Shown one piece after another: positions 1 to 64,000 of a stretch of 64,000 nucleotides of DNA. Location of the stretch: contig JAIYAT010000035.1 of the NCBI GenBank assembly GCA_027488905.1, positions 124,001 through 188,000 of the forward strand, read 5' to 3'. The translations under genes and the position numbers were made by a program. The notes under the pieces were generated by a model. That model had not been told where the DNA came from and did not search any database. It saw only the letters and a program-made list of their open reading frames with translations. Position 1 is the stretch's first letter. Every line of letters begins with the position of its first letter. This stretch comes from Bacteroidota bacterium. Lineage in GTDB: Bacteria > Bacteroidota > Bacteroidia > UKL13-3.

Positions 1-220
1 TTCCCACCATTTGTATAGTAGCTTCCCACCATTTGTATAGTAGCTTCCCACCATTTGTATAGTAGCTCCCCACCACTTGGGTAGTAGCTTCCCACCATTT
101 GTATAGTAGCTTCCCACCACTTGGGTAGTAGCTTCCCACCATTTGGGTAGTAGCTTCCCACCTCTTATAGAGTAGCTCCCCACCATTTGGGTAGTAGCTT
201 CCCACCATTTGGGTAGTAGC
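1..220. repeat. 22-bp intergenic tandem repeat array, about 10 copies, cut by window start
   Basis: Units TTCCCACCATTTGTATAGTAGC / TTCCCACCATTTGGGTAGTAGC in exact 22-bp register, no spacers. Confidence 0.97.
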
Positions 221-224
221 TTCT

Positions 225-286
225 CAATCTGTGAAAATCTGTGGCATCTGTGAGAAATAAGGTGGCTCACAGATAGCACAGATTAA
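225..286. repeat. Imperfect inverted repeat built from ATCTGTG words
   Basis: TCTGTGAAAATCTGTGGCATCTGTGAG versus CTCACAGATAGCACAGATTAACACAGA: about 27-bp arms with about 4 mismatches. Confidence 0.85.
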
Positions 287-313
287 CACAGAAGCACCTC
301 AGCTATCGCTCCA

Positions 314-384
314 TTTTTGGCTGTTGGTTTTTAGCATTTGGCAGTTAGCCATGCCAATGGCCAAAAGCCAACTGCTAAAAGCCG
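314..384. repeat. Imperfect palindrome of the GCTAAAAGCCAA type
   Basis: GGTTTTTAGCATTTGGCAGTTAGCC ... GGCCAAAAGCCAACTGCTAAAAGCC; CCAACTGCTAAAAGC recurs at 1156-1170. Confidence 0.75.
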
Positions 385-440
385 TTCTTGCTTTCCAACA
401 ATATTTTATTAACCTTTGATAAGCCCAATTTTTATAGCTT

Positions 441-1103
441 ATGAATCCTAAACTCATTTTTAAACCTTTTTACACAAGTCTAAAATTACTTTTGCTTTTG
501 TCTATATTTTTTGGAATTAGCAATTGTAAAAGAGACATTGATGGCCCTTGTGATAAGTCGAATATATACTATGATACCTCTTATTTTGAAAAGAATGAAA
601 GAGACCTACTACCAGATTGGGAAGGAGATTCCCTCTTTTTTTATTCTGATGCAGGCGATACAGCCTATCTGTTTTGCAAATCACAATATTTAGGGATTAC
701 TTATGATTACCCTGGTCGTAATGGTTCCACTTGGTGCAGTTGGACCGAAACTTATCCCTATGAATCATTTGGTGCAACTTATAGTTCAAACAATTCAGAA
801 TTGAATAATATAAGTATCCAAATTTACAAAGAATCCTATTCAAAATATGACCAAAGCAATCCACCTTTTAGGCAGGCTAAAATTGATATTTCAAAATATG
901 GGATATATGACTTATTAATTTTTGACGGAAAAATTCAACCAGATGATTCCGTTTTGTTAACTAATGGAAAATACGAAGTTGGGATTTTGGATGATGATTC
1001 GAAGATAATTAGAACCACAATGAATCTGAATGTTGGTTTAATGATAATGGAGACCAAAAATGTAAAAAAATGGACCTTATTTAGATATACTTTAGTTAAT
1101 TAA
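441..1103 (+). CDS. Hypothetical lipoprotein
   Basis: ORF with signal peptide and lipobox-like FFGISNC. Confidence 0.6.
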   Translation: MNPKLIFKPFYTSLKLLLLLSIFFGISNCKRDIDGPCDKSNIYYDTSYFEKNERDLLPDWEGDSLFFYSDAGDTAYLFCKSQYLGITYDYPGRNGSTWCSWTETYPYESFGATYSSNNSELNNISIQIYKESYSKYDQSNPPFRQAKIDISKYGIYDLLIFDGKIQPDDSVLLTNGKYEVGILDDDSKIIRTTMNLNVGLMIMETKNVKKWTLFRYTLVN

Positions 1104-1257
1104 TCTTACAAACCTTGTTGGCCTGATGGCTTAATTCTTTGCCAACCGCCAACCACCAACTGCTAAAAGCTAACTTCCAGCAGCCTTTTTTAAATGATAT
1201 TTTGATAACTTGTAAATATATTGCAAAGGAAAGCCCTGAATAATTTATCGTTTTAAA

Positions 1258-1857
1258 ATGACTTCTCCTTCAGTTTTTACTTCCTTAGATGCCTATGTTG
1301 CCAGGTGCATTTCGCTCTCCGAGGCAGACTTTGCTTACTTTCATGCTCAATTAATGGTTAAGCATTACAAAAAGAAAAGTCGATTACTTAGTGCAGGTGA
1401 AATTTGCTCCTTCGAAGGGTTTATTACCAAGGGTTGTTGTAGAGTTTACTATTTAAATGAAAAAGGAAACGAAGTTGATTTATATTTTGGAATAGAAGAG
1501 TGGTGGGTGAGCGACATGGCCAGTTTTACCCAACAGAAACCATCTAATTTATTTATTGAAACCTTAGAGGATACTGAGTTAATCATCATTAGTTATGAAG
1601 CAAAGGAGCGTTTATTCATTAGAATTCCGGCCTTCGAACGTATGTTTCGGTTAATGGTTCAACGTACCCATGAAACCCTCATGAAACGATTAATTTCTTC
1701 GTTCAGTGAACCTGCAGAAGAGCGTTACTTAAGCTTTGTCGCCAAATATCCTTCCATTGTTCAGCGTGTGCCTCAACACCTTATTGCAGCCTATTTAGGC
1801 ATTACCCCAGAGTTCCTATCGAAAATCAGGTCTAAGTTAAAGGCTAAAAATCTTTGA
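1258..1857 (+). CDS. Crp/Fnr family transcriptional regulator
   Basis: cNMP-binding-like N-terminus and C-terminal HTH (HLIAAYLGITPEFLSKIRSKL). Confidence 0.85.
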   Translation: MTSPSVFTSLDAYVARCISLSEADFAYFHAQLMVKHYKKKSRLLSAGEICSFEGFITKGCCRVYYLNEKGNEVDLYFGIEEWWVSDMASFTQQKPSNLFIETLEDTELIIISYEAKERLFIRIPAFERMFRLMVQRTHETLMKRLISSFSEPAEERYLSFVAKYPSIVQRVPQHLIAAYLGITPEFLSKIRSKLKAKNL

Positions 1858-1927
1858 TGTTTTTCTTAATCTATTTCAATGTTTAGGTTTTATTCTTGCT
1901 TTAATTTTGAACCAAATTTAAATCACC

Positions 1928-2647
1928 ATGAATACTATCATCCATAAAGCTGAAACTCGCGGAAAAGCAGATTTCGGTTGGTTAAAATCCTTTCACACTT
2001 TTAGTTTTGGTTCATACCATAACCCAGAAAGAGTGCATTTTGGCGCCTTAAGGGTTTTAAATGATGATACAGTTGCCGCAGCAATGGGTTTTGGCAAACA
2101 TCCGCATGACAATATGGAAATTATTTCTATTCCCTTAGAAGGCGATTTAGAGCACCAAGACTCTATGGGGAATACTGCTGTGATTAAGCAAGGCGACATT
2201 CAAGTGATGAGTGCTGGAACTGGAATTTTTCATAGCGAATACAATCGCAATAAGGATAAACAAACGAAGTTCCTTCAAATTTGGGTTTTTCCAAACCAAC
2301 GTAACGTTGAACCAAGATACGACCAAAAAACCTTAAACCTTTCAGAAAGGCAAAACAAGTTGCAACTTGTACTCTCGGGAGAACCATCTGCAGATGCTGT
2401 TTGGATTTACCAAGATGCAAGATTTTACTTAGGTAAATTCGATAAGGATTTTAATGCATTACATACCCTTAAAAGCAATAGCCATGGCGTTTATGCTTTT
2501 ATACTTTCAGGAGATTGGAACATCAATGGAAATATTTTAACTTCAAGAGATGGCATCGGAATATCCCAAACTTCAGAAATCTCTGTCACAGCCTTGTCGG
2601 ATCAAGCCGAAATCTTATTGATGGAATTACCTATGCTAAATGAATAA
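1928..2647 (+). CDS. Pirin family protein
   Basis: MNTIIHKAETRGKADFGWLKSFHTFSFGSYHNPERVHFGALRVLNDD, HPHDNMEIIS. Confidence 0.92.
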   Translation: MNTIIHKAETRGKADFGWLKSFHTFSFGSYHNPERVHFGALRVLNDDTVAAAMGFGKHPHDNMEIISIPLEGDLEHQDSMGNTAVIKQGDIQVMSAGTGIFHSEYNRNKDKQTKFLQIWVFPNQRNVEPRYDQKTLNLSERQNKLQLVLSGEPSADAVWIYQDARFYLGKFDKDFNALHTLKSNSHGVYAFILSGDWNINGNILTSRDGIGISQTSEISVTALSDQAEILLMELPMLNE

Positions 2648-2680
2648 ATTTCTTTAGATTGCCTAACTCTATTATAAGAA

Positions 2681-3247
2681 TTGATGCGCAAATTCATCTC
2701 AGAAGAAGATTTGATTCTGGTTTTAAATACCGGCACTGAGGCTGCATTTAATTTATTGTATAATAACTATTCAGCTTCAATCTTTGGATCAATTCTAAAG
2801 ATAGTTAACAATAGAGAATTAGCAGAAGACATTACCCAAGAGAGCTTTGTAAAAATTTGGAACAACTTTTCATCCTATGATTCCTCAAAGGGTAAACTGT
2901 ATACATGGATGCTTAATATTGCTAGAAATACAGCCATTGATGCACTCAAAAGCAAACAAGAACGAAACAGCCTTCAAAACCAAGATATAGAAAATTCCGT
3001 ATATGTAATTGATCAGCAATATCAAACTGATTTCAATACAGATGGTATTGGTTTGAAAAAGATTATTGAAGCATTGCCAAAAGACCAATTGGAAATTCTT
3101 CACAAAATGTATTTTGAAGGGTATACACAATCAGAAATTGCAAAAGATTTTGAAATCCCTTTAGGTACTGTCAAAACAAGAGCAAGACAAGCCATACAAA
3201 AGTTAAGAGGCGTATTTAATGAAAAACAGAAAGGAGGGATAAGTTGA
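2681..3247 (+). CDS. ECF-type RNA polymerase sigma factor (start may be 2684)
   Basis: Sigma region 2 (ITQESFVKIWNNFSSYD) and region 4 (GYTQSEIAKDFEIPLGTVKTRARQAIQKLR). Confidence 0.92.
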   Translation: MMRKFISEEDLILVLNTGTEAAFNLLYNNYSASIFGSILKIVNNRELAEDITQESFVKIWNNFSSYDSSKGKLYTWMLNIARNTAIDALKSKQERNSLQNQDIENSVYVIDQQYQTDFNTDGIGLKKIIEALPKDQLEILHKMYFEGYTQSEIAKDFEIPLGTVKTRARQAIQKLRGVFNEKQKGGIS

Positions 3248-4059
3248 ATTTAATAGAATTTAAAGAAAGTGGTTTGCTTGAATTATATGCATTGAATGCT
3301 TGTTCTCCAGAGGAAAAATTATTGGTTGAAAAAAACCTTGTTTTGTATCCAGAGTTATCCGTAGAATTAGATGAAATTAATGCAGCTTTAGAAAATTACT
3401 CTGAAATTTATTCGGAAATACCTCCAATTGGACTTGATCAAAAAATTAAAAAACAATTGGTTTTTAAACCAGAATTAAAGGTTTCCCCAAATGTTACTAT
3501 CAAGGAAGCCAATAAAAATAACTTAAATTTTTATAGGGTTTCATTAGCGGCAAGTCTTCTAGCTGTGTTAGGTTTAAGTATCCTTTTATTCTTTACACAA
3601 AATAGATTGAAGGAAACTGAAAATCAATTGGCAATTCTGAACCAAGAAAAAGTACTCCTGTCAGAAAATGTTAATCGCACCTCTTTAGAATTGACTAACT
3701 TGAGTCAAAGCTTTAAAAAGATTAGTACTGATGATTTTATTCAAGTTAAACTAACAGGAACAGAGAAGTTTCCTAATGCACAAATGAAGGTTTTTTGGAA
3801 CAAAGCGTCCAAAGAGACTTTTATTAGTCTTGTACAAATACCAAATTTACCTTTAGGAAAACAATTTCAATTGTGGGCATTGGTAGATGGGAAGCCAATT
3901 AATGCAGGCGTATTTGATAGTCTTCAAGGAATCTTAATTCTTAGCGATATTGCTACCACTCAAGCCGACCTTTTTGCAGTTACAATTGAAGATAAAGGCG
4001 GAAGTGTCAGTCCAACCCTTAGCGAAATGGTGGTTGCAGGAAAAGTCATAGGCTCGTAA
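3244..4059 (+). CDS. Anti-sigma factor, RskA-like C-terminal domain
   Basis: Overlaps sigma gene by 4 bp; central TM; FQLWALVDGKPINAGVFD typical of anti-sigma-K. Confidence 0.85.
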   Translation: MNLIEFKESGLLELYALNACSPEEKLLVEKNLVLYPELSVELDEINAALENYSEIYSEIPPIGLDQKIKKQLVFKPELKVSPNVTIKEANKNNLNFYRVSLAASLLAVLGLSILLFFTQNRLKETENQLAILNQEKVLLSENVNRTSLELTNLSQSFKKISTDDFIQVKLTGTEKFPNAQMKVFWNKASKETFISLVQIPNLPLGKQFQLWALVDGKPINAGVFDSLQGILILSDIATTQADLFAVTIEDKGGSVSPTLSEMVVAGKVIGS

Positions 4060-4131
4060 TTTTTTTTACAGGATTTAAATCCACCCTTTTTATTTTCTCG
4101 TATATGTGTTTGTAATCAATTTATAAAACAC

Positions 4132-4560
4132 ATGAAAAATCAAAATCTTAAAAGAACATTACGATTCACGCTTATTTTATTTGTTGGTCTTTTAGCTTCT
4201 TTAGCCATTCATTTATTTCTTATCCATAAAGCTAAGGAAAATCAAAAAGTTTTTGCAATGGGCAGGATTGATTTTAAGACCCAAACTGCGCAAGAAAATT
4301 TAACAGGAATTAGAGAATATACCGCATCTATAAATGGGATCAGCAATGCCATTTATAATTCTCAAGAGCGCGTATTGGTGTTTATTTATGAACCAAAAAT
4401 TGTAGATGCAGAAATGGTTTTAAATAAGGTTAAAAATCATTCTAAAGCGCTAGCCACTAGATACATTTCTTCTGAAACTGAGCTCAAATCTGGTTGTCCA
4501 GTTGACCTAAATAAATTTTCCTTTTTAGGAAAAGCACTTTCATTTTTAAGTTCTAATTAA
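4132..4560 (+). CDS. Membrane-anchored hypothetical protein, possible HMA-like fold
   Basis: N-terminal TM followed by short alpha/beta domain; no CxxC. Confidence 0.5.
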   Translation: MKNQNLKRTLRFTLILFVGLLASLAIHLFLIHKAKENQKVFAMGRIDFKTQTAQENLTGIREYTASINGISNAIYNSQERVLVFIYEPKIVDAEMVLNKVKNHSKALATRYISSETELKSGCPVDLNKFSFLGKALSFLSSN

Positions 4561-4583
4561 TCTCTAAACTAAATAAAAACAAC

Positions 4584-5159
4584 ATGAAAAAAACAACACT
4601 CGCTTTTACCGCAGCATTTTTAATGCTATTAGGCATCTCTTGTCAAAAAGATGAAACGAAAATTGAGCCACAACAAACACCTGCTTCTCTTTATACTAGA
4701 GTAGGAGGTAGCACAATGGTTGCAGATCCAAACAATCCTTCTACCATGATTGAGAAAGGAAGGTTAACCCTTCGTGCCGTGGTTGATAGTTCTATCTTAA
4801 TTATTGCCGCAGATACTCAAATGACAAAATTTTTCCCTACTTTGTTTATGGAATTGGGTTCAGGAAATACCAATGGATTAGCTGCTTTGAGCAAAAACTT
4901 TACAGACTTTATGTGTGCTGCTACTGGTTGCAAAAATGCTAGTTATGCCTACATGGGATTAAATATGAAGGATGCTCATAATCCAGCTAAACACAGCCGT
5001 ATGGGGGTAAAAGCTACATCTGCTGATTTTGATAAGTTTGTAGGACATATTGGATCTGGGTTAGCTAAAAATGGCGTAACTTCAGCTAACAACAAACAAT
5101 TGGTTGATGATTTAGTAGCTTTATTATACACAACTAAAGCCGATATCGTTCAGCAATAA
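4584..5159 (+). CDS. Lipoprotein with group-1 truncated-globin-like domain
   Basis: Lipobox LLGISC; LYTRVGG...FFPTLF...MKDAHNPAKHSRMGV resembles TrHb1 distal and proximal helices. Confidence 0.7.
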   Translation: MKKTTLAFTAAFLMLLGISCQKDETKIEPQQTPASLYTRVGGSTMVADPNNPSTMIEKGRLTLRAVVDSSILIIAADTQMTKFFPTLFMELGSGNTNGLAALSKNFTDFMCAATGCKNASYAYMGLNMKDAHNPAKHSRMGVKATSADFDKFVGHIGSGLAKNGVTSANNKQLVDDLVALLYTTKADIVQQ

Positions 5160-5178
5160 TTACAAACTAACTAACTAG

Positions 5179-5252
5179 CAGGTTTCATTGCATTTTTGGT
5201 TGATATATACTAATTATAGTTTATGCTCCAATATGCAGTGAAACCTGTTTTT
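5179..5252 (+). terminator. Long-loop terminator-like hairpin after globin gene
   Basis: CAGGTTTCATTGCAT / ATGCAGTGAAACCTG arms (1 mismatch), then TTTTTG. Confidence 0.6.
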
Positions 5253-5268
5253 GTTAAAACTTGCTATT

Positions 5269-5907
5269 ATCTGTTAAATAGAATTCTCATACCCTTATTG
5301 TTTTCATCAAATTTCCCCTCTTTGTAAACTACATTTCCATTTACTAAGGTATGGGTACAACCACTGAGTCAAATTGCGCTCCTTCAAAAGGGCTCCAGCC
5401 ACATTTATATAAAATATTACTTTTAGAAACCGTGTATTTTTGGTTCAAATCTACCAATACTAAATCTGCAAAAAAGCCTTCTTTAATAAATCCTCTGCGG
5501 CCTATTTTAAACAATATTGCTGGGTTGTGACAAGCTTTTTCAACAATTTTTTCTAGGCTAATTTTTCCTTTCTTGTAAAGTTGCAATAAGGCATTTAGGG
5601 TGTGTTGAACCAAAGGTCCGCCCGAAGGTGCTTTTAAATAGCTTTGCGACTTTTCTTCCAACGTATGCGGCGCATGGTCGGTTGCTAGCACATCAATTCT
5701 CCCATCAATTACTGCCTTTAAAATTTCTTCTCTATCATTTGCAGTTCTTACTGCAGGATTCCATTTTATAAAATTTCCTTTCTCAGCATAGTCTGCATCA
5801 CTAAACCACAAATGGTGTGTACAAGCTTCTGCAGTATTGCGTTTTTGAACTAGGGGAATGTCATTTCTAAATAAGTCTAGTTCTTTGGCTGTACTAATGT
5901 GCAAGAT
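5269..5907 (-). pseudogene. Truncated, frameshifted second copy of the 3' half of pyrC
   Basis: High identity to 6597-7229; lacks the N-terminal half; extra 2 nt (GGGTACAACCACTG versus GGGTAACCACTG) shifts the C-terminus. Confidence 0.93.
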
Positions 5908-6120
5908 TTTACTTAGGTAAATTCGATATAGATTTTAATGCAATACATACCCTTAAAAGCAATAGCCATGGCGTTTATGCTTTTATACTTTCAGGAGATT
6001 GGAACATCAATGGAAATATTTTAGCTTCCAGAGATGGCATCGGAATATCCCAAACTTCAGAAATCTCTGTCACAGCCTTGTCGGATCAAGCCGAAATATT
6101 ATTGATGGAATTACCTATGC
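5900..6120 (+). pseudogene. Duplicated 3' end of the pirin gene
   Basis: Nearly identical to 2416-2636 with only a few substitutions. Confidence 0.95.
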
Positions 6121-6128
6121 AGGCTTAA

Positions 6129-6587
6129 TTATTTGTAGTCTACGCCAATTCCTTCATAAATAAAGTGCATTAACCAAGCTGGGCCAATCAATAAAAACTG
6201 AAGGTCTTTTAAAAAGGAAGGTTTTTTACCTTCTATTTTATGACCCCAAAATTGGCCAATCCAAGCTACTACAAATACTATGAGGGATATTTCTACCACG
6301 GGGAAATAATTCTCATATAAATAACGAGCAACTAAATGGCAGAAAAAGGCAAAACCTATTGTTCCAATGGCAAGTTTCCAAGATAGTCTAATATAAAAGA
6401 TGCTTGCCAGTAAAATAACCGGCGTTGCTAAATGGAATGACACACCACTCAGGGTTAATTTTACGGTGTATAACAAGCCAATGATGCTAAAAAATATGCT
6501 AGGAACACATATCCAATGCACCAATTTATTGGTTGGGTTTTGGTGACTTTCGCCATATTCCTCAAACCAAGTATCTATACTTTTCAT
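6129..6587 (-). CDS. DUF962/Mpo1-like membrane protein
   Basis: WFEEYGESHQNPTNKLVHWICVPSIFFSIIGLLY, multiple TM helices. Confidence 0.85.
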   Translation of the reverse strand: MKSIDTWFEEYGESHQNPTNKLVHWICVPSIFFSIIGLLYTVKLTLSGVSFHLATPVILLASIFYIRLSWKLAIGTIGFAFFCHLVARYLYENYFPVVEISLIVFVVAWIGQFWGHKIEGKKPSFLKDLQFLLIGPAWLMHFIYEGIGVDYK

Positions 6588-6590
6588 TTG

Positions 6591-7928
6591 TTATCTGTTA
6601 AATGTTAATCGCATTCCTTTGGCAGTTTCATCAAATTTACCCGCTTGGTAAACTACATTTCCATTAACTAAGGTATGGGTAACCACTGAGTCAAATTGCA
6701 CTCCTTCAAAAGGGCTCCAGCCACATTTATATAAAATATTACTTTTAGAAACGGTGTATTTTTGGTTCAAATCTACCAATACTAAATCTGCAAAAAAGCC
6801 TTCTTTAATAAATCCTCTGCGGTCTATTTCAAATAGAATCGCTGGGTTATGACAAGCTTTTTCAACAATTTTTTCAATACTTATTTTTCCACCCTTGTAT
6901 AGTTGCAACAAGGCATTTAGGGTGTGTTGAACCAAAGGTCCGCCCGAAGGCGCTTTTAAATAGCTTTGCGACTTTTCTTCCAAGGTATGCGGCGCATGGT
7001 CGGTTGCCAGCACATCAATTCTCCCATCAATTACTGCCTTTAAAATTTCTTCCCTATCCTTTGAAGATTTTACTGCAGGATTCCATTTTATAAAATTCCC
7101 TTTCTCAGCATAATCTTCCTCGCTAAACCAAAGATGGTGCGTGCAAGCTTCAGCAGTTATGCGTTTTTGAACCAAGGGAATATCATTTCTAAATAAGTCT
7201 AGTTCTTTGGCTGTACTAATGTGCAAGATATGTAGGCGCGTATTGTATTTTTTAGCCAAGTCAACTGCAAAGCTAGACGACTTATAACAGGCTTCTTCAT
7301 TTCTAATTTTAGGGTGCCAACTCGCGTCAATAGCATCGCCATTGGCCGCAATTACCGAAGCTTGATTGGCTTTTACCATTGGGTCGTCTTCGCAATGTGT
7401 GGCAATAATTGTTTTTACTTCTTTAAATATTCTTTCTAAAGCCAAAGGGTCATCCACCAGCATATCGCCCGTACTTGAGCCCATAAAAATCTTTACGCCA
7501 CAGATTTTAGTTTCATCCACTTTAAGAAGTTCCTCAATATTATGGTTAGTAGTACCCATAAAGAAACTATAATTTGCTAAACTAACTTCCGCTGCGCGGG
7601 CATATTTCTGTTCTAACAATTCAATGGTTACGGCACTAGGAGAGGTGTTTGGCATTTCCATAAAAGAGGTAACCCCACCAGCAACTGCAGCTTTTGGCTC
7701 AGTATACAAATCTCCTTTATAGGTTAAACCAGGTTCTCTAAAATGCACTTGGTCGTCTATTAAACCAGGAATTAATATTTTTCCGCTGGCGTCAATCACT
7801 TGGTCGGCAGGCATATTTATCCCTTGCTTTTCAATTTTTTCAATAAAAGCACCTTTTATAAATACATCAGCATGAAATTGTTCACCCTCATTAATCAAGA
7901 GTGCATTTTTAATAAGTATTGTTTTCAT
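6591..7928 (-). CDS. pyrC: Dihydroorotase
   Basis: [44 protein letters not shown]. Confidence 0.95.
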   Translation of the reverse strand: MKTILIKNALLINEGEQFHADVFIKGAFIEKIEKQGINMPADQVIDASGKILIPGLIDDQVHFREPGLTYKGDLYTEPKAAVAGGVTSFMEMPNTSPSAVTIELLEQKYARAAEVSLANYSFFMGTTNHNIEELLKVDETKICGVKIFMGSSTGDMLVDDPLALERIFKEVKTIIATHCEDDPMVKANQASVIAANGDAIDASWHPKIRNEEACYKSSSFAVDLAKKYNTRLHILHISTAKELDLFRNDIPLVQKRITAEACTHHLWFSEEDYAEKGNFIKWNPAVKSSKDREEILKAVIDGRIDVLATDHAPHTLEEKSQSYLKAPSGGPLVQHTLNALLQLYKGGKISIEKIVEKACHNPAILFEIDRRGFIKEGFFADLVLVDLNQKYTVSKSNILYKCGWSPFEGVQFDSVVTHTLVNGNVVYQAGKFDETAKGMRLTFNR

Positions 7929-7987
7929 TTACTGCGAACTTAATAAATATTGTTTCAAACTGTACATTTGTGCCTAAACTACAAACA

Positions 7988-8869
7988 TTGAATTTATCAC
8001 CAAAGGCCATTGGATGGCTTGCATTCTGGGCTGTTTCCATTTTTTGGGGTACAACCTTTCTTGCTATCAAAATAGGGATATCAACTTTTCCTCCTTTTGC
8101 CATGGCTGCGTTTAGGCATACCTCGGCAGGAATTATCTTGATTTCTTATTTTTTAATCAAAGGGCATAAAATACCTAACTTAAAAGCCTTACGCACCTTT
8201 TCATTAAATGGATTGTTAATGCTGGCAGGCGGAAATGGCATCATAAGTTGGGCCATGCAATACGTTGGCAGCGGGTTAACTGCCTTAATCTGTGCTTTAA
8301 CGCCCGTTTGGATTGTGCTCATCAATAGAATTACTGGAGATAAAACACATATTTCTTGGTTGGTGATTTTGGGTTTTGTGATTTGTCTTATCGGGCAAGT
8401 TTTATTTTTTAAAGATAAAGTTTCATACTTCGACGACCCAATGTACGCTTGGGGAATTGCTGCTGTAGTACTTTCCAATATTTTATGGGCAATGGGAACC
8501 GTGTATTCAAAAAACCATGTTACCAATGTTCCTCCGCTATTTGCAGCCGGTTTGCAAATGATTCCAGGAGGTTTATTATTATTTGTTGTAGCTGCTTTAC
8601 GAGGTGAGTTAACCGACTTAAACCCAGCTCCACAAGCTATTAATGCATTGATTTACTTGGTTCTATTTGGTTCATTACTCGCCTATAGCGCTTATATGTA
8701 TGTGATTAAAAATTTGCCAGCCACCATTGTTTCTACTTATGCGTATATAAATACTCTGGTTGCCATTGTACTTGGTTGGTTCTGGTTAGGCGAATCCTTA
8801 GATGTTAACACCTTAATTGCCGCAGCGTTTACAATTGGTGGCGTAATTTTGGTGAGTAAAAACGGGTAG
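7988..8869 (+). CDS. EamA/DMT-family transporter (ORF open from 7919)
   Basis: WAVSIFWGTTFLAIKIGISTFPPF and ten-TM EamA pattern. Confidence 0.88.
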   Translation: MNLSPKAIGWLAFWAVSIFWGTTFLAIKIGISTFPPFAMAAFRHTSAGIILISYFLIKGHKIPNLKALRTFSLNGLLMLAGGNGIISWAMQYVGSGLTALICALTPVWIVLINRITGDKTHISWLVILGFVICLIGQVLFFKDKVSYFDDPMYAWGIAAVVLSNILWAMGTVYSKNHVTNVPPLFAAGLQMIPGGLLLFVVAALRGELTDLNPAPQAINALIYLVLFGSLLAYSAYMYVIKNLPATIVSTYAYINTLVAIVLGWFWLGESLDVNTLIAAAFTIGGVILVSKNG

Positions 8870-8903
8870 TTTGGTTTGAACCCAATTTTCTGTAACTTCT
8901 TAT

Positions 8904-9284
8904 ATGAATACAGAAACACCCAATAATAACAAGCTCACTGGTCAAAAAGGAGAGGAGTTGGCCACTAATTTTTTAGAAAAAAAGGGATACAAAATCCTTG
9001 ATACGAATTTTGTTTCAGGTAAGTATGAAATAGATTTAATCTGCGAGTTTCAAAACAAACTAGTATTTGTTGAAGTCAAAACAAGACACAACGCCAAAAT
9101 AGAACCAGAGTTTGCTGTGAATAGAAGTAAACAACAACACATTGCCAGAGCTGCCGAAGGCTATATGCGGTTAAAAAAGCTCAACCAAGAAATCAGGTTT
9201 GATATCATTGCCATCAACCATGGAAATGGGCAAACAGAAATTATTCATTTTGAAGATGCCTTTTACCCCATTTATTATAAGTAG
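8904..9284 (+). CDS. YraN/UPF0102 family endonuclease-like protein
   Basis: GQKGEELATNFLEKKGYKILDTNF...EIDLICEFQNKLVFVEVKTR. Confidence 0.92.
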   Translation: MNTETPNNNKLTGQKGEELATNFLEKKGYKILDTNFVSGKYEIDLICEFQNKLVFVEVKTRHNAKIEPEFAVNRSKQQHIARAAEGYMRLKKLNQEIRFDIIAINHGNGQTEIIHFEDAFYPIYYK

Positions 9285-9290
9285 GTAAAA

Positions 9291-10655
9291 TTGGGCTTTT
9301 TAGAATTATCCTATATTTGCTCGATGATATTAAGTGTAACTGCTTCTTTGCCCCCTAATTGGTTGGTCATACCTTTTGTTTCTTTGCTATTGATGATTGC
9401 AACAGGCCCTGTTTTTTTTCCTCACTTTTGGCATCATCATTATAAAAAACTGAGTATTCTTATTGGAGCTACAGTTGGGTTGTATTATGTTTTTATGCTT
9501 CAAAATACTATTTTACCCTTAGAAACAATAGCAGAATACTTATCATTTATTAGCTTACTCACGCTTTTGTATGTTGCAAGTGGTGGTATTTATATATTTC
9601 TAGACATAGAATCAAAGGCTATTTCTAATATTATCTTTCTTCTTATTGCAGCCATTTTAACTAATTTAATTGGAACTACAGGCGCATCGGTGCTACTCAT
9701 TAGGCCATTTATGCGGTTAAACAGATACCGATTAAAGCCTTACCATATTGTATTTTTTATATTTATTGTTTCTAATGTGGGTGGCTCACTTACCCCAATT
9801 GGCGACCCACCGCTATTTATGGGCTTTTTAAAGGGCGTTCCTTTTCAATGGACCTTAACGCATCTTTGGAAACCTTGGTTGGTTGCCATTTTTAGCCTTT
9901 TAGGGATTTTTTATTATTTCGAGCGTAAAAACAAAGAATTAGATGAGGTGGATAGCAATGTTGAGTATAGCAATCGCATAATCATCACTGGCAAACGGAA
10001 CTTTTTTTGGCTTTTGGTAGCAGTTGCATCTGTTTTTCTTGACCCCAATATTTTTGATTTTATTCCAGCCATTGAGTTTCATGGTAAGAAAATATCTTTT
10101 GTTAGAGAAATCATTCAATTATTAGCCGCATTTTTAAGCTTCAGCTTTGCAAATACCAAAGCAATTAAAAGTAATGAATTTGATTTTGAACCTATCAAAG
10201 AGGTGGCCTTTCTTTTTGTTGGAATCTTCTTGAGTATGATGCCTGCCTTGCAACTGCTAGAAGCATTTGCACATGGAGCAGGCAGCAGCATGGTGCTCAA
10301 TGATTCTATCGTTTATTGGAGCAGCGGTATTTTTAGCAGTGTGCTAGATAATGCGCCAACCTATTTAAATGTAATGACTTTAATTTTATCTAAAGCCGGA
10401 CTAAGCATCAACGAAATTGCAGATGTAAAGGCCTTTGTAGCAGGCGAGAATTTTAGTCAATTAATGGCACTTTCTACTGGTGCAGTTTTCTTTGGTGCAA
10501 TGACTTATATAGGAAATGGACCAAACTTTATGGTGAAAGCAATTGCCGAACAAAATGGTGTTAAAATGCCAGATTTTGGCAAGTATATCCTTAAATATAG
10601 CCTACCCATTTTACTGCCAGTTTTATTTCTTGTTTGGATACTCTTCTTTATTTAA
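9291..10655 (+). CDS. Sodium:proton antiporter, NhaD/citrate-transporter-like
   Basis: LLIRPFMRLNRYR, NVGGSLTPIGDPPLFMGFLKGVPF, YIGNGPNFMVKAIAE. Confidence 0.85.
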   Translation: MGFLELSYICSMILSVTASLPPNWLVIPFVSLLLMIATGPVFFPHFWHHHYKKLSILIGATVGLYYVFMLQNTILPLETIAEYLSFISLLTLLYVASGGIYIFLDIESKAISNIIFLLIAAILTNLIGTTGASVLLIRPFMRLNRYRLKPYHIVFFIFIVSNVGGSLTPIGDPPLFMGFLKGVPFQWTLTHLWKPWLVAIFSLLGIFYYFERKNKELDEVDSNVEYSNRIIITGKRNFFWLLVAVASVFLDPNIFDFIPAIEFHGKKISFVREIIQLLAAFLSFSFANTKAIKSNEFDFEPIKEVAFLFVGIFLSMMPALQLLEAFAHGAGSSMVLNDSIVYWSSGIFSSVLDNAPTYLNVMTLILSKAGLSINEIADVKAFVAGENFSQLMALSTGAVFFGAMTYIGNGPNFMVKAIAEQNGVKMPDFGKYILKYSLPILLPVLFLVWILFFI

Positions 10656-10671
10656 TTTATTTTGCGTCAAT

Positions 10672-11412
10672 ATGCTAAACGGAAAAAAGATAATTGTTGT
10701 ATTACCAGCTTATAATGCAGCTAGAACCTTGGAAAAAACTTACGCAGAGATTCCAATGGAAATTGTAGACGAGGTAATTTTAGTGGATGATGCTAGCCGG
10801 GATGAAACTTCAGATCTTGCCAAAAGTATTGGAATTCAACATGTGATTAGGCATGAGAATAACAAAGGTTATGGTGGCAATCAAAAGACATGTTATAACA
10901 AAGCCCTTGAACTTAAAGGAGATATTGTAATTATGTTACATCCAGATTACCAATATACACCAAAACTTATTTTAGCCATGAGTAGCATCATTGCAAATGA
11001 AGTTTATCCTGTGGTGTTTGGTTCAAGAATTCTAGGTAAAGGCGCCCTAAAAGGTGGAATGCCTATTTATAAATACATTTTTAACAGAATGCTAACCTTG
11101 TTCCAAAACATTTTAATGGGACAAAAACTATCTGAATACCACACAGGTTATAGAGCTTTTGATGCCAATGTGCTTAAGGCAGTAAATTTTGATAAATGCA
11201 GTGATGATTTCGTTTTTGACAATGAAATAACTGCACAAATCTGTTTAAAAGGTTATGAAATAGCAGAAGTAACTTGTCCAACTAAATACTTTCCAGAAGC
11301 TTCTTCTATTAACTTTAAACGCAGTTCAATCTATGGACTAGGCGTGCTAAGAACGAGTATTATGTTTAGGTTGCAGAAGATGGGAATAGTTAATTTTAAA
11401 CTATTCTCCTAA
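10672..11412 (+). CDS. Glycosyltransferase family 2
   Basis: VVLPAYNAARTLEKTYAEIP...VILVDDASRDET; in-frame ATG at 10672. Confidence 0.9.
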   Translation: MLNGKKIIVVLPAYNAARTLEKTYAEIPMEIVDEVILVDDASRDETSDLAKSIGIQHVIRHENNKGYGGNQKTCYNKALELKGDIVIMLHPDYQYTPKLILAMSSIIANEVYPVVFGSRILGKGALKGGMPIYKYIFNRMLTLFQNILMGQKLSEYHTGYRAFDANVLKAVNFDKCSDDFVFDNEITAQICLKGYEIAEVTCPTKYFPEASSINFKRSSIYGLGVLRTSIMFRLQKMGIVNFKLFS

Positions 11413-11964
11413 GGCGTTTTTTAGCTGTACCGTTACAGAAGTTTTGTCCCAATGGAAATTTAAGGCAATTGAATTATTTGAATCAATTGGCGTTAAAAGG
11501 ATCTCAAATTGCTCTTTAATGGGCGCATCATTAATTGCTTCCACCTCTGTTCTCAAAACATCTTTTGATTTATCTGCTTCTTGTGCACCCCAACGGTCCC
11601 AATCGCTATTCACACATATTGTCCAAACTTTTTCTCCTGGATAAGCATATAAAGAATATTTGCCTGCTTCTAACTTTTTATCATTAAAGTAAATAGGAGA
11701 GTTTGTTTCAAAAACGGTTGCCTCATTTGCCCCTAAACGCCAATATTCTCCGTATGGTTGCAAGGCTTCTGTTGCTTTATCTCCAAATATAATTCTGCCC
11801 TTTGCTGAGGGACGACAATAATCAATCTTAATTTTTAATGGACCTTCTGCATATTCAGCTGTTGCTGATGGGCTGTGTTTTTTTGTGTCTTTTTTGAACC
11901 AATTGAAAAAAATAACAATAACAACAACAAATATGGCTGCGATAATAAGCGCTCTTTTTAACAT
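11401..11964 (-). CDS. DUF2911 domain protein
   Basis: YCRPSAKGRIIFG...YGEYWRLGANEATVFETNSPIYFNDKKLEAGKYSLYAYPG. Confidence 0.85.
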   Translation of the reverse strand: MLKRALIIAAIFVVVIVIFFNWFKKDTKKHSPSATAEYAEGPLKIKIDYCRPSAKGRIIFGDKATEALQPYGEYWRLGANEATVFETNSPIYFNDKKLEAGKYSLYAYPGEKVWTICVNSDWDRWGAQEADKSKDVLRTEVEAINDAPIKEQFEILLTPIDSNNSIALNFHWDKTSVTVQLKNALGE

Positions 11965-12007
11965 AGGTATTAAACTTTATTCAAATCTAAATATTTATAA
12001 ATCAGAG

Positions 12008-12715
12008 TCAAATAGAATCAATTTTTTTGACAAATTCTAACTCTTTAACAGTTAAGTTTTCAAAAACACCAGATTTTAAGTCTTTAAGTTCTAATTCTCC
12101 AATACTTGTTCTAATAAGTTTGGTTACATAATTACCTGCTTCAAAGCACATCCTCCGTATTTGTTTGTTCCGTCCTTCTTGTAATTTTACTTCTATAGCA
12201 TGGCTGTTAATTTCCCTCACCTTTGCCGGTAATGTTTGATATCCATTAAGCAAAATGCCTTGCTCAAAAATCCTAATAAGTGTATCATTTACTTCACTTT
12301 CTAGACAAACCAAATATGTTTTCCAAACCGATTTTCCTGGTCTTGTAATCTTGTTTAAAAACTTACCATCATCTGTTAAAATCAAAAGTCCCTCAGATGC
12401 TTTGTCTAGCCTTCCGCAAATTTGTAAGCCCTTTAAAGCATCGGGTAGGTTCAAACCTAAAGCATCTTTATCGTCTAATCGCATGCTGCATTCTATACCC
12501 AAAGGCTTATAATATTTAACATACTTATAGCTTTTTGAGGACTGAATTACTTGGCCTTTATAAATAACTTCATCCGTTTCTAATACCACACAGTTTGTTT
12601 CTGTATGTTGACCATTTAAAAGTACTTCCCCATTCTCTATAGCTAATTTTGCTTGCTTATGGCTTAGTGCGACTTTTTTTACAAGTAGGTTTTGAAGCTT
12701 GTTTCTAAAACTCAA
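12008..12715 (-). CDS. Pseudouridine synthase, RsuA/RluB/RluF type
   Basis: S4-like N-terminus, GRLDKASEGLLILTDDG, EGRNKQIRRMCFEAG. Confidence 0.92.
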   Translation of the reverse strand: MSFRNKLQNLLVKKVALSHKQAKLAIENGEVLLNGQHTETNCVVLETDEVIYKGQVIQSSKSYKYVKYYKPLGIECSMRLDDKDALGLNLPDALKGLQICGRLDKASEGLLILTDDGKFLNKITRPGKSVWKTYLVCLESEVNDTLIRIFEQGILLNGYQTLPAKVREINSHAIEVKLQEGRNKQIRRMCFEAGNYVTKLIRTSIGELELKDLKSGVFENLTVKELEFVKKIDSI

Positions 12716-13761
12716 TGTTCTTCGTTATAATAGATTTTATAAAACTTTCTGCCGTCAGACTCTATGCCTTTTTCAATCATATTCTTATTGCCATGTATAT
12801 AAATATGAAAGTTTTTGTCGAGTTTCAAAATGCTCTTAAAAACCTTTGCCTGTTTTTTTACTGCCTGCTCAGAAATGTCAAATCCGTCTTTAAGTTCTAT
12901 TTCATATTCGGTTTGAACCGAATTTTTATAATCTTTAAAAGAAGTCACTAAGCCTTCATTTCCTTCAAAAACTTGTTCTGTGAACAAATGCTCATTAAAG
13001 GTTTCGTTTTCCTTAAAAAAAGCTACGGAACGATTCAATAAATCAATTTGGTCTGTTCTGCTTACCTCAAACTCTTTCGGAACTTGTTTGGTTAAAAAGT
13101 CTTTGGTTACATGTAAGAAGTTTTGCGTTAAATGGTAAGCATCCGAGCAAGGTTTAATCTTTAAATAGAGGTCTTTCCAATAAGCCGCTTCGCTACTTTT
13201 ATTGGTTTTATCCGTTACACAAACTCGAAAACCTTTTTCTTCCTCTACATTTATTATCAAACAGCCTTTGTCTAATTTATCAATTGCAATGCCGCTCTCC
13301 ACTGCTAAGTCATAGTCCTGACCAATTCTGCTAACCTTCAAAAAATGGTCTTTTGTTTCTGCTTTAAAAATGCCAATGGCTTGAACCAAGTTGCCTTGAT
13401 ACTGCATACCATCGAAACTACAAACATAAAAATCGCCTGCCAAAATGTTGGGATGAATTGCAATTTCATATAAGTGCTTAGCCAAATGAATGCTTTGAAT
13501 ATGAAAGGAATCAGGGCGTTCAAACAAATCTTTGGCATAATTAAATACTGGATTTAAAGCGTGATCATCATTGCTAAAACTTAGGTGGTAATATTCTTGC
13601 GTTTGAAAAGGCTTTAAAAAATAAGAGAGAAGATGTGCTTCTAAATCCTCGTCTAATGCGGCAACTGACTGTTTAGAAAGCAACAATGGTTCGCCATTTT
13701 GCTTATTCCCTGTTTGGTGAACAGATAAATGTTTAATTGAACAAAGAGAAAAATCTAACAT
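12712..13761 (-). CDS. Nucleoid-associated protein, NdpA/YejK-like
   Basis: Family-like layout; 4-bp overlap with the pseudouridine synthase gene. Confidence 0.75.
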   Translation of the reverse strand: MLDFSLCSIKHLSVHQTGNKQNGEPLLLSKQSVAALDEDLEAHLLSYFLKPFQTQEYYHLSFSNDDHALNPVFNYAKDLFERPDSFHIQSIHLAKHLYEIAIHPNILAGDFYVCSFDGMQYQGNLVQAIGIFKAETKDHFLKVSRIGQDYDLAVESGIAIDKLDKGCLIINVEEEKGFRVCVTDKTNKSSEAAYWKDLYLKIKPCSDAYHLTQNFLHVTKDFLTKQVPKEFEVSRTDQIDLLNRSVAFFKENETFNEHLFTEQVFEGNEGLVTSFKDYKNSVQTEYEIELKDGFDISEQAVKKQAKVFKSILKLDKNFHIYIHGNKNMIEKGIESDGRKFYKIYYNEEH

Positions 13762-13806
13762 AATGGCGAAAGTTAATTTATTTTGAAGCTTTAAATCAAA
13801 AGAAAA

Positions 13807-14451
13807 TTGTCCGAAAAAATACTGCTAAATGAAAATGAATTCATTTTAATTCCGCAAAAAGCAATGTTTTGGAGCATAGAAGCTGCTTTGGTATTAAGTG
13901 ATATTCATTTAGGAAAAGCAACACATTTTCGAAAAAATGGCATTCAGTTTCCCGCCGAAGCAGGCAAGTTCGACCTATTTCAGCTTGAATCTTTAATTTC
14001 GATGTATAAGCCCAAAAAGATTTTTGTGGTGGGCGACTTATTTCATTCTCATCTCAACTCCGAATGGGATTGGTTCAAAGATTTTTTGAACCAATATGCT
14101 TTTATTAAATTCATCTTGTTGCGCGGAAATCATGATATTTTGCCAGCTTATCAATTAAAATTACCCAACTTAGAAACCGCACATAAATACGTAAGCCATG
14201 GTATTTGTTTAATTCATGAACCTCGCGGAGATGAAACTGAATATGTAATTAGTGGTCATATCCATCCAGGATTCACGCTTCGAGGAAAAGCAAAACAGGT
14301 ATTAAGATTACCTTGCTTCGTTATTGGTTCAAATCGAGCCATACTGCCTGCTTTTGGTGGACTCACAGGCTTGGCAAATTTTGAAAAGCAATTCAATGAT
14401 AGAATTTGGGTAATTGCAGATAATCAGCTTATTGAGATAACTTCCTTTTGA
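13807..14451 (+). CDS. Calcineurin-like phosphoesterase, PdeM-like
   Basis: LVLSDIHLGKATHFRKNGIQFP, VVGDLFHSHLNSEWDWF, LLRGNHDIL, VISGHIHPG. Confidence 0.88.
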   Translation: MSEKILLNENEFILIPQKAMFWSIEAALVLSDIHLGKATHFRKNGIQFPAEAGKFDLFQLESLISMYKPKKIFVVGDLFHSHLNSEWDWFKDFLNQYAFIKFILLRGNHDILPAYQLKLPNLETAHKYVSHGICLIHEPRGDETEYVISGHIHPGFTLRGKAKQVLRLPCFVIGSNRAILPAFGGLTGLANFEKQFNDRIWVIADNQLIEITSF

Positions 14452-14494
14452 AGTGAAATTTGTTCTTAGAAGTACTAACTTGCACAACAGAAAT

Positions 14495-14806
14495 ATGCAG
14501 CTAATTGAATTTACAGAATCTGCCATAGCGGCAATTCAACATTATAAAAATACATTGCAAATTCCTGAAGGTTATGCCTTACGAGTGGGAATTAGACAGA
14601 AAAATGCACAAGATAAAGGCTTGGTAATTGGTTTTGATGAAAAATCAGATAAAGACAAACAAGCCTTGGTTCAAGGAGTTGAAGTAATCTATAACGCAGG
14701 ACAAGTATTCTTTTTTGCTGGCTTGCTTATTGATTTTACCGAAAGAGAGGGAAGAAAAGGTTTTTTCTTTGTTGAAAAGAAAAATACAAATTCTTTAGTT
14801 AACTAG
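14495..14806 (+). CDS. IscA/HesB-fold protein lacking cysteines
   Basis: ITFTESA-type start, [44 protein letters not shown]; no Cys. Confidence 0.7.
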
Positions 14807-14808
14807 CT

Positions 14809-16041
14809 ATGACATTTACCGAAAATTTAAGCATAGCACTCAATTCTATTAAAGGAAACAAGTTAAGAGCAATCATAACTGCCCTTATTATTTCTATTGG
14901 TATTATGTCCTTGGTTGGAATTTTAACTGCAATAGATGGCATAAAGGCCGGCATTAATACTTCCTTTTCTAACATGGGAGCAAATTCCTTTAACATTAAA
15001 AATAGAGGGCAAAGCATCAAATTTTCAGGAGGCCCAAGAGGGGTTAAAAAGTATAGACCTATCTTAAAAACAGAGGCTGATAAGTTTGTACAAGATTTCA
15101 AATTTCCAGCAATCATCTCATTGTCGGTAAATGCAAGCTTTAACAGCACTGTTAAGTTTGGAAACAAAAAAACGGATCCCAATGTGTTAGTTATGGGAGG
15201 AGACATCAATTACCTAAAAGTTGCAGGATATGATGTTGCTGAGGGAAGAAACTTTTCTCAACAAGAAATCAATTCAGCTACAAATGTGGCTATCATAGGT
15301 TCAGAACTTAAAACTAAACTATTTAAAAGTCTTAATCCTTTGGGAGAAAACATATTTATTGGTGGAGCAAAGTTTCGCGTAATTGGATTATTAAAAAGCA
15401 AGGGGAGTAGCATGGGTTTTGGTGGAGATAGAATCATCATTGTGCCAATACAAAATGCTTATCAAACCTTTTCAATGCCAAACATGAGCAGTGTGATTAC
15501 AGTTGCGGTAAATGATATCAAAACCCTTGATTTTGCAGTTGAAGAAGCTACTTCTGTTTTTAGAAAAGTAAGGCGAATACCAGTTCGTTCAGAAGACAAT
15601 TTCAATATTTACAAATCTGATAATATTGCTAAAGAATTAATCTCCAATTTAAGTTATGTTACCATCGCAGCAACGGTGATTGGGTTTATAACCCTTATTG
15701 GTGCAGCGGTAGGATTAATGAATATCATGTTGGTGTCTGTAACAGAAAGAACCCGTGAAATAGGTATTCGCAAGGCTATTGGTGCCACACAAGAAGTAAT
15801 ACGAAGGCAATTTTTAATGGAGGCAATTGTTATTTGTCAAATTGGTGGAATAGGTGGAATCATCCTTGGGATAATCATTGGAAATGTTGTAACCTCTTTG
15901 GTTGGGGTAGGCTTTATAATTCCATGGCTTTGGATTTTAGGTGGTGTTACACTATGTCTTTTGGTTGGACTTGTTAGTGGCATTTATCCGGCAATAAAAG
16001 CCAGTAAGCTTGACCCAATTGATGCTTTAAGATTCGAATAA
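14809..16041 (+). CDS. ABC transporter permease, MacB/FtsX-like
   Basis: [56 protein letters not shown]. Confidence 0.92.
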
Positions 16042-16042
16042 A

Positions 16043-17104
16043 ATGAAAAATACATTTGGTTATTTAAGAGATACTTATCAGAATGGTATCATAATCGCAG
16101 CCCTTATTTTTCTTGGGGTTTTGTTAGTTCGACTTTGGTATGTTAGAAAAGAAATTACCACTAGAAGCCTAATTTGGAAAGCTAAAGTTCCAGTTTTAGT
16201 ATGGATTTTAAAACTAATTTGGCTTATAACTATGCTATTGTTTTTACTTAATATTCCTACTTGGTTTTTAAGCGTAGCAAGTTTCAAACCTTTGGTTCAA
16301 CCCCTTCTTTACAATACTTTTTTGATAGTGTTAATATCCATTGCTATCATGGAAATTATCCTAAGCTTTACAGTTACCAAAAGCTTGGCCGAGCAATTTA
16401 TCAAACGAATGGTTTTCCTTTTGATGGCTATTTTTTGTTTGTTTTCATTTGGTTTTGCTGCGTTAATCTTCAAAGGAACTTTTGATTATCCATTAGTGGC
16501 TGAATGCAACATCATAGAAATGCCAGTTAAAGGAAAGTGGCTTGCTTTGCATGCGGGCGAGAAACCTTGGGTGAATTATCATGGAAATTACCCTCCACAA
16601 AAATTTAGTGTAGACATGGTTAAAGTTGATGATAAGGGTAATTTCTTCAATGAAATGGGTGAGAAGAATGCAGATTTTTTATGCTTTAATGACACTGTAT
16701 TTTCCCCTGTAAATGGAACTGTAGTTAAAATTGTTAATACCTTTCCAAACCAAGAAATTGCTAATGGACCAGATACCTTTAATACGGCTGGAAATTACAT
16801 CACTATTCAAATGTCTGAGAATAAATTTCTGTTTTTATCTCATCTTTCTCCAGACAATATAAAAGTAAAAGAGGGTGATACTATAAGGTTGGGAGACCAT
16901 TTGGCAAGCCTTGGTAATAGTGGTAATTCAACCTTTCCACACTTGCATATAAGAATTCAAAATAAGCCTGCTTACAATGATACAACAGCATTAGGTTTGC
17001 CATTTCGTTTCAATCAAATCAATAGAAATAGATTTGGGTTTTGGTCTGGAAAAGGCACACCTTATTTAAATAGAAACGATATTTTTTACAGAGAAAATGA
17101 ATAG
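16043..17104 (+). CDS. Membrane-anchored M23 family metallopeptidase
   Basis: Four N-terminal TMs; FSPVNGTVVKIV, LSHLSPDNIKVKEGDTIRLGDHLASLGNSGNSTFPHLHIRI. Confidence 0.88.
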   Translation: MKNTFGYLRDTYQNGIIIAALIFLGVLLVRLWYVRKEITTRSLIWKAKVPVLVWILKLIWLITMLLFLLNIPTWFLSVASFKPLVQPLLYNTFLIVLISIAIMEIILSFTVTKSLAEQFIKRMVFLLMAIFCLFSFGFAALIFKGTFDYPLVAECNIIEMPVKGKWLALHAGEKPWVNYHGNYPPQKFSVDMVKVDDKGNFFNEMGEKNADFLCFNDTVFSPVNGTVVKIVNTFPNQEIANGPDTFNTAGNYITIQMSENKFLFLSHLSPDNIKVKEGDTIRLGDHLASLGNSGNSTFPHLHIRIQNKPAYNDTTALGLPFRFNQINRNRFGFWSGKGTPYLNRNDIFYRENE

Positions 17105-17984
17105 GTTTATCTGGCCCTTGTTGCAACATGTTAATATTTGGTTGTTAGCAGCTACCATTATCAGTATTTTGTTTTTCTTTTTTGCAATGCGCGTGAGGTT
17201 TGCTAAACACCCCTCTGTTAAGTCCTATTCACTGTTTTTTTACGCATTTATTTTCTACGCTATTGCAGCAATTTCTTTTGTAGTGCTAAATGCCATGAAT
17301 AGCTTTTTAAATATAAATGATGGGTTTTACAGCGAGGTATGGTGGTTTCTTCCAATAAACATTTTGGCAGCGATTACAGGATATTTAATAGCATTAATCA
17401 TTCATACCTCAGCGGTTAAAGTAGCAGAACCTTATACCTATAAACTGATGAACAGTTCGCTATTGATAATTTCCTTAGCCCTAATATTTACGCTTTTGGT
17501 TCAACCCATACAAACAACATTTGACCGTGTTTTAAGCTACAACACGCCACCGCCAAAGCCAAAATCAATTAATCTTGCAGCTGTAGAAGAAGTGCAAATA
17601 GATTCAGTATTTACAAGTGTTGAAGGCATCCCTTCCCAAATTTTTGATTCAATTCAAATTAGTTATTCCAATCAAAAACTTAAGTTTATAAATCCTGCCA
17701 ATGGATTTTCCTTTAATTCAAAATTGCTCATTCAGCCTATAGAACAAATTTATGTATTACCAATTACGTCTTTTAAATACCTTGCTGTGCTAGCATTAGC
17801 GCCTAGAATTCAAGCGCAATCAGAATTATTATTGATAGATAGCATGGGAACTTGCGTATTCAATCAATCTTATTCAAAGTATTTTAACGTAATAAGTTTG
17901 AACGCAAATAACAGTCAGTTGCAAATAAATGAGCGAAATTTAGAAGACAGTGTGCTGCTTGGATTAACCTATCAATTAAGGTAG
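17097..17984 (+). CDS. Hypothetical membrane protein
   Basis: Four or more TM helices and C-terminal soluble domain; overlaps the M23 gene. Confidence 0.6.
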   Translation: MNRFIWPLLQHVNIWLLAATIISILFFFFAMRVRFAKHPSVKSYSLFFYAFIFYAIAAISFVVLNAMNSFLNINDGFYSEVWWFLPINILAAITGYLIALIIHTSAVKVAEPYTYKLMNSSLLIISLALIFTLLVQPIQTTFDRVLSYNTPPPKPKSINLAAVEEVQIDSVFTSVEGIPSQIFDSIQISYSNQKLKFINPANGFSFNSKLLIQPIEQIYVLPITSFKYLAVLALAPRIQAQSELLLIDSMGTCVFNQSYSKYFNVISLNANNSQLQINERNLEDSVLLGLTYQLR

Positions 17985-19115
17985 TTAATCAAGTTGAAAT
18001 AAGTCGGATGCAATGCCATCTGCATAAAAAAGTGCATTTTCTGCAATCTTGAGTTTATCTTCAACTAGTAGTAATTTTCCTTCCATAATTAATTTTTCTG
18101 CTTCATGCAGCAGTTTGTTTTTTCGATTTGAACCAAACCTTTGCGCGAGTAAATCTAAGTTAATACCCCAAACTGTTCGCAAGGAGGTCATAATATATTC
18201 ATTGAACTTGTTGGATTCTGTAAGAACTTCAGTTGTTAAAGGCAGCTCATTATTTTGTATTGCTTTAAGATATTGTGGGTTATTTGCGATGTTCCAACTT
18301 CTTTGGTTGCCATTAAAACTATGAGCAGCCGGCCCAACACCTAAATAATTTTCTCCCCTCCAATAGTTTGTATTATGGAGTGCTAGCTTTTCTGGTTTTG
18401 CAAAGTTGGAAATTTCATAATGTATATAGCCAGCTTTTAGCAACATTTCTCTTAAAATCTTAAACTGCACTTCTGCAATTTCTTCTTCAATTGGTGGAAT
18501 TTTGCCTTTTTCAATCGCATTGGCCATCGCAGTTTTGGGCTCAATGGTTAAACTATAAGCAGAAATGTGTTCAGGAGAATAACTAAGGGCAGTTGCAATG
18601 TTAGCAATCCAATCTTCATGTAACAAATTAGGTAGCCCATACATTAAGTCGAGGCTGATGGCATTAAATCCGTGTTTCTTAACTAAACCTAATGCATTTT
18701 TTGCTTGGCTAACATCATGTGCACGGTTCATCCAAGCAAGGTCTTGAGCCAAAAAACTTTGAATACCTAAACTTAATCGATTTATTGGTGTGCCTTTCAA
18801 ATATTCCAGGTATGCTTCCGTTATATCATCAGGATTTGCTTCTATGGTAAATTCCCTTAGCTGAGAAAGGTCGAAATGATTTTTTAAAGTATCTAAAATA
18901 ATTGAAAGTTCTTCTGGCAATAAAATACTAGGAGTTCCTCCACCAAAATAGATGCTTTCAATAATCTGACCTGATAATTCATGCTTCCTTAAAATTAATT
19001 CTTTTGATATTGCTTCGCACAAGCTTAATTTGTGATGTAAGGTGGTACTGAAGTGGAAATTACAATAGTAGCATGCCTTTTTACAAAACGGAATATGAAT
19101 ATAAATACCAGCCAT
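17985..19115 (-). CDS. hemW: Radical SAM coproporphyrinogen III oxidase-like protein
   Basis: GIYIHIPFCKKACYYCNFHF, YFGGGTPSIL, LSLGIQSF. Confidence 0.93.
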   Translation of the reverse strand: MAGIYIHIPFCKKACYYCNFHFSTTLHHKLSLCEAISKELILRKHELSGQIIESIYFGGGTPSILLPEELSIILDTLKNHFDLSQLREFTIEANPDDITEAYLEYLKGTPINRLSLGIQSFLAQDLAWMNRAHDVSQAKNALGLVKKHGFNAISLDLMYGLPNLLHEDWIANIATALSYSPEHISAYSLTIEPKTAMANAIEKGKIPPIEEEIAEVQFKILREMLLKAGYIHYEISNFAKPEKLALHNTNYWRGENYLGVGPAAHSFNGNQRSWNIANNPQYLKAIQNNELPLTTEVLTESNKFNEYIMTSLRTVWGINLDLLAQRFGSNRKNKLLHEAEKLIMEGKLLLVEDKLKIAENALFYADGIASDLFQLD

Positions 19116-19131
19116 AACTAAGTGCTAATTA

Positions 19132-20760
19132 ATGCTGCAAAATACTAAGATAAAATACCGCTTGTTGTTTAGTCGAATATTATTTGTTGTTTTAGTGTTT
19201 GTTTCAGCCATAATTAGTGATTCTTTTGCTCAAAATTCATTGGATACGCTGCAAAAGATGGATAAAAAATTACCTATTAATTTTCTGAATCTAAAAATCA
19301 TTTCAAATGATTCTTTTGCCAAATCAACCTTTACTAATGTTAAAAAGGCTGAAAATGCTAGTAAATTGAAGATAGCAATGGAAGGCGTGCTAACCCAAAT
19401 GGAACAAAATGGCTATCCATTTGCCAATTTTTATTTAGATTCAATGTTTGCGGATAATATTGGTTTGAACCTAAATATAAAATTCAACAGTGAGCAGCTC
19501 ATAACTTATGATAGCCTTGATATTGGAGGGACAGCTAGAATAACCAAAAGCTTTTTGCATAATTATCTTAACATAAAGGTAAATGATCCTTATAACGAAA
19601 AGCAAATCAAAAATTTAGAAGCTAGACTAAGTGAGTTGCCATATATAAAAGTAACTCGAGCACCCGGTGTTTACTTTTCTGGTAACAAGGCTAAACCTGT
19701 TTTATACTTAGAAAACAGAAAGGCAAGTTCATTTGATGGTATTATTGGTTTTGCTCCAAATAGTCAGCTTAATAATAAACTTGTTATAACTGGCGATCTA
19801 AATTTGAAGCTGTTAAATTTGGCAGGCAGTGGAAAGAATTTATCCTTATCCTTTAAAAGTTTTTTAAGTGGCTCACAAGATTTGCAAGCTCAATTCTTTT
19901 GGCCATTTTTTTTAAAAACAAAGCTTGGACTAGATTATTCATTTAAGTTATTAAGATTTGACAGTACGTATCTGGAAATATTTAATGATTTAGGATTTCA
20001 ATATTCAATAGGAGGGGGAAGTTATTTAAAGATGAACCTACAACAGCAGCAGGTTAATGTATTATCTCCAGATACGCAATATGTAAGGCAAACGGGCAAA
20101 CTACCCTTGTTTACAGACGTTAAAACCACCTATTATGGCTTAGGTGGAAAATTAATCAAGTTAGATTATGCACTTAATCCAAGGCGCGGTTATTTGTTGG
20201 AATTTGATTTTGCAACTGGATTAAAAAATATCATTGAAAACAACAGCCTAAAAGAAATAAAATTCAGCACAAGTGAGGGTGGAATTTATGATGTTTACGA
20301 TTCTATTCAGAAAAACACGATTCAATATAAATCTAATATTAATGCAGCATTTTATATTCCAATTGGGAAAAATTGGGTTTTAGCCAATCAATTGAAAACA
20401 GGTTGGGTGTATAATTCTCAGCTCTTTTTAAATGAACTTTACAGAATTGGTGGAATAAAAACTTTAAAAGGCTTTGATGAACAAAGCATATTTGCAAGTA
20501 CTTTTGCTATATTAAACATTGAAATGAAATATTTATTTCAACAAAATTCTGGATTCCTATTATTTGCGAACGGCGCTTATTATGAGAATAAAGCAAACCC
20601 TGCAAAAACCTCTGATTGGCCATATGGCATCGGAGCTGGTATGAATTTAGAAACTGGCGCTGGATTATTTACATTATACTATGCAGTTGGCAGCGAGAAA
20701 GGAAATCCACTTGCTTGGAGGTTTGCAAAAATACATTTTGGCTTATTGAACTTTTTTTAA
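19132..20760 (+). CDS. BamA/TamA-family outer membrane protein
   Basis: POTRA-like N-terminus, beta-barrel C-terminus with GGIKTLKGFDEQSIF. Confidence 0.8.
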   Translation: MLQNTKIKYRLLFSRILFVVLVFVSAIISDSFAQNSLDTLQKMDKKLPINFLNLKIISNDSFAKSTFTNVKKAENASKLKIAMEGVLTQMEQNGYPFANFYLDSMFADNIGLNLNIKFNSEQLITYDSLDIGGTARITKSFLHNYLNIKVNDPYNEKQIKNLEARLSELPYIKVTRAPGVYFSGNKAKPVLYLENRKASSFDGIIGFAPNSQLNNKLVITGDLNLKLLNLAGSGKNLSLSFKSFLSGSQDLQAQFFWPFFLKTKLGLDYSFKLLRFDSTYLEIFNDLGFQYSIGGGSYLKMNLQQQQVNVLSPDTQYVRQTGKLPLFTDVKTTYYGLGGKLIKLDYALNPRRGYLLEFDFATGLKNIIENNSLKEIKFSTSEGGIYDVYDSIQKNTIQYKSNINAAFYIPIGKNWVLANQLKTGWVYNSQLFLNELYRIGGIKTLKGFDEQSIFASTFAILNIEMKYLFQQNSGFLLFANGAYYENKANPAKTSDWPYGIGAGMNLETGAGLFTLYYAVGSEKGNPLAWRFAKIHFGLLNFF

Positions 20761-20761
20761 T

Positions 20762-21688
20762 TTGAAAAACCTACTTTCACTTTTTACCTACTTACTTTTT
20801 GGACTTAACGCATTGTTGGCTCAAACAGCTACTGTATTGCAAAAAAGTGATAGCATAAAAATCCCTGTTCAAATTAAAATACCTGAAGGAACAAACTTTT
20901 TAGATAGCTTACGAAGGGATAATAACTTGCGTAAAATGTTCTTTCTTAATGAACAAATTAGTGGGGAAGAGGTTCAAATGAATGAGTCTGAAAAGACGCG
21001 CGATTTGCCTAGGTTAAAATCCATCAGATATAGGTTACCCAAGCGTGAGAATTGGAAATTTTGGATTTTAGTTGGTTCACTTTGTTTTATTTCCTTTATA
21101 AGAATTTCTAACATAAAGCGATTTGATGAACAGTTGATGACATCAATTGATTTTAATATTGATTTGAAATTTTCAAGTGAAAAAACAGGAAGTTATTTGT
21201 TTAATCATATTGCACTGTTTGCAAACTTTTTGCTTTCATTATCTCTTTTTTGGGTCACTTATATTGAGTACCATAGTTTAGAAGAAAATGTGCAATATTC
21301 TTTTAGGCTTTGGCAACAAGTTGGAATATTGTTAGTGCTTTATGCAGGTAAATTCATTATTGGCATTGTGGTTGGTTACATTTTTGAAATGGGTAAATAT
21401 GCTCAAGTATTTCTATATAACACCCTAGTTGTAAATAATTTTTTGGGTGTGTTGCTTGTTTTTTTTAACTTATTTTATATTTATATACCAACACCTGAAA
21501 CCCTTATGGTTGTTGAGTCTATTATTTTAATTTTGATTTTTATTGCTATCATTTTCCGAACCATTAAAAATGCATTAATGAGTTTGCAAGCAGGTAATGA
21601 ACAATTAATCTACATAATTTTATACCTTTGCAGCTTGGAAATTGTGCCTTGGCTAATTTTGTTAAAGTTGTTCATCAATGGCAGGTAG
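20762..21688 (+). CDS. DUF4271-like membrane protein
   Basis: Multi-TM; conserved position upstream of hemD in Bacteroidetes. Confidence 0.65.
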   Translation: MKNLLSLFTYLLFGLNALLAQTATVLQKSDSIKIPVQIKIPEGTNFLDSLRRDNNLRKMFFLNEQISGEEVQMNESEKTRDLPRLKSIRYRLPKRENWKFWILVGSLCFISFIRISNIKRFDEQLMTSIDFNIDLKFSSEKTGSYLFNHIALFANFLLSLSLFWVTYIEYHSLEENVQYSFRLWQQVGILLVLYAGKFIIGIVVGYIFEMGKYAQVFLYNTLVVNNFLGVLLVFFNLFYIYIPTPETLMVVESIILILIFIAIIFRTIKNALMSLQAGNEQLIYIILYLCSLEIVPWLILLKLFINGR

Positions 21689-22448
21689 TGTAAAAGCGTC
21701 GAAAATAAAAAGTATATTAATTTCTCAACCTCGTCCAGAGAGTGAGAAGTCACCTTGGTTTGAACTTGAAAGAAAGTACAAGCTTAAAATGGATTTTAGG
21801 CCTTTTATTCAGGTTGAACCTATTTCTGCAAAAGAATTTAGGCAACAAAGAATAAACATCTTAGACTATACAGCCATCATTTTAAATTCTAGAAATTCTG
21901 TTGACCATTTCTTTAGAATGTGCACTGAGATGAAGCAAGAAATGCCTGCAGAAATGAAATACTTTTGCGTAAATGAAAGTATTGCAAATTATCTTGCTAA
22001 ATACATACAAGTTAGAAAGCGTAAAATATTTGTTGGCAAGGGCACAGAAATGGAACTTTTCCCACTCTTCAAAAATCATTTAACAGAAAAATATCTTTTT
22101 GCATGTAGTGATTGGAGAAAGCAAGACATCGAAAAATTCATGAAGAAAAGTAAAATCGAGTTTAAAGAAGGATACTTTTATAAGATAAAATCTTCCGACT
22201 TAAGCGATTTAACTCATGTAAATTACGATATCATCGCATTTTTTAGTCCAGCAGATATTCGTTCACTTTTCGAGAATTTTCCAGAGTTCAAACAAAATAA
22301 AACATTGATAGCAGGGTTTGGAGCCACCACTATAAAAGCCATGATTGACGCGGGTTTGGTGGCAAATGTTCAAGCACCAACACCACAAACCCCATCTATG
22401 ATTATGGCCATCGATAAGCATATTGAAGCCCATAATAAAGGGATTTAA
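21678..22448 (+). CDS. hemD: Uroporphyrinogen-III synthase
   Basis: SILISQPRPESEKSPWFEL...FFSPADIRSLFENFPEF...IAGFGATTIKAMIDAGL. Confidence 0.85.
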   Translation: MAGSVKASKIKSILISQPRPESEKSPWFELERKYKLKMDFRPFIQVEPISAKEFRQQRINILDYTAIILNSRNSVDHFFRMCTEMKQEMPAEMKYFCVNESIANYLAKYIQVRKRKIFVGKGTEMELFPLFKNHLTEKYLFACSDWRKQDIEKFMKKSKIEFKEGYFYKIKSSDLSDLTHVNYDIIAFFSPADIRSLFENFPEFKQNKTLIAGFGATTIKAMIDAGLVANVQAPTPQTPSMIMAIDKHIEAHNKGI

Positions 22449-22559
22449 TGGGTGTCTAGTAATGTATAATTTTTCTTAAATTTTACACAAGGCTTCTTTT
22501 ATTGCTGATATTTTCTAAATTCGTAATTCAATACAACTAGAGAATTAACGAACTAAAGA

Positions 22560-23585
22560 ATGAAGATACCTTTTACAAAAATTATTTTTGCTACAGTTGT
22601 CCTCTTATCAGCTGTTACCTTAAAGGCTCAGCAAGACCCACATTACAGTCAATTTATGTATAATAAATTATTGTTCAATGCTGGTAATGCAGGGGCAACT
22701 GATGGGAAAATTTGCGTAAGTTTATTAAACCGTAACCAATGGGTTGGTTTTGGCGGAAAAACATATATAGGTGATGTGCCACAAGGAGATCCACCAAGAA
22801 ACCTAGTTGGTACTATTAATGCAAGCATTGGGAAAAGTCAAAAGCTTGGCGTTGGGGTAACCATTGTAAATGATGTGCTAGGATTTGAACAAAATTTAGT
22901 ATTTAGAGGTGCGTTAGCCTATCGTCAGCCCATTGGCACAGGTGGAAATCTTGGAATTGGTATTGGTGTTGGACAAATGCAAAGGTCTTTAGATGGAGAC
23001 AAATTGAAAGCAATTGATCCAACTGACCCTTTGGTGCCAAAAGGTGTTGTTAAAGGAACGGCCTTAGACCTTGATTTCGGTTTATATTATACTCAAGCTA
23101 ATTTGTTTGGTTTGGTTGATAATTTTTATGCTGGGCTTTCTGCCACACATTTAAACCAGAATACAATAACATATGAATGGGGAACTTCAACAGTTGGGGG
23201 AAGAGCAACAGTAGATTCTAAACTTCACTATTATTTTGTAACCGGTGCAGATTATGATTTAGGAAATGGTTTGGTATTGAACCCAAATGTGTTAGTGAAA
23301 AAAGATCCAGGAAAAATACAAGCAGATATCAATTGTATGGCAATATTGAACCAAAGTATCAAAGGTGGTTTAACATGGAGACCAATGGATGCAGTTGTTA
23401 TTTTGGCTGGCTATGAATTCCCTAAATTCCCTTTATTTGCTGGATATTCCTATGATTTAACCACAACTAAAATCCTTAATTACTCTTCAGGATCACATGA
23501 AATAGTATTAAGATATTGCTTTGGGGTTAAGATTCCAGAAAGGGATAAACCTATTAGATCTAGGGTTGGACCGAGGTTCATGTAA
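22560..23585 (+). CDS. PorP/SprF family type IX secretion membrane protein
   Basis: AQQDPHYSQFMYNKLLFNAGNAGATDGKICVSLLNRNQWVGF. Confidence 0.93.
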   Translation: MKIPFTKIIFATVVLLSAVTLKAQQDPHYSQFMYNKLLFNAGNAGATDGKICVSLLNRNQWVGFGGKTYIGDVPQGDPPRNLVGTINASIGKSQKLGVGVTIVNDVLGFEQNLVFRGALAYRQPIGTGGNLGIGIGVGQMQRSLDGDKLKAIDPTDPLVPKGVVKGTALDLDFGLYYTQANLFGLVDNFYAGLSATHLNQNTITYEWGTSTVGGRATVDSKLHYYFVTGADYDLGNGLVLNPNVLVKKDPGKIQADINCMAILNQSIKGGLTWRPMDAVVILAGYEFPKFPLFAGYSYDLTTTKILNYSSGSHEIVLRYCFGVKIPERDKPIRSRVGPRFM

Positions 23586-23626
23586 TAATAATTTTTCAAA
23601 AAGTTCGTTTTTATACAAATAATTTA

Positions 23627-23668
23627 TGGCAAAACTTGGTTTATTCATATGAAATCATAATTTTGCCA
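23627..23668 (+). promoter_or_regulatory. Predicted Bacteroidetes promoter (-7 TAATTTTG) inside a nested palindrome upstream of gldK
   Basis: TAATTTTG at 23658-23665 fits TAnnTTTG; outer arms TGGCAAAA/TTTTGCCA, inner palindrome TTCATATGAA. Confidence 0.6.
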
Positions 23669-23697
23669 CATTAGCGTAACTAATATTTAACAATACG

Positions 23698-24984
23698 ATG
23701 AAGCAATTTAAGTGGTTTTTCTTCCTTTCGTTGGCTGTGGTTCTAGGAAGTTGCAGCAGTAACAATGGGGAATTAAATGGTGTTCCAGGGCGCAGCGCGT
23801 GGTTCCATCCGCAACCATTTGGTACAGTTTACATTCCTTCAGGAACAATTCATGTTGGTGCAAACGAACAAGATGTTCCTAATGCAATGATTGCACCTAA
23901 TAAGCAAATTACAGTAACAGCCTTTTACATGGATGATACTGAAATTACAAATAACGAATACCGTCAATTTGTAGATGAAATCTTGGATTCAATCGTGCGT
24001 GAAAAATTAGGAGACAAATTTTATGTTCCTTTGATTGACCCAATCACCGAAGAAGAGATGGAAGGTCATGCCATTGATTACAGATTAAAAATTGAAACCG
24101 AAGATTTAAAAAGCGGTGAAATCAATGATTTGTATTATCAAGGTAATGAAATTTACTACCGTACTAAGCAAATAGACGTTAGAAAACTCAAATATCGCTA
24201 CGACTATGTAGATTATAGAGCAGCTGCTTTGTTACATAAGCAAGATGCCTACAAGCATAGCAGAGCCGAATTCAAAAAAGAAGAGGTAGTAGAGGTTTAT
24301 CCTGATACACTAGTATTTATGCGTGATTTTACTTACGCTTATAATGAGCCAATTTCTACAATGTATTACTGGCATCCAAAATATGATGATTATCCAGTGG
24401 TAGGTGTAAATTGGAAGCAAGCGCGTGCATTCTGTCATTGGAGAACTTTCCATTTGAATGCTTCTTATGCTGAAAATGGCGAAAATTTGGTTACAGCATT
24501 TAGATTACCAACCGAATATGAGTGGGAATACGCAGCAAGAGGAGGAAGAGATCAAACAATGTATCCTTGGGGTGGACCTTATGTGCGCAATGCTAAAGGT
24601 TGTGCTTTAGCTAACTTTAAACCAGGTCGTGGTGATTACGGCGCGGATGGTGGAGTTTATCCAATTCGTGTAGCATCTTACTTCCCTAATGATTATGGTT
24701 TATATGACATGAGCGGTAATGTGGCAGAATGGACTATTTCAGCTTTTGCAGAGTCTGGTCACTTATTTTCACATGATTTAAACTCAGACTACCAGTATGA
24801 CGCTAAAGATGAGGATAAAGAAACTTTAAAAAGAAAAGTACTACGTGGAGGTTCATGGAAAGATATTGCACATTATATCAGCAATGGTTCTAGAACTTAT
24901 GAATATCAAGATAGCTGCAATTCTTACACTGGTTTCCGTTGTGTAATGAGTTATGTAGGTCGCTCTAACAGAGACAAAAAGTAA
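23698..24984 (+). CDS. gldK: Gliding motility / T9SS lipoprotein GldK
   Basis: Lipobox; formylglycine-generating-enzyme-like domain; followed by gldL, gldM, gldN. Confidence 0.94.
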   Translation: MKQFKWFFFLSLAVVLGSCSSNNGELNGVPGRSAWFHPQPFGTVYIPSGTIHVGANEQDVPNAMIAPNKQITVTAFYMDDTEITNNEYRQFVDEILDSIVREKLGDKFYVPLIDPITEEEMEGHAIDYRLKIETEDLKSGEINDLYYQGNEIYYRTKQIDVRKLKYRYDYVDYRAAALLHKQDAYKHSRAEFKKEEVVEVYPDTLVFMRDFTYAYNEPISTMYYWHPKYDDYPVVGVNWKQARAFCHWRTFHLNASYAENGENLVTAFRLPTEYEWEYAARGGRDQTMYPWGGPYVRNAKGCALANFKPGRGDYGADGGVYPIRVASYFPNDYGLYDMSGNVAEWTISAFAESGHLFSHDLNSDYQYDAKDEDKETLKRKVLRGGSWKDIAHYISNGSRTYEYQDSCNSYTGFRCVMSYVGRSNRDKK

Positions 24985-25035
24985 AAATCAATCAATCAAT
25001 ATCAACTAAACTAACTAAACTAAACAATCCTAACA

Positions 25036-25830
25036 ATGAAAAACAGTTTTATGGAAAGCAAAGGCTTTAAGTCTTTCATGGCTAAAGCGTATGGTATCGG
25101 AGCAGCAATCGTAATTATCGGTGCATTATTTAAAATTCTACATTGGCCAGGTGCTGATTTCATGTTGATGGTAGGTTTATTAACTGAGGCAGCAATTTTC
25201 TTTATTTCAGCTTTCGAACCACCTCATGCAGAACCAGATTGGACATTGGTATATCCTGAATTAGCTGGATTAGAGCCAAAAGAAAAGAAGTCTTCTGCTA
25301 ATAAAGGTTCAATCACGCAACAATTAGACAAAATGTTGGAAGATGCTAAAATCGGTCCTGATTTGATTAGCAGCTTAGGAAATGGCATGCGTACTTTAAG
25401 CGAAAACGTTACAAGTATGAAAGAACTTTCTACTGCTGCAGTAGCTACAGATAATTATACTAAAAATGTACAACAAGCTGCAGATTCTTTAACTGGAATT
25501 AACACATCTTACTCTAAAGCTGTTGTAGCAATGGAAGGCATTGTTAACGCTTCAGAAGGATCTCGTGAATACGGTGCACAAATTGAAAAAATGACTAAAA
25601 ATCTTTCTTCATTGAATTCAATTTACGAATTAGAAATCGCTGAATCTAACAATCATTTAAAATCTATTAATGAATTTGTGAATGGTTTATCTAAAGTAGT
25701 TAATACTTTAAATGAAACTTCATCAAATGCGGATCAATTTAAAGGAGAAATGGATAAACTAAACAAGAACATTTCTTCGTTAAACAGTGTATACGGCAAC
25801 ATGCTTGCTGCTATGAACGTTCGCAACTAA
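25036..25830 (+). CDS. gldL: T9SS inner-membrane protein GldL
   Basis: IGALFKILHWPGADFMLMVGLLTEAAIFFISAFEPP. Confidence 0.96.
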   Translation: MKNSFMESKGFKSFMAKAYGIGAAIVIIGALFKILHWPGADFMLMVGLLTEAAIFFISAFEPPHAEPDWTLVYPELAGLEPKEKKSSANKGSITQQLDKMLEDAKIGPDLISSLGNGMRTLSENVTSMKELSTAAVATDNYTKNVQQAADSLTGINTSYSKAVVAMEGIVNASEGSREYGAQIEKMTKNLSSLNSIYELEIAESNNHLKSINEFVNGLSKVVNTLNETSSNADQFKGEMDKLNKNISSLNSVYGNMLAAMNVRN

Positions 25831-25858
25831 TTTCAAATTCATTAAATTATTTTAAAAC

Positions 25859-27409
25859 ATGGCTGGTGGTAAATTAACAGTAAGACAAAAAATGATCAAT
25901 ATGATGTATTTAGTGCTAACAGCATTGTTGGCGCTAAATGTATCAGCAGAGATCTTAAAGTCTTTTCATATGGTGGAGGTGAGCATGGATAGTGCAGGCC
26001 GAAACATTGATGAAAAGAACAAAAATACAATGGCACAAATTGAGAAGTTTCATACAGATCTTCCCAATGATACCAAAGGTACTGAAGCCTACAACAAATC
26101 AATCGAGTTAAAGAAGATTGCAGCAGATGGGGTTAAGTATTTTCAAACACTAAAGGACGAATTAATCACCACCGCTGGTGGTCGTAAAGGTTCCGATGAG
26201 TTTCCAGAAGGAGACCCTAAAGAAGAATTGGCTCAAGCTAGTAATATTGAATTACATGCCAATTTAATGATTAATCAAGGAAAAGGTTCTGAAGTTAAGG
26301 CTAAAATTAATGAGCTTAGAACTAAAATGCTAGCTATTTTACCTGCAGATAAGCAAAAAATGGTAAAATCAGACCTTTTAACCGAAGACCCTAAAGGTGG
26401 ACAAACTTGGGAATCAGAAATGTTTGAACATACGCCTTTAGCAGCTGTTGTAGCGCTTATGGCTAAAACACAAAATGACATTAAAAACACTGAGTCTCAA
26501 ATATTAGACTTACTTAAAGGTTCATTAACTGATGATGTTCAAATTGTAACAGATTTTCAAGCACAAATTATACCTACAAGTGGAACTTATATTACATTAG
26601 GGAATAAATATGAAGCTGAAATTTTCTTAGCTGCGTCAAGTAGCAGAAGTGAAGCTGATATTACCGTTAATGGTTCTAAAATTACTTCAGAAAAGGGAAT
26701 TGGTAAATATACCATGACTGCAACAAGAGAAGGTATCAATAAGTTTAAGGCGGTTATTTCAACAGTAAATAGCAGTGGTCAAAAGAAAACTTATGAAAAA
26801 GAAGGTGAGTTTTTTGCCTTAGCGCCGATAGCAGTTATTTCTGCTACAAAAATGAATGCTGTATATATTGGTTTAGAAAATCCTATTGCCGTTTCAGTTC
26901 CAGGTGTTGGAGCAAATAAAGTAAATGTTTCTTGTACAGCAGGAGGTACTTTGAAAAAGAAAAAGGATGGAGAATTTGACTTATTAGTAGATGGTTCTCA
27001 ACGTACCATTACAATTACAGCATCAGTAGATGGAAAGACAATGGGAATAAAAGAATATCGTGTTCGTCAAGTTCCAAAGCCTACGATTATGTTAGGTTCT
27101 ATAGATGGGTCATCTCCAACAGTAACAATGGGTCAAATTAAATCTTCAAACTTTGTTTTGACTGTGTTAAAAGATTTTGTTTTTGAAGGAGTTAAATATA
27201 CACCAACTGATTGGAACTTAGTTTATAAACCTAAAAATGGTCAGGCCTCTGTAGAAAAAGGAAATAGTGAGCAATTGACGCCAAGAGCAAAATCTATGTT
27301 AAATTCTGCAAGACCTGGTGATCTTTATATCTTAATGGGTATTAAAGCTAAAGGACCTGCTGGTGTTGTGCCTGTGCCAGGGTCTTTAGCTGTGGAAATT
27401 AGAAATTAA
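25859..27409 (+). CDS. gldM: T9SS/gliding protein GldM
   Basis: MAGGKLTVRQKMINMMYLVLTALLALNVSAEILKSF. Confidence 0.96.
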   Translation: MAGGKLTVRQKMINMMYLVLTALLALNVSAEILKSFHMVEVSMDSAGRNIDEKNKNTMAQIEKFHTDLPNDTKGTEAYNKSIELKKIAADGVKYFQTLKDELITTAGGRKGSDEFPEGDPKEELAQASNIELHANLMINQGKGSEVKAKINELRTKMLAILPADKQKMVKSDLLTEDPKGGQTWESEMFEHTPLAAVVALMAKTQNDIKNTESQILDLLKGSLTDDVQIVTDFQAQIIPTSGTYITLGNKYEAEIFLAASSSRSEADITVNGSKITSEKGIGKYTMTATREGINKFKAVISTVNSSGQKKTYEKEGEFFALAPIAVISATKMNAVYIGLENPIAVSVPGVGANKVNVSCTAGGTLKKKKDGEFDLLVDGSQRTITITASVDGKTMGIKEYRVRQVPKPTIMLGSIDGSSPTVTMGQIKSSNFVLTVLKDFVFEGVKYTPTDWNLVYKPKNGQASVEKGNSEQLTPRAKSMLNSARPGDLYILMGIKAKGPAGVVPVPGSLAVEIRN

Positions 27410-27426
27410 TTGAAAATTTGTAAGCA

Positions 27427-28263
27427 ATGAAAAGAATATTTGGAATCTTAGTTTTGATAGTACTTGCTTTGCCTTCTATGGCACAAGGTGTATATGATGA
27501 TTTTATATACAACAGACAAGCAGTATCTGAGCGTAAGGTTATTCCATGGCCTTACCTTCGTGAAGCAGATGTAATGTATGCAAAGCGTGTTGTAAGAATG
27601 ATTGATGTGAGAGAAAAAACCAATCAACCCATGGCTTGGCCTAAAAACCCTTTAAGTATAGTTTTATACAATGCTGTAAAAAAGGGCGAATTGGTTCCAT
27701 ATCGTGATGATTCATTGGCCACGCAAATGTCAATTGAAGAGTTCTTAGCGCTTGGAACTGACACGGAATATGTAGAAGTTCCAATTGATCCAGAAGATCC
27801 TACTTTTACTAAATTAGATACTATTGTAAATCCAATGATTCCTGAACTTAGAATCACTAAGTTTAGAATTGTAGAAGATTGGATTTTTGACAAGAAACAT
27901 TCACAAATGTTTGTTCGTATAGTTTCTATTTCGCCACAGTATAGAGTAACGCTTGGTGGAGTAGATTTAGGAGAACAAGATTTGTGTGTATTTAAGTATC
28001 ATTCATCTGATGGAAACGACTTAAGACACTTCTTAATTAATTTTGAAGTATTTAACAGACAAAATGATGCAGCAAGGTTAACCTATGACGATTGGTTTGA
28101 GCAGCGCCTTTTTAATGGTTACATTATTAAGGAAGCTAATCAACAAGATATGTATATTCGTCAATATGCTGAATTTAAAGATAATGGTGTTGCAGCATTA
28201 CTTGAAGGTGAAAGAATTAAACAAGAGCTTTTTGAAAAAGAGCACGACCTTTGGGAGTATTAA
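27427..28263 (+). CDS. gldN: T9SS/gliding protein GldN
   Basis: DVMYAKRVVRMIDVREKTNQPMAWPKNPL; synteny. Confidence 0.94.
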   Translation: MKRIFGILVLIVLALPSMAQGVYDDFIYNRQAVSERKVIPWPYLREADVMYAKRVVRMIDVREKTNQPMAWPKNPLSIVLYNAVKKGELVPYRDDSLATQMSIEEFLALGTDTEYVEVPIDPEDPTFTKLDTIVNPMIPELRITKFRIVEDWIFDKKHSQMFVRIVSISPQYRVTLGGVDLGEQDLCVFKYHSSDGNDLRHFLINFEVFNRQNDAARLTYDDWFEQRLFNGYIIKEANQQDMYIRQYAEFKDNGVAALLEGERIKQELFEKEHDLWEY

Positions 28264-28280
28264 TATTTAAAATTTTCATG

Positions 28281-28319
28281 AAAAGGGGGTTGCTTATTTT
28301 AAGTAACCCCCTTTTTTTA
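28281..28319 (+). terminator. Rho-independent terminator after gldN
   Basis: AAAAGGGGGTTGCTTA...TAAGTAACCCCCTTTTTTT. Confidence 0.92.
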
Positions 28320-28401
28320 TTCTTATTTTTTTCTTAATGTTGATAGCTTGTGGATACTAATTTCCCTGTTTTTACTTACTTTGCTTAGATAAATTGATAC
28401 A

Positions 28402-29694
28402 GTGACTGAATCGGAATTAAAAATTGCCTACTTTATTAAACACTATTTGTTTAGCCATAACGAATTATGTGTTGCGGGTATAGGTAGGTTTGTTTGTGAG
28501 GTTTCTGATTTTATGGTTGATCCAATTTCTAAAATTGTTTCACCAAAGAAAAAAAGTATTAATTTTTCTCAAGGAGATTTTGAAACTACGCCTGACTTCA
28601 TTACTTTTTTAAAGGATTATAGTAATATTAGTTACCTAGAGGATAAGTTAAATTTATTTGGACTTTCTTTAAGAGCAGCTATACTGCCAGGTAAGCGATT
28701 TGAAATAGATGGTTTTGGTTATTTTAAATTCAATATTTTAGGTGAATTGGATTTTGAACCTATAAAGAATTTAAGTTTTGAAAAATCATCATTCGGACTA
28801 GATACTGTGCATTTTGCTGCAAATTTACATAAGGTTAAACGAATGGATGTTAGCCTTGAAGATGAAGAAGATGCAGCTTTAACTCAGATGCGCGAATCTG
28901 CTTTGAAGGAGTTAAAAGTGATGTTGGATCAAGCTAAAATTTCTGAAAGTGTAAATGAAAGAAAAAGTAGCAAATTGTTTCCAGTAATTACTACCGTTTT
29001 AATTCTGATTTTATTGGTAAATCTTGGTTTGTATTTATACAGCGGACCAGTTGATCATTTAAAAACCCAAGTAGCCACCATGGGTGTTTTTGGGAAGACT
29101 GGAGAAGTTATTGAAAGTACAGTGAGTGAATCTTTAAAAGTTGATTCAATTCTACCTGAAGAGAAGTCAATTTCTAAAGAAAGTATAATAATTGAAGATT
29201 TAACGCAATTGCCTATTCATGTCGCATTAACCTTTCATAAAGATTCATTTTATTTTGATAGCTTAGACTATAGCGTTTTTGATTTGGTTCAAACCAAAAT
29301 TACTACAGCTGAACCACAAACGATAATAGTACAAGAAAACATTAAAAACGATGTTGTTATTAAACAAAAGGAAGAAGTAACTCGAAAAGTTGAGAGCCAA
29401 CCATTGCTTATAGAAGATGAGGAAATTGAAATTGTCAATGTGGATGCCTCAGTAAATAATATTTCAGCTGGGTTTTATGTTATTGCAGGTGCTTTTAAGG
29501 AAGAAGACAATGCAAAAAATTTAACCGTCAAATTAAGAAAAAATAGCTTTAAAGAAGCTGTTTCCGTTAAACCAGAACAATATCCATTTCATTTGGTTGC
29601 TTATGTTAAAAAGGTCAGTTTAGACAAAGCAAAGTCCGCAGCCGAACAAATAAAGCTTTCTGGTAAAAATGTTTGGATATACGCAGCAAATTAA
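28402..29694 (+). CDS. HU-CCDC81-like plus TM plus SPOR domain protein
   Basis: N-terminal bacterial HU-like repeats, TM, C-terminal GFYVIAGAFKEEDNAKNLTVKLRK (SPOR). Confidence 0.8.
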   Translation: MTESELKIAYFIKHYLFSHNELCVAGIGRFVCEVSDFMVDPISKIVSPKKKSINFSQGDFETTPDFITFLKDYSNISYLEDKLNLFGLSLRAAILPGKRFEIDGFGYFKFNILGELDFEPIKNLSFEKSSFGLDTVHFAANLHKVKRMDVSLEDEEDAALTQMRESALKELKVMLDQAKISESVNERKSSKLFPVITTVLILILLVNLGLYLYSGPVDHLKTQVATMGVFGKTGEVIESTVSESLKVDSILPEEKSISKESIIIEDLTQLPIHVALTFHKDSFYFDSLDYSVFDLVQTKITTAEPQTIIVQENIKNDVVIKQKEEVTRKVESQPLLIEDEEIEIVNVDASVNNISAGFYVIAGAFKEEDNAKNLTVKLRKNSFKEAVSVKPEQYPFHLVAYVKKVSLDKAKSAAEQIKLSGKNVWIYAAN

Positions 29695-30245
29695 GCTCTA
29701 GGTCGCCACAAAATCTCTTCGGCACCTGCATTTTGAACTACATATCTTGAAAGCATAAATAGGTAGTCACTTAACCTGTTTACATATCTAATAATAATCT
29801 CAGGTACTTCTGACTCTAGAGACAATAAAACAATTATTCTTTCTGCTCTTCGGCAAATGCATCTAGCCACGTGACAATGCGAAGCGGTCACATTTCCACC
29901 CGGTAAAACAAAGTTTTTAAGTTGAGGAAGTGATTCTTCCATGCCATCCATCTCTTTTTCTAAAAGCAAAATATCAGATTCGTGAATGTCTGGAACCTTC
30001 ATTTTTGACTTTTCTGGGTCGCTTGCTAAAACTGCCCCAACAGTAAATAGTCTATCTTGAATTTCGTATATTACTTCCTTTGCTTTAGGGATTTCTATTT
30101 GGTCTTTAATTAAACCTAAATAAGAATTTAGCTCATCAATTGTACCATAACTTTCAATTCTAAGATGTGATTTGAGCACCCGAACTCCACCAATTAATGA
30201 GGTTTCACCTGTGTCACCTGTTTTGGTGTAGATTTTAAAAGTCAT
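29691..30245 (-). CDS. Cob(I)yrinic acid a,c-diamide adenosyltransferase, PduO type
   Basis: KIYTKTGDTGETSLIGG, SYGTIDELNSYLG, ARCICRRAER, YVNRLSDYLF. Confidence 0.94.
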   Translation of the reverse strand: MTFKIYTKTGDTGETSLIGGVRVLKSHLRIESYGTIDELNSYLGLIKDQIEIPKAKEVIYEIQDRLFTVGAVLASDPEKSKMKVPDIHESDILLLEKEMDGMEESLPQLKNFVLPGGNVTASHCHVARCICRRAERIIVLLSLESEVPEIIIRYVNRLSDYLFMLSRYVVQNAGAEEILWRPRA

Positions 30246-30303
30246 ATATTAATAATTATTGTTGATGAATTAACATCGTTTAATCAATTAAGTTTAGCTA
30301 AAC

Positions 30304-31215
30304 TTATTCCCTAGACAAACTATACACTACACCCAAAGATAGAATTTGAGAAAACTGAGTATTTTTATCTTGGTCAGGGTCTTTAATAACATTTATTTGC
30401 AAGTTTGTACTGATATATTTTGTTGCTTTCAATGTTAAGTTAGCATTGAAAATATGGACCATTGCCATATCCATTCCAACGCCTGATTCAGTAGCTTTGA
30501 TATAATCTAAGTTACTCATGTATCTCAGTTTTAGATTTATATTTTGAGCAAGGTTTTTATCAAAATTGGCAATAAATTGAAGAACCGCTTGGTTTCTTAA
30601 CTTATCACCAGGTTTTTTTAAACCATAAAGTCCAGCATTAGATATTCTTTCATCTAAAACAAAAGTTTGTCTTAAAGTTCCAACCCCAAAACGCATCCAA
30701 AGGTAATCTATTGGCTTGTATTCAAAACCTAAAGAAGAGGTTAAATAGGCAGGAGCAAAAAGCGAAGATATTAAGGAATCTTGACTAGGCTCAACCGCAC
30801 TTTTTGTTTTATGGTCGTATCCTTCAATAAATTGAGATAGGAAATTCATTGAAGCAAAGAAGTTCCACTTATTGTTTATGATATAACCGGCTTTGAAATC
30901 ATAAAAAAGTCTATCTGCATTTTTCCTTCTACCCTCATTTTGAATTTCCTGAAAACCCAATTGAACTTGAAAGTCTGAGGTAAAGTCCCACTTTTTACCT
31001 TTGTATTTAGCAACATAATTGGTAAAGCCACCAAATGCATAACTATTGAAACCTCCGCTTGTCCAATTGTCACTAAATGTTGACTGATTTAGGTTGAACC
31101 CAGCTTGAAAATTATGCTTTACTTTTCTTGGTTTAGGCGTTAAGGTTGAGTCTACTTGTGCAAATGTGGTGGAAACTAGAATCAAAAGAAAGGTGGTAAG
31201 TAGTAATTTTTTCAT
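30304..31215 (-). CDS. DUF3078-like outer membrane protein
   Basis: Signal peptide; GFNLNQSTFSDNWTSGG. Confidence 0.8.
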   Translation of the reverse strand: MKKLLLTTFLLILVSTTFAQVDSTLTPKPRKVKHNFQAGFNLNQSTFSDNWTSGGFNSYAFGGFTNYVAKYKGKKWDFTSDFQVQLGFQEIQNEGRRKNADRLFYDFKAGYIINNKWNFFASMNFLSQFIEGYDHKTKSAVEPSQDSLISSLFAPAYLTSSLGFEYKPIDYLWMRFGVGTLRQTFVLDERISNAGLYGLKKPGDKLRNQAVLQFIANFDKNLAQNINLKLRYMSNLDYIKATESGVGMDMAMVHIFNANLTLKATKYISTNLQINVIKDPDQDKNTQFSQILSLGVVYSLSRE

Positions 31216-31225
31216 TGTTAAATAA

Positions 31226-32365
31226 TTAAGCTGTTTGCATATTTCCTAACATTTTTTGAAGTTGTTCAAGAACATAATCTATTTCTTGAATTGTATTTTG
31301 TTTGCCAAAAGAGAACCTTACACTTGGTCTATTGGGGTCTACTTTTAATGCAGCTAAAACATGGGAGCCAACATTTGAACCAGAAGAACATGCACTTCCG
31401 CCAGAAGCTGAAATGCCAGCAATATCTAATTTAAACAGAATCATTTCTGCAATTGGTGTAGGAGGGAAGTTGACATTAAGTACTGTATAAAGCGAATTAC
31501 CTTGCGCATCTCCATTGAAAATAATGCCTGGAATCATTTCATTTAACTTTCCAATCATATAATTTTTCAAACCTGCGATATGATTCTTTTTTTCGTGGAG
31601 GCTTGCGTAGGCAATTTCCATTGCTTTTGCTAAACCAACTATTCCATAAACATTTTCGGTGCCACCACGCATATTTCTTTCTTGCGCTCCTCCAGTAATA
31701 AACGGATGAATTTTTGTTGTATGGTTTATATAAATAAAGCCAACACCTTTTGGGCCATTAAATTTATGAGCTGCGCATGCTAAAAAATCTATATTTAAAT
31801 TTTGTAAATCAAAGGAGTAATGTCCAATGGTTTGAACTGTATCGCAATGAAACAAAGCTTGGTATTGCTTGCATAAGTCACCAACCTTCTCAATGTCTAG
31901 TAGATTTCCAATTTCATTGTTTGCATGCATTAAACTAACCAAAACATTTGAATGACTAGAAAGTAGTTCTTCTAAATGTGAAAGATCTATATGACCATTT
32001 GGAAGCAAGTTTACCAAATGTAAATTTACTTTTCCTTGATGTGCAAGTTCTTCTATGGTATGGCTTACGGCATGGTGTTCAATTGCTGAGGTAATAATAT
32101 TTCTAACACCTTTATCTTCAACAGACTTACGAATGGCCATGTTATCTGCCTCTGTGCCACCGCTGGTAAAAAAGATTTCTCCAGGTGTACAATTTAATAA
32201 TTGAGCAACTTTTTTGCGGGAGTCTTCAATAATAGTCCTTACAATTCTGCCATGCGAATGTGTAGAAGATGGATTACCAAACTCTTCGCACATTACTTTA
32301 TACATTTCTTTTGCCACTTCAGCATCAAGCGGCGTTGTAGCTGCATTATCTAAATATACCTTCAT
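31226..32365 (-). CDS. Cysteine desulfurase, NifS/IscS-like
   Basis: VYLDNAATTPLD, FTSGGTEADNMAI, AAHKFNGPKGVGF, SGGSACSSGS. Confidence 0.95.
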   Translation of the reverse strand: MKVYLDNAATTPLDAEVAKEMYKVMCEEFGNPSSTHSHGRIVRTIIEDSRKKVAQLLNCTPGEIFFTSGGTEADNMAIRKSVEDKGVRNIITSAIEHHAVSHTIEELAHQGKVNLHLVNLLPNGHIDLSHLEELLSSHSNVLVSLMHANNEIGNLLDIEKVGDLCKQYQALFHCDTVQTIGHYSFDLQNLNIDFLACAAHKFNGPKGVGFIYINHTTKIHPFITGGAQERNMRGGTENVYGIVGLAKAMEIAYASLHEKKNHIAGLKNYMIGKLNEMIPGIIFNGDAQGNSLYTVLNVNFPPTPIAEMILFKLDIAGISASGGSACSSGSNVGSHVLAALKVDPNRPSVRFSFGKQNTIQEIDYVLEQLQKMLGNMQTA

Positions 32366-32366
32366 A

Positions 32367-33254
32367 TTATGCTTTTAAGGTTTGAAAGCCGATTAATTTA
32401 TAAACAAGTTTAGCCATGGTAAATTCGGTCAAGATATTTCCTTTGATAGGAGCAATTTCCACAACATCAAATCCCACTACATTTCTATTGGCAAATACGG
32501 ATTTTAAGAACTCAAGGGTTTCTTGCCACAACATACCATTTGGTTCAGCAGTTCCTACTGCAGGAACAATCGATGGATCAAATCCATCTGCATCGATACT
32601 AATATAAACATTTTCACCAAGAGTTTTTAGTGCTTCTGCAGCCCATTTGGGGTTATTTCTAACTTGATGTGCGTAAAAAGTATGAATATTAGTGCTGCTT
32701 TTAATCAATTCTGATTCTTCAATACATTGTGCTCTAATTCCAACTTGCGTTAAAGGTACGTTTATTTCATGCACCCTTGCCATTACAGAAGCATGTGAAT
32801 AAGGATTTCCATGGTATTCCATTCTTAAATCACTGTGAGCATCAATTTGTAGTACATGTACGTCTGGCACAAATTGTTTAACCGCTCTAACCGTGCCAAA
32901 AGTAATGGTATGTTCTGAACCTAAGGTTATAGGAAACTTATTTTGAGACAATAATTTTAAGGTGTTTTTTTCGATAAGCTTAACTGCTTTTTCATTAACC
33001 TTATCTTCAAAATCCATTGGAGGCAAAGTACAAATACCACCTTTTTTAAAGGTTTCTTGATCCAATTCTTCATCATAGAATTCTACAAAATGTGAGGCTT
33101 TCAAAATAGCTTCAGGCCCCTTTTTGGATCCACTTATATAGGAAGAAGTATGCTCATAGGGTGCGGATTGTATAACATATTTTGCCTTATCGAAACTAAA
33201 ATAAGCGTCATCCTCTATGGCTAAAAAGTTCTTTTTATGATTGTAGCACTTCAT
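32367..33254 (-). CDS. Agmatinase/arginase family ureohydrolase
   Basis: GSEHTITFG, QIDAHSDLR, SIDADGFDPSIVPAVGTAEPNG. Confidence 0.94.
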   Translation of the reverse strand: MKCYNHKKNFLAIEDDAYFSFDKAKYVIQSAPYEHTSSYISGSKKGPEAILKASHFVEFYDEELDQETFKKGGICTLPPMDFEDKVNEKAVKLIEKNTLKLLSQNKFPITLGSEHTITFGTVRAVKQFVPDVHVLQIDAHSDLRMEYHGNPYSHASVMARVHEINVPLTQVGIRAQCIEESELIKSSTNIHTFYAHQVRNNPKWAAEALKTLGENVYISIDADGFDPSIVPAVGTAEPNGMLWQETLEFLKSVFANRNVVGFDVVEIAPIKGNILTEFTMAKLVYKLIGFQTLKA

Positions 33255-33260
33255 ATAATT

Positions 33261-34067
33261 TTAAAATATCTCTGTTGGAATTGGAAATTCATTATCAATA
33301 TCTGTGAGCACATAAGGCTCACCTTTTGTAATACAAATGGTATGTTCAAATTGTGCAGATAGTTTACCATCAATTGTTCTTGCCGTCCAGCCATCTTTCT
33401 TATCTACTTTTGACCTGGCTTTTCCAGCATTAATCATTGGCTCTATGGTGAAAATCATTCCAGGTTTAAGTATTGGCCCAGTGCCTTTCTCGGCAATGTG
33501 ACAAACTTCTGGTTCCTCATGAAATTTAATCCCAACACCATGTCCACAAAACTCATAAACAGTGCTATAGCCATGTGCAGTTGCATGTTTATTTATAAAA
33601 TAACCAATATTATTAAGTGGATTACCTTCTTTACATTGTTGAATACCTAGGTTCAAACATTCTTTTGCTACCTTAACTAACTTTTGGGCATGTTCCGTAA
33701 CACTCCCAACTGTATACATTTTTGAAGTATCTCCAAAGTATCCGTTTAATATGGTAGTTACGTCAATATTAACTATATCACCTTCTCTTAATTCGTATTT
33801 TCCAGGAATGCCATGGCAAATTACATCATTTACTGATATGCAAGTTTCTTTTGGATACCCATTATATCCTAAGGTGGCAGGAACGGCGCCATTATCTTTC
33901 ATAAATTGAGCACAAATTGAATTTAAAAATTCAGTGCTTACCCCAGGTTTAACGTAGGATTCAATCATTTCAAGCGTTTGTGCTGCTAATATCGAACTCG
34001 CCCTAATGCCTTCGATTTGTTCGAGGCTTTTGATAATTATCTTACTGCCCGTATCTCTAAATGCCAA
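33261..34067 (-). CDS. map: Type I methionine aminopeptidase
   Basis: CISVNDVICHGIPG, NIDVTTILNGYFGDTSKMY, CGHGVGIKFHEEPEV. Confidence 0.96.
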   Translation of the reverse strand: MAFRDTGSKIIIKSLEQIEGIRASSILAAQTLEMIESYVKPGVSTEFLNSICAQFMKDNGAVPATLGYNGYPKETCISVNDVICHGIPGKYELREGDIVNIDVTTILNGYFGDTSKMYTVGSVTEHAQKLVKVAKECLNLGIQQCKEGNPLNNIGYFINKHATAHGYSTVYEFCGHGVGIKFHEEPEVCHIAEKGTGPILKPGMIFTIEPMINAGKARSKVDKKDGWTARTIDGKLSAQFEHTICITKGEPYVLTDIDNEFPIPTEIF

Positions 34068-34092
34068 AATAAAAATTAATTAGAAATTAGGC

Positions 34093-34440
34093 TTATAAGG
34101 TGCCTAATATTTGATGAATTTCTTCTATAGATGAATTTACTAATGTTTGAACTTTTTCAATTAAAGGTTCAATCGCATCAGTATGTTGGCCGTTTTTGCC
34201 AATTTGTTCTAGGCTGCGGATTGTATCAAACAGTTGATTTGCCCCTAACATTTGTATGGGCGCTTTCATTTTGTGTGCAAGATTGCCAATTCCATTAATG
34301 TCTCCATTGCTCAATAAAGCAGGAAAAAGTGAGGCTTCTTGAGCAGTTGTGTTTACATAAAGTTCTAGCATTTCCTTTATGAAGCTTGAATCTCCACCAG
34401 AGATTTCTTGTAAGTAGCTTAAATCTATATTGTTAGCCAT
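34093..34440 (-). CDS. Hpt-domain protein (start probably 34440)
   Basis: IGNLAHKMKAPIQMLGANQLFDTIRSLEQIGK; stand-alone. Confidence 0.8.
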   Translation of the reverse strand: MANNIDLSYLQEISGGDSSFIKEMLELYVNTTAQEASLFPALLSNGDINGIGNLAHKMKAPIQMLGANQLFDTIRSLEQIGKNGQHTDAIEPLIEKVQTLVNSSIEEIHQILGTL

Positions 34441-34501
34441 AATGATAAATTCAGTACAACTATACAAAAAAAACTTGTTACTTGCGCAAAACATTCGCAC
34501 A

Positions 34502-35275
34502 ATGAAACAAGGCATTTGTTCCTTAAGTTTATTGCCTTTACGGTCTGAACCAAGTTCCAAAAGTGAAATGGTTTCTCAATTGTTGTTTGGAGAGATTTAT
34601 AACATCCTTGAAGAGAGGGAAGAATGGTTTTTTATAGAAAATCAATCAGACAAATACAAGGGTTGGATTAATCATTTACAATTTGAACCTTTACTCGAAC
34701 TCCCATTATCGAGTAAGTTGTTAAGCAATTTTCCTTTTGTTAAAGCGCTCAATTTGGAGAAAAATGAAAATGTTTTTTTACCAACTGCTGCAATTGTATA
34801 TGATTTTTATATAGAAGAACAGCAGTTTCATTTTAAGCTAAACGGCATGCGATATTTGGTTCAAACCGAAACTAAAATTGAAAATTTCTCAACAATGAGT
34901 GATGTTTTAAAATTAGCAATGGAGTTTTTGAACGTTCCTTATTTATGGGGAGGCAAAAGCGCATTTGGAATAGATTGTTCTGGATTTACTCAAATTTTGT
35001 ATAAAACAATGGGTATTCAGTTACCAAGAGACGCATGGCAACAAGCAGTGATAGGTAAGAGTAAAACTTTTTTGGAAGAAATTCTTGCAGGTGATTTGCT
35101 TTTTTTTGGGGATGAAGCTGAAAAAATAACACACGTAGGAATGGCTATTGGAGATAATAAAATTATTCATGCTGCTGGCAAAGTAAGAATTGATGCTTTA
35201 GACAGTTATGGGATCTTTAATGTTGAAAAAAAGAAACATACGCACATATTGAGAAACATAAGACAAATTGTATAA
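34502..35275 (+). CDS. SH3-like plus NlpC/P60 peptidase
   Basis: YLWGGKSAFGIDCSGFTQILYK, GDLLFFGDEAEKITHVGMAI. Confidence 0.92.
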   Translation: MKQGICSLSLLPLRSEPSSKSEMVSQLLFGEIYNILEEREEWFFIENQSDKYKGWINHLQFEPLLELPLSSKLLSNFPFVKALNLEKNENVFLPTAAIVYDFYIEEQQFHFKLNGMRYLVQTETKIENFSTMSDVLKLAMEFLNVPYLWGGKSAFGIDCSGFTQILYKTMGIQLPRDAWQQAVIGKSKTFLEEILAGDLLFFGDEAEKITHVGMAIGDNKIIHAAGKVRIDALDSYGIFNVEKKKHTHILRNIRQIV

Positions 35276-35322
35276 AACATAAATCAATATAAAAAGTTAA
35301 ACACTATATAAATTTTAAAACT

Positions 35323-35793
35323 ATGAGCTTAAAAATTGGAGACAAAGCGCCTGCATTTAAATTAGTTGATTCTGATAAAAAAGAAGTTTCACTAAGCGAT
35401 TTTTCAGGTAAAAATTTAATTGTACACTTCTTTCCTGCTGCCTTTACTGGCGTATGTACAACTCAATTATGTACGGTTAGAGATGCAATTAGTCTTTATC
35501 ACAATGATTCTTGTGAGGTTGTTGCAATTTCTGTTGATTTACCTTTTACCTTAGGTAAATTCAAAGAATTACAAAATTTAAACTTTACTTTATTATCTGA
35601 TTTCAATAAAGAAGCATCAAGGGCTTACGGTGCTATTTATGAAGATTGGATTTTAGGACTTAAGGGCGTTAGTAAAAGATCTGCCTTTGTGATTGACAAA
35701 GAAGGGATGATTCAATACGCAGAAGTATTGGAGAATGCTGGTGAGCTTCCAAATTTCGAAGCTATCAACCAAACCTTACTTAATTTAGCTTAA
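35323..35793 (+). CDS. Peroxiredoxin (AhpC/TSA redoxin)
   Basis: FFPAAFTGVCTTQLCTVRDAI. Confidence 0.9.
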   Translation: MSLKIGDKAPAFKLVDSDKKEVSLSDFSGKNLIVHFFPAAFTGVCTTQLCTVRDAISLYHNDSCEVVAISVDLPFTLGKFKELQNLNFTLLSDFNKEASRAYGAIYEDWILGLKGVSKRSAFVIDKEGMIQYAEVLENAGELPNFEAINQTLLNLA

Positions 35794-35803
35794 TATTAGG
35801 TTG

Positions 35804-35849
35804 ACGCAAAAGTGATTGCAAAAAAATGTGTAATCACTTTTGCGTTTTT
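35804..35849 (+). terminator. Terminator hairpin after peroxiredoxin gene
   Basis: ACGCAAAAGTGATT / AATCACTTTTGCGT perfect 14-bp arms then TTTT. Confidence 0.85.
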
Positions 35850-35869
35850 AAAAGCAAATACTATATTTG
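35839..35869 (+). promoter_or_regulatory. Bacteroidetes-type promoter of tRNA-Arg
   Basis: TTTG 35839-35842, 19-nt spacer, TATATTTG 35862-35869. Confidence 0.75.
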
Positions 35870-35884
35870 CACCCCATCAAAGAT

Positions 35885-35958
35885 GGTTTCGTAGCTCAAC
35901 TGAATAGAGCATCTGACTACGGATCAGAAGGTTACAGGTTTGAATCCTGTCGAGACCA
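35885..35958 (+). tRNA. tRNA-Arg(ACG)
   Basis: Full cloverleaf; anticodon loop CTACGGA. Confidence 0.96.
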
Positions 35959-35964
35959 CTAAAG

Positions 35965-35989
35965 CCCCGATTTTTTCGGGGTTTTTTTT
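35965..35989 (+). terminator. Terminator after tRNA-Arg
   Basis: CCCCGA TTTTT TCGGGG then T8. Confidence 0.93.
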
Positions 35990-36000
35990 GCCTCGACTTC

Positions 36001-36100
36001 GCTCGGCAACCATGTCTTTAGGTCGGCAACCATGTCTAAAGGTCGGCAACCATGTCTAAAGGTCGGCAACCATGTCTTTAGGTCGGCAACAAGGTATTAA
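36001..36100. repeat. 20-bp intergenic tandem repeat, 5 copies
   Basis: GGTCGGCAACCATGTC(TTTA/TAAA) units in exact 20-bp register; last copy degenerate. Confidence 0.96.
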
Positions 36101-36243
36101 TTCGGAATAATGGTTGTCGATTCGCTTCAAATCCTTTGATTTGGCAATTTTGATTTAGTTTTTGTAACCTTTAATCAAGTTAATTGAAGTTGGAATTTTA
36201 GCTAAAATTTTGGAATACGTTAATTAGTTATGAAATTGCCCAC

Positions 36244-38559
36244 ATGAAGATTTTAAAAGTATTACTAATTTTTTGTGTTGGGTTTGGTTTGATCCAACAT
36301 CAGTTATATGCCCAAAATACTGTAAACATAATTCCAAAACCTTCTGATTTAGTTGATTTTGGGGTTAAAAATGTTTTTCAAATTAACAAAAACACCAAAT
36401 TGATTTATAAGGGAGCTAATGATTCTTTAATGAGAAGCATTTCTGTTTTTAAATCGAATATTGAAGCCATAAGCGGCATCAAACTAAAAAAGGGAAAAGC
36501 AAAACATAATTATATTTATGTAAATATTACTGCACTAACTGCAAGCAAACATCCAGAGGCTTATCGTTTAGCAATTGATTCAAATGGAATTAATATTGAA
36601 GCCAACACTACCATTGGAATCTTTTATGGATTTCAAACTATACTTCAATTATTACCTGCATCCAAAAGTAATAGCTTATTAGAATTACCCAAAATTAGCC
36701 TTGTTGATTACCCTAGATTTTCTTGGCGTGGCATGCATCTAGACGTAGTGAGACATTTCTTTACAGTAGGGCAAGTGAAGCAATATTTAGACTTAATGGC
36801 AATGTATAAAATGAATACTTTTCATTGGCATTTAACAGACGACCAAGGTTGGCGCATTGAAATTAAGAAGTATCCTAAACTTACTGAAACAGGAGCTTGG
36901 AGAGTAGATAGGAGGGCATGGCATTTTAATGATAGGCCAACAGCCCAACTAGGAGAAGTTGCAAATTATGGTGGTTATTATACCCAAGAGCAAGTAAAAG
37001 AAATAGTTGCATATGCCGCAGCAAGAATGATAACCGTAGTACCTGAAATTGAATTACCTGGACATAGTGCTGCGGCCATAGCTGCTTATCCTTTTCTTAG
37101 TTGCAAAGGAGAAATGCAATTACCTTTAACAGGTGGTGATTACTTAGGTAAGTCCTCAAATTATTGTGCAGGCAAGGAAGAAACATTTAGTTTTTTAACT
37201 GATGTTATTTCAGAGGTGATGCCTTTATTTCCTTCCAAGTATTTTCATATAGGAGGAGATGAGGTAGAAAAGGAACCTTGGAAAGAATGTGCGGCTTGTC
37301 AGAAAAGAATCAAAGATGAGCAATTGAAAGATGAGTTAGAATTACAAAGTTATTTTGTAAAGCGAATAGGTAAGTTTATAAAAGCTAATGGTAAGAAAAT
37401 GATAGGATGGGATGAAATCCTAGAGGGAGGATTAGCAAGTGATGCAGTTGTAATGAGTTGGCGCGGAGAAAGCGGCGGCGTAGCCGCCGCCAAACAGCAA
37501 CACGAAGTAATTATGACGCCAGGTGTTCCTTGTTATTTTGACCATTACCAAGCCGACCCAGAAACAGAGCCAAAAGCCATTGGAGGTTTTAACTCTCTTA
37601 AACGCGTGTATGATTATGAACCTATTCCTGCCGAATTAGGTGATTCCTTAAGTCATTTTGTATTGGGAGCCCAAGCCAATGTTTGGACAGAATACATGCC
37701 TAGCTTTAATCATGTGATGTATATGATATTGCCAAGAATGCCTGCAATGGCCGAGGTGTTGTGGTCGCCAAAGTCCAAGCGAAATTGGTTGGAATTTTAT
37801 CCGAGAATTGAAGCACATCAAATGAGGTTTGCAGAAATGGGACTCAATTATTGCAAAGGAAATTTTAAAGTAGACATTCAAACATTTGTGCATCAAAATA
37901 AATTGAAAGCAATACTTAAATCAGAAATTCCAAACGCGAATATTATTTATAGTTTAACTGGCAAAACAACCAATTCTCCTTATAAAGATACTATATCAAT
38001 TGATTCTAGTGGTACTATAAAGGCATGGCTTTACAGAAACAAACATCAATTAAGCATATTGCCAAGTGAACAAAAGTATGTTTTGCACAAGGCAATTGGT
38101 TCAAAAATAACCTATGATAAACCTGTGAGTAAAATCTATCCAGCAGAAGGTGAAAGCACCTTGGTAAATGGCATCTTTGGACCATTGGCAACTCGCAGCA
38201 GCTGGCATTCAATCAATAAATCTGATCTATCGCTAACCATGGAGCTTCCTCAGGTTACTGATGTTAATAGCATTTATATCAACTTTCTTCACTTCTATAA
38301 GGCTTGGGTATTTGCACCACAGCAAGTGGAGTTTTCTTATTCTTTAGATGGCATCAAATGGTCGGATGTTATTATCACTGTAAACCAAACACCAATGGTA
38401 GAGACCAATCCTATAACCCAACAATTTGGTATAACATTAAAAGCAGTCAAGGCAAAGTTTATTAAGATTAAAGCAAAGAACATAGGGATTTGTCCTCCTG
38501 GGCATCCCGGAGAAGGCCAAGGAGCATGGTTGTTTGCGGATGAAATTGTCGTGGAATAA
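36244..38559 (+). CDS. Glycoside hydrolase family 20 beta-N-acetylhexosaminidase
   Basis: SWRGMHLDVVRHFF, FHWHLTDDQGWRIEIKKYP, FHIGGDEVEKEPW; F5/8-like C-terminus. Confidence 0.95.
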   Translation: MKILKVLLIFCVGFGLIQHQLYAQNTVNIIPKPSDLVDFGVKNVFQINKNTKLIYKGANDSLMRSISVFKSNIEAISGIKLKKGKAKHNYIYVNITALTASKHPEAYRLAIDSNGINIEANTTIGIFYGFQTILQLLPASKSNSLLELPKISLVDYPRFSWRGMHLDVVRHFFTVGQVKQYLDLMAMYKMNTFHWHLTDDQGWRIEIKKYPKLTETGAWRVDRRAWHFNDRPTAQLGEVANYGGYYTQEQVKEIVAYAAARMITVVPEIELPGHSAAAIAAYPFLSCKGEMQLPLTGGDYLGKSSNYCAGKEETFSFLTDVISEVMPLFPSKYFHIGGDEVEKEPWKECAACQKRIKDEQLKDELELQSYFVKRIGKFIKANGKKMIGWDEILEGGLASDAVVMSWRGESGGVAAAKQQHEVIMTPGVPCYFDHYQADPETEPKAIGGFNSLKRVYDYEPIPAELGDSLSHFVLGAQANVWTEYMPSFNHVMYMILPRMPAMAEVLWSPKSKRNWLEFYPRIEAHQMRFAEMGLNYCKGNFKVDIQTFVHQNKLKAILKSEIPNANIIYSLTGKTTNSPYKDTISIDSSGTIKAWLYRNKHQLSILPSEQKYVLHKAIGSKITYDKPVSKIYPAEGESTLVNGIFGPLATRSSWHSINKSDLSLTMELPQVTDVNSIYINFLHFYKAWVFAPQQVEFSYSLDGIKWSDVIITVNQTPMVETNPITQQFGITLKAVKAKFIKIKAKNIGICPPGHPGEGQGAWLFADEIVVE

Positions 38560-38615
38560 TTTGTTAAAATAAATCTTGCAACAATTATTTATGTTATTAT
38601 CTTCGCATCCCCGTT

Positions 38616-38699
38616 GCCCAGATGGCGGAATTGGTAGACGCGCTGGTCTCAAACACCAGTGAGCTCACCCTCGTGCCGGTTCGACCCCGGCTCTGGGTA
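38616..38699 (+). tRNA. tRNA-Leu(CAA)
   Basis: Class II tRNA with long variable arm; anticodon loop CTCAAAC. Confidence 0.96.
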
Positions 38700-38701
38700 C
38701 G

Positions 38702-38742
38702 AAAGGCCTAAGTAACTAAAGTTACTTGGGCCTTTGTTTTTT
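38702..38742 (+). terminator. Terminator after tRNA-Leu
   Basis: AAAGGCCTAAGTAAC...GTTACTTGGGCCTTTGTTTTTT. Confidence 0.88.
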
Positions 38743-38772
38743 ATACTGATATTGCTAAACTAATTTAGCTTC

Positions 38773-39744
38773 ATGAATTTGCTTCAAAAAGAAATAAAAG
38801 GAATAGTTTTATCAATAAGCATTGGCCTTATAGCGTATTTCTCTTCGGTATTTTTACCATCTTTTTTCAATAGCATTTTGCTAGCCCTCCTATTAGGAAT
38901 GTTACTTGGAAATTTTATAACTGTTCCAGACGCTTTTCAATCTGGAATTGGTTTTACCAGCAGTAAAATGTTAGAGTTGTCCATACTTTTTTTAGCCTTT
39001 AGTATTAATTATTCAAACATTGCAAGCCTTGGATGGAAGAGTTTTAGCCTGATTGGACTGGTTGTTTTAATCATTCTTTTTTTAACATATTATTTAGCCA
39101 TAAAATTCAAATGCCCTGGTTCTTCAGGCTGGTTAGTAGGGTTTGGAACAGCAATTTGTGGCAGTTCAGCAATTGCTGCTTTGGCACCTTCAACAACAGA
39201 AAACAAAGATGATATTGCAATTTCAATGGCAGTAGTTAACCTATTTGGTAGTTTAGGGATGATAGTGCTTCCATTTGTTTTGGTAAATTTCGGTTTGAAC
39301 CAAACGCAAATGGGCTTTTTAATTGGAGGCTCATTGCATTCTGTAGGCAATGTTGCTGGCGCTGGATATTCGATGGGTTCTGAGGTTGGATTAGCAGCAA
39401 TTACTATAAAACTGGCTAGAGTAGCCTTACTTTCTCCTGCCTTATTATTTTTTAATTATTTGGTTAATAAAGGTAATTCAAAAGGCAATTCTTTTAATCT
39501 TCCTTGGTATTTATGGAGTTTCATTGGTATTACAATTTTAACATCTCTATTTCCAATACCTAAAGTGATTTTGGATGTTTTTGAAACAGGTGGTAAAGTT
39601 ATTTTAACCATAGCTATGGCTGCAATAGGACTTAAAGTTAGTTTTAAAAAGTTGTTTTATTCGGGCAAAAAGGGAATCGTATTTGGATTGTTTATCTTTG
39701 TAGTTCAATTGTTATTGCTTTCTGCTCTTGTAGTTTTTGTTTAA
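38773..39744 (+). CDS. YeiH family putative sulfate exporter
   Basis: LGMLLGN, GTAICGSSAIAALAP, GGSLHSVGNVAGAGY. Confidence 0.85.
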   Translation: MNLLQKEIKGIVLSISIGLIAYFSSVFLPSFFNSILLALLLGMLLGNFITVPDAFQSGIGFTSSKMLELSILFLAFSINYSNIASLGWKSFSLIGLVVLIILFLTYYLAIKFKCPGSSGWLVGFGTAICGSSAIAALAPSTTENKDDIAISMAVVNLFGSLGMIVLPFVLVNFGLNQTQMGFLIGGSLHSVGNVAGAGYSMGSEVGLAAITIKLARVALLSPALLFFNYLVNKGNSKGNSFNLPWYLWSFIGITILTSLFPIPKVILDVFETGGKVILTIAMAAIGLKVSFKKLFYSGKKGIVFGLFIFVVQLLLLSALVVFV

Positions 39745-39813
39745 GCAAAATCTACTTCTATTTTGTGATTGAGTATATCTAAACTACCTTCACACACTTA
39801 ATTAAATTGAATT

Positions 39814-41151
39814 ATGACGCCACAACAGCAAACCTTATTAAAGAATTTTGGCATCACAGCCTTAAATGAAATGCAGGTGGCCATGCAACATGCTTTTGAA
39901 GCTGATTCAGATATTATCCTAATTTCTCCCACTGGTTCTGGAAAAACCTTAGCCTTTCTTTTGCCCATTGCTTCCAATTTGGATAAAGATTTAAAAGAGG
40001 TAATTCAAACCGTTATAGTGGTACCTACAAGAGAACTTGCTTTGCAAATTGAAATGGTTTTCAAGCAAATGGCCAGTGGGTTTAAAATCACTTGTGTATA
40101 TGGCGGACATAAAACTCGCATAGAGGAAAGCAGTTTAAGTGTTCCACCAACAGTTTTGGTTGGCACGCCGGGTAGAATTTCCTATCATATAAGAAATGAA
40201 AACATTTCAATCGCCAAGGCGAAGTACCTGGTTTTAGACGAGTTTGATAAGTCGTTAGAATCTGGATTTAAAGATGAAATGGAGTATATCGTAAACAACT
40301 CCAAAACCTTGAAAAAAAGACTGTTTACTTCGGCTACACCTTTAGAGAAAATCCCTGCATTTATTGGAAAAAGAAGGATTTTTGAACTCAACTTTACACA
40401 AGGTCTCCAGCAACCTATCGAAAACCTTAGCCTTAAATATGTTCATGTAAAAGGAGATGATAAACTCGAGGCATTAATACTTTTGCTTGGTGCATTAAGA
40501 GAAAAATCAATTATTATTTTTTGCAACCACAGAGATGCAGTAAATAGAATTTCACTTCAACTCAAAAAAATGAATTTTCTACATGGCTATTACCATGGAG
40601 GCTTAGAGCAAATAGACCGTGAAAAGACTTTGATTTTGTTTAGAAATGGAAGCATTCGAGTTTTAGTTTCAACCGATTTAGGTTCAAGAGGCTTAGATAT
40701 TCCCGAAATAGACGTTGTAATACATTATCAACTTCCTTTGAAAGAAGATGCTATGATTCATAGAAATGGCAGAACTGCTAGGATGAATGCCGATGGAGAA
40801 GCTTATTTTTTATTAGATGTTAATGAAAAGCTGCCTCACTTTTTAAAGGATAAACCTCAGGAAGTAAAGCTTCCAACCAAACAGGAAAATTTGCAAATGC
40901 CTTCCTTTAGAACTTTATATATAAATGTTGGTAAAAAGGATAAAATAAGCAAAGTGGATATTGCTGGTTGGTTGCACCAAAAAGGGTTATTGGAAAAAGA
41001 CGAATTAGGGAGAATTGACATTTTAGACAACTCCTCTTATGCTGCAATTTCATCCCCTGTTTTTAAGGCTGCTTTAACCAAAATTAAAGAAGAAAAGTTA
41101 AAAGGTAAAAAAGTTAAAGTTGAGGAGGCCTATCTTACAAACCTGATTTAG
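39814..41151 (+). CDS. DEAD-box RNA helicase
   Basis: ISPTGSGKTLAFLLP, PTRELALQ, LVLDEFDK, TSATP, HRNGRTARM (DEFD in place of DEAD). Confidence 0.93.
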   Translation: MTPQQQTLLKNFGITALNEMQVAMQHAFEADSDIILISPTGSGKTLAFLLPIASNLDKDLKEVIQTVIVVPTRELALQIEMVFKQMASGFKITCVYGGHKTRIEESSLSVPPTVLVGTPGRISYHIRNENISIAKAKYLVLDEFDKSLESGFKDEMEYIVNNSKTLKKRLFTSATPLEKIPAFIGKRRIFELNFTQGLQQPIENLSLKYVHVKGDDKLEALILLLGALREKSIIIFCNHRDAVNRISLQLKKMNFLHGYYHGGLEQIDREKTLILFRNGSIRVLVSTDLGSRGLDIPEIDVVIHYQLPLKEDAMIHRNGRTARMNADGEAYFLLDVNEKLPHFLKDKPQEVKLPTKQENLQMPSFRTLYINVGKKDKISKVDIAGWLHQKGLLEKDELGRIDILDNSSYAAISSPVFKAALTKIKEEKLKGKKVKVEEAYLTNLI

Positions 41152-41198
41152 TTTTAATGCATGCTTGCATATTGGTTCAAACCATAACTAATTGCAAG

Positions 41199-42164
41199 AT
41201 GAATTTTAGTAAATTTCTATTTGGCATTTGCCTTTTTATTTTTTTGGCATTTCCCGAAAAGGCTGCGGCTTGGGGATTTTTTGCGCATAAGCAAATCAAC
41301 AGATTGGCAGTGTTCTCATTGCCAGAAGAAATGTTTGGATTTTATAAAAGAAATATAGAATACCTATCTGAGCATGCAGTAGACCCAGACAAGAGGAGGT
41401 ATTTGATGGAAGGAGAGGATGTAAAACATTATATCGACATAGACCATTTTGAAAAAGTGCTTCCCATTGATACCATCCCAATGAAGTATAAAGATGCTAT
41501 TGAAAAGTTGGGTAAAGATACTATTCATGCCTATGGGATAGTTCCTTGGAACATACAATGGATGATGAGAAAACTCACAACAGCCTTTGAACAACATGAT
41601 GTTGGGAGGGTTCTCAAACTTTCTGCCGAATTAGGGCATTATGTTGGCGATGCCCATGTGCCATTGCATACAACAGAAAACTATAATGGCCAATTAAGCG
41701 GACAGCATGGTATTCATGGATTTTTTGAATCAAGGTTACCTGAGCTGTTTTTTGATACTTATTCATTTTTTGTGGGCAAAGCCAATTATATTGAAAATCC
41801 TTTGGCTTCAGGTTGGCAAGCAGTTTCAGGAAGTTTTTTTTATGTTCCAATGGTCTTTGCAACTGAAAGATTGGTTCAAACCGAAACCCCAGAAGACCAA
41901 AAATTTGGGTATGAGCAAAAAAATAATAGTTCACAAAAAGTTTACTCAAAAAGGATTTCAACTGCCTACCATCAGAAACTTGAAGGCATTGTAGAGCAAA
42001 GGATGCAAGCAGCTGTTATGGCTGTAGCTTCTTATTGGTACACAGCCTGGGTAGATGCAGGGCAGCCAAAAATTGATCAATGGAACTTACTTGAAACACC
42101 CTTGTTTTTACAAGATTCAATTGAAATTGCACCTGTAAAACCCGTTTTGGGAAGGGAAGAATGA
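41199..42164 (+). CDS. Zinc-dependent phospholipase C / S1-P1-nuclease-like protein
   Basis: WGFFAHKQINRLAVFSLP, ELGHYVGDAHVPLHTTENYNGQ. Confidence 0.82.
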   Translation: MNFSKFLFGICLFIFLAFPEKAAAWGFFAHKQINRLAVFSLPEEMFGFYKRNIEYLSEHAVDPDKRRYLMEGEDVKHYIDIDHFEKVLPIDTIPMKYKDAIEKLGKDTIHAYGIVPWNIQWMMRKLTTAFEQHDVGRVLKLSAELGHYVGDAHVPLHTTENYNGQLSGQHGIHGFFESRLPELFFDTYSFFVGKANYIENPLASGWQAVSGSFFYVPMVFATERLVQTETPEDQKFGYEQKNNSSQKVYSKRISTAYHQKLEGIVEQRMQAAVMAVASYWYTAWVDAGQPKIDQWNLLETPLFLQDSIEIAPVKPVLGREE

Positions 42165-42271
42165 GCATATGGGAAAAGGTGTGCATAACTTGTTTTGTGG
42201 CCTTTGGTGAGCACCTCTATTTTTGTTTGGAAAGAATAGGTCTTGAATTCAAATTCATTTTAATGATTTAA
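42161..42271 (+). CDS. Candidate 36-aa small protein, coupled to the upstream gene
   Basis: ATGA overlap with stop of 41199-42164; MSIWEKVCITCFVAFGEHLYFCLERIGLEFKFILMI; open until just before dnaN. Confidence 0.45.
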   Translation: MSIWEKVCITCFVAFGEHLYFCLERIGLEFKFILMI

Positions 42272-42278
42272 ACGAAAT

Positions 42279-43406
42279 ATGTCGATGAAGTTTATTGTAA
42301 ATAGCAGTGTTTTACTGCGTCAGCTTAGCTATATTGATGGGGTTGTTGTTGCAAAACCTATCATACCCATTCTAAACAATTTTTTGTTTACCATAAATGA
42401 TGGAATGCTTTCTATTTATTCGACAGATTTAGAAACAACCATGAGCACTAGCATTAAGGTTGATGCCAAGGAAAATGTTTCTATTGCTATTCCATCTAAA
42501 ACTACAATGGAGTTGCTAAAAACTTTAGCAGACCAACCTTTGGCTTTTTCAATTAATGAAGAAAAGGGAACTGTAGAAATAAAATACGAAACTGGAAGGT
42601 TTAAATTAACTGCGCAGCGCAGCGATGAGTTCCCTAAGACACCTCAATTGGAAGATTTGAACTCATTTGAAATTCCAGCAAAAGTTTTGCAGAAGGCTGT
42701 TGCTAAATCTGTTTTTGCCACAAGTTCTGATGAAATTAGGTTGAACCTAACTGGAGTTTATCTTCAATTGTTTAAAAACAATATAACTTTTGTAGCAACA
42801 GATGCTAATCGCTTGGTTAGATTTACAAGGAATGATGTTAAGCCAGGTGCAGAAGATGCCTTGATATTGCCAAAAAAGGCATTAAATCTTTTAAAATCAT
42901 CTTTGCCATCTGATGATACAATGGTAAAAGTTTCGTTTAACAGACAAAATGCGCAGTTTCAGTTTGGTGAGCAAAGTTTAACTTGTCGTTTAATTGATGA
43001 AAAGTACCCTGATTATAAAGCTGTGATTCCAACCGAAAATCCAAATAGGTTAACAGTGGATAGGGGAGATTTCTTAATGGCAGTTAGACGTGTTTCTATT
43101 ACCTCAAATAAGTCTACCCATCAAATTCGTTTAAAAATGACAAGCAGCGAATTAACCATTAGTGCAGAGGATATTGATTTCGAAAACGAATCAGTTGAAA
43201 AGATGGCTTGCTCATATCTTGGAGATGATATGGAAATTGGGTTCAATTCTAAATATTTATTAGAAATGCTTAATAACATGGATGCAGCCATGATAACCAT
43301 TGAATTATCTCAGCCAAACAGAGCAGGTGTAATACTCCCGGCTGAGCAAGAAACAGATGAAGATATCCTAATGTTAATTATGCCAATGATGTTAAACAAT
43401 TATTAA
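42279..43406 (+). CDS. dnaN: DNA polymerase III beta subunit
   Basis: MKFIVNSSVLLRQLSYIDGVV...PILNNFLF...TGVYLQL. Confidence 0.96.
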   Translation: MSMKFIVNSSVLLRQLSYIDGVVVAKPIIPILNNFLFTINDGMLSIYSTDLETTMSTSIKVDAKENVSIAIPSKTTMELLKTLADQPLAFSINEEKGTVEIKYETGRFKLTAQRSDEFPKTPQLEDLNSFEIPAKVLQKAVAKSVFATSSDEIRLNLTGVYLQLFKNNITFVATDANRLVRFTRNDVKPGAEDALILPKKALNLLKSSLPSDDTMVKVSFNRQNAQFQFGEQSLTCRLIDEKYPDYKAVIPTENPNRLTVDRGDFLMAVRRVSITSNKSTHQIRLKMTSSELTISAEDIDFENESVEKMACSYLGDDMEIGFNSKYLLEMLNNMDAAMITIELSQPNRAGVILPAEQETDEDILMLIMPMMLNNY

Positions 43407-43410
43407 TTGT

Positions 43411-44640
43411 TTAGTTAATCGGTATTTTGCCTACTTGTAATCTGTCATTAAAACGCTTGATGATTTTTCTAAACTCATCAGGCGTGTAAGTATTTGCTTT
43501 TACTCTTCTAAAGTAGTTCATAGGGTCTCCACCTACAAATATTCCCATCGAATTTTGGTTTAAATTATAGGGTTTGCCCATTTGTACAAATGATTTGTTA
43601 TATACAAACAACCCATAATTAGGCTTATTAGTTATATCCGAAATGTCTTCAATAAATGAGGCGATAAAGTAATCCCCTGAATCTAGGGTTGCTCCTGAAA
43701 TAATGTTTAATCTATCGTCTACAAATACATTTTCAAAATCACCTTTAGCAACTTTTTGAGCATCCGTATTCATGAAAAATTGAAGTTTACAAAAGTTGAA
43801 ATTGTTTCTAAACTCCTGAATAATTGTTTTGTTGGTTTGCTCCTGCATTTTATAAACTTGGTCGGCTTCAGAAACTAGACCATTTATTTTAAGGTCGGCG
43901 ATAAGCTTTTCATCTGGTGTTTCCAACATGACTAACATAGTACCTTTGCTTAGTTGAGTTAATTCCTTAACTAAGGATTGTTCTGTTGTTACTATTTTAT
44001 CACGTATTCTTATACCGCTTAATTTTAGTGCAACCTCTATGGTGCTCGGTCTGCCTAAATATTTAATAGTGCTGATTTGGTTTGAAAAGCTATAAACATA
44101 CCGCAATTCTATGCTTGCAACGGCCCCTAAACTTACATTTACGCCGGCAAATGCTCCGAAATCGAAATCACCTGCTTTGTTTAAGTTATAAGTGTCATTG
44201 TTCAGAATTCTATAATTTCCATCCTGCATTGCTTGAGTTTCTGTATATAACACATAAGATGGTCGAACACCAAGATATAATCTAAGGTCATCTGACATTC
44301 TATCTGGAATAAAATTAAGATAGAGGTTTAGGTCGGCAAAATTTGTTTTATATCTTCTATCTTGGTTTTCATCACGCGCGCCAATACTACTAAAACCAGC
44401 TTCTACAGTATAATCTAGGCTGTTTAAGAATCTATTTACATTATAAGGAGTGATGGGTCTTTGGTAAAAGACACCAAAACCTCCAAGTGTTCTTGCAAGT
44501 AAATCTGGATTTTTAACATTGATAGTTGGGAAATTAGTTAAAAGTGAAATGCCAAAATTTGGTTCAAATCCTTTGCCTCCTTGCGCCAAAGCTTGCATGG
44601 CAAAAAGTATCATAATAAAGTGGAAAGCTAGTTTTTTCAT
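43411..44640 (-). CDS. Hypothetical outer-membrane beta-barrel protein
   Basis: Signal peptide, barrel-like N-terminal part, additional soluble domain. Confidence 0.6.
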
Positions 44641-45575
44641 AACCTTGGTTTAATTAAGAAGTCAATATTTTTCTTGAGCCCGTTGTATTTGGCGCGTGAA
44701 AGTGCTGAATTTTTAAATAATCTCCCAAAAGTATCTTCAGTAATTTCAATCCAATCTTGAGTTTTCATTTCTAAGAACTCAGGTTTCGGTTTGAACCTAG
44801 GTTCTTGATGCGGTTTAGCGAAGCGGTTCCAAGGGCATACATCCATGCATACATCACAACCAAAAATCCAATTTTCCCAAGTTTCTTTAAATTGGGGAGG
44901 TATTTCTTCTTTAAGTTCAATCGTTAAATAGCTGATACATTTTGAACCATCAACTTTGTGAGGTTCATAAATAGCTTTTGTGGGGCAGGCCTCCATACAG
45001 GCATTGCAGGTGCCGCAATGGTCTGTGGTAATAGTATCATTATCTAATTCCAAATCTATGATAAGCTCACTTAGAAAGAAGTAGCTTCCAGCTTGTTTTT
45101 GAATTAGGTTTCCGTTTTTGCCAAGCCAGCCTAATCCAGATTTTATGGCCCAAGCCTTTTCTAATATTGGTGCAGAATCTACAAAAGCCCTGCCTTCTAC
45201 CTTCCCAATAGTATTTTGGATGATATTTAGCAATTCAAACAACTTGTCTTTTATAACAATATGGTAATCTTCGCCATAGGCATAAGTCGAAATTTTAAGT
45301 TGGTCATTAGGAAGTTTTTCATTGGCTTTATAATTGAATAAAAGCGAAACAACAGATTTTGCACCAGGCACAAGCAAAGTTGGATCTAGTCTTTTGTCGA
45401 AATAATTTTCCATGTATTTCATTTGGCCATTTCTCTCTTCTTTTAACCATTTTTCAAGGCGAGGTGCTTCCTCCTCTAAAAAGGCAGCCTTAGAAATACC
45501 ACAAGCAGAAAATCCCAAAACCAGGGCTTGAGATTTGATAAAATCAGTTTGTTGAGTGCGATTCACGGATATCAA
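44637..45575 (-). CDS. queG: Epoxyqueuosine reductase
   Basis: [16 protein letters not shown] and [15 protein letters not shown] 4Fe-4S motifs. Confidence 0.95.
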
Positions 45576-45593
45576 CTAAAGTCGCAATATAAC

Positions 45594-45623
45594 AAAAGAG
45601 GAGGCTTTTGGCCTCCTCTTTTT
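45594..45623. terminator. Bidirectional terminator hairpin
   Basis: AAAAGAGGAGGC...GCCTCCTCTTTTT. Confidence 0.9.
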
Positions 45624-45641
45624 AAAGATTATATACTTCAT

Positions 45642-46058
45642 TTACATTGTTTTGCCTTCTCTTTTACTTTTGGCATTTTCTTTCTTTTCTTGTCTCATCT
45701 TTTCCTTTTCTTCCTTATAAATCTTTTGTTGATCGGCATTTAGAATTGCAATGATTTCAGCATCTGCTTTCTCAAGGTAAGTTTTCATGATTTCTCGTTT
45801 TTCTTTTTGAGAGGCATCTGCGGGTAAACTCTGCATTTTTTGTTTTGCCTCAGTTCGGTTTCTTTTTGTGATTTCATCAAATTGTTCGGATTGTTTAGCA
45901 TCTAAATTAAGCTTAGCTTTTAATTCAGATTTTCTTTCTTCCATTTTGGCTTTGGCTTCTCCATTTCCTTTAGACCTTCCTTGAGAAAAGCCATTCAGGT
46001 TAAGTAGCATAAATACTGCAAACAATGCAGTAAAGAACTTTAAATTTAAGTTTTTCAT
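45642..46058 (-). CDS. Secreted Lys/Glu-rich protein, Spy/DUF4890-like
   Basis: Signal peptide; LNLDAKQSEQFDEITKRNRTEAKQKMQSL. Confidence 0.65.
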   Translation of the reverse strand: MKNLNLKFFTALFAVFMLLNLNGFSQGRSKGNGEAKAKMEERKSELKAKLNLDAKQSEQFDEITKRNRTEAKQKMQSLPADASQKEKREIMKTYLEKADAEIIAILNADQQKIYKEEKEKMRQEKKENAKSKREGKTM

Positions 46059-46214
46059 AATTATTTAAAATATAAATATTGGATTAGATAAACTGTAAAA
46101 GGTTTAATTAAAAAAATAGAAACATTGAATCACAAATGGTGGGAAATTATGTTAGTTAATTATTACCTTAAATTGATATTAATGGATATATTTGATAACT
46201 AAATTAGCTGAGAA

Positions 46215-47015
46215 TTGTCGATATTTCTAAAAGGAGTTTTAACATTTTTTGCATTGATAATATGCAATGGTCTGCTTTTGGGTCAAACCGAAAAAAAAGA
46301 CTCATTAGTATGGGATGGCTCTAAGTATGTGCCATTTTCAAGCATACCTGTTGATACGATATTATTTGATTTTGACAAAGATCTTAGCTTACAAATTCAG
46401 CCAATAGATTCAATTCTTAAATATGCATTATTATATTCACCTACTTTAAAATTTGAAGATGCAGCCATTCAAAAATCAATGTATAATTTAAAGTATACCA
46501 GATTTCTATGGATGAATGGAATAACAGGTTTTTATAATTACAGTTTTGGTAACCAAACCAATCTAAATTCAATAGATAATAATTCTGCGATATTAAACAA
46601 TAGTTTAGGTTTAGGTTATAGGTATGGCTTTAATGTGGTAATTCCATTGACAGAGTTTTTTGGCAGACCCAATCGTATGAAGCAATTACGAGCGGAAAAT
46701 CAGATGGCAATTCATAATCGAGAATTACAACAAATTGAAGTAGAACAGCGCGTTATTTCAGCATACTTTAATTTACTAAATGCACAAAAGCAAATGAAAA
46801 TTAAAGAGCAAGATACTGAAAGTGCAAGGTTAACGGTTGAAATTGCTACGATTGAAATGCGAAGAGGAAAAATTCGTCCATCCGATTTATCTCGATTAAA
46901 AAATGTTCATGCTTTAGCAGAGTCAAGTCTTGAAATGTCTAGAAGAGATTTTATGATTTATTATTATCAATTAGAATCTTTAGTTGGAAGAAAATTAAGT
47001 AAATTTAAAAAGTAG
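46215..47015 (+). CDS. Half-length TolC-like outer membrane protein
   Basis: Signal peptide; coiled-coil ELQQIEVEQRVISAYFNLLNAQKQMKIKEQDTESARLTVEIATIEMRRGKI. Confidence 0.7.
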   Translation: MSIFLKGVLTFFALIICNGLLLGQTEKKDSLVWDGSKYVPFSSIPVDTILFDFDKDLSLQIQPIDSILKYALLYSPTLKFEDAAIQKSMYNLKYTRFLWMNGITGFYNYSFGNQTNLNSIDNNSAILNNSLGLGYRYGFNVVIPLTEFFGRPNRMKQLRAENQMAIHNRELQQIEVEQRVISAYFNLLNAQKQMKIKEQDTESARLTVEIATIEMRRGKIRPSDLSRLKNVHALAESSLEMSRRDFMIYYYQLESLVGRKLSKFKK

Positions 47016-47028
47016 CAGCTGAACATTC

Positions 47029-49239
47029 ATGACATTAATAGGTTTTTTTAGAATTATCATTAATAAACTAAGGTGGTTGGTTTTATTTCCTTCCATGTTG
47101 GCCGCTATGGTAATTTATTTAACTCGTGACCTGCCTAAGGAATATCAAACATCTGCTACGGTTTATACAGGTTTGGCTTCAGGTTATAGTATTACGGATG
47201 ATGGCAGCGAAAAGGTGGATTATTTTGCGGTTAATAACGCTTTTGACAACTTAATAACCACAGTGAAGTCTAGAGAGACTATGGAGGAAGTTTCTATCAA
47301 ACTTATTGCCCAACACTTACTTTTGAAGGAGCCAAACAATGATATACTTGGGGTAAAAGGTTTTGAAGAAATCCATAGAATTTTAGACATGAGCGAAATT
47401 TCTAAGCTCATCGTGCCAGGTAATTTCGAGAAAACAGTTGAAAGACTTTACTCAATTAAGGACAGCAGTAATAGCAATGTGGTTCAATATCTTTTAACAG
47501 ATGGATCTAGTCCATATGCTATTTCTAAGATAACTGGAAACCTTTCTGTTGCTAGAAAGAGCAGTTCAGATATGTTAGAATTGGGTTATAAAACGAATGA
47601 CCCAGCTGTGTGTGTGCATACCTTGAAATTTTTAATAGAGGCCTTTGCTATCCGATATAAGAACATAAAAGGCTCCGAAACAGTAAATGTAGTAAATTAT
47701 TTTGAAGAGCAGCTAAATTCGGCATTTGACCGACTTCAGGGTTCAGAAAATAAATTAAGAGATTATGGGGTAAATAATAATATCATCAGTTATTCCGAGC
47801 AGGCAAAGTTTGTGGCAGAATCAAAAGAAGATTTATCAACAGAGTTCTACAAAGAAAAAATGAAGTTTGAAGCGGCGCAAAAAGCCATTGAGCGGATAGA
47901 AGAAAAAATGAGTAGTTACAGTGACTTTGTTTCTTCTAATGTTGACTTAATGGATTTAAGGCAAGAATTATCAAACCTAAATTATAAAATCACAAATGCA
48001 CAAATTTTCAAATATGATATTGAAAGTATAGGTGCTTTGCAAGACAAGGCGGATAAAATAAAAATTGAGTTAAAAGAGAAAGCTAGAGAATATTACGAGT
48101 TTAATAATTCCATAGAATGGGTGCCTCAAGAAGCTTTATTAAATGAGTGGCTAAGTAAAGCTCTAGAATTGGAGGAAAGCAAAGGCCGATTGCAAGTTTT
48201 TGAAGACCGATTAAAACAATATGATGGCATTTATAAAGAATTTGCACCATTAGGTTCAGATATTAGTAGATTAGAGCGTGAAGTTGGCGTCCAAGAGAAG
48301 CAGTATCTTTCTGTTTTACACGGTTTGAACCTAGCTAGGTTGCGTCAACAAAATTTAGAAATGAGTAATCAGCTTAAAACGGTAGACAATCCATATTTTC
48401 CGTTAAACCCTAATGCATCAAAAAGGGGGCTATTAATTGTAGTTTCATTTATTGCTGGTTTTGTAATTTTACTCAGTTATTATGTAGGAGGAGCAATTTT
48501 GGACAACACGATTAAATCACCAGATAGGGTTGCGAAAATGATTGATTTGCCATTGCTTAGTGCATTCCCAGAACATGACCTTAAAATTGTGAAGGGGGTT
48601 AAAGTTGAAGAAATGCGTAATGGCTTATTACAACAAGTTATTAATACAATTTTTATTGACTTGAAGAAAATTGACCCACAAGCAAAACGTTATACAATTA
48701 TTATATTTAGCACTCAAAGCGGAGTAGGAAAGAGTTATGTTGCAGAAAGTATAGTTAATAAATTGAGTAGGATTAGAAAGAAGGTAATTTATTTATATCC
48801 TGAGGTAAGCTCAAAATCTGGTAAATATTTGGAGAAAAACAATTCAAAATTGTTAAAATACAAGTACAAAGTAAACGACGGGATAATTGATTACAATAGT
48901 GTTTTAGATTTCATCAATTTGGCTGAAACAGCTTCTCCCGATATGAATGATGTTTCCTACAATGTGATTGAAATACCTAAGTTAAGCAAATATCCAATTC
49001 CAGCTAATTTGGTTGAGCAAGCGCAATATTCGATTTTAGTAGCTGATGCAAGTCGTTCATGGACAAGCGCTGACAACTTTTTAATTAATACCTATTTAAA
49101 GTTGGCAAGTGGGAAGGTGAGTGTGCTATTAAATCATGTTGCCCCAGATTTACTTGAACCAATTTATGGAGAAATTCCTAAAAGACGGTCGGAAATACGC
49201 AAACGTTTGAAGTCTCTTTTAGGCGGTGATAAATATTAA
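47029..49239 (+). CDS. Polysaccharide co-polymerase / BY-kinase-like protein (Wzz/Wzc)
   Basis: Two flanking TMs, coiled coil, C-terminal FSTQSGVGKSYVAE Walker A. Confidence 0.82.
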   Translation: MTLIGFFRIIINKLRWLVLFPSMLAAMVIYLTRDLPKEYQTSATVYTGLASGYSITDDGSEKVDYFAVNNAFDNLITTVKSRETMEEVSIKLIAQHLLLKEPNNDILGVKGFEEIHRILDMSEISKLIVPGNFEKTVERLYSIKDSSNSNVVQYLLTDGSSPYAISKITGNLSVARKSSSDMLELGYKTNDPAVCVHTLKFLIEAFAIRYKNIKGSETVNVVNYFEEQLNSAFDRLQGSENKLRDYGVNNNIISYSEQAKFVAESKEDLSTEFYKEKMKFEAAQKAIERIEEKMSSYSDFVSSNVDLMDLRQELSNLNYKITNAQIFKYDIESIGALQDKADKIKIELKEKAREYYEFNNSIEWVPQEALLNEWLSKALELEESKGRLQVFEDRLKQYDGIYKEFAPLGSDISRLEREVGVQEKQYLSVLHGLNLARLRQQNLEMSNQLKTVDNPYFPLNPNASKRGLLIVVSFIAGFVILLSYYVGGAILDNTIKSPDRVAKMIDLPLLSAFPEHDLKIVKGVKVEEMRNGLLQQVINTIFIDLKKIDPQAKRYTIIIFSTQSGVGKSYVAESIVNKLSRIRKKVIYLYPEVSSKSGKYLEKNNSKLLKYKYKVNDGIIDYNSVLDFINLAETASPDMNDVSYNVIEIPKLSKYPIPANLVEQAQYSILVADASRSWTSADNFLINTYLKLASGKVSVLLNHVAPDLLEPIYGEIPKRRSEIRKRLKSLLGGDKY

Positions 49240-49250
49240 TTCTAGCATCC

Positions 49251-50795
49251 TTGTTTACTATCAATGAAAATAAATACACCAAAGAAATAGTTCCGCTGAT
49301 AGGCTTTTTGCTATTAGCGGCTATCATGGGTTTTATCATTAAAAAGGGGCAGGTTGCTAGTGCGGGATTTTTTATTGCGCTGCCATTTATTTTGGCCTTA
49401 CTAGTTTGGATTTTTCGAGATCCTAAAGTTGGCGTGTTATCTGTTTTGCATTTTTCTTTTTTGGTTAATGGTTTAGGGCGTTTTTCACCTGCAGGCATAC
49501 CTTTTGGATTATTTGTGGATGGCCTTTTAATTCTAACAATTATTGCAACCATTTTTAAAGTAAATAAGAAACAAGCTGGATTAATGCAAAATCCACTTTT
49601 TTATATTTTATTGATTTGGTTTTTGTACACCTTATTTGAATTGGTAAATCCAGAAGCCAGAAGTAAGGAAGCTTGGTTTTACGCAGTAAGAGGGGTTTCA
49701 CTTTACCAAATACAACTCGTTCCTTTGATACTTATACTAATGAATACCAAGGCTGATATGGACCAATTTATTAAAATTTGGTTTATTTGGTCTCTTGTCG
49801 CAGCAATTTATGGTTTTAAAATGAATATCTTGGGTCCAAATGTTGGAGAACGGAAATGGTTGGATGAGGGAGGGAAGATTACCCATGAGATTCATGGACG
49901 ACTTAGGATTTTCTCTTTTTATTGTGACGCAGGACAATTTGGTGCTGCAATGGCTCATACTACGCTAAGTGCCTTGTTAATGGCAATTGGACCTTATCCT
50001 AAAAAGCAAAAGCAATTTTATTGGTTTATAACAGCCTTTTGCTTTTGGGGTTATGCGCTTTCTGGGTCGCGCGGACCTTTATTTGTGCTGGCAGCAGGTG
50101 GTTTTTTATATTTATTTTTGATTGGCAATTTTAGAATTGTAATGCTTGGAATAGCCATTGGTGGATTACTTTTTGGAATATTAAAGTATACCTCAATAGG
50201 GAGTTCTAATTACCAAATTCAACGCATGCGAACGGCGCTCGACCCCAATGATGCGTCATTAATAGTGCGCATTGAAAATCAAAAAAAGCTAGCTGTTTAT
50301 CTTTCTTCAAGACCAATGGGAGGTGGCATTGGGTCTGGAGGATTTTGGGGTAATAGGTTTTCGCCAGGTTCTTTTTTATCTCAAGTCGCTTTAGATAGTT
50401 GGTATGTGAAAATTTGGGTTGAAACAGGGATTATAGGGCTGGTCCTACATATTGCAAGTTTAATTTTAATTTTGATCATTGGAATAATTAATATTTTTAA
50501 ATTAAAAGATCCTGATATACGACAGCGCCTGGTGGCATTAATATGCGGATATTTTGGAATTGTTTTTGCAAGTTATGGGAATCAAATTTTAGGACAAATG
50601 CCAACAGGCACGGTGATTAATTTTACAATGGTTTACATGTTCTTGTGCATTAAATGGGATAATGAAATCACCGAAAAGAAAAATCTTGGTTCAAACCAAA
50701 AACAGATAAACGACAAGCTAGAGGTTGAGAATTTTAAGCTACCCTTTGAAGTAGGAAATAGACTTGAAAGAAGGGTAAAAGTAAAGGTTATTTAA
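49251..50795 (+). CDS. O-antigen ligase/polymerase-like membrane protein
   Basis: Poly-TM; GYALSGSRGPLFVLAAGG, RPMGGGIGSGGFWG. Confidence 0.8.
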   Translation: MFTINENKYTKEIVPLIGFLLLAAIMGFIIKKGQVASAGFFIALPFILALLVWIFRDPKVGVLSVLHFSFLVNGLGRFSPAGIPFGLFVDGLLILTIIATIFKVNKKQAGLMQNPLFYILLIWFLYTLFELVNPEARSKEAWFYAVRGVSLYQIQLVPLILILMNTKADMDQFIKIWFIWSLVAAIYGFKMNILGPNVGERKWLDEGGKITHEIHGRLRIFSFYCDAGQFGAAMAHTTLSALLMAIGPYPKKQKQFYWFITAFCFWGYALSGSRGPLFVLAAGGFLYLFLIGNFRIVMLGIAIGGLLFGILKYTSIGSSNYQIQRMRTALDPNDASLIVRIENQKKLAVYLSSRPMGGGIGSGGFWGNRFSPGSFLSQVALDSWYVKIWVETGIIGLVLHIASLILILIIGIINIFKLKDPDIRQRLVALICGYFGIVFASYGNQILGQMPTGTVINFTMVYMFLCIKWDNEITEKKNLGSNQKQINDKLEVENFKLPFEVGNRLERRVKVKVI

Positions 50796-51217
50796 TTTGG
50801 CAATGCTTGAATTGGAAAGTTAGCATCTTTCCATTTTTTAATGCCACCATCTAAATCTACCACATGCATAAAACCTTTCTTTGACATAAGTTCTGCAGCT
50901 TCACTGCTTCTGCCGCCAGATGCACAATAAATATAGTAGGTTTTAGATTTATCTAAGTTATTTAATGTTACTTCAAAATTTTCAGAGAAAAAATCTATTA
51001 ATAATGCTTCTGGGATTATGCCCTTTTTATGTTCAGAGGCAGTTCTGATATCAATTAAAACACCTGGTTGAGTTTTTAATTTTTCTGCAAATTCTTTTGG
51101 ACCAAGTAATTCAAGAATTGGCGTTTTTTCTGTGCTTTGAACTTGATTTGCATCCTGAGAACATGCATTAAATAAGGAAGAAACAAATATTAGCAATAGG
51201 TAGAATTTAATGCGCAT
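50792..51217 (-). CDS. Rhodanese-like lipoprotein
   Basis: LIDIRTASEHKKGIIPEALLIDF, YIYCASGGRSSEAAELM; lipobox SLFNAC. Confidence 0.92.
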   Translation of the reverse strand: MRIKFYLLLIFVSSLFNACSQDANQVQSTEKTPILELLGPKEFAEKLKTQPGVLIDIRTASEHKKGIIPEALLIDFFSENFEVTLNNLDKSKTYYIYCASGGRSSEAAELMSKKGFMHVVDLDGGIKKWKDANFPIQALPN

Positions 51218-51265
51218 AAAAATATGTTTTTATTGATAGACAAACTTAATAATTTGTGCCCTCAA

Positions 51266-52030
51266 ATGAAAATTACTTTTCTAGGTACTGGCACTTCGCA
51301 AGGTGTGCCTATCATTGCATGTGATTGTGTGGTTTGTAGTTCTACTGAAACAAAAGACAATAGACTACGCTCTAGTATTTTAGTGCAGTTTAATGACTTT
51401 AATATTGTGGTTGATACTGGCCCAGATTTTAGGCAGCAAATGCTTAACTGTGGAATTAAGCACCTTGATGCAATATTGTTTACCCATGGGCATAGAGATC
51501 ATACTGCTGGATTAGATGATATTAGAGGATTTAACTTTAGAATGAAAAAGGCAATTGATGTGTATTGCGAAAAAAGGGTAGAAGAGGCAATTCGTAAAGA
51601 ATTCTTTTATGCCTTTGAAGAGCCAAAATATCCAGGAGTGCCAGAAATGACAATACATTCAATTGATAATGAACCTTTCATTTTAAGTGATGAAATGATT
51701 ATTCCAATTCAAGTATTTCATCATAAACTACCAGTTTTAGGTTTTAGGTTTAGAGATTTTGTTTATATAACTGATGCAAATCGAATTGAACCTAGTGAAT
51801 TAGAAAAAGCAAAAGGATGTGAGGTTTTGGTATTAAATGCTCTAAGACGTGAACCACATATATCTCATTTCACATTGGCTGAGGCAATAGACATCGTTAA
51901 GTTGGTTCAACCCAAAGTGGCATATTTTACACATATTAGCCATCAATTGGGTTTGCACGAGGAGCTTGAAAAAGAATTGCCTAATAATATTCATTTGGCA
52001 TATGACGGCTTAGAATTAGTTTTTGCATGA
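51266..52030 (+). CDS. MBL-fold metallohydrolase, PhnP-like
   Basis: MKITFLGTGTSQGVPIIACDCVVC, FTHGHRDHTAGLDDIRGF. Confidence 0.94.
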   Translation: MKITFLGTGTSQGVPIIACDCVVCSSTETKDNRLRSSILVQFNDFNIVVDTGPDFRQQMLNCGIKHLDAILFTHGHRDHTAGLDDIRGFNFRMKKAIDVYCEKRVEEAIRKEFFYAFEEPKYPGVPEMTIHSIDNEPFILSDEMIIPIQVFHHKLPVLGFRFRDFVYITDANRIEPSELEKAKGCEVLVLNALRREPHISHFTLAEAIDIVKLVQPKVAYFTHISHQLGLHEELEKELPNNIHLAYDGLELVFA

Positions 52031-53457
52031 GGTCTCTACATCAACATGCTTCGATTATCCCACTTTTAGCAGAAAATTTGAATGAAGTACTTTTAGGATT
52101 TTATTTACAAGATGCCTTTGCTGCTAATAAGGAAGAATTGAACTTAATTTTTGTAAAAGAAAAGGAGCAGTTGAGTTTAGCGTTAAATGTGGAAGCGAAA
52201 ACTGGACTTTTGTTCTTTTATGATAAAGAGTTAATCAGAGAGGGAGGGGCAATGCCTTTGTTTAAAAGTTTAATTGGGCAATGTATAACATCGGTTGTGG
52301 CTCATTTAAATAACCGCTCTTTTGCAATAAAATTTGAAAATAAACAACAATTGATTTTTAAGTTGTATAGCGGCTTAAGCAACGTGCTTTTAGCAGATGA
52401 TGAAAAAGTGTTAAGCCTCTTTAGAAGCAGCATTCAAAATGATAAAAATAGCAACCTTAATGATTTGAACCAAAGCCATGTTGTTACACCTATTACAGCT
52501 GATTCTTACTTTTATATAGGCCAAATAGTAGAAGGTTTGAAAAAGGAATTGTCTTTTCTAACAGAACCTCAGGGAACAGTTGTTTGGCAAGGTTCGCATA
52601 TTATTGAAGGTTTACATGAGTTTGCTTCACAATATCTTCAACAGTTTAAGTATCAAACCTTAAAAGCTGAATTAGAGCAAAAGTTTAGCAGACAATTAAA
52701 AGGTAAAAAAGCAGCATTAATTGCAGCAGAAAAAAGGCTCATACAGCTTGATGAAGAGATTCCACCTGAAGAGTTAGGTCATATCTTAATGGCCAATTTA
52801 CATCAAATAAAAAAAGGTGAAACAGAGGTGAGCTTATTTGATTTTTATCGAAATCAACCTCTTGAAATAAAACTTAAAAAAGATTTATCGCCAGCAGATA
52901 ATGCTGCTTATTATTACAAGAAAGCAAAGAATAGAAGTGTAGAAAAACATCAATTTGAGAAGCGGGTGCTTCAATTGAATGCTGAAATTAGCAATTTAGA
53001 AATACTGGTTGAAAAAGTTGCTTCGGCGCAAAAATTAAAGGAATTGAGATCAGTCCAACCAGAGACAAAACAGCAAAAGCGTTCGGTTCAACCCGATAAA
53101 TTTAAGCATTTTACCCTAAAGGAATTTGATATTTACATTGGAAAAAGTGCAGAAAACAATGACGAGTTAACGCAACGATTTGCAAAGAAAGATGATTTGT
53201 GGCTGCATGCTAGAGGAGTTGGTGGCAGTCATGTAGTTATTAAGAAGAAACCAGCTAAAGATTTTCCAAAGGAGGTAATTGAATATGCAGCACAATTGGC
53301 AGCTTATTATTCTAAAGCAAAGGGCAGCGGCTTGGTTCCTGTGATTTATACACCGAAAAAGTTTGTTAGAAAACCCAAGGGTGCTAATTTAGGTCAGGTG
53401 CTTGTTGAGAAGGAAGAGGTAATTATGGTTGAACCTAAAAAGCCAGAGGGTGATTGA
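52027..53457 (+). CDS. rqcH: NFACT-family ribosome quality control protein
   Basis: NFACT-N, coiled coil, FTLKEFDIYIGKSAENNDELTQRFAKKDDLWLHARGVGGSHVVIK. Confidence 0.9.
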   Translation: MRSLHQHASIIPLLAENLNEVLLGFYLQDAFAANKEELNLIFVKEKEQLSLALNVEAKTGLLFFYDKELIREGGAMPLFKSLIGQCITSVVAHLNNRSFAIKFENKQQLIFKLYSGLSNVLLADDEKVLSLFRSSIQNDKNSNLNDLNQSHVVTPITADSYFYIGQIVEGLKKELSFLTEPQGTVVWQGSHIIEGLHEFASQYLQQFKYQTLKAELEQKFSRQLKGKKAALIAAEKRLIQLDEEIPPEELGHILMANLHQIKKGETEVSLFDFYRNQPLEIKLKKDLSPADNAAYYYKKAKNRSVEKHQFEKRVLQLNAEISNLEILVEKVASAQKLKELRSVQPETKQQKRSVQPDKFKHFTLKEFDIYIGKSAENNDELTQRFAKKDDLWLHARGVGGSHVVIKKKPAKDFPKEVIEYAAQLAAYYSKAKGSGLVPVIYTPKKFVRKPKGANLGQVLVEKEEVIMVEPKKPEGD

Positions 53458-53474
53458 ATTGAGTTAAAAGCATT

Positions 53475-53508
53475 TTAAAAAAAAGCCCTTACTTTCGTAA
53501 AGGCTTTT
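53475..53508. terminator. Bidirectional terminator-like hairpin between rqcH and tRNA-His
   Basis: AAAAGCCCTTAC TTTC GTAAAGGCTTTT. Confidence 0.75.
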
Positions 53509-53509
53509 G

Positions 53510-53584
53510 GGTGGAATACCGGGCTCGAACCGGCGACCTCCTGAACCACAATCAGGCGCTCTAACCAACTGAGCTAAAACCACC
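53510..53584 (-). tRNA. tRNA-His(GTG), with atypical acceptor stem
   Basis: GGTGGTTTTAGCTCAGTTGG...GATTGTGGTTC...GCCGGTTCGAGCCCGGTATTCCACC; G-1 encoded. Confidence 0.9.
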
Positions 53585-53634
53585 ATTAAAGGGATGCAAA
53601 TTTAGTACTCAAAGAAGAATTTCAAAATATTTTT

Positions 53635-54375
53635 TTATTTAATTCTCATTTCTACCACATCCCAATTCAATACACTCCAGAAAGCAGTTACATAATCTGC
53701 TCTTTTATTCTGATATTTAAGATAATAGGCATGTTCCCAAACATCTATTCCAAACAAAATTTTTATTTTATTTTGCGACTCTTTAGGTGCATTCATCAAT
53801 GGATTCTCTTGATTTGGCGAATTAACAATCTTCAATTGGTTGTTTTGAAGGATAACCCAGCACCAACCAGAACCAAAAATTGACAAAGCCATTTTGTTAA
53901 ATGTATTTTGAAACATCTCTACACTTCCAAAACTTTTTATTGCAAGAGCTGTGAAATTCTCTCCCATCGAAGTTCCAACCTTTAGTTGTTCCCAGAAAAA
54001 ACTATGGTTCCAATGACCGCCACCATGGTTGCGTAATACTGGAATTAACTCTTTTGTTTGCTTGTCTAAATCATGAAACAATTCTTCTAAACTTTTCTGC
54101 AACGCTGCTGGTTCTTTGCTAAGTCCTTCATTCAGTTTTGTGATATAAGCTTGATGGTGTTTGGTGTGATGGATTTCCATCGTTTGCGCATCTATAAAGG
54201 GTTCTAAGGCATTATAAGCATATCCAAGTTTTGGCAATTCATATTTGCCATTTATAGGTTTCATCTCATCTGGCACTAAATAATCATTGGTGTTTTTTGC
54301 TTTTAGAATGTTCGTTCCAGCAAATATTCCAAGGCCTAGACCAAGTGATGTTTTGAGAAATTCTTTTCTTTCCAT
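53635..54375 (-). CDS. Fe/Mn superoxide dismutase with N-terminal export signal
   Basis: MEIHHTKHHQAYITKLN, GGGHWNHSFFW, DVWEHAYYLKYQNKRADYV. Confidence 0.94.
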   Translation of the reverse strand: MERKEFLKTSLGLGLGIFAGTNILKAKNTNDYLVPDEMKPINGKYELPKLGYAYNALEPFIDAQTMEIHHTKHHQAYITKLNEGLSKEPAALQKSLEELFHDLDKQTKELIPVLRNHGGGHWNHSFFWEQLKVGTSMGENFTALAIKSFGSVEMFQNTFNKMALSIFGSGWCWVILQNNQLKIVNSPNQENPLMNAPKESQNKIKILFGIDVWEHAYYLKYQNKRADYVTAFWSVLNWDVVEMRIK

Positions 54376-54440
54376 AAATCTTTTATTTATTCGAACCTAA
54401 GTAAATGGATTCACAAACTCAAAACAAAGTTTTGGTCTAA

Positions 54441-56327
54441 TCAATTATAAATTCTTACCCTAAAGCCAAACCTAAAAGCTCTTAATGGAATGGGGTTGTT
54501 TGGTGTTAGGTAGAAGCCTTTGTTCGTCCAATCCATATTTACATGTTCCATTTTTAGGAAGAAAACGGCTGTTAATACCTTGAAATTTAGAAATGCGTCA
54601 ATTAAAGGGTAATTGCCAATAGTGTAATTATCTTGCAAGTAAAAGGCACGCGCAGCAGGATTCCAAGCGTAAGCTTCCCAAGAAGTGTTGTAATTAATGT
54701 TGGTACCTAATTCTATCTCTAGGGCTTTTTTAAATAATTCTGCATGCAAGAAATAACGAATATTTCCACCCATTTGTGGTAACCTTAAATAACCTCTATT
54801 TGAGGCCTGTAAAAAGAAATTATGTTCTAACCATAATATTCCAATTTGAAATGTTTTACTGGCTTCTAGCGTATTAACCAATAGAATTTCATTGCTTTGT
54901 TGTGGCTTGACATTTTGATTGAAATACACCCAGTTAGCAACTATGTATTGGTTGAACCTAAGATGAAAATTATGTCTAAATCCTCTTGTGCTTAAACCTG
55001 CTCTCCAGTTTAGTACATTGATTTTTGAATAGCTATTTGTCCAATTAAAAGTATTTGAATAAAAACGACTTAATGTATAATCCACTTCTCTCAATTGGTT
55101 TGAAAGCCCAGCAGAAATAGAGAATTTTTTACTTCTAAAAAGTAAGTCACCACCTAGTTTTATATCATTTTGATTGTAACCAAATGGCGTATAAGCTGCC
55201 AAAATTGAAACACCTATGTTGTTATCTGATTTTGGCAGTCTTTCTAATCTAAACTCACCCCAAAAGTTTTGCAAGTTTTCACCATAATTTTGCATTTGGG
55301 TTTGAATAATTTGGTGATGTGCAGAGAATGAAACTAGGCTTTGATGCCTTTCATTGGTTTTGCTCCAAAGGTTATAGGCCAAGCTATTGGTAAAGGTTCT
55401 TGCCGAAATAGAGTCGAAAAATATGCCAGTTGAATCCAATAACTTTGAAGGAAATAGATAGGATGTATCTCCTAATAAGTTGTCTAAAAAATAGGCTTCT
55501 TTATGATAGTTGAAGGTATGAGAGATAAAACCATTTCGCTGTATGATTGCACTTGAGTCTTCGTCTGTGTATTCCCAAGTTTTGTGACCCAAATAATAAT
55601 ATTGTTTTAATTGAAAATTTGTGGATTTATATCTGCTTTGCGCACCAGTTAATCTAACATCTGAAGATTTATCTGTGCCTGTTAAGGTTTCAAAAAGCGA
55701 ATCGCTACGCAGGCCTCCATTTTCGTTGTTGATACCTCTATTTCTAATAAAACTTGTGAGTAGGCCATATCTTTGATCTTTAGAAAAATAACTAGCAAAC
55801 AAACTAGTGTAGTAACCACTTGTTTTTTGGTTCACAAAGAATCCTTCGTTTGTTATTCTATCATAGTGTCCGCCAATATTAATGCGCGGACTTAAATTTA
55901 AGGCAGCTTTAATTCCAAATTGCAGAAATTCTCTTTGACCTTGAGTATAAGTGATATCCGCGTAGGGTTTTTTGGTCAAGAAATATTGAATATCAGAAGG
56001 CTTTTTGAAATAGGTTTCATATGGGTTAAAGGTGAAATTAAACCCCATTTCTTTATCAAAATTAAAAAAGGCATTTCTGTGGGCTGAACCAATATTCCCA
56101 AGGTCTTGAAAGGCTAAAGTTTTTTTATATAGCGGATGATATATTTCGTCTTTTTTGATGAGCGTATCCACAATTACATAAGGAAGATTTCTATCAAGAT
56201 TATGTTCTGTTGTATAAAAAGTGATAAACTTTTCAAGCGCAGCAGAATCAATTTGGGCTTTTGCGTTAGGGAAGTATGCAGCAAAAGTCAAAATTATAAA
56301 ATAGTAAATCTTAAATTTTCTACTCAC
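54441..56327 (-). CDS. Putative porin / outer-membrane beta-barrel protein
   Basis: Signal peptide; long amphipathic beta-strand pattern. Confidence 0.7.
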   Translation of the reverse strand: MSRKFKIYYFIILTFAAYFPNAKAQIDSAALEKFITFYTTEHNLDRNLPYVIVDTLIKKDEIYHPLYKKTLAFQDLGNIGSAHRNAFFNFDKEMGFNFTFNPYETYFKKPSDIQYFLTKKPYADITYTQGQREFLQFGIKAALNLSPRINIGGHYDRITNEGFFVNQKTSGYYTSLFASYFSKDQRYGLLTSFIRNRGINNENGGLRSDSLFETLTGTDKSSDVRLTGAQSRYKSTNFQLKQYYYLGHKTWEYTDEDSSAIIQRNGFISHTFNYHKEAYFLDNLLGDTSYLFPSKLLDSTGIFFDSISARTFTNSLAYNLWSKTNERHQSLVSFSAHHQIIQTQMQNYGENLQNFWGEFRLERLPKSDNNIGVSILAAYTPFGYNQNDIKLGGDLLFRSKKFSISAGLSNQLREVDYTLSRFYSNTFNWTNSYSKINVLNWRAGLSTRGFRHNFHLRFNQYIVANWVYFNQNVKPQQSNEILLVNTLEASKTFQIGILWLEHNFFLQASNRGYLRLPQMGGNIRYFLHAELFKKALEIELGTNINYNTSWEAYAWNPAARAFYLQDNYTIGNYPLIDAFLNFKVLTAVFFLKMEHVNMDWTNKGFYLTPNNPIPLRAFRFGFRVRIYN

Positions 56328-57721
56328 AGTTTAATCAGCTTCTTTTTAATTGATTGATTCCCGTTTTCTATGTTAACTAGATAGACACCAGGTGACCAAT
56401 TTTCAATGGACGTTTCAAATGTAGGTTGGGAGATTGGTTTCTGCAAAATCAATTCACCTAAACTATTATAAATTTTTACAATTGAATTGGCGCTTGGTTC
56501 AAACCCAATTGTTAGTTGAAAACTTGAGGAAGCTGGGTTTGGATAGATTTTAACTTGAGGAGCATCTAAAGTATTTGGTAAGCCTGTTAGTTCTTTGGAA
56601 GGTTTAAGTGTAAAAATACCTTCTTGCATGTCGCTTGCAGCAATGGTGCCTGAAGGAAACCAAGGATATAAACCCCAGCAGCCGTTAAAACCTTCATAAC
56701 TAGCAGGAGGAAATGGGAAAGTTCTATAATACCCAACTTGAACAGGATTAAATGGGTTTTTCAAATCAAAAATTACCACTCCTTCATGGTAATAAGAAAC
56801 ATAAGCAAAATCTCCCACCCAAAAGGCATTATGTGCTGTTGCATTGGTGCTTGCTTCAAATTTGCTCACTAGTTTAGGGTCATAAATATTGCTTACGTCA
56901 AATATTTTAATTGCCAAACCATTTGGAACTTCGTCTGTAAACATGATGTATTTTCCGTTTGGAGAGAGCCAACTGCTATGATTGTAGCCGTTTTCTGGGT
57001 AATCTGCAATTACTGTTATTAAGGCTTGTTTATTTAAATTCCTTAAATCAAAAACCCATAAACCTGTGTATTCAGTCGAGCACCAAGCTGTATCATTTCT
57101 AACATAGACTTCGTGAACACTTTTAAAGGCTTCGATATTTCCATTAAATTTAGGGACATTTAAACTTCCTATTTTTATAGGAATTTCTGGGTTTTCTAGG
57201 CTAATGACATCCATTGCATTGGTAACGCCATATTTAGTCCTATTAATGCACATATACAGTCTTTTGCTTTCAGCTTCAATAAAAATACTATGCGTATTAT
57301 GAGCAATTGTGTCGCTATCATAAACTTTATGAGCAGAGTCTGGTAAAAAGCTTAAATCAAAGACCTGCAAACTTCCTAATTGTTTATTATCACTAACGCA
57401 ATATACATAATGACTGTAGCATTCTAAATCTCTATTTACCATTTGTTTAGATTTACCATCTTCAACATCACACAAAACAATATTTTGAGGATTTGTGATG
57501 TCAAAGAAATAAATGCTATCTGTGCTTCCAGCAATGATATATTCTCTTTTGTTGAGAGTATCTACATAACCTGTAAGGTCGCTCCAGATTTGAGTTCCAT
57601 TAATTCTTGGTAAATTTGGATTTTGCCAATGGTCTAGGAGTTTTATGTTTAAAGACTTATCCTGCGCAAAGGTTTGGTTCAAGCCGAAAAAAAAGAATAC
57701 AATGTAAAGATACTTTACCAT
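56324..57721 (-). CDS. Choice-of-anchor-B-like protein with T9SS type A sorting domain
   Basis: Beta-propeller-like repeats; C-terminal YPNPASSSFQLTI...GVYLVNIENGNQSIKKKLIKL. Confidence 0.88.
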   Translation of the reverse strand: MVKYLYIVFFFFGLNQTFAQDKSLNIKLLDHWQNPNLPRINGTQIWSDLTGYVDTLNKREYIIAGSTDSIYFFDITNPQNIVLCDVEDGKSKQMVNRDLECYSHYVYCVSDNKQLGSLQVFDLSFLPDSAHKVYDSDTIAHNTHSIFIEAESKRLYMCINRTKYGVTNAMDVISLENPEIPIKIGSLNVPKFNGNIEAFKSVHEVYVRNDTAWCSTEYTGLWVFDLRNLNKQALITVIADYPENGYNHSSWLSPNGKYIMFTDEVPNGLAIKIFDVSNIYDPKLVSKFEASTNATAHNAFWVGDFAYVSYYHEGVVIFDLKNPFNPVQVGYYRTFPFPPASYEGFNGCWGLYPWFPSGTIAASDMQEGIFTLKPSKELTGLPNTLDAPQVKIYPNPASSSFQLTIGFEPSANSIVKIYNSLGELILQKPISQPTFETSIENWSPGVYLVNIENGNQSIKKKLIKL

Positions 57722-59103
57722 TTGATAATCTTTTTGGTTTGATTGCCTTTTTCATTGAAAACGTTCAAGAAATAGACGCCAGCAGCTAAATGACTCAAAT
57801 CAATTTGGTTTCGGTTTGAACCAAGTGTACCATGCAATTCTTGGATTCCTGAAATATTAAATAGAGTAAAATCATATACACCATTTTCTAATCCAGAAAT
57901 AAAAACATTATCGCGGGTTGGGTTAGGGAAAAAACCAAAGTCAAGGTTATTTGAAATAATGTTTTCGTTGCCTACCAAGCTGCTATCAATTTCAAAAACA
58001 AAAATTCCTGAAGTTAAGTCGCTTGCAATAATATGCTTGCTTGGCAAGAAAGGGTAGATACCCCAGCAACCTTTAAATCCTCCGTATTGTTCGGGCTCAA
58101 CGGGGTGTGTATCATACCAAGCAACTTGGTAAGGTTTTGAAGGGTCTTTAACATTATAAACTCTTACACCATCATGATAAGAAGAAACATAGGCAAAATC
58201 ACCATACCAAAAAGCATTATGCGGCATTGCAGATGGATTGCTATTAAACATACTAACAAAGCGCGGTTCTGTGAAATTTTTTAAGTCGTAAATTTTTATA
58301 TCTAGTCCTGTATTTTCATCCGTAAACATGATGTATCTGCCAGTTTTATCTAACCAACTAGAGTGGTTATAACCTCTATCTGGGTAGGAGTTGATGATGT
58401 TAATTAATCTTTGATTTGATAGGTTTTTCAAATCAAAAATAAAGAGACCCGAATTTTCACAACTAAGGTAAACTGTATCATTTCTAACATACATTTCGTG
58501 AACAGCATTGAACAAGTCAAAATTATTTGGATCCTTTGGCACTTGTAATTCTGCTAAAAACAGCGGGTTTTCTGGGTTTTCCAAGCTTAAAACATCCAAT
58601 GCTGAGAAACCTCCAGGTTTTGAATTCATGCTCATGTACAATCTCTTAGATTGAGAATCCACAAAAATGGTATGTGTAAAAGTGCCTAAAGCATTGCTTT
58701 CATAAACTTTATGGACCGAATCAGGAAGGTATTGTAAATCAAAAATTTGAAGTGCGCCTATTCCAGATGCTTGGTCGGAAACGCAATATGCATAATGTTT
58801 ATAGGTTTCATAATCTCTGTTTCTTGCAAAACGAGATGAGCCATGTTGTCTGGCAACTAATTTTATTTGAGTAGGAATTGTAATATCGAAAAAATAAACG
58901 CTATCAGTTGTACCTGCAATAATATATTCTTTGTTTTTAATTGGGTCGAACCAACCTGTTAAATCGTTCCAAATGTCTGTTACGTCTACCTTTGGCAGGA
59001 GTGAGTCATTATAATTAGAAAGAAGTTTCATTTTATAGGCTTGTTGCCCATTTGCTATAAAATGGAATAGGATTATAGAGACAAATAACAGTGGTTTTTT
59101 CAT
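57715..59103 (-). CDS. Choice-of-anchor-B-like protein with T9SS sorting domain, tandem paralogue
   Basis: Aligns throughout with 56324-57721; C-terminal FFPNPTRDNVFIS...GVYFLNVFNEKGNQTKKIIKW. Confidence 0.88.
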   Translation of the reverse strand: MKKPLLFVSIILFHFIANGQQAYKMKLLSNYNDSLLPKVDVTDIWNDLTGWFDPIKNKEYIIAGTTDSVYFFDITIPTQIKLVARQHGSSRFARNRDYETYKHYAYCVSDQASGIGALQIFDLQYLPDSVHKVYESNALGTFTHTIFVDSQSKRLYMSMNSKPGGFSALDVLSLENPENPLFLAELQVPKDPNNFDLFNAVHEMYVRNDTVYLSCENSGLFIFDLKNLSNQRLINIINSYPDRGYNHSSWLDKTGRYIMFTDENTGLDIKIYDLKNFTEPRFVSMFNSNPSAMPHNAFWYGDFAYVSSYHDGVRVYNVKDPSKPYQVAWYDTHPVEPEQYGGFKGCWGIYPFLPSKHIIASDLTSGIFVFEIDSSLVGNENIISNNLDFGFFPNPTRDNVFISGLENGVYDFTLFNISGIQELHGTLGSNRNQIDLSHLAAGVYFLNVFNEKGNQTKKIIKW

Positions 59104-59111
59104 GGATAAGG

Positions 59112-60227
59112 TTAACTAAACATCTTTCTGTAAGTATAATGAATTTTGCTGGTTTTTGCACCAAGGGATTGAATAAGACTTTGCATTTTGGGATTAAAAT
59201 CGCCTATCCATGCAAGTTCACATGTTTTGAATTGCTTGGTTTTTTGCATAGCCGCATAAAATTTCATAATCATTCCTGTTTCAAGACCTTGGTTTTGGTA
59301 GGCGGGAATTACACCAAAAACGATGCCTCGCATTCTATTCAGCTTTTCAAAATAGCGAAAGAAAAGAAACTTCAACTTTCCATACCAATTTAAGTCTCCA
59401 TTAACATGTTTAAATAGCTGATTAACTTCAGGAATGGCTATAAAAAAACCAGCTGCTTGGTTATTAGCATATGCGAACCAAATTCCTTCTTCAAGTAGAA
59501 TTGGTTTTAGTGAATTTAATGTAATTAAAATTCGATCTAGCGTAATGGGTACATAGTCGTGACGATGCTGCCAGGCTTGGTTGTAAATAGACACAAAGTC
59601 ATTCGCAAATCGGTCAAGTTCTTTAATTTTAAAATGTTCAAAATGGAAGTTTTGATTCTGAAAAACTCTATTTGCCATGTTTTGAAATCTATCAATATTA
59701 AAGGTTTCAACAGAAATTTCTGAGGTAAGTTGTTGAAAAAGGAGCTGATAAGAATTACTTTCAAACAAGTTTTGGTAATAGATGGGATTATAATTTTCTT
59801 GGTAGGAGGGAATGGCATTTGCAGTAGTTAATAAACCCCAATATTTATCTCGCTCGCCAAAGTTTATTGGACCATCTACGCCAATAAATCCTAGATTTTT
59901 TAACCATGTTTCTGCAGTTTCTAATAAAATTTTAGCCGCTTCATAATTGTCGATTGATTCGAAGAAACCAATACCACCAATTTTAGATTTTAGTTGATTG
60001 GCATCATAAAAGGCAGCAATTCTGCCAATAATTTTTTTTGAATCATTTAGTATTAGCCATGCCTTTATTTTTCCATCCTTTAATAAACTGTTGGTTTGCG
60101 GATTAAAAATAGGGAAGAGGTCTTGTTGCAAATGAGGAATATAATTTTTATCATTTGAATAAAAACTTGGAGCACAGTGCACAAAATCTTTTAGCAGCTT
60201 CTTTGTATTAACTTCTATGACATGCAT
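59112..60227 (-). CDS. GNAT-like N-acyltransferase-fold protein
   Basis: KAWLILNDSKKIIGRIAAFYD, LKNLGFIGVDGPINFGERDKYWGLL. Confidence 0.75.
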   Translation of the reverse strand: MHVIEVNTKKLLKDFVHCAPSFYSNDKNYIPHLQQDLFPIFNPQTNSLLKDGKIKAWLILNDSKKIIGRIAAFYDANQLKSKIGGIGFFESIDNYEAAKILLETAETWLKNLGFIGVDGPINFGERDKYWGLLTTANAIPSYQENYNPIYYQNLFESNSYQLLFQQLTSEISVETFNIDRFQNMANRVFQNQNFHFEHFKIKELDRFANDFVSIYNQAWQHRHDYVPITLDRILITLNSLKPILLEEGIWFAYANNQAAGFFIAIPEVNQLFKHVNGDLNWYGKLKFLFFRYFEKLNRMRGIVFGVIPAYQNQGLETGMIMKFYAAMQKTKQFKTCELAWIGDFNPKMQSLIQSLGAKTSKIHYTYRKMFS

Positions 60228-60318
60228 ATGATGCGAATTTCGATATATACTTCACAAAACCCAAATATCTGTTTTGCACTCTTAGCCCAATTGATTAATT
60301 TGCTCAAAATTTTAAATT

Positions 60319-60858
60319 ATGTTGAATATAGGCGACAGGTTACCAGATTTTAAATTAAAGGGATTTGACGGTAAGGATTACACACAATTTGATTATGCAG
60401 ATAAGTACGCCTTAGCGGTTATATTTACTTGCAATAGCTCACCCATATCAAAGGCCTATGGTCAAAGGTTAATTGATTTGTTCGAAAAATATGAAGAGGA
60501 TAGTATGGGAATTGTTGGAATTAATTCTAATGATGCCATTCAATCACCAGAAGATAGTTTTGAGCAAATGAAATTTGTAGCCGAGCGTCTTGGATTGGAT
60601 GACATGCATTTTTTATATTTACAAGACGAAACACAAGAAGTGGCAATGCGTTTTGGGGCAAAAGTAAATCCAGAAGTATTTTTGTTTAACCGTAAAAGAG
60701 AATTGGTTTATAAAGGAGCAATAGATGATTGCTGGGAAAACGAAGCCATGGTTACGGCTGTTTACTTGGAGGATGCAATTGAAGAAGCTTTGGATGGAAT
60801 GGAGATTGACTACCCAGAAATTCCTGCAGTAGGGACTCCAATCATTTGGAAAAAATAA
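60319..60858 (+). CDS. Thioredoxin-like AhpC/TSA family protein
   Basis: LPDFKLKGFDGKDY, VIFTCNSSPISKAYGQRL, NPEVFLFNRKRELVYKGAIDD. Confidence 0.88.
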   Translation: MLNIGDRLPDFKLKGFDGKDYTQFDYADKYALAVIFTCNSSPISKAYGQRLIDLFEKYEEDSMGIVGINSNDAIQSPEDSFEQMKFVAERLGLDDMHFLYLQDETQEVAMRFGAKVNPEVFLFNRKRELVYKGAIDDCWENEAMVTAVYLEDAIEEALDGMEIDYPEIPAVGTPIIWKK

Positions 60859-61691
60859 AAAACACTCGCTTTTTTAGGCAAAGTATGCTTGGTAAGGTAG
60901 TTATTATTACAGGAGCATCTTCTGGAATTGGAGAAGCATGTGCATATGCCTTCGCAAAGGAGGGGGCGAAATTGGTATTATCTGCTCGCAATAAAGAAAA
61001 GTTAAATCTTATTGGTCAAAAATTAATTTCTCAAGGCATAGAAGTCCTTCTAGTTCCATGCGATGTTAGGAATGAAATTGAATGCAAACAACTAATAGAA
61101 AGTGCATTTGCCTATTTTGGTAAAATTGATGTATTAATAAACAATGCTGGGATAAGCATGCGTGCGCTCTTCAAAGATGTTGAGATTGGGGTAATGGAGC
61201 AACTTATGCAAACCAATTTTTGGGGTGCGGTTTATTGCACAAAATATGCCTTGCCTTACTTGTTAGAAAGCAAAGGCTCTGTGATTGGAGTTAACTCTTG
61301 GGCCGGGTTTACTGGCCTTCCTGCACGTACAGGATATACAGCGTCCAAGTTTGCATTACTTGGTTTTTTAGAGGCCTTACGGGTTGAGAATTTAAAAACA
61401 GGTTTGCATGTTGGCAGCATTTTTCCAGGTTATACCACTTCAAACATTCGAAATACTGCATTAAATGCTAGAGGTGAGGCACAATTGGAAAGTCCGCTTG
61501 AAGAAAAGAAATTAATGCCAGCTGCTGAGGTAGCGTCTGAAATTGTGAATATGGTTAGAAAAAGGCGCAAGTATCACATATTAACGTTTACTGGTAAATT
61601 GATGTATTGGGTAAACAAGTTGTTTCCAGATTATGTAGACAGAAAGGTTTTTGAAGTTGTTTCGCGGGAGAAGGACTCTCCCTTTCACTAG
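60846..61691 (+). CDS. Short-chain dehydrogenase/reductase
   Basis: VVIITGASSGIGEACAYAFAKEGAKLVLSAR, LINNAGIS, YTASKFALLGF. Confidence 0.95.
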   Translation: MEKIKNTRFFRQSMLGKVVIITGASSGIGEACAYAFAKEGAKLVLSARNKEKLNLIGQKLISQGIEVLLVPCDVRNEIECKQLIESAFAYFGKIDVLINNAGISMRALFKDVEIGVMEQLMQTNFWGAVYCTKYALPYLLESKGSVIGVNSWAGFTGLPARTGYTASKFALLGFLEALRVENLKTGLHVGSIFPGYTTSNIRNTALNARGEAQLESPLEEKKLMPAAEVASEIVNMVRKRRKYHILTFTGKLMYWVNKLFPDYVDRKVFEVVSREKDSPFH

Positions 61692-61716
61692 GTTGTATTG
61701 GTGTTAAACCAAAGAA

Positions 61717-61737
61717 GGCGCGGCCTGCGGCCGCGCC
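61717..61737. repeat. Perfect GC-rich hairpin
   Basis: GGCGCGGCC TGC GGCCGCGCC, 9-bp arms. Confidence 0.9.
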
Positions 61738-61803
61738 CTACTATATATGAACAGCATTTCTGCCATTCCCAACCCCCACCATTTGAGGGGGAACATGGGA
61801 ATA

Positions 61804-63816
<2,013 letters not shown>

Positions 63817-63837
63817 TCAAGGGTTTTAAGCCACTTG

Positions 63838-63846
63838 TTATCCACA
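63838..63846 (+). promoter_or_regulatory. Perfect DnaA-box consensus upstream of gyrB
   Basis: TTATCCACA. Confidence 0.5.
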
Positions 63847-63887
63847 TTTTATCCTTTTCTAACTTGCTGTAAAAAAGGTCTTTTGGT

Positions 63888-64000
63888 TCAAACCGAACCT
63901 AAATTTTTGAGATACTCCTCCCATGGTTTAAAAACCGCTTCATTTACCTTCATTTCTCCGCTTACTAACTTGTTGAAATTGTGGATAGAGAACTGCTCAT
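63888..64000 (-). CDS. 3' end of a CDS starting beyond the window; unidentified
   Basis: ...EQFSIHNFNKLVSGEMKVNEAVFKPWEEYLKNLGSV* read on the minus strand. Confidence 0.6.
   Translation of the reverse strand, partial: EQFSIHNFNKLVSGEMKVNEAVFKPWEEYLKNLGSV

Follow-up and report, generated by a model that had tools for sequence, protein, structure and literature searches.

The chimeric sequence at positions 5267-6120 of the analysed window (a stretch of 64,000 nucleotides, C32:124001-188000) probably marks the seam at which the pirin-pyrC locus of one lineage of the genus was joined in tandem to an alternative allele from another lineage. This reading follows from the order of the sequence, as a G009-type block is succeeded by a G005-type block and the edges of the blocks match the respective sister genome. 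The first allele block (2637-5907, G009 type) comprises the pirin tail, the genes for an ECF sigma factor and an RskA-like anti-sigma factor, the ORF at 4132, a lipoprotein gene and pyrC', a 3' half of the dihydroorotase gene. The second block (5900-7928, G005 type) comprises pirin', a 3' end of the pirin gene, together with an Mpo1-like (DUF962) gene and the intact pyrC. The argument on allele structure takes in three genomes, namely the genome of the window (G000), G009 as the closest genome compared, and G005. The first-pass annotation had described the chimera as a pseudogene fused at a microhomology. Its lack of function and the microhomology fusion were borne out, but it is not an isolated pseudogene: it appears as the seam of two locus alleles that are seen singly in G009 and G005.

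In pairwise alignments, pyrC' (5267-5907, minus strand) matched the 3' half of pyrC (6591-7229) with 582 of 639 positions identical (91.1%), and a 2-bp insertion (CA) near 5357 in the chimera came on top of this count. pirin' (5900-6120, plus strand) matched the pirin 3' end (2416-2636) with 215 of 221 identical positions (97.3%). The coordinates first given for both copies were thus right to within a few bases, and the pirin part is indeed the less diverged one, as had been judged by eye. The two parts overlap in the seam itself (5900-5907), an 8-bp microhomology with the sequence TGCAAGAT that is common to pyrC (7222-7229) and pirin (2416-2423). Within the first 14 kb of the window, this 8-mer was found at three sites only, 2416, 5900 and 7222. 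At least 8 shared bases occurred at random pyrC/pirin junctions with P=0.00024 (200,000 random joins); therefore, the microhomology is real and no chance match. The 16 bases 5' of the 8-mer matched at 11 positions, the top value among the 23 words of at least 8 bases shared by pyrC and pirin, so that the joint sits in a partial similarity of ~24 bp (19/24). The geometry at the joint is head-to-tail, with pyrC 7229 meeting pirin 2416 in the same orientation. The run of pyrC' into pirin' is what would be expected of a tandem junction of a pirin...pyrC locus and not of a random fusion. No further copies of pyrC or pirin were detected at the nucleotide level in the same genome beyond those in the window, and the pyrC'/pirin' junction was found in none of the other genomes when 19 genomes of the genus were examined. 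A scan against genome contigs returned distant named Bacteroidota only (best protein identity 77%) and no strain of the same species. The number of sites in a promoter scan around the seam was not above that of shuffled sequences.

The intact copies flank the chimera. The intact pirin-family gene (1928-2647, plus strand, 239 aa) was assigned by Pfam Pirin and Pirin_C_2 and by alignment of its end with G009 and G005. The intact pyrC (6591-7928, minus strand) encodes a dihydroorotase of 445 aa that scored 703 bits against NCBIfam NF006688 (cut-off 535), and its closest solved structure is PDB 2gwn. Between pirin' and pyrC lies the Mpo1-like / DUF962 gene (6129-6587, minus strand, 152 aa, Pfam PF06127). 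HxH is the motif at the corresponding place in many dihydroorotases. The intact pyrC carries DDQVH there, as does 2gwn, a solved relative from the Bacteroidota, and DDQVH therefore appears to be a lineage feature.

Neither of the two fragments is a functional gene, since both are truncated at the 5' end and pyrC' has the 2-bp frameshift in addition. pyrC' has no 5' half and pirin' is devoid of its first 488 nt, and both thus lack an essential part, as is characteristic of pseudogenes. The 186-aa ORF at 5344-5904, which the first reading had advised against annotating as a functional dihydroorotase, covered only positions 235-415 of the 444 positions of NF006688. It reached 289 bits against the cut-off of 535, and the 2-bp insertion shifts its 29 C-terminal codons out of frame. 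The earlier impression that many pyrC differences are conservative was roughly right, with a dN/dS of 0.13 between the in-frame part of pyrC' and the intact pyrC. On the pyrC' branch, the ratio of nonsynonymous to synonymous changes was 11:12 compared to 12:19 and 4:20 on the two branches of intact copies; this excess runs in the direction expected of relaxed selection and was not significant (Fisher p=0.13).

Comparison with the sister genomes revealed both allele structures. G009 has the order crp-pirin-sigma-antisigma-4132-lipoprotein-pyrC-EamA without the seam, and no Mpo1-like (DUF962) gene was found anywhere in its genome. G005 has the order crp-pirin-Mpo1-like-pyrC-EamA, and a homologue of the lipoprotein is located on another contig. 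All genes are present in G013 (pirin-sigma-antisigma-4132-lipoprotein-Mpo1-like-pyrC), while the order is pirin-Mpo1-like-pyrC in G008 and G011, and pirin adjoins pyrC in G010 and G012. The Mpo1-like gene occurs in seven of the 19 genomes of the genus, the window's genome counted. Given these differing gene orders, the pirin-pyrC interval is a locus of variable content in the genus. In blastn comparisons, the window was collinear and unbroken with contig C26 of G009 from 1187 to 5907, and collinear with G005 from 5884 to 10790. Two genes of the first block deserve a separate remark. The lipoprotein gene (4584-5156, plus strand), which follows the ECF sigma/anti-sigma pair, matched no Pfam family above the cut-off. 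Its product showed a weak match over residues 97-189 to the truncated haemoglobin PDB 1dlw (E=3.3e-4) and may be a haem-binding lipoprotein. The ORF at 4132-4557 (plus strand, 142 aa) in the same operon looks membrane-anchored and is kept in G009 and G013; it matched no Pfam family at a threshold as lax as E=5.

The edges of the blocks assign each side to one of the two sisters. The end of pirin', which reads ...PMQA before the stop codon as in G005, and the adjoining intergenic DNA match G005, and so do the boundary between pirin' and the Mpo1-like gene and the 3' end of the intact pyrC. The last codons of the intact pirin (from ~2637) and the DNA downstream match G009. The same holds for the 3' end of pyrC' (its last ~90 nt) and for the intergenic DNA between pyrC' and the lipoprotein gene, where G009 has no Mpo1-like gene in between. 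For the last 29 pyrC codons, dS was 0.13 between pyrC' and G009 and 0.60 between pyrC' and the intact pyrC. The proposal that the pyrC part came from the allele of a related strain fits the sister genomes. The switch from pirin'-like to G009-like sequence lies at ~2637 and raised dS continues to ~13.8 kb; a unique crossover point is not defined.

Had both parts arisen by a single duplication, they should differ from their source genes to a proportionate degree. With the G000/G009 divergence as the yardstick, the copies differed by 0.18 for pirin'/pirin and by 0.98 for pyrC'/pyrC (Fisher p=1.4e-4). Consequently, either pyrC' already belonged to another allele at the time of the joining, or the two pirin copies were homogenised later. 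pyrC' is a mosaic in which G009-like sites alternate with sites like those of the intact pyrC (runs test p=0.004), and this patchiness indicates that some conversion has occurred. As conversion between pirin and pirin' is possible and pyrC' is already mosaic, the argument from unequal ages is not watertight.

A tandem duplication followed by gene losses was considered as an alternative and rejected, since both the comparison with the sisters and the unequal divergence of the two parts spoke against it. It would have taken place within one genome, from inside pirin to inside pyrC at the 8-bp microhomology, whereupon copy 1 would have lost the Mpo1-like gene and copy 2 the sigma-lipoprotein block. 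The passage of the pyrC 3' part into the pirin 3' part has exactly the head-to-tail geometry of such a duplication, and a full ancestral order is plausible as G013 has all genes in one order. Nevertheless, equal divergence of all parts, which a tandem duplication in one genome would predict, was not observed (0.18 vs 0.98, values that conversion could distort). Moreover, G009 already shares the lipoprotein-pyrC boundary that lacks the Mpo1-like gene, and G005 already shares the pirin-Mpo1-like boundary that lacks the block, so that both supposedly later deletions must have happened before those alleles diverged. The age of the seam would then have to equal that of the split from G005 (~78% nucleotide identity). 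Unless the pirin copies were converted, their 97.3% identity contradicts such an age. Overall, an origin by duplication within one genome is considered unlikely.

A reversed order of stacking is regarded as less probable still. Here, a G005-type locus would have been resident and the sigma-lipoprotein-pyrC' block inserted into it, with duplication of a ~220 bp target in pirin (2416-2636). A single insertion would suffice, with the left switch at the pirin end and the right switch at the microhomology, and the likeness of the two pirin 3' ends would be accounted for directly. However, the block is as near to G009 as the backbone is and the flanks are more distant, although resident flanks should resemble the backbone unless those of G009 were replaced. 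It is very improbable that the seam is an assembly artefact joining the haplotypes of two strains, even though its two sides do look like two haplotypes and the genome consists of 40 contigs. An overlap of 8 bp is much shorter than any word size used in assembly, and no assembler would join sequences on it. In addition, pirin' and pyrC' have private substitutions and a private 2-bp insertion that are absent from the intact copies, the seam lies inside a long contig, and the estimated contamination is 0.27%. A misassembly at 5900-5907, named initially as the finding that would overturn the chimera, is thus unlikely.

If the chimera is the seam of two stacked alleles, synonymous divergence favours the Mpo1-like/pyrC side as the incoming block. 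The backbone right of the locus is ~94-95% identical to G009 with a median dS of 0.174 (27 genes), and the genes of the sigma-lipoprotein block are backbone-like with dS values of 0.17-0.25. To the left, dS to G009 was 1.42 for crp and 0.75 for pirin. The genes from pyrC to 13.8 kb had a median dS of 0.369, which differed from the backbone for this set of genes picked after inspection of the data (Mann-Whitney p=0.005). As dS to G009 is raised across 6591-13761, the second block, taken as foreign DNA, may reach to ~13.8 kb. More tentatively, the simplest reading would be that the sigma-lipoprotein block is resident and that the crp-pirin and Mpo1-like/pyrC parts are incoming. The opposite preference, with the sigma-lipoprotein block as the foreign insert, was reversed once the backbone also proved to be ~94-95% identical to G009; the direction is still tentative, and replaced flanks in G009 would yield the same dS picture as incoming flanks in the window's genome. 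Elsewhere in the contig, the gene at 30304-31215 (minus strand) has a dS of 2.18 to G009 amid a backbone of ~0.17, which suggests another tract of inter-lineage exchange. In view of such other high-dS tracts, exchange between lineages seems to be common here. Two tandem arrays were observed as well: a 22-nt unit (consensus TTCCCACCATTTGGATAGTAGC) repeated ~10 times at the left edge of the window (1-223) and a 20-nt unit present in 4.4 copies with 94% matches at 36003-36090. The latter array adjoins a stretch in which identity to G009 is low (79.8% at 36001-36500).

In the favoured scenario, DNA of another lineage of the genus would have entered the cell and recombined homologously on one side, either near the pirin 3' end or right of pyrC. 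The other side would have been joined at TGCAAGAT, the microhomology between pyrC and pirin. The locus would thereby have been lengthened rather than replaced, with the gene sets of the two alleles retained, and the outcome would be a small, stable merodiploid in which two genes are partly duplicated. The truncated pyrC' and pirin' would be by-products of this joining, altered afterwards by decay or partial conversion. A classical one-sided event usually deletes recipient DNA, and the extension seen here counts against the model of stacked alleles. ComEC is present in the genome but uninformative on transformation specifically, because the family is nearly universal (found in 10 of 14 controls). 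Judging from the geometry, recombination between pyrC' and pyrC would excise pirin' together with the Mpo1-like gene and yield the gene order of G009, while recombination between pirin and pirin' would excise the sigma-lipoprotein block and yield that of G005. In principle, the sister structures could have arisen by such resolution, but in view of the divergence data this is unlikely for G009 and G005.

Among the closest known processes is homology-facilitated illegitimate recombination (HFIR), which has been described in naturally competent bacteria and E. coli and generally leaves a deletion about as large as the insert (PMC3240628). Incoming DNA is likewise joined by homology on one side and by a short chance match on the other, and an illegitimate joint with a short identity is present at 5900-5907 (8 bp). 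In contrast to HFIR products, there is no recipient loss of insert-like size: both allele contents are present, the locus is extended and the target stretch occurs twice; the present case is also known from its sequence alone. In Vibrio cholerae, HFIR-like displacement has been put forward to explain how orphan immunity genes became stacked at T6SS loci (PMC5361080). There too, alternative contents of one locus adjoin with truncated remnants between them, but the genes here are housekeeping and regulatory ones instead of effector-immunity modules, and there is no evident sign that selection has favoured their retention. In Streptococcus pneumoniae, merodiploids arise by transformation as duplications of 100-900 kb between long repeats (PMC3784515). 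They share the tandem arrangement and hybrid junction resulting from recombination with incoming DNA, whereas the case described here involves ~4 kb and an 8-bp junction.

The seam thus adds a further case to a known kind of recombination and represents no new mechanism; its trace is unusually clear. It provides sequence evidence for how one genome can keep two versions of a locus side by side where each of its sisters has a single one, and it accounts for an odd pair of fragments that automatic annotation may label as dihydroorotase. It is a speculative idea, and one held with little confidence, that the joining of alleles from other lineages at microhomologies is a recurrent route by which the genus adds genes without loss of resident ones, with truncated gene ends as its signature. 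If so, the Bacteroidota would have in this seam a clear example from nature. Genome searches for truncated 3'-end/3'-end seams would gauge how often exchange adds genes rather than swaps them.
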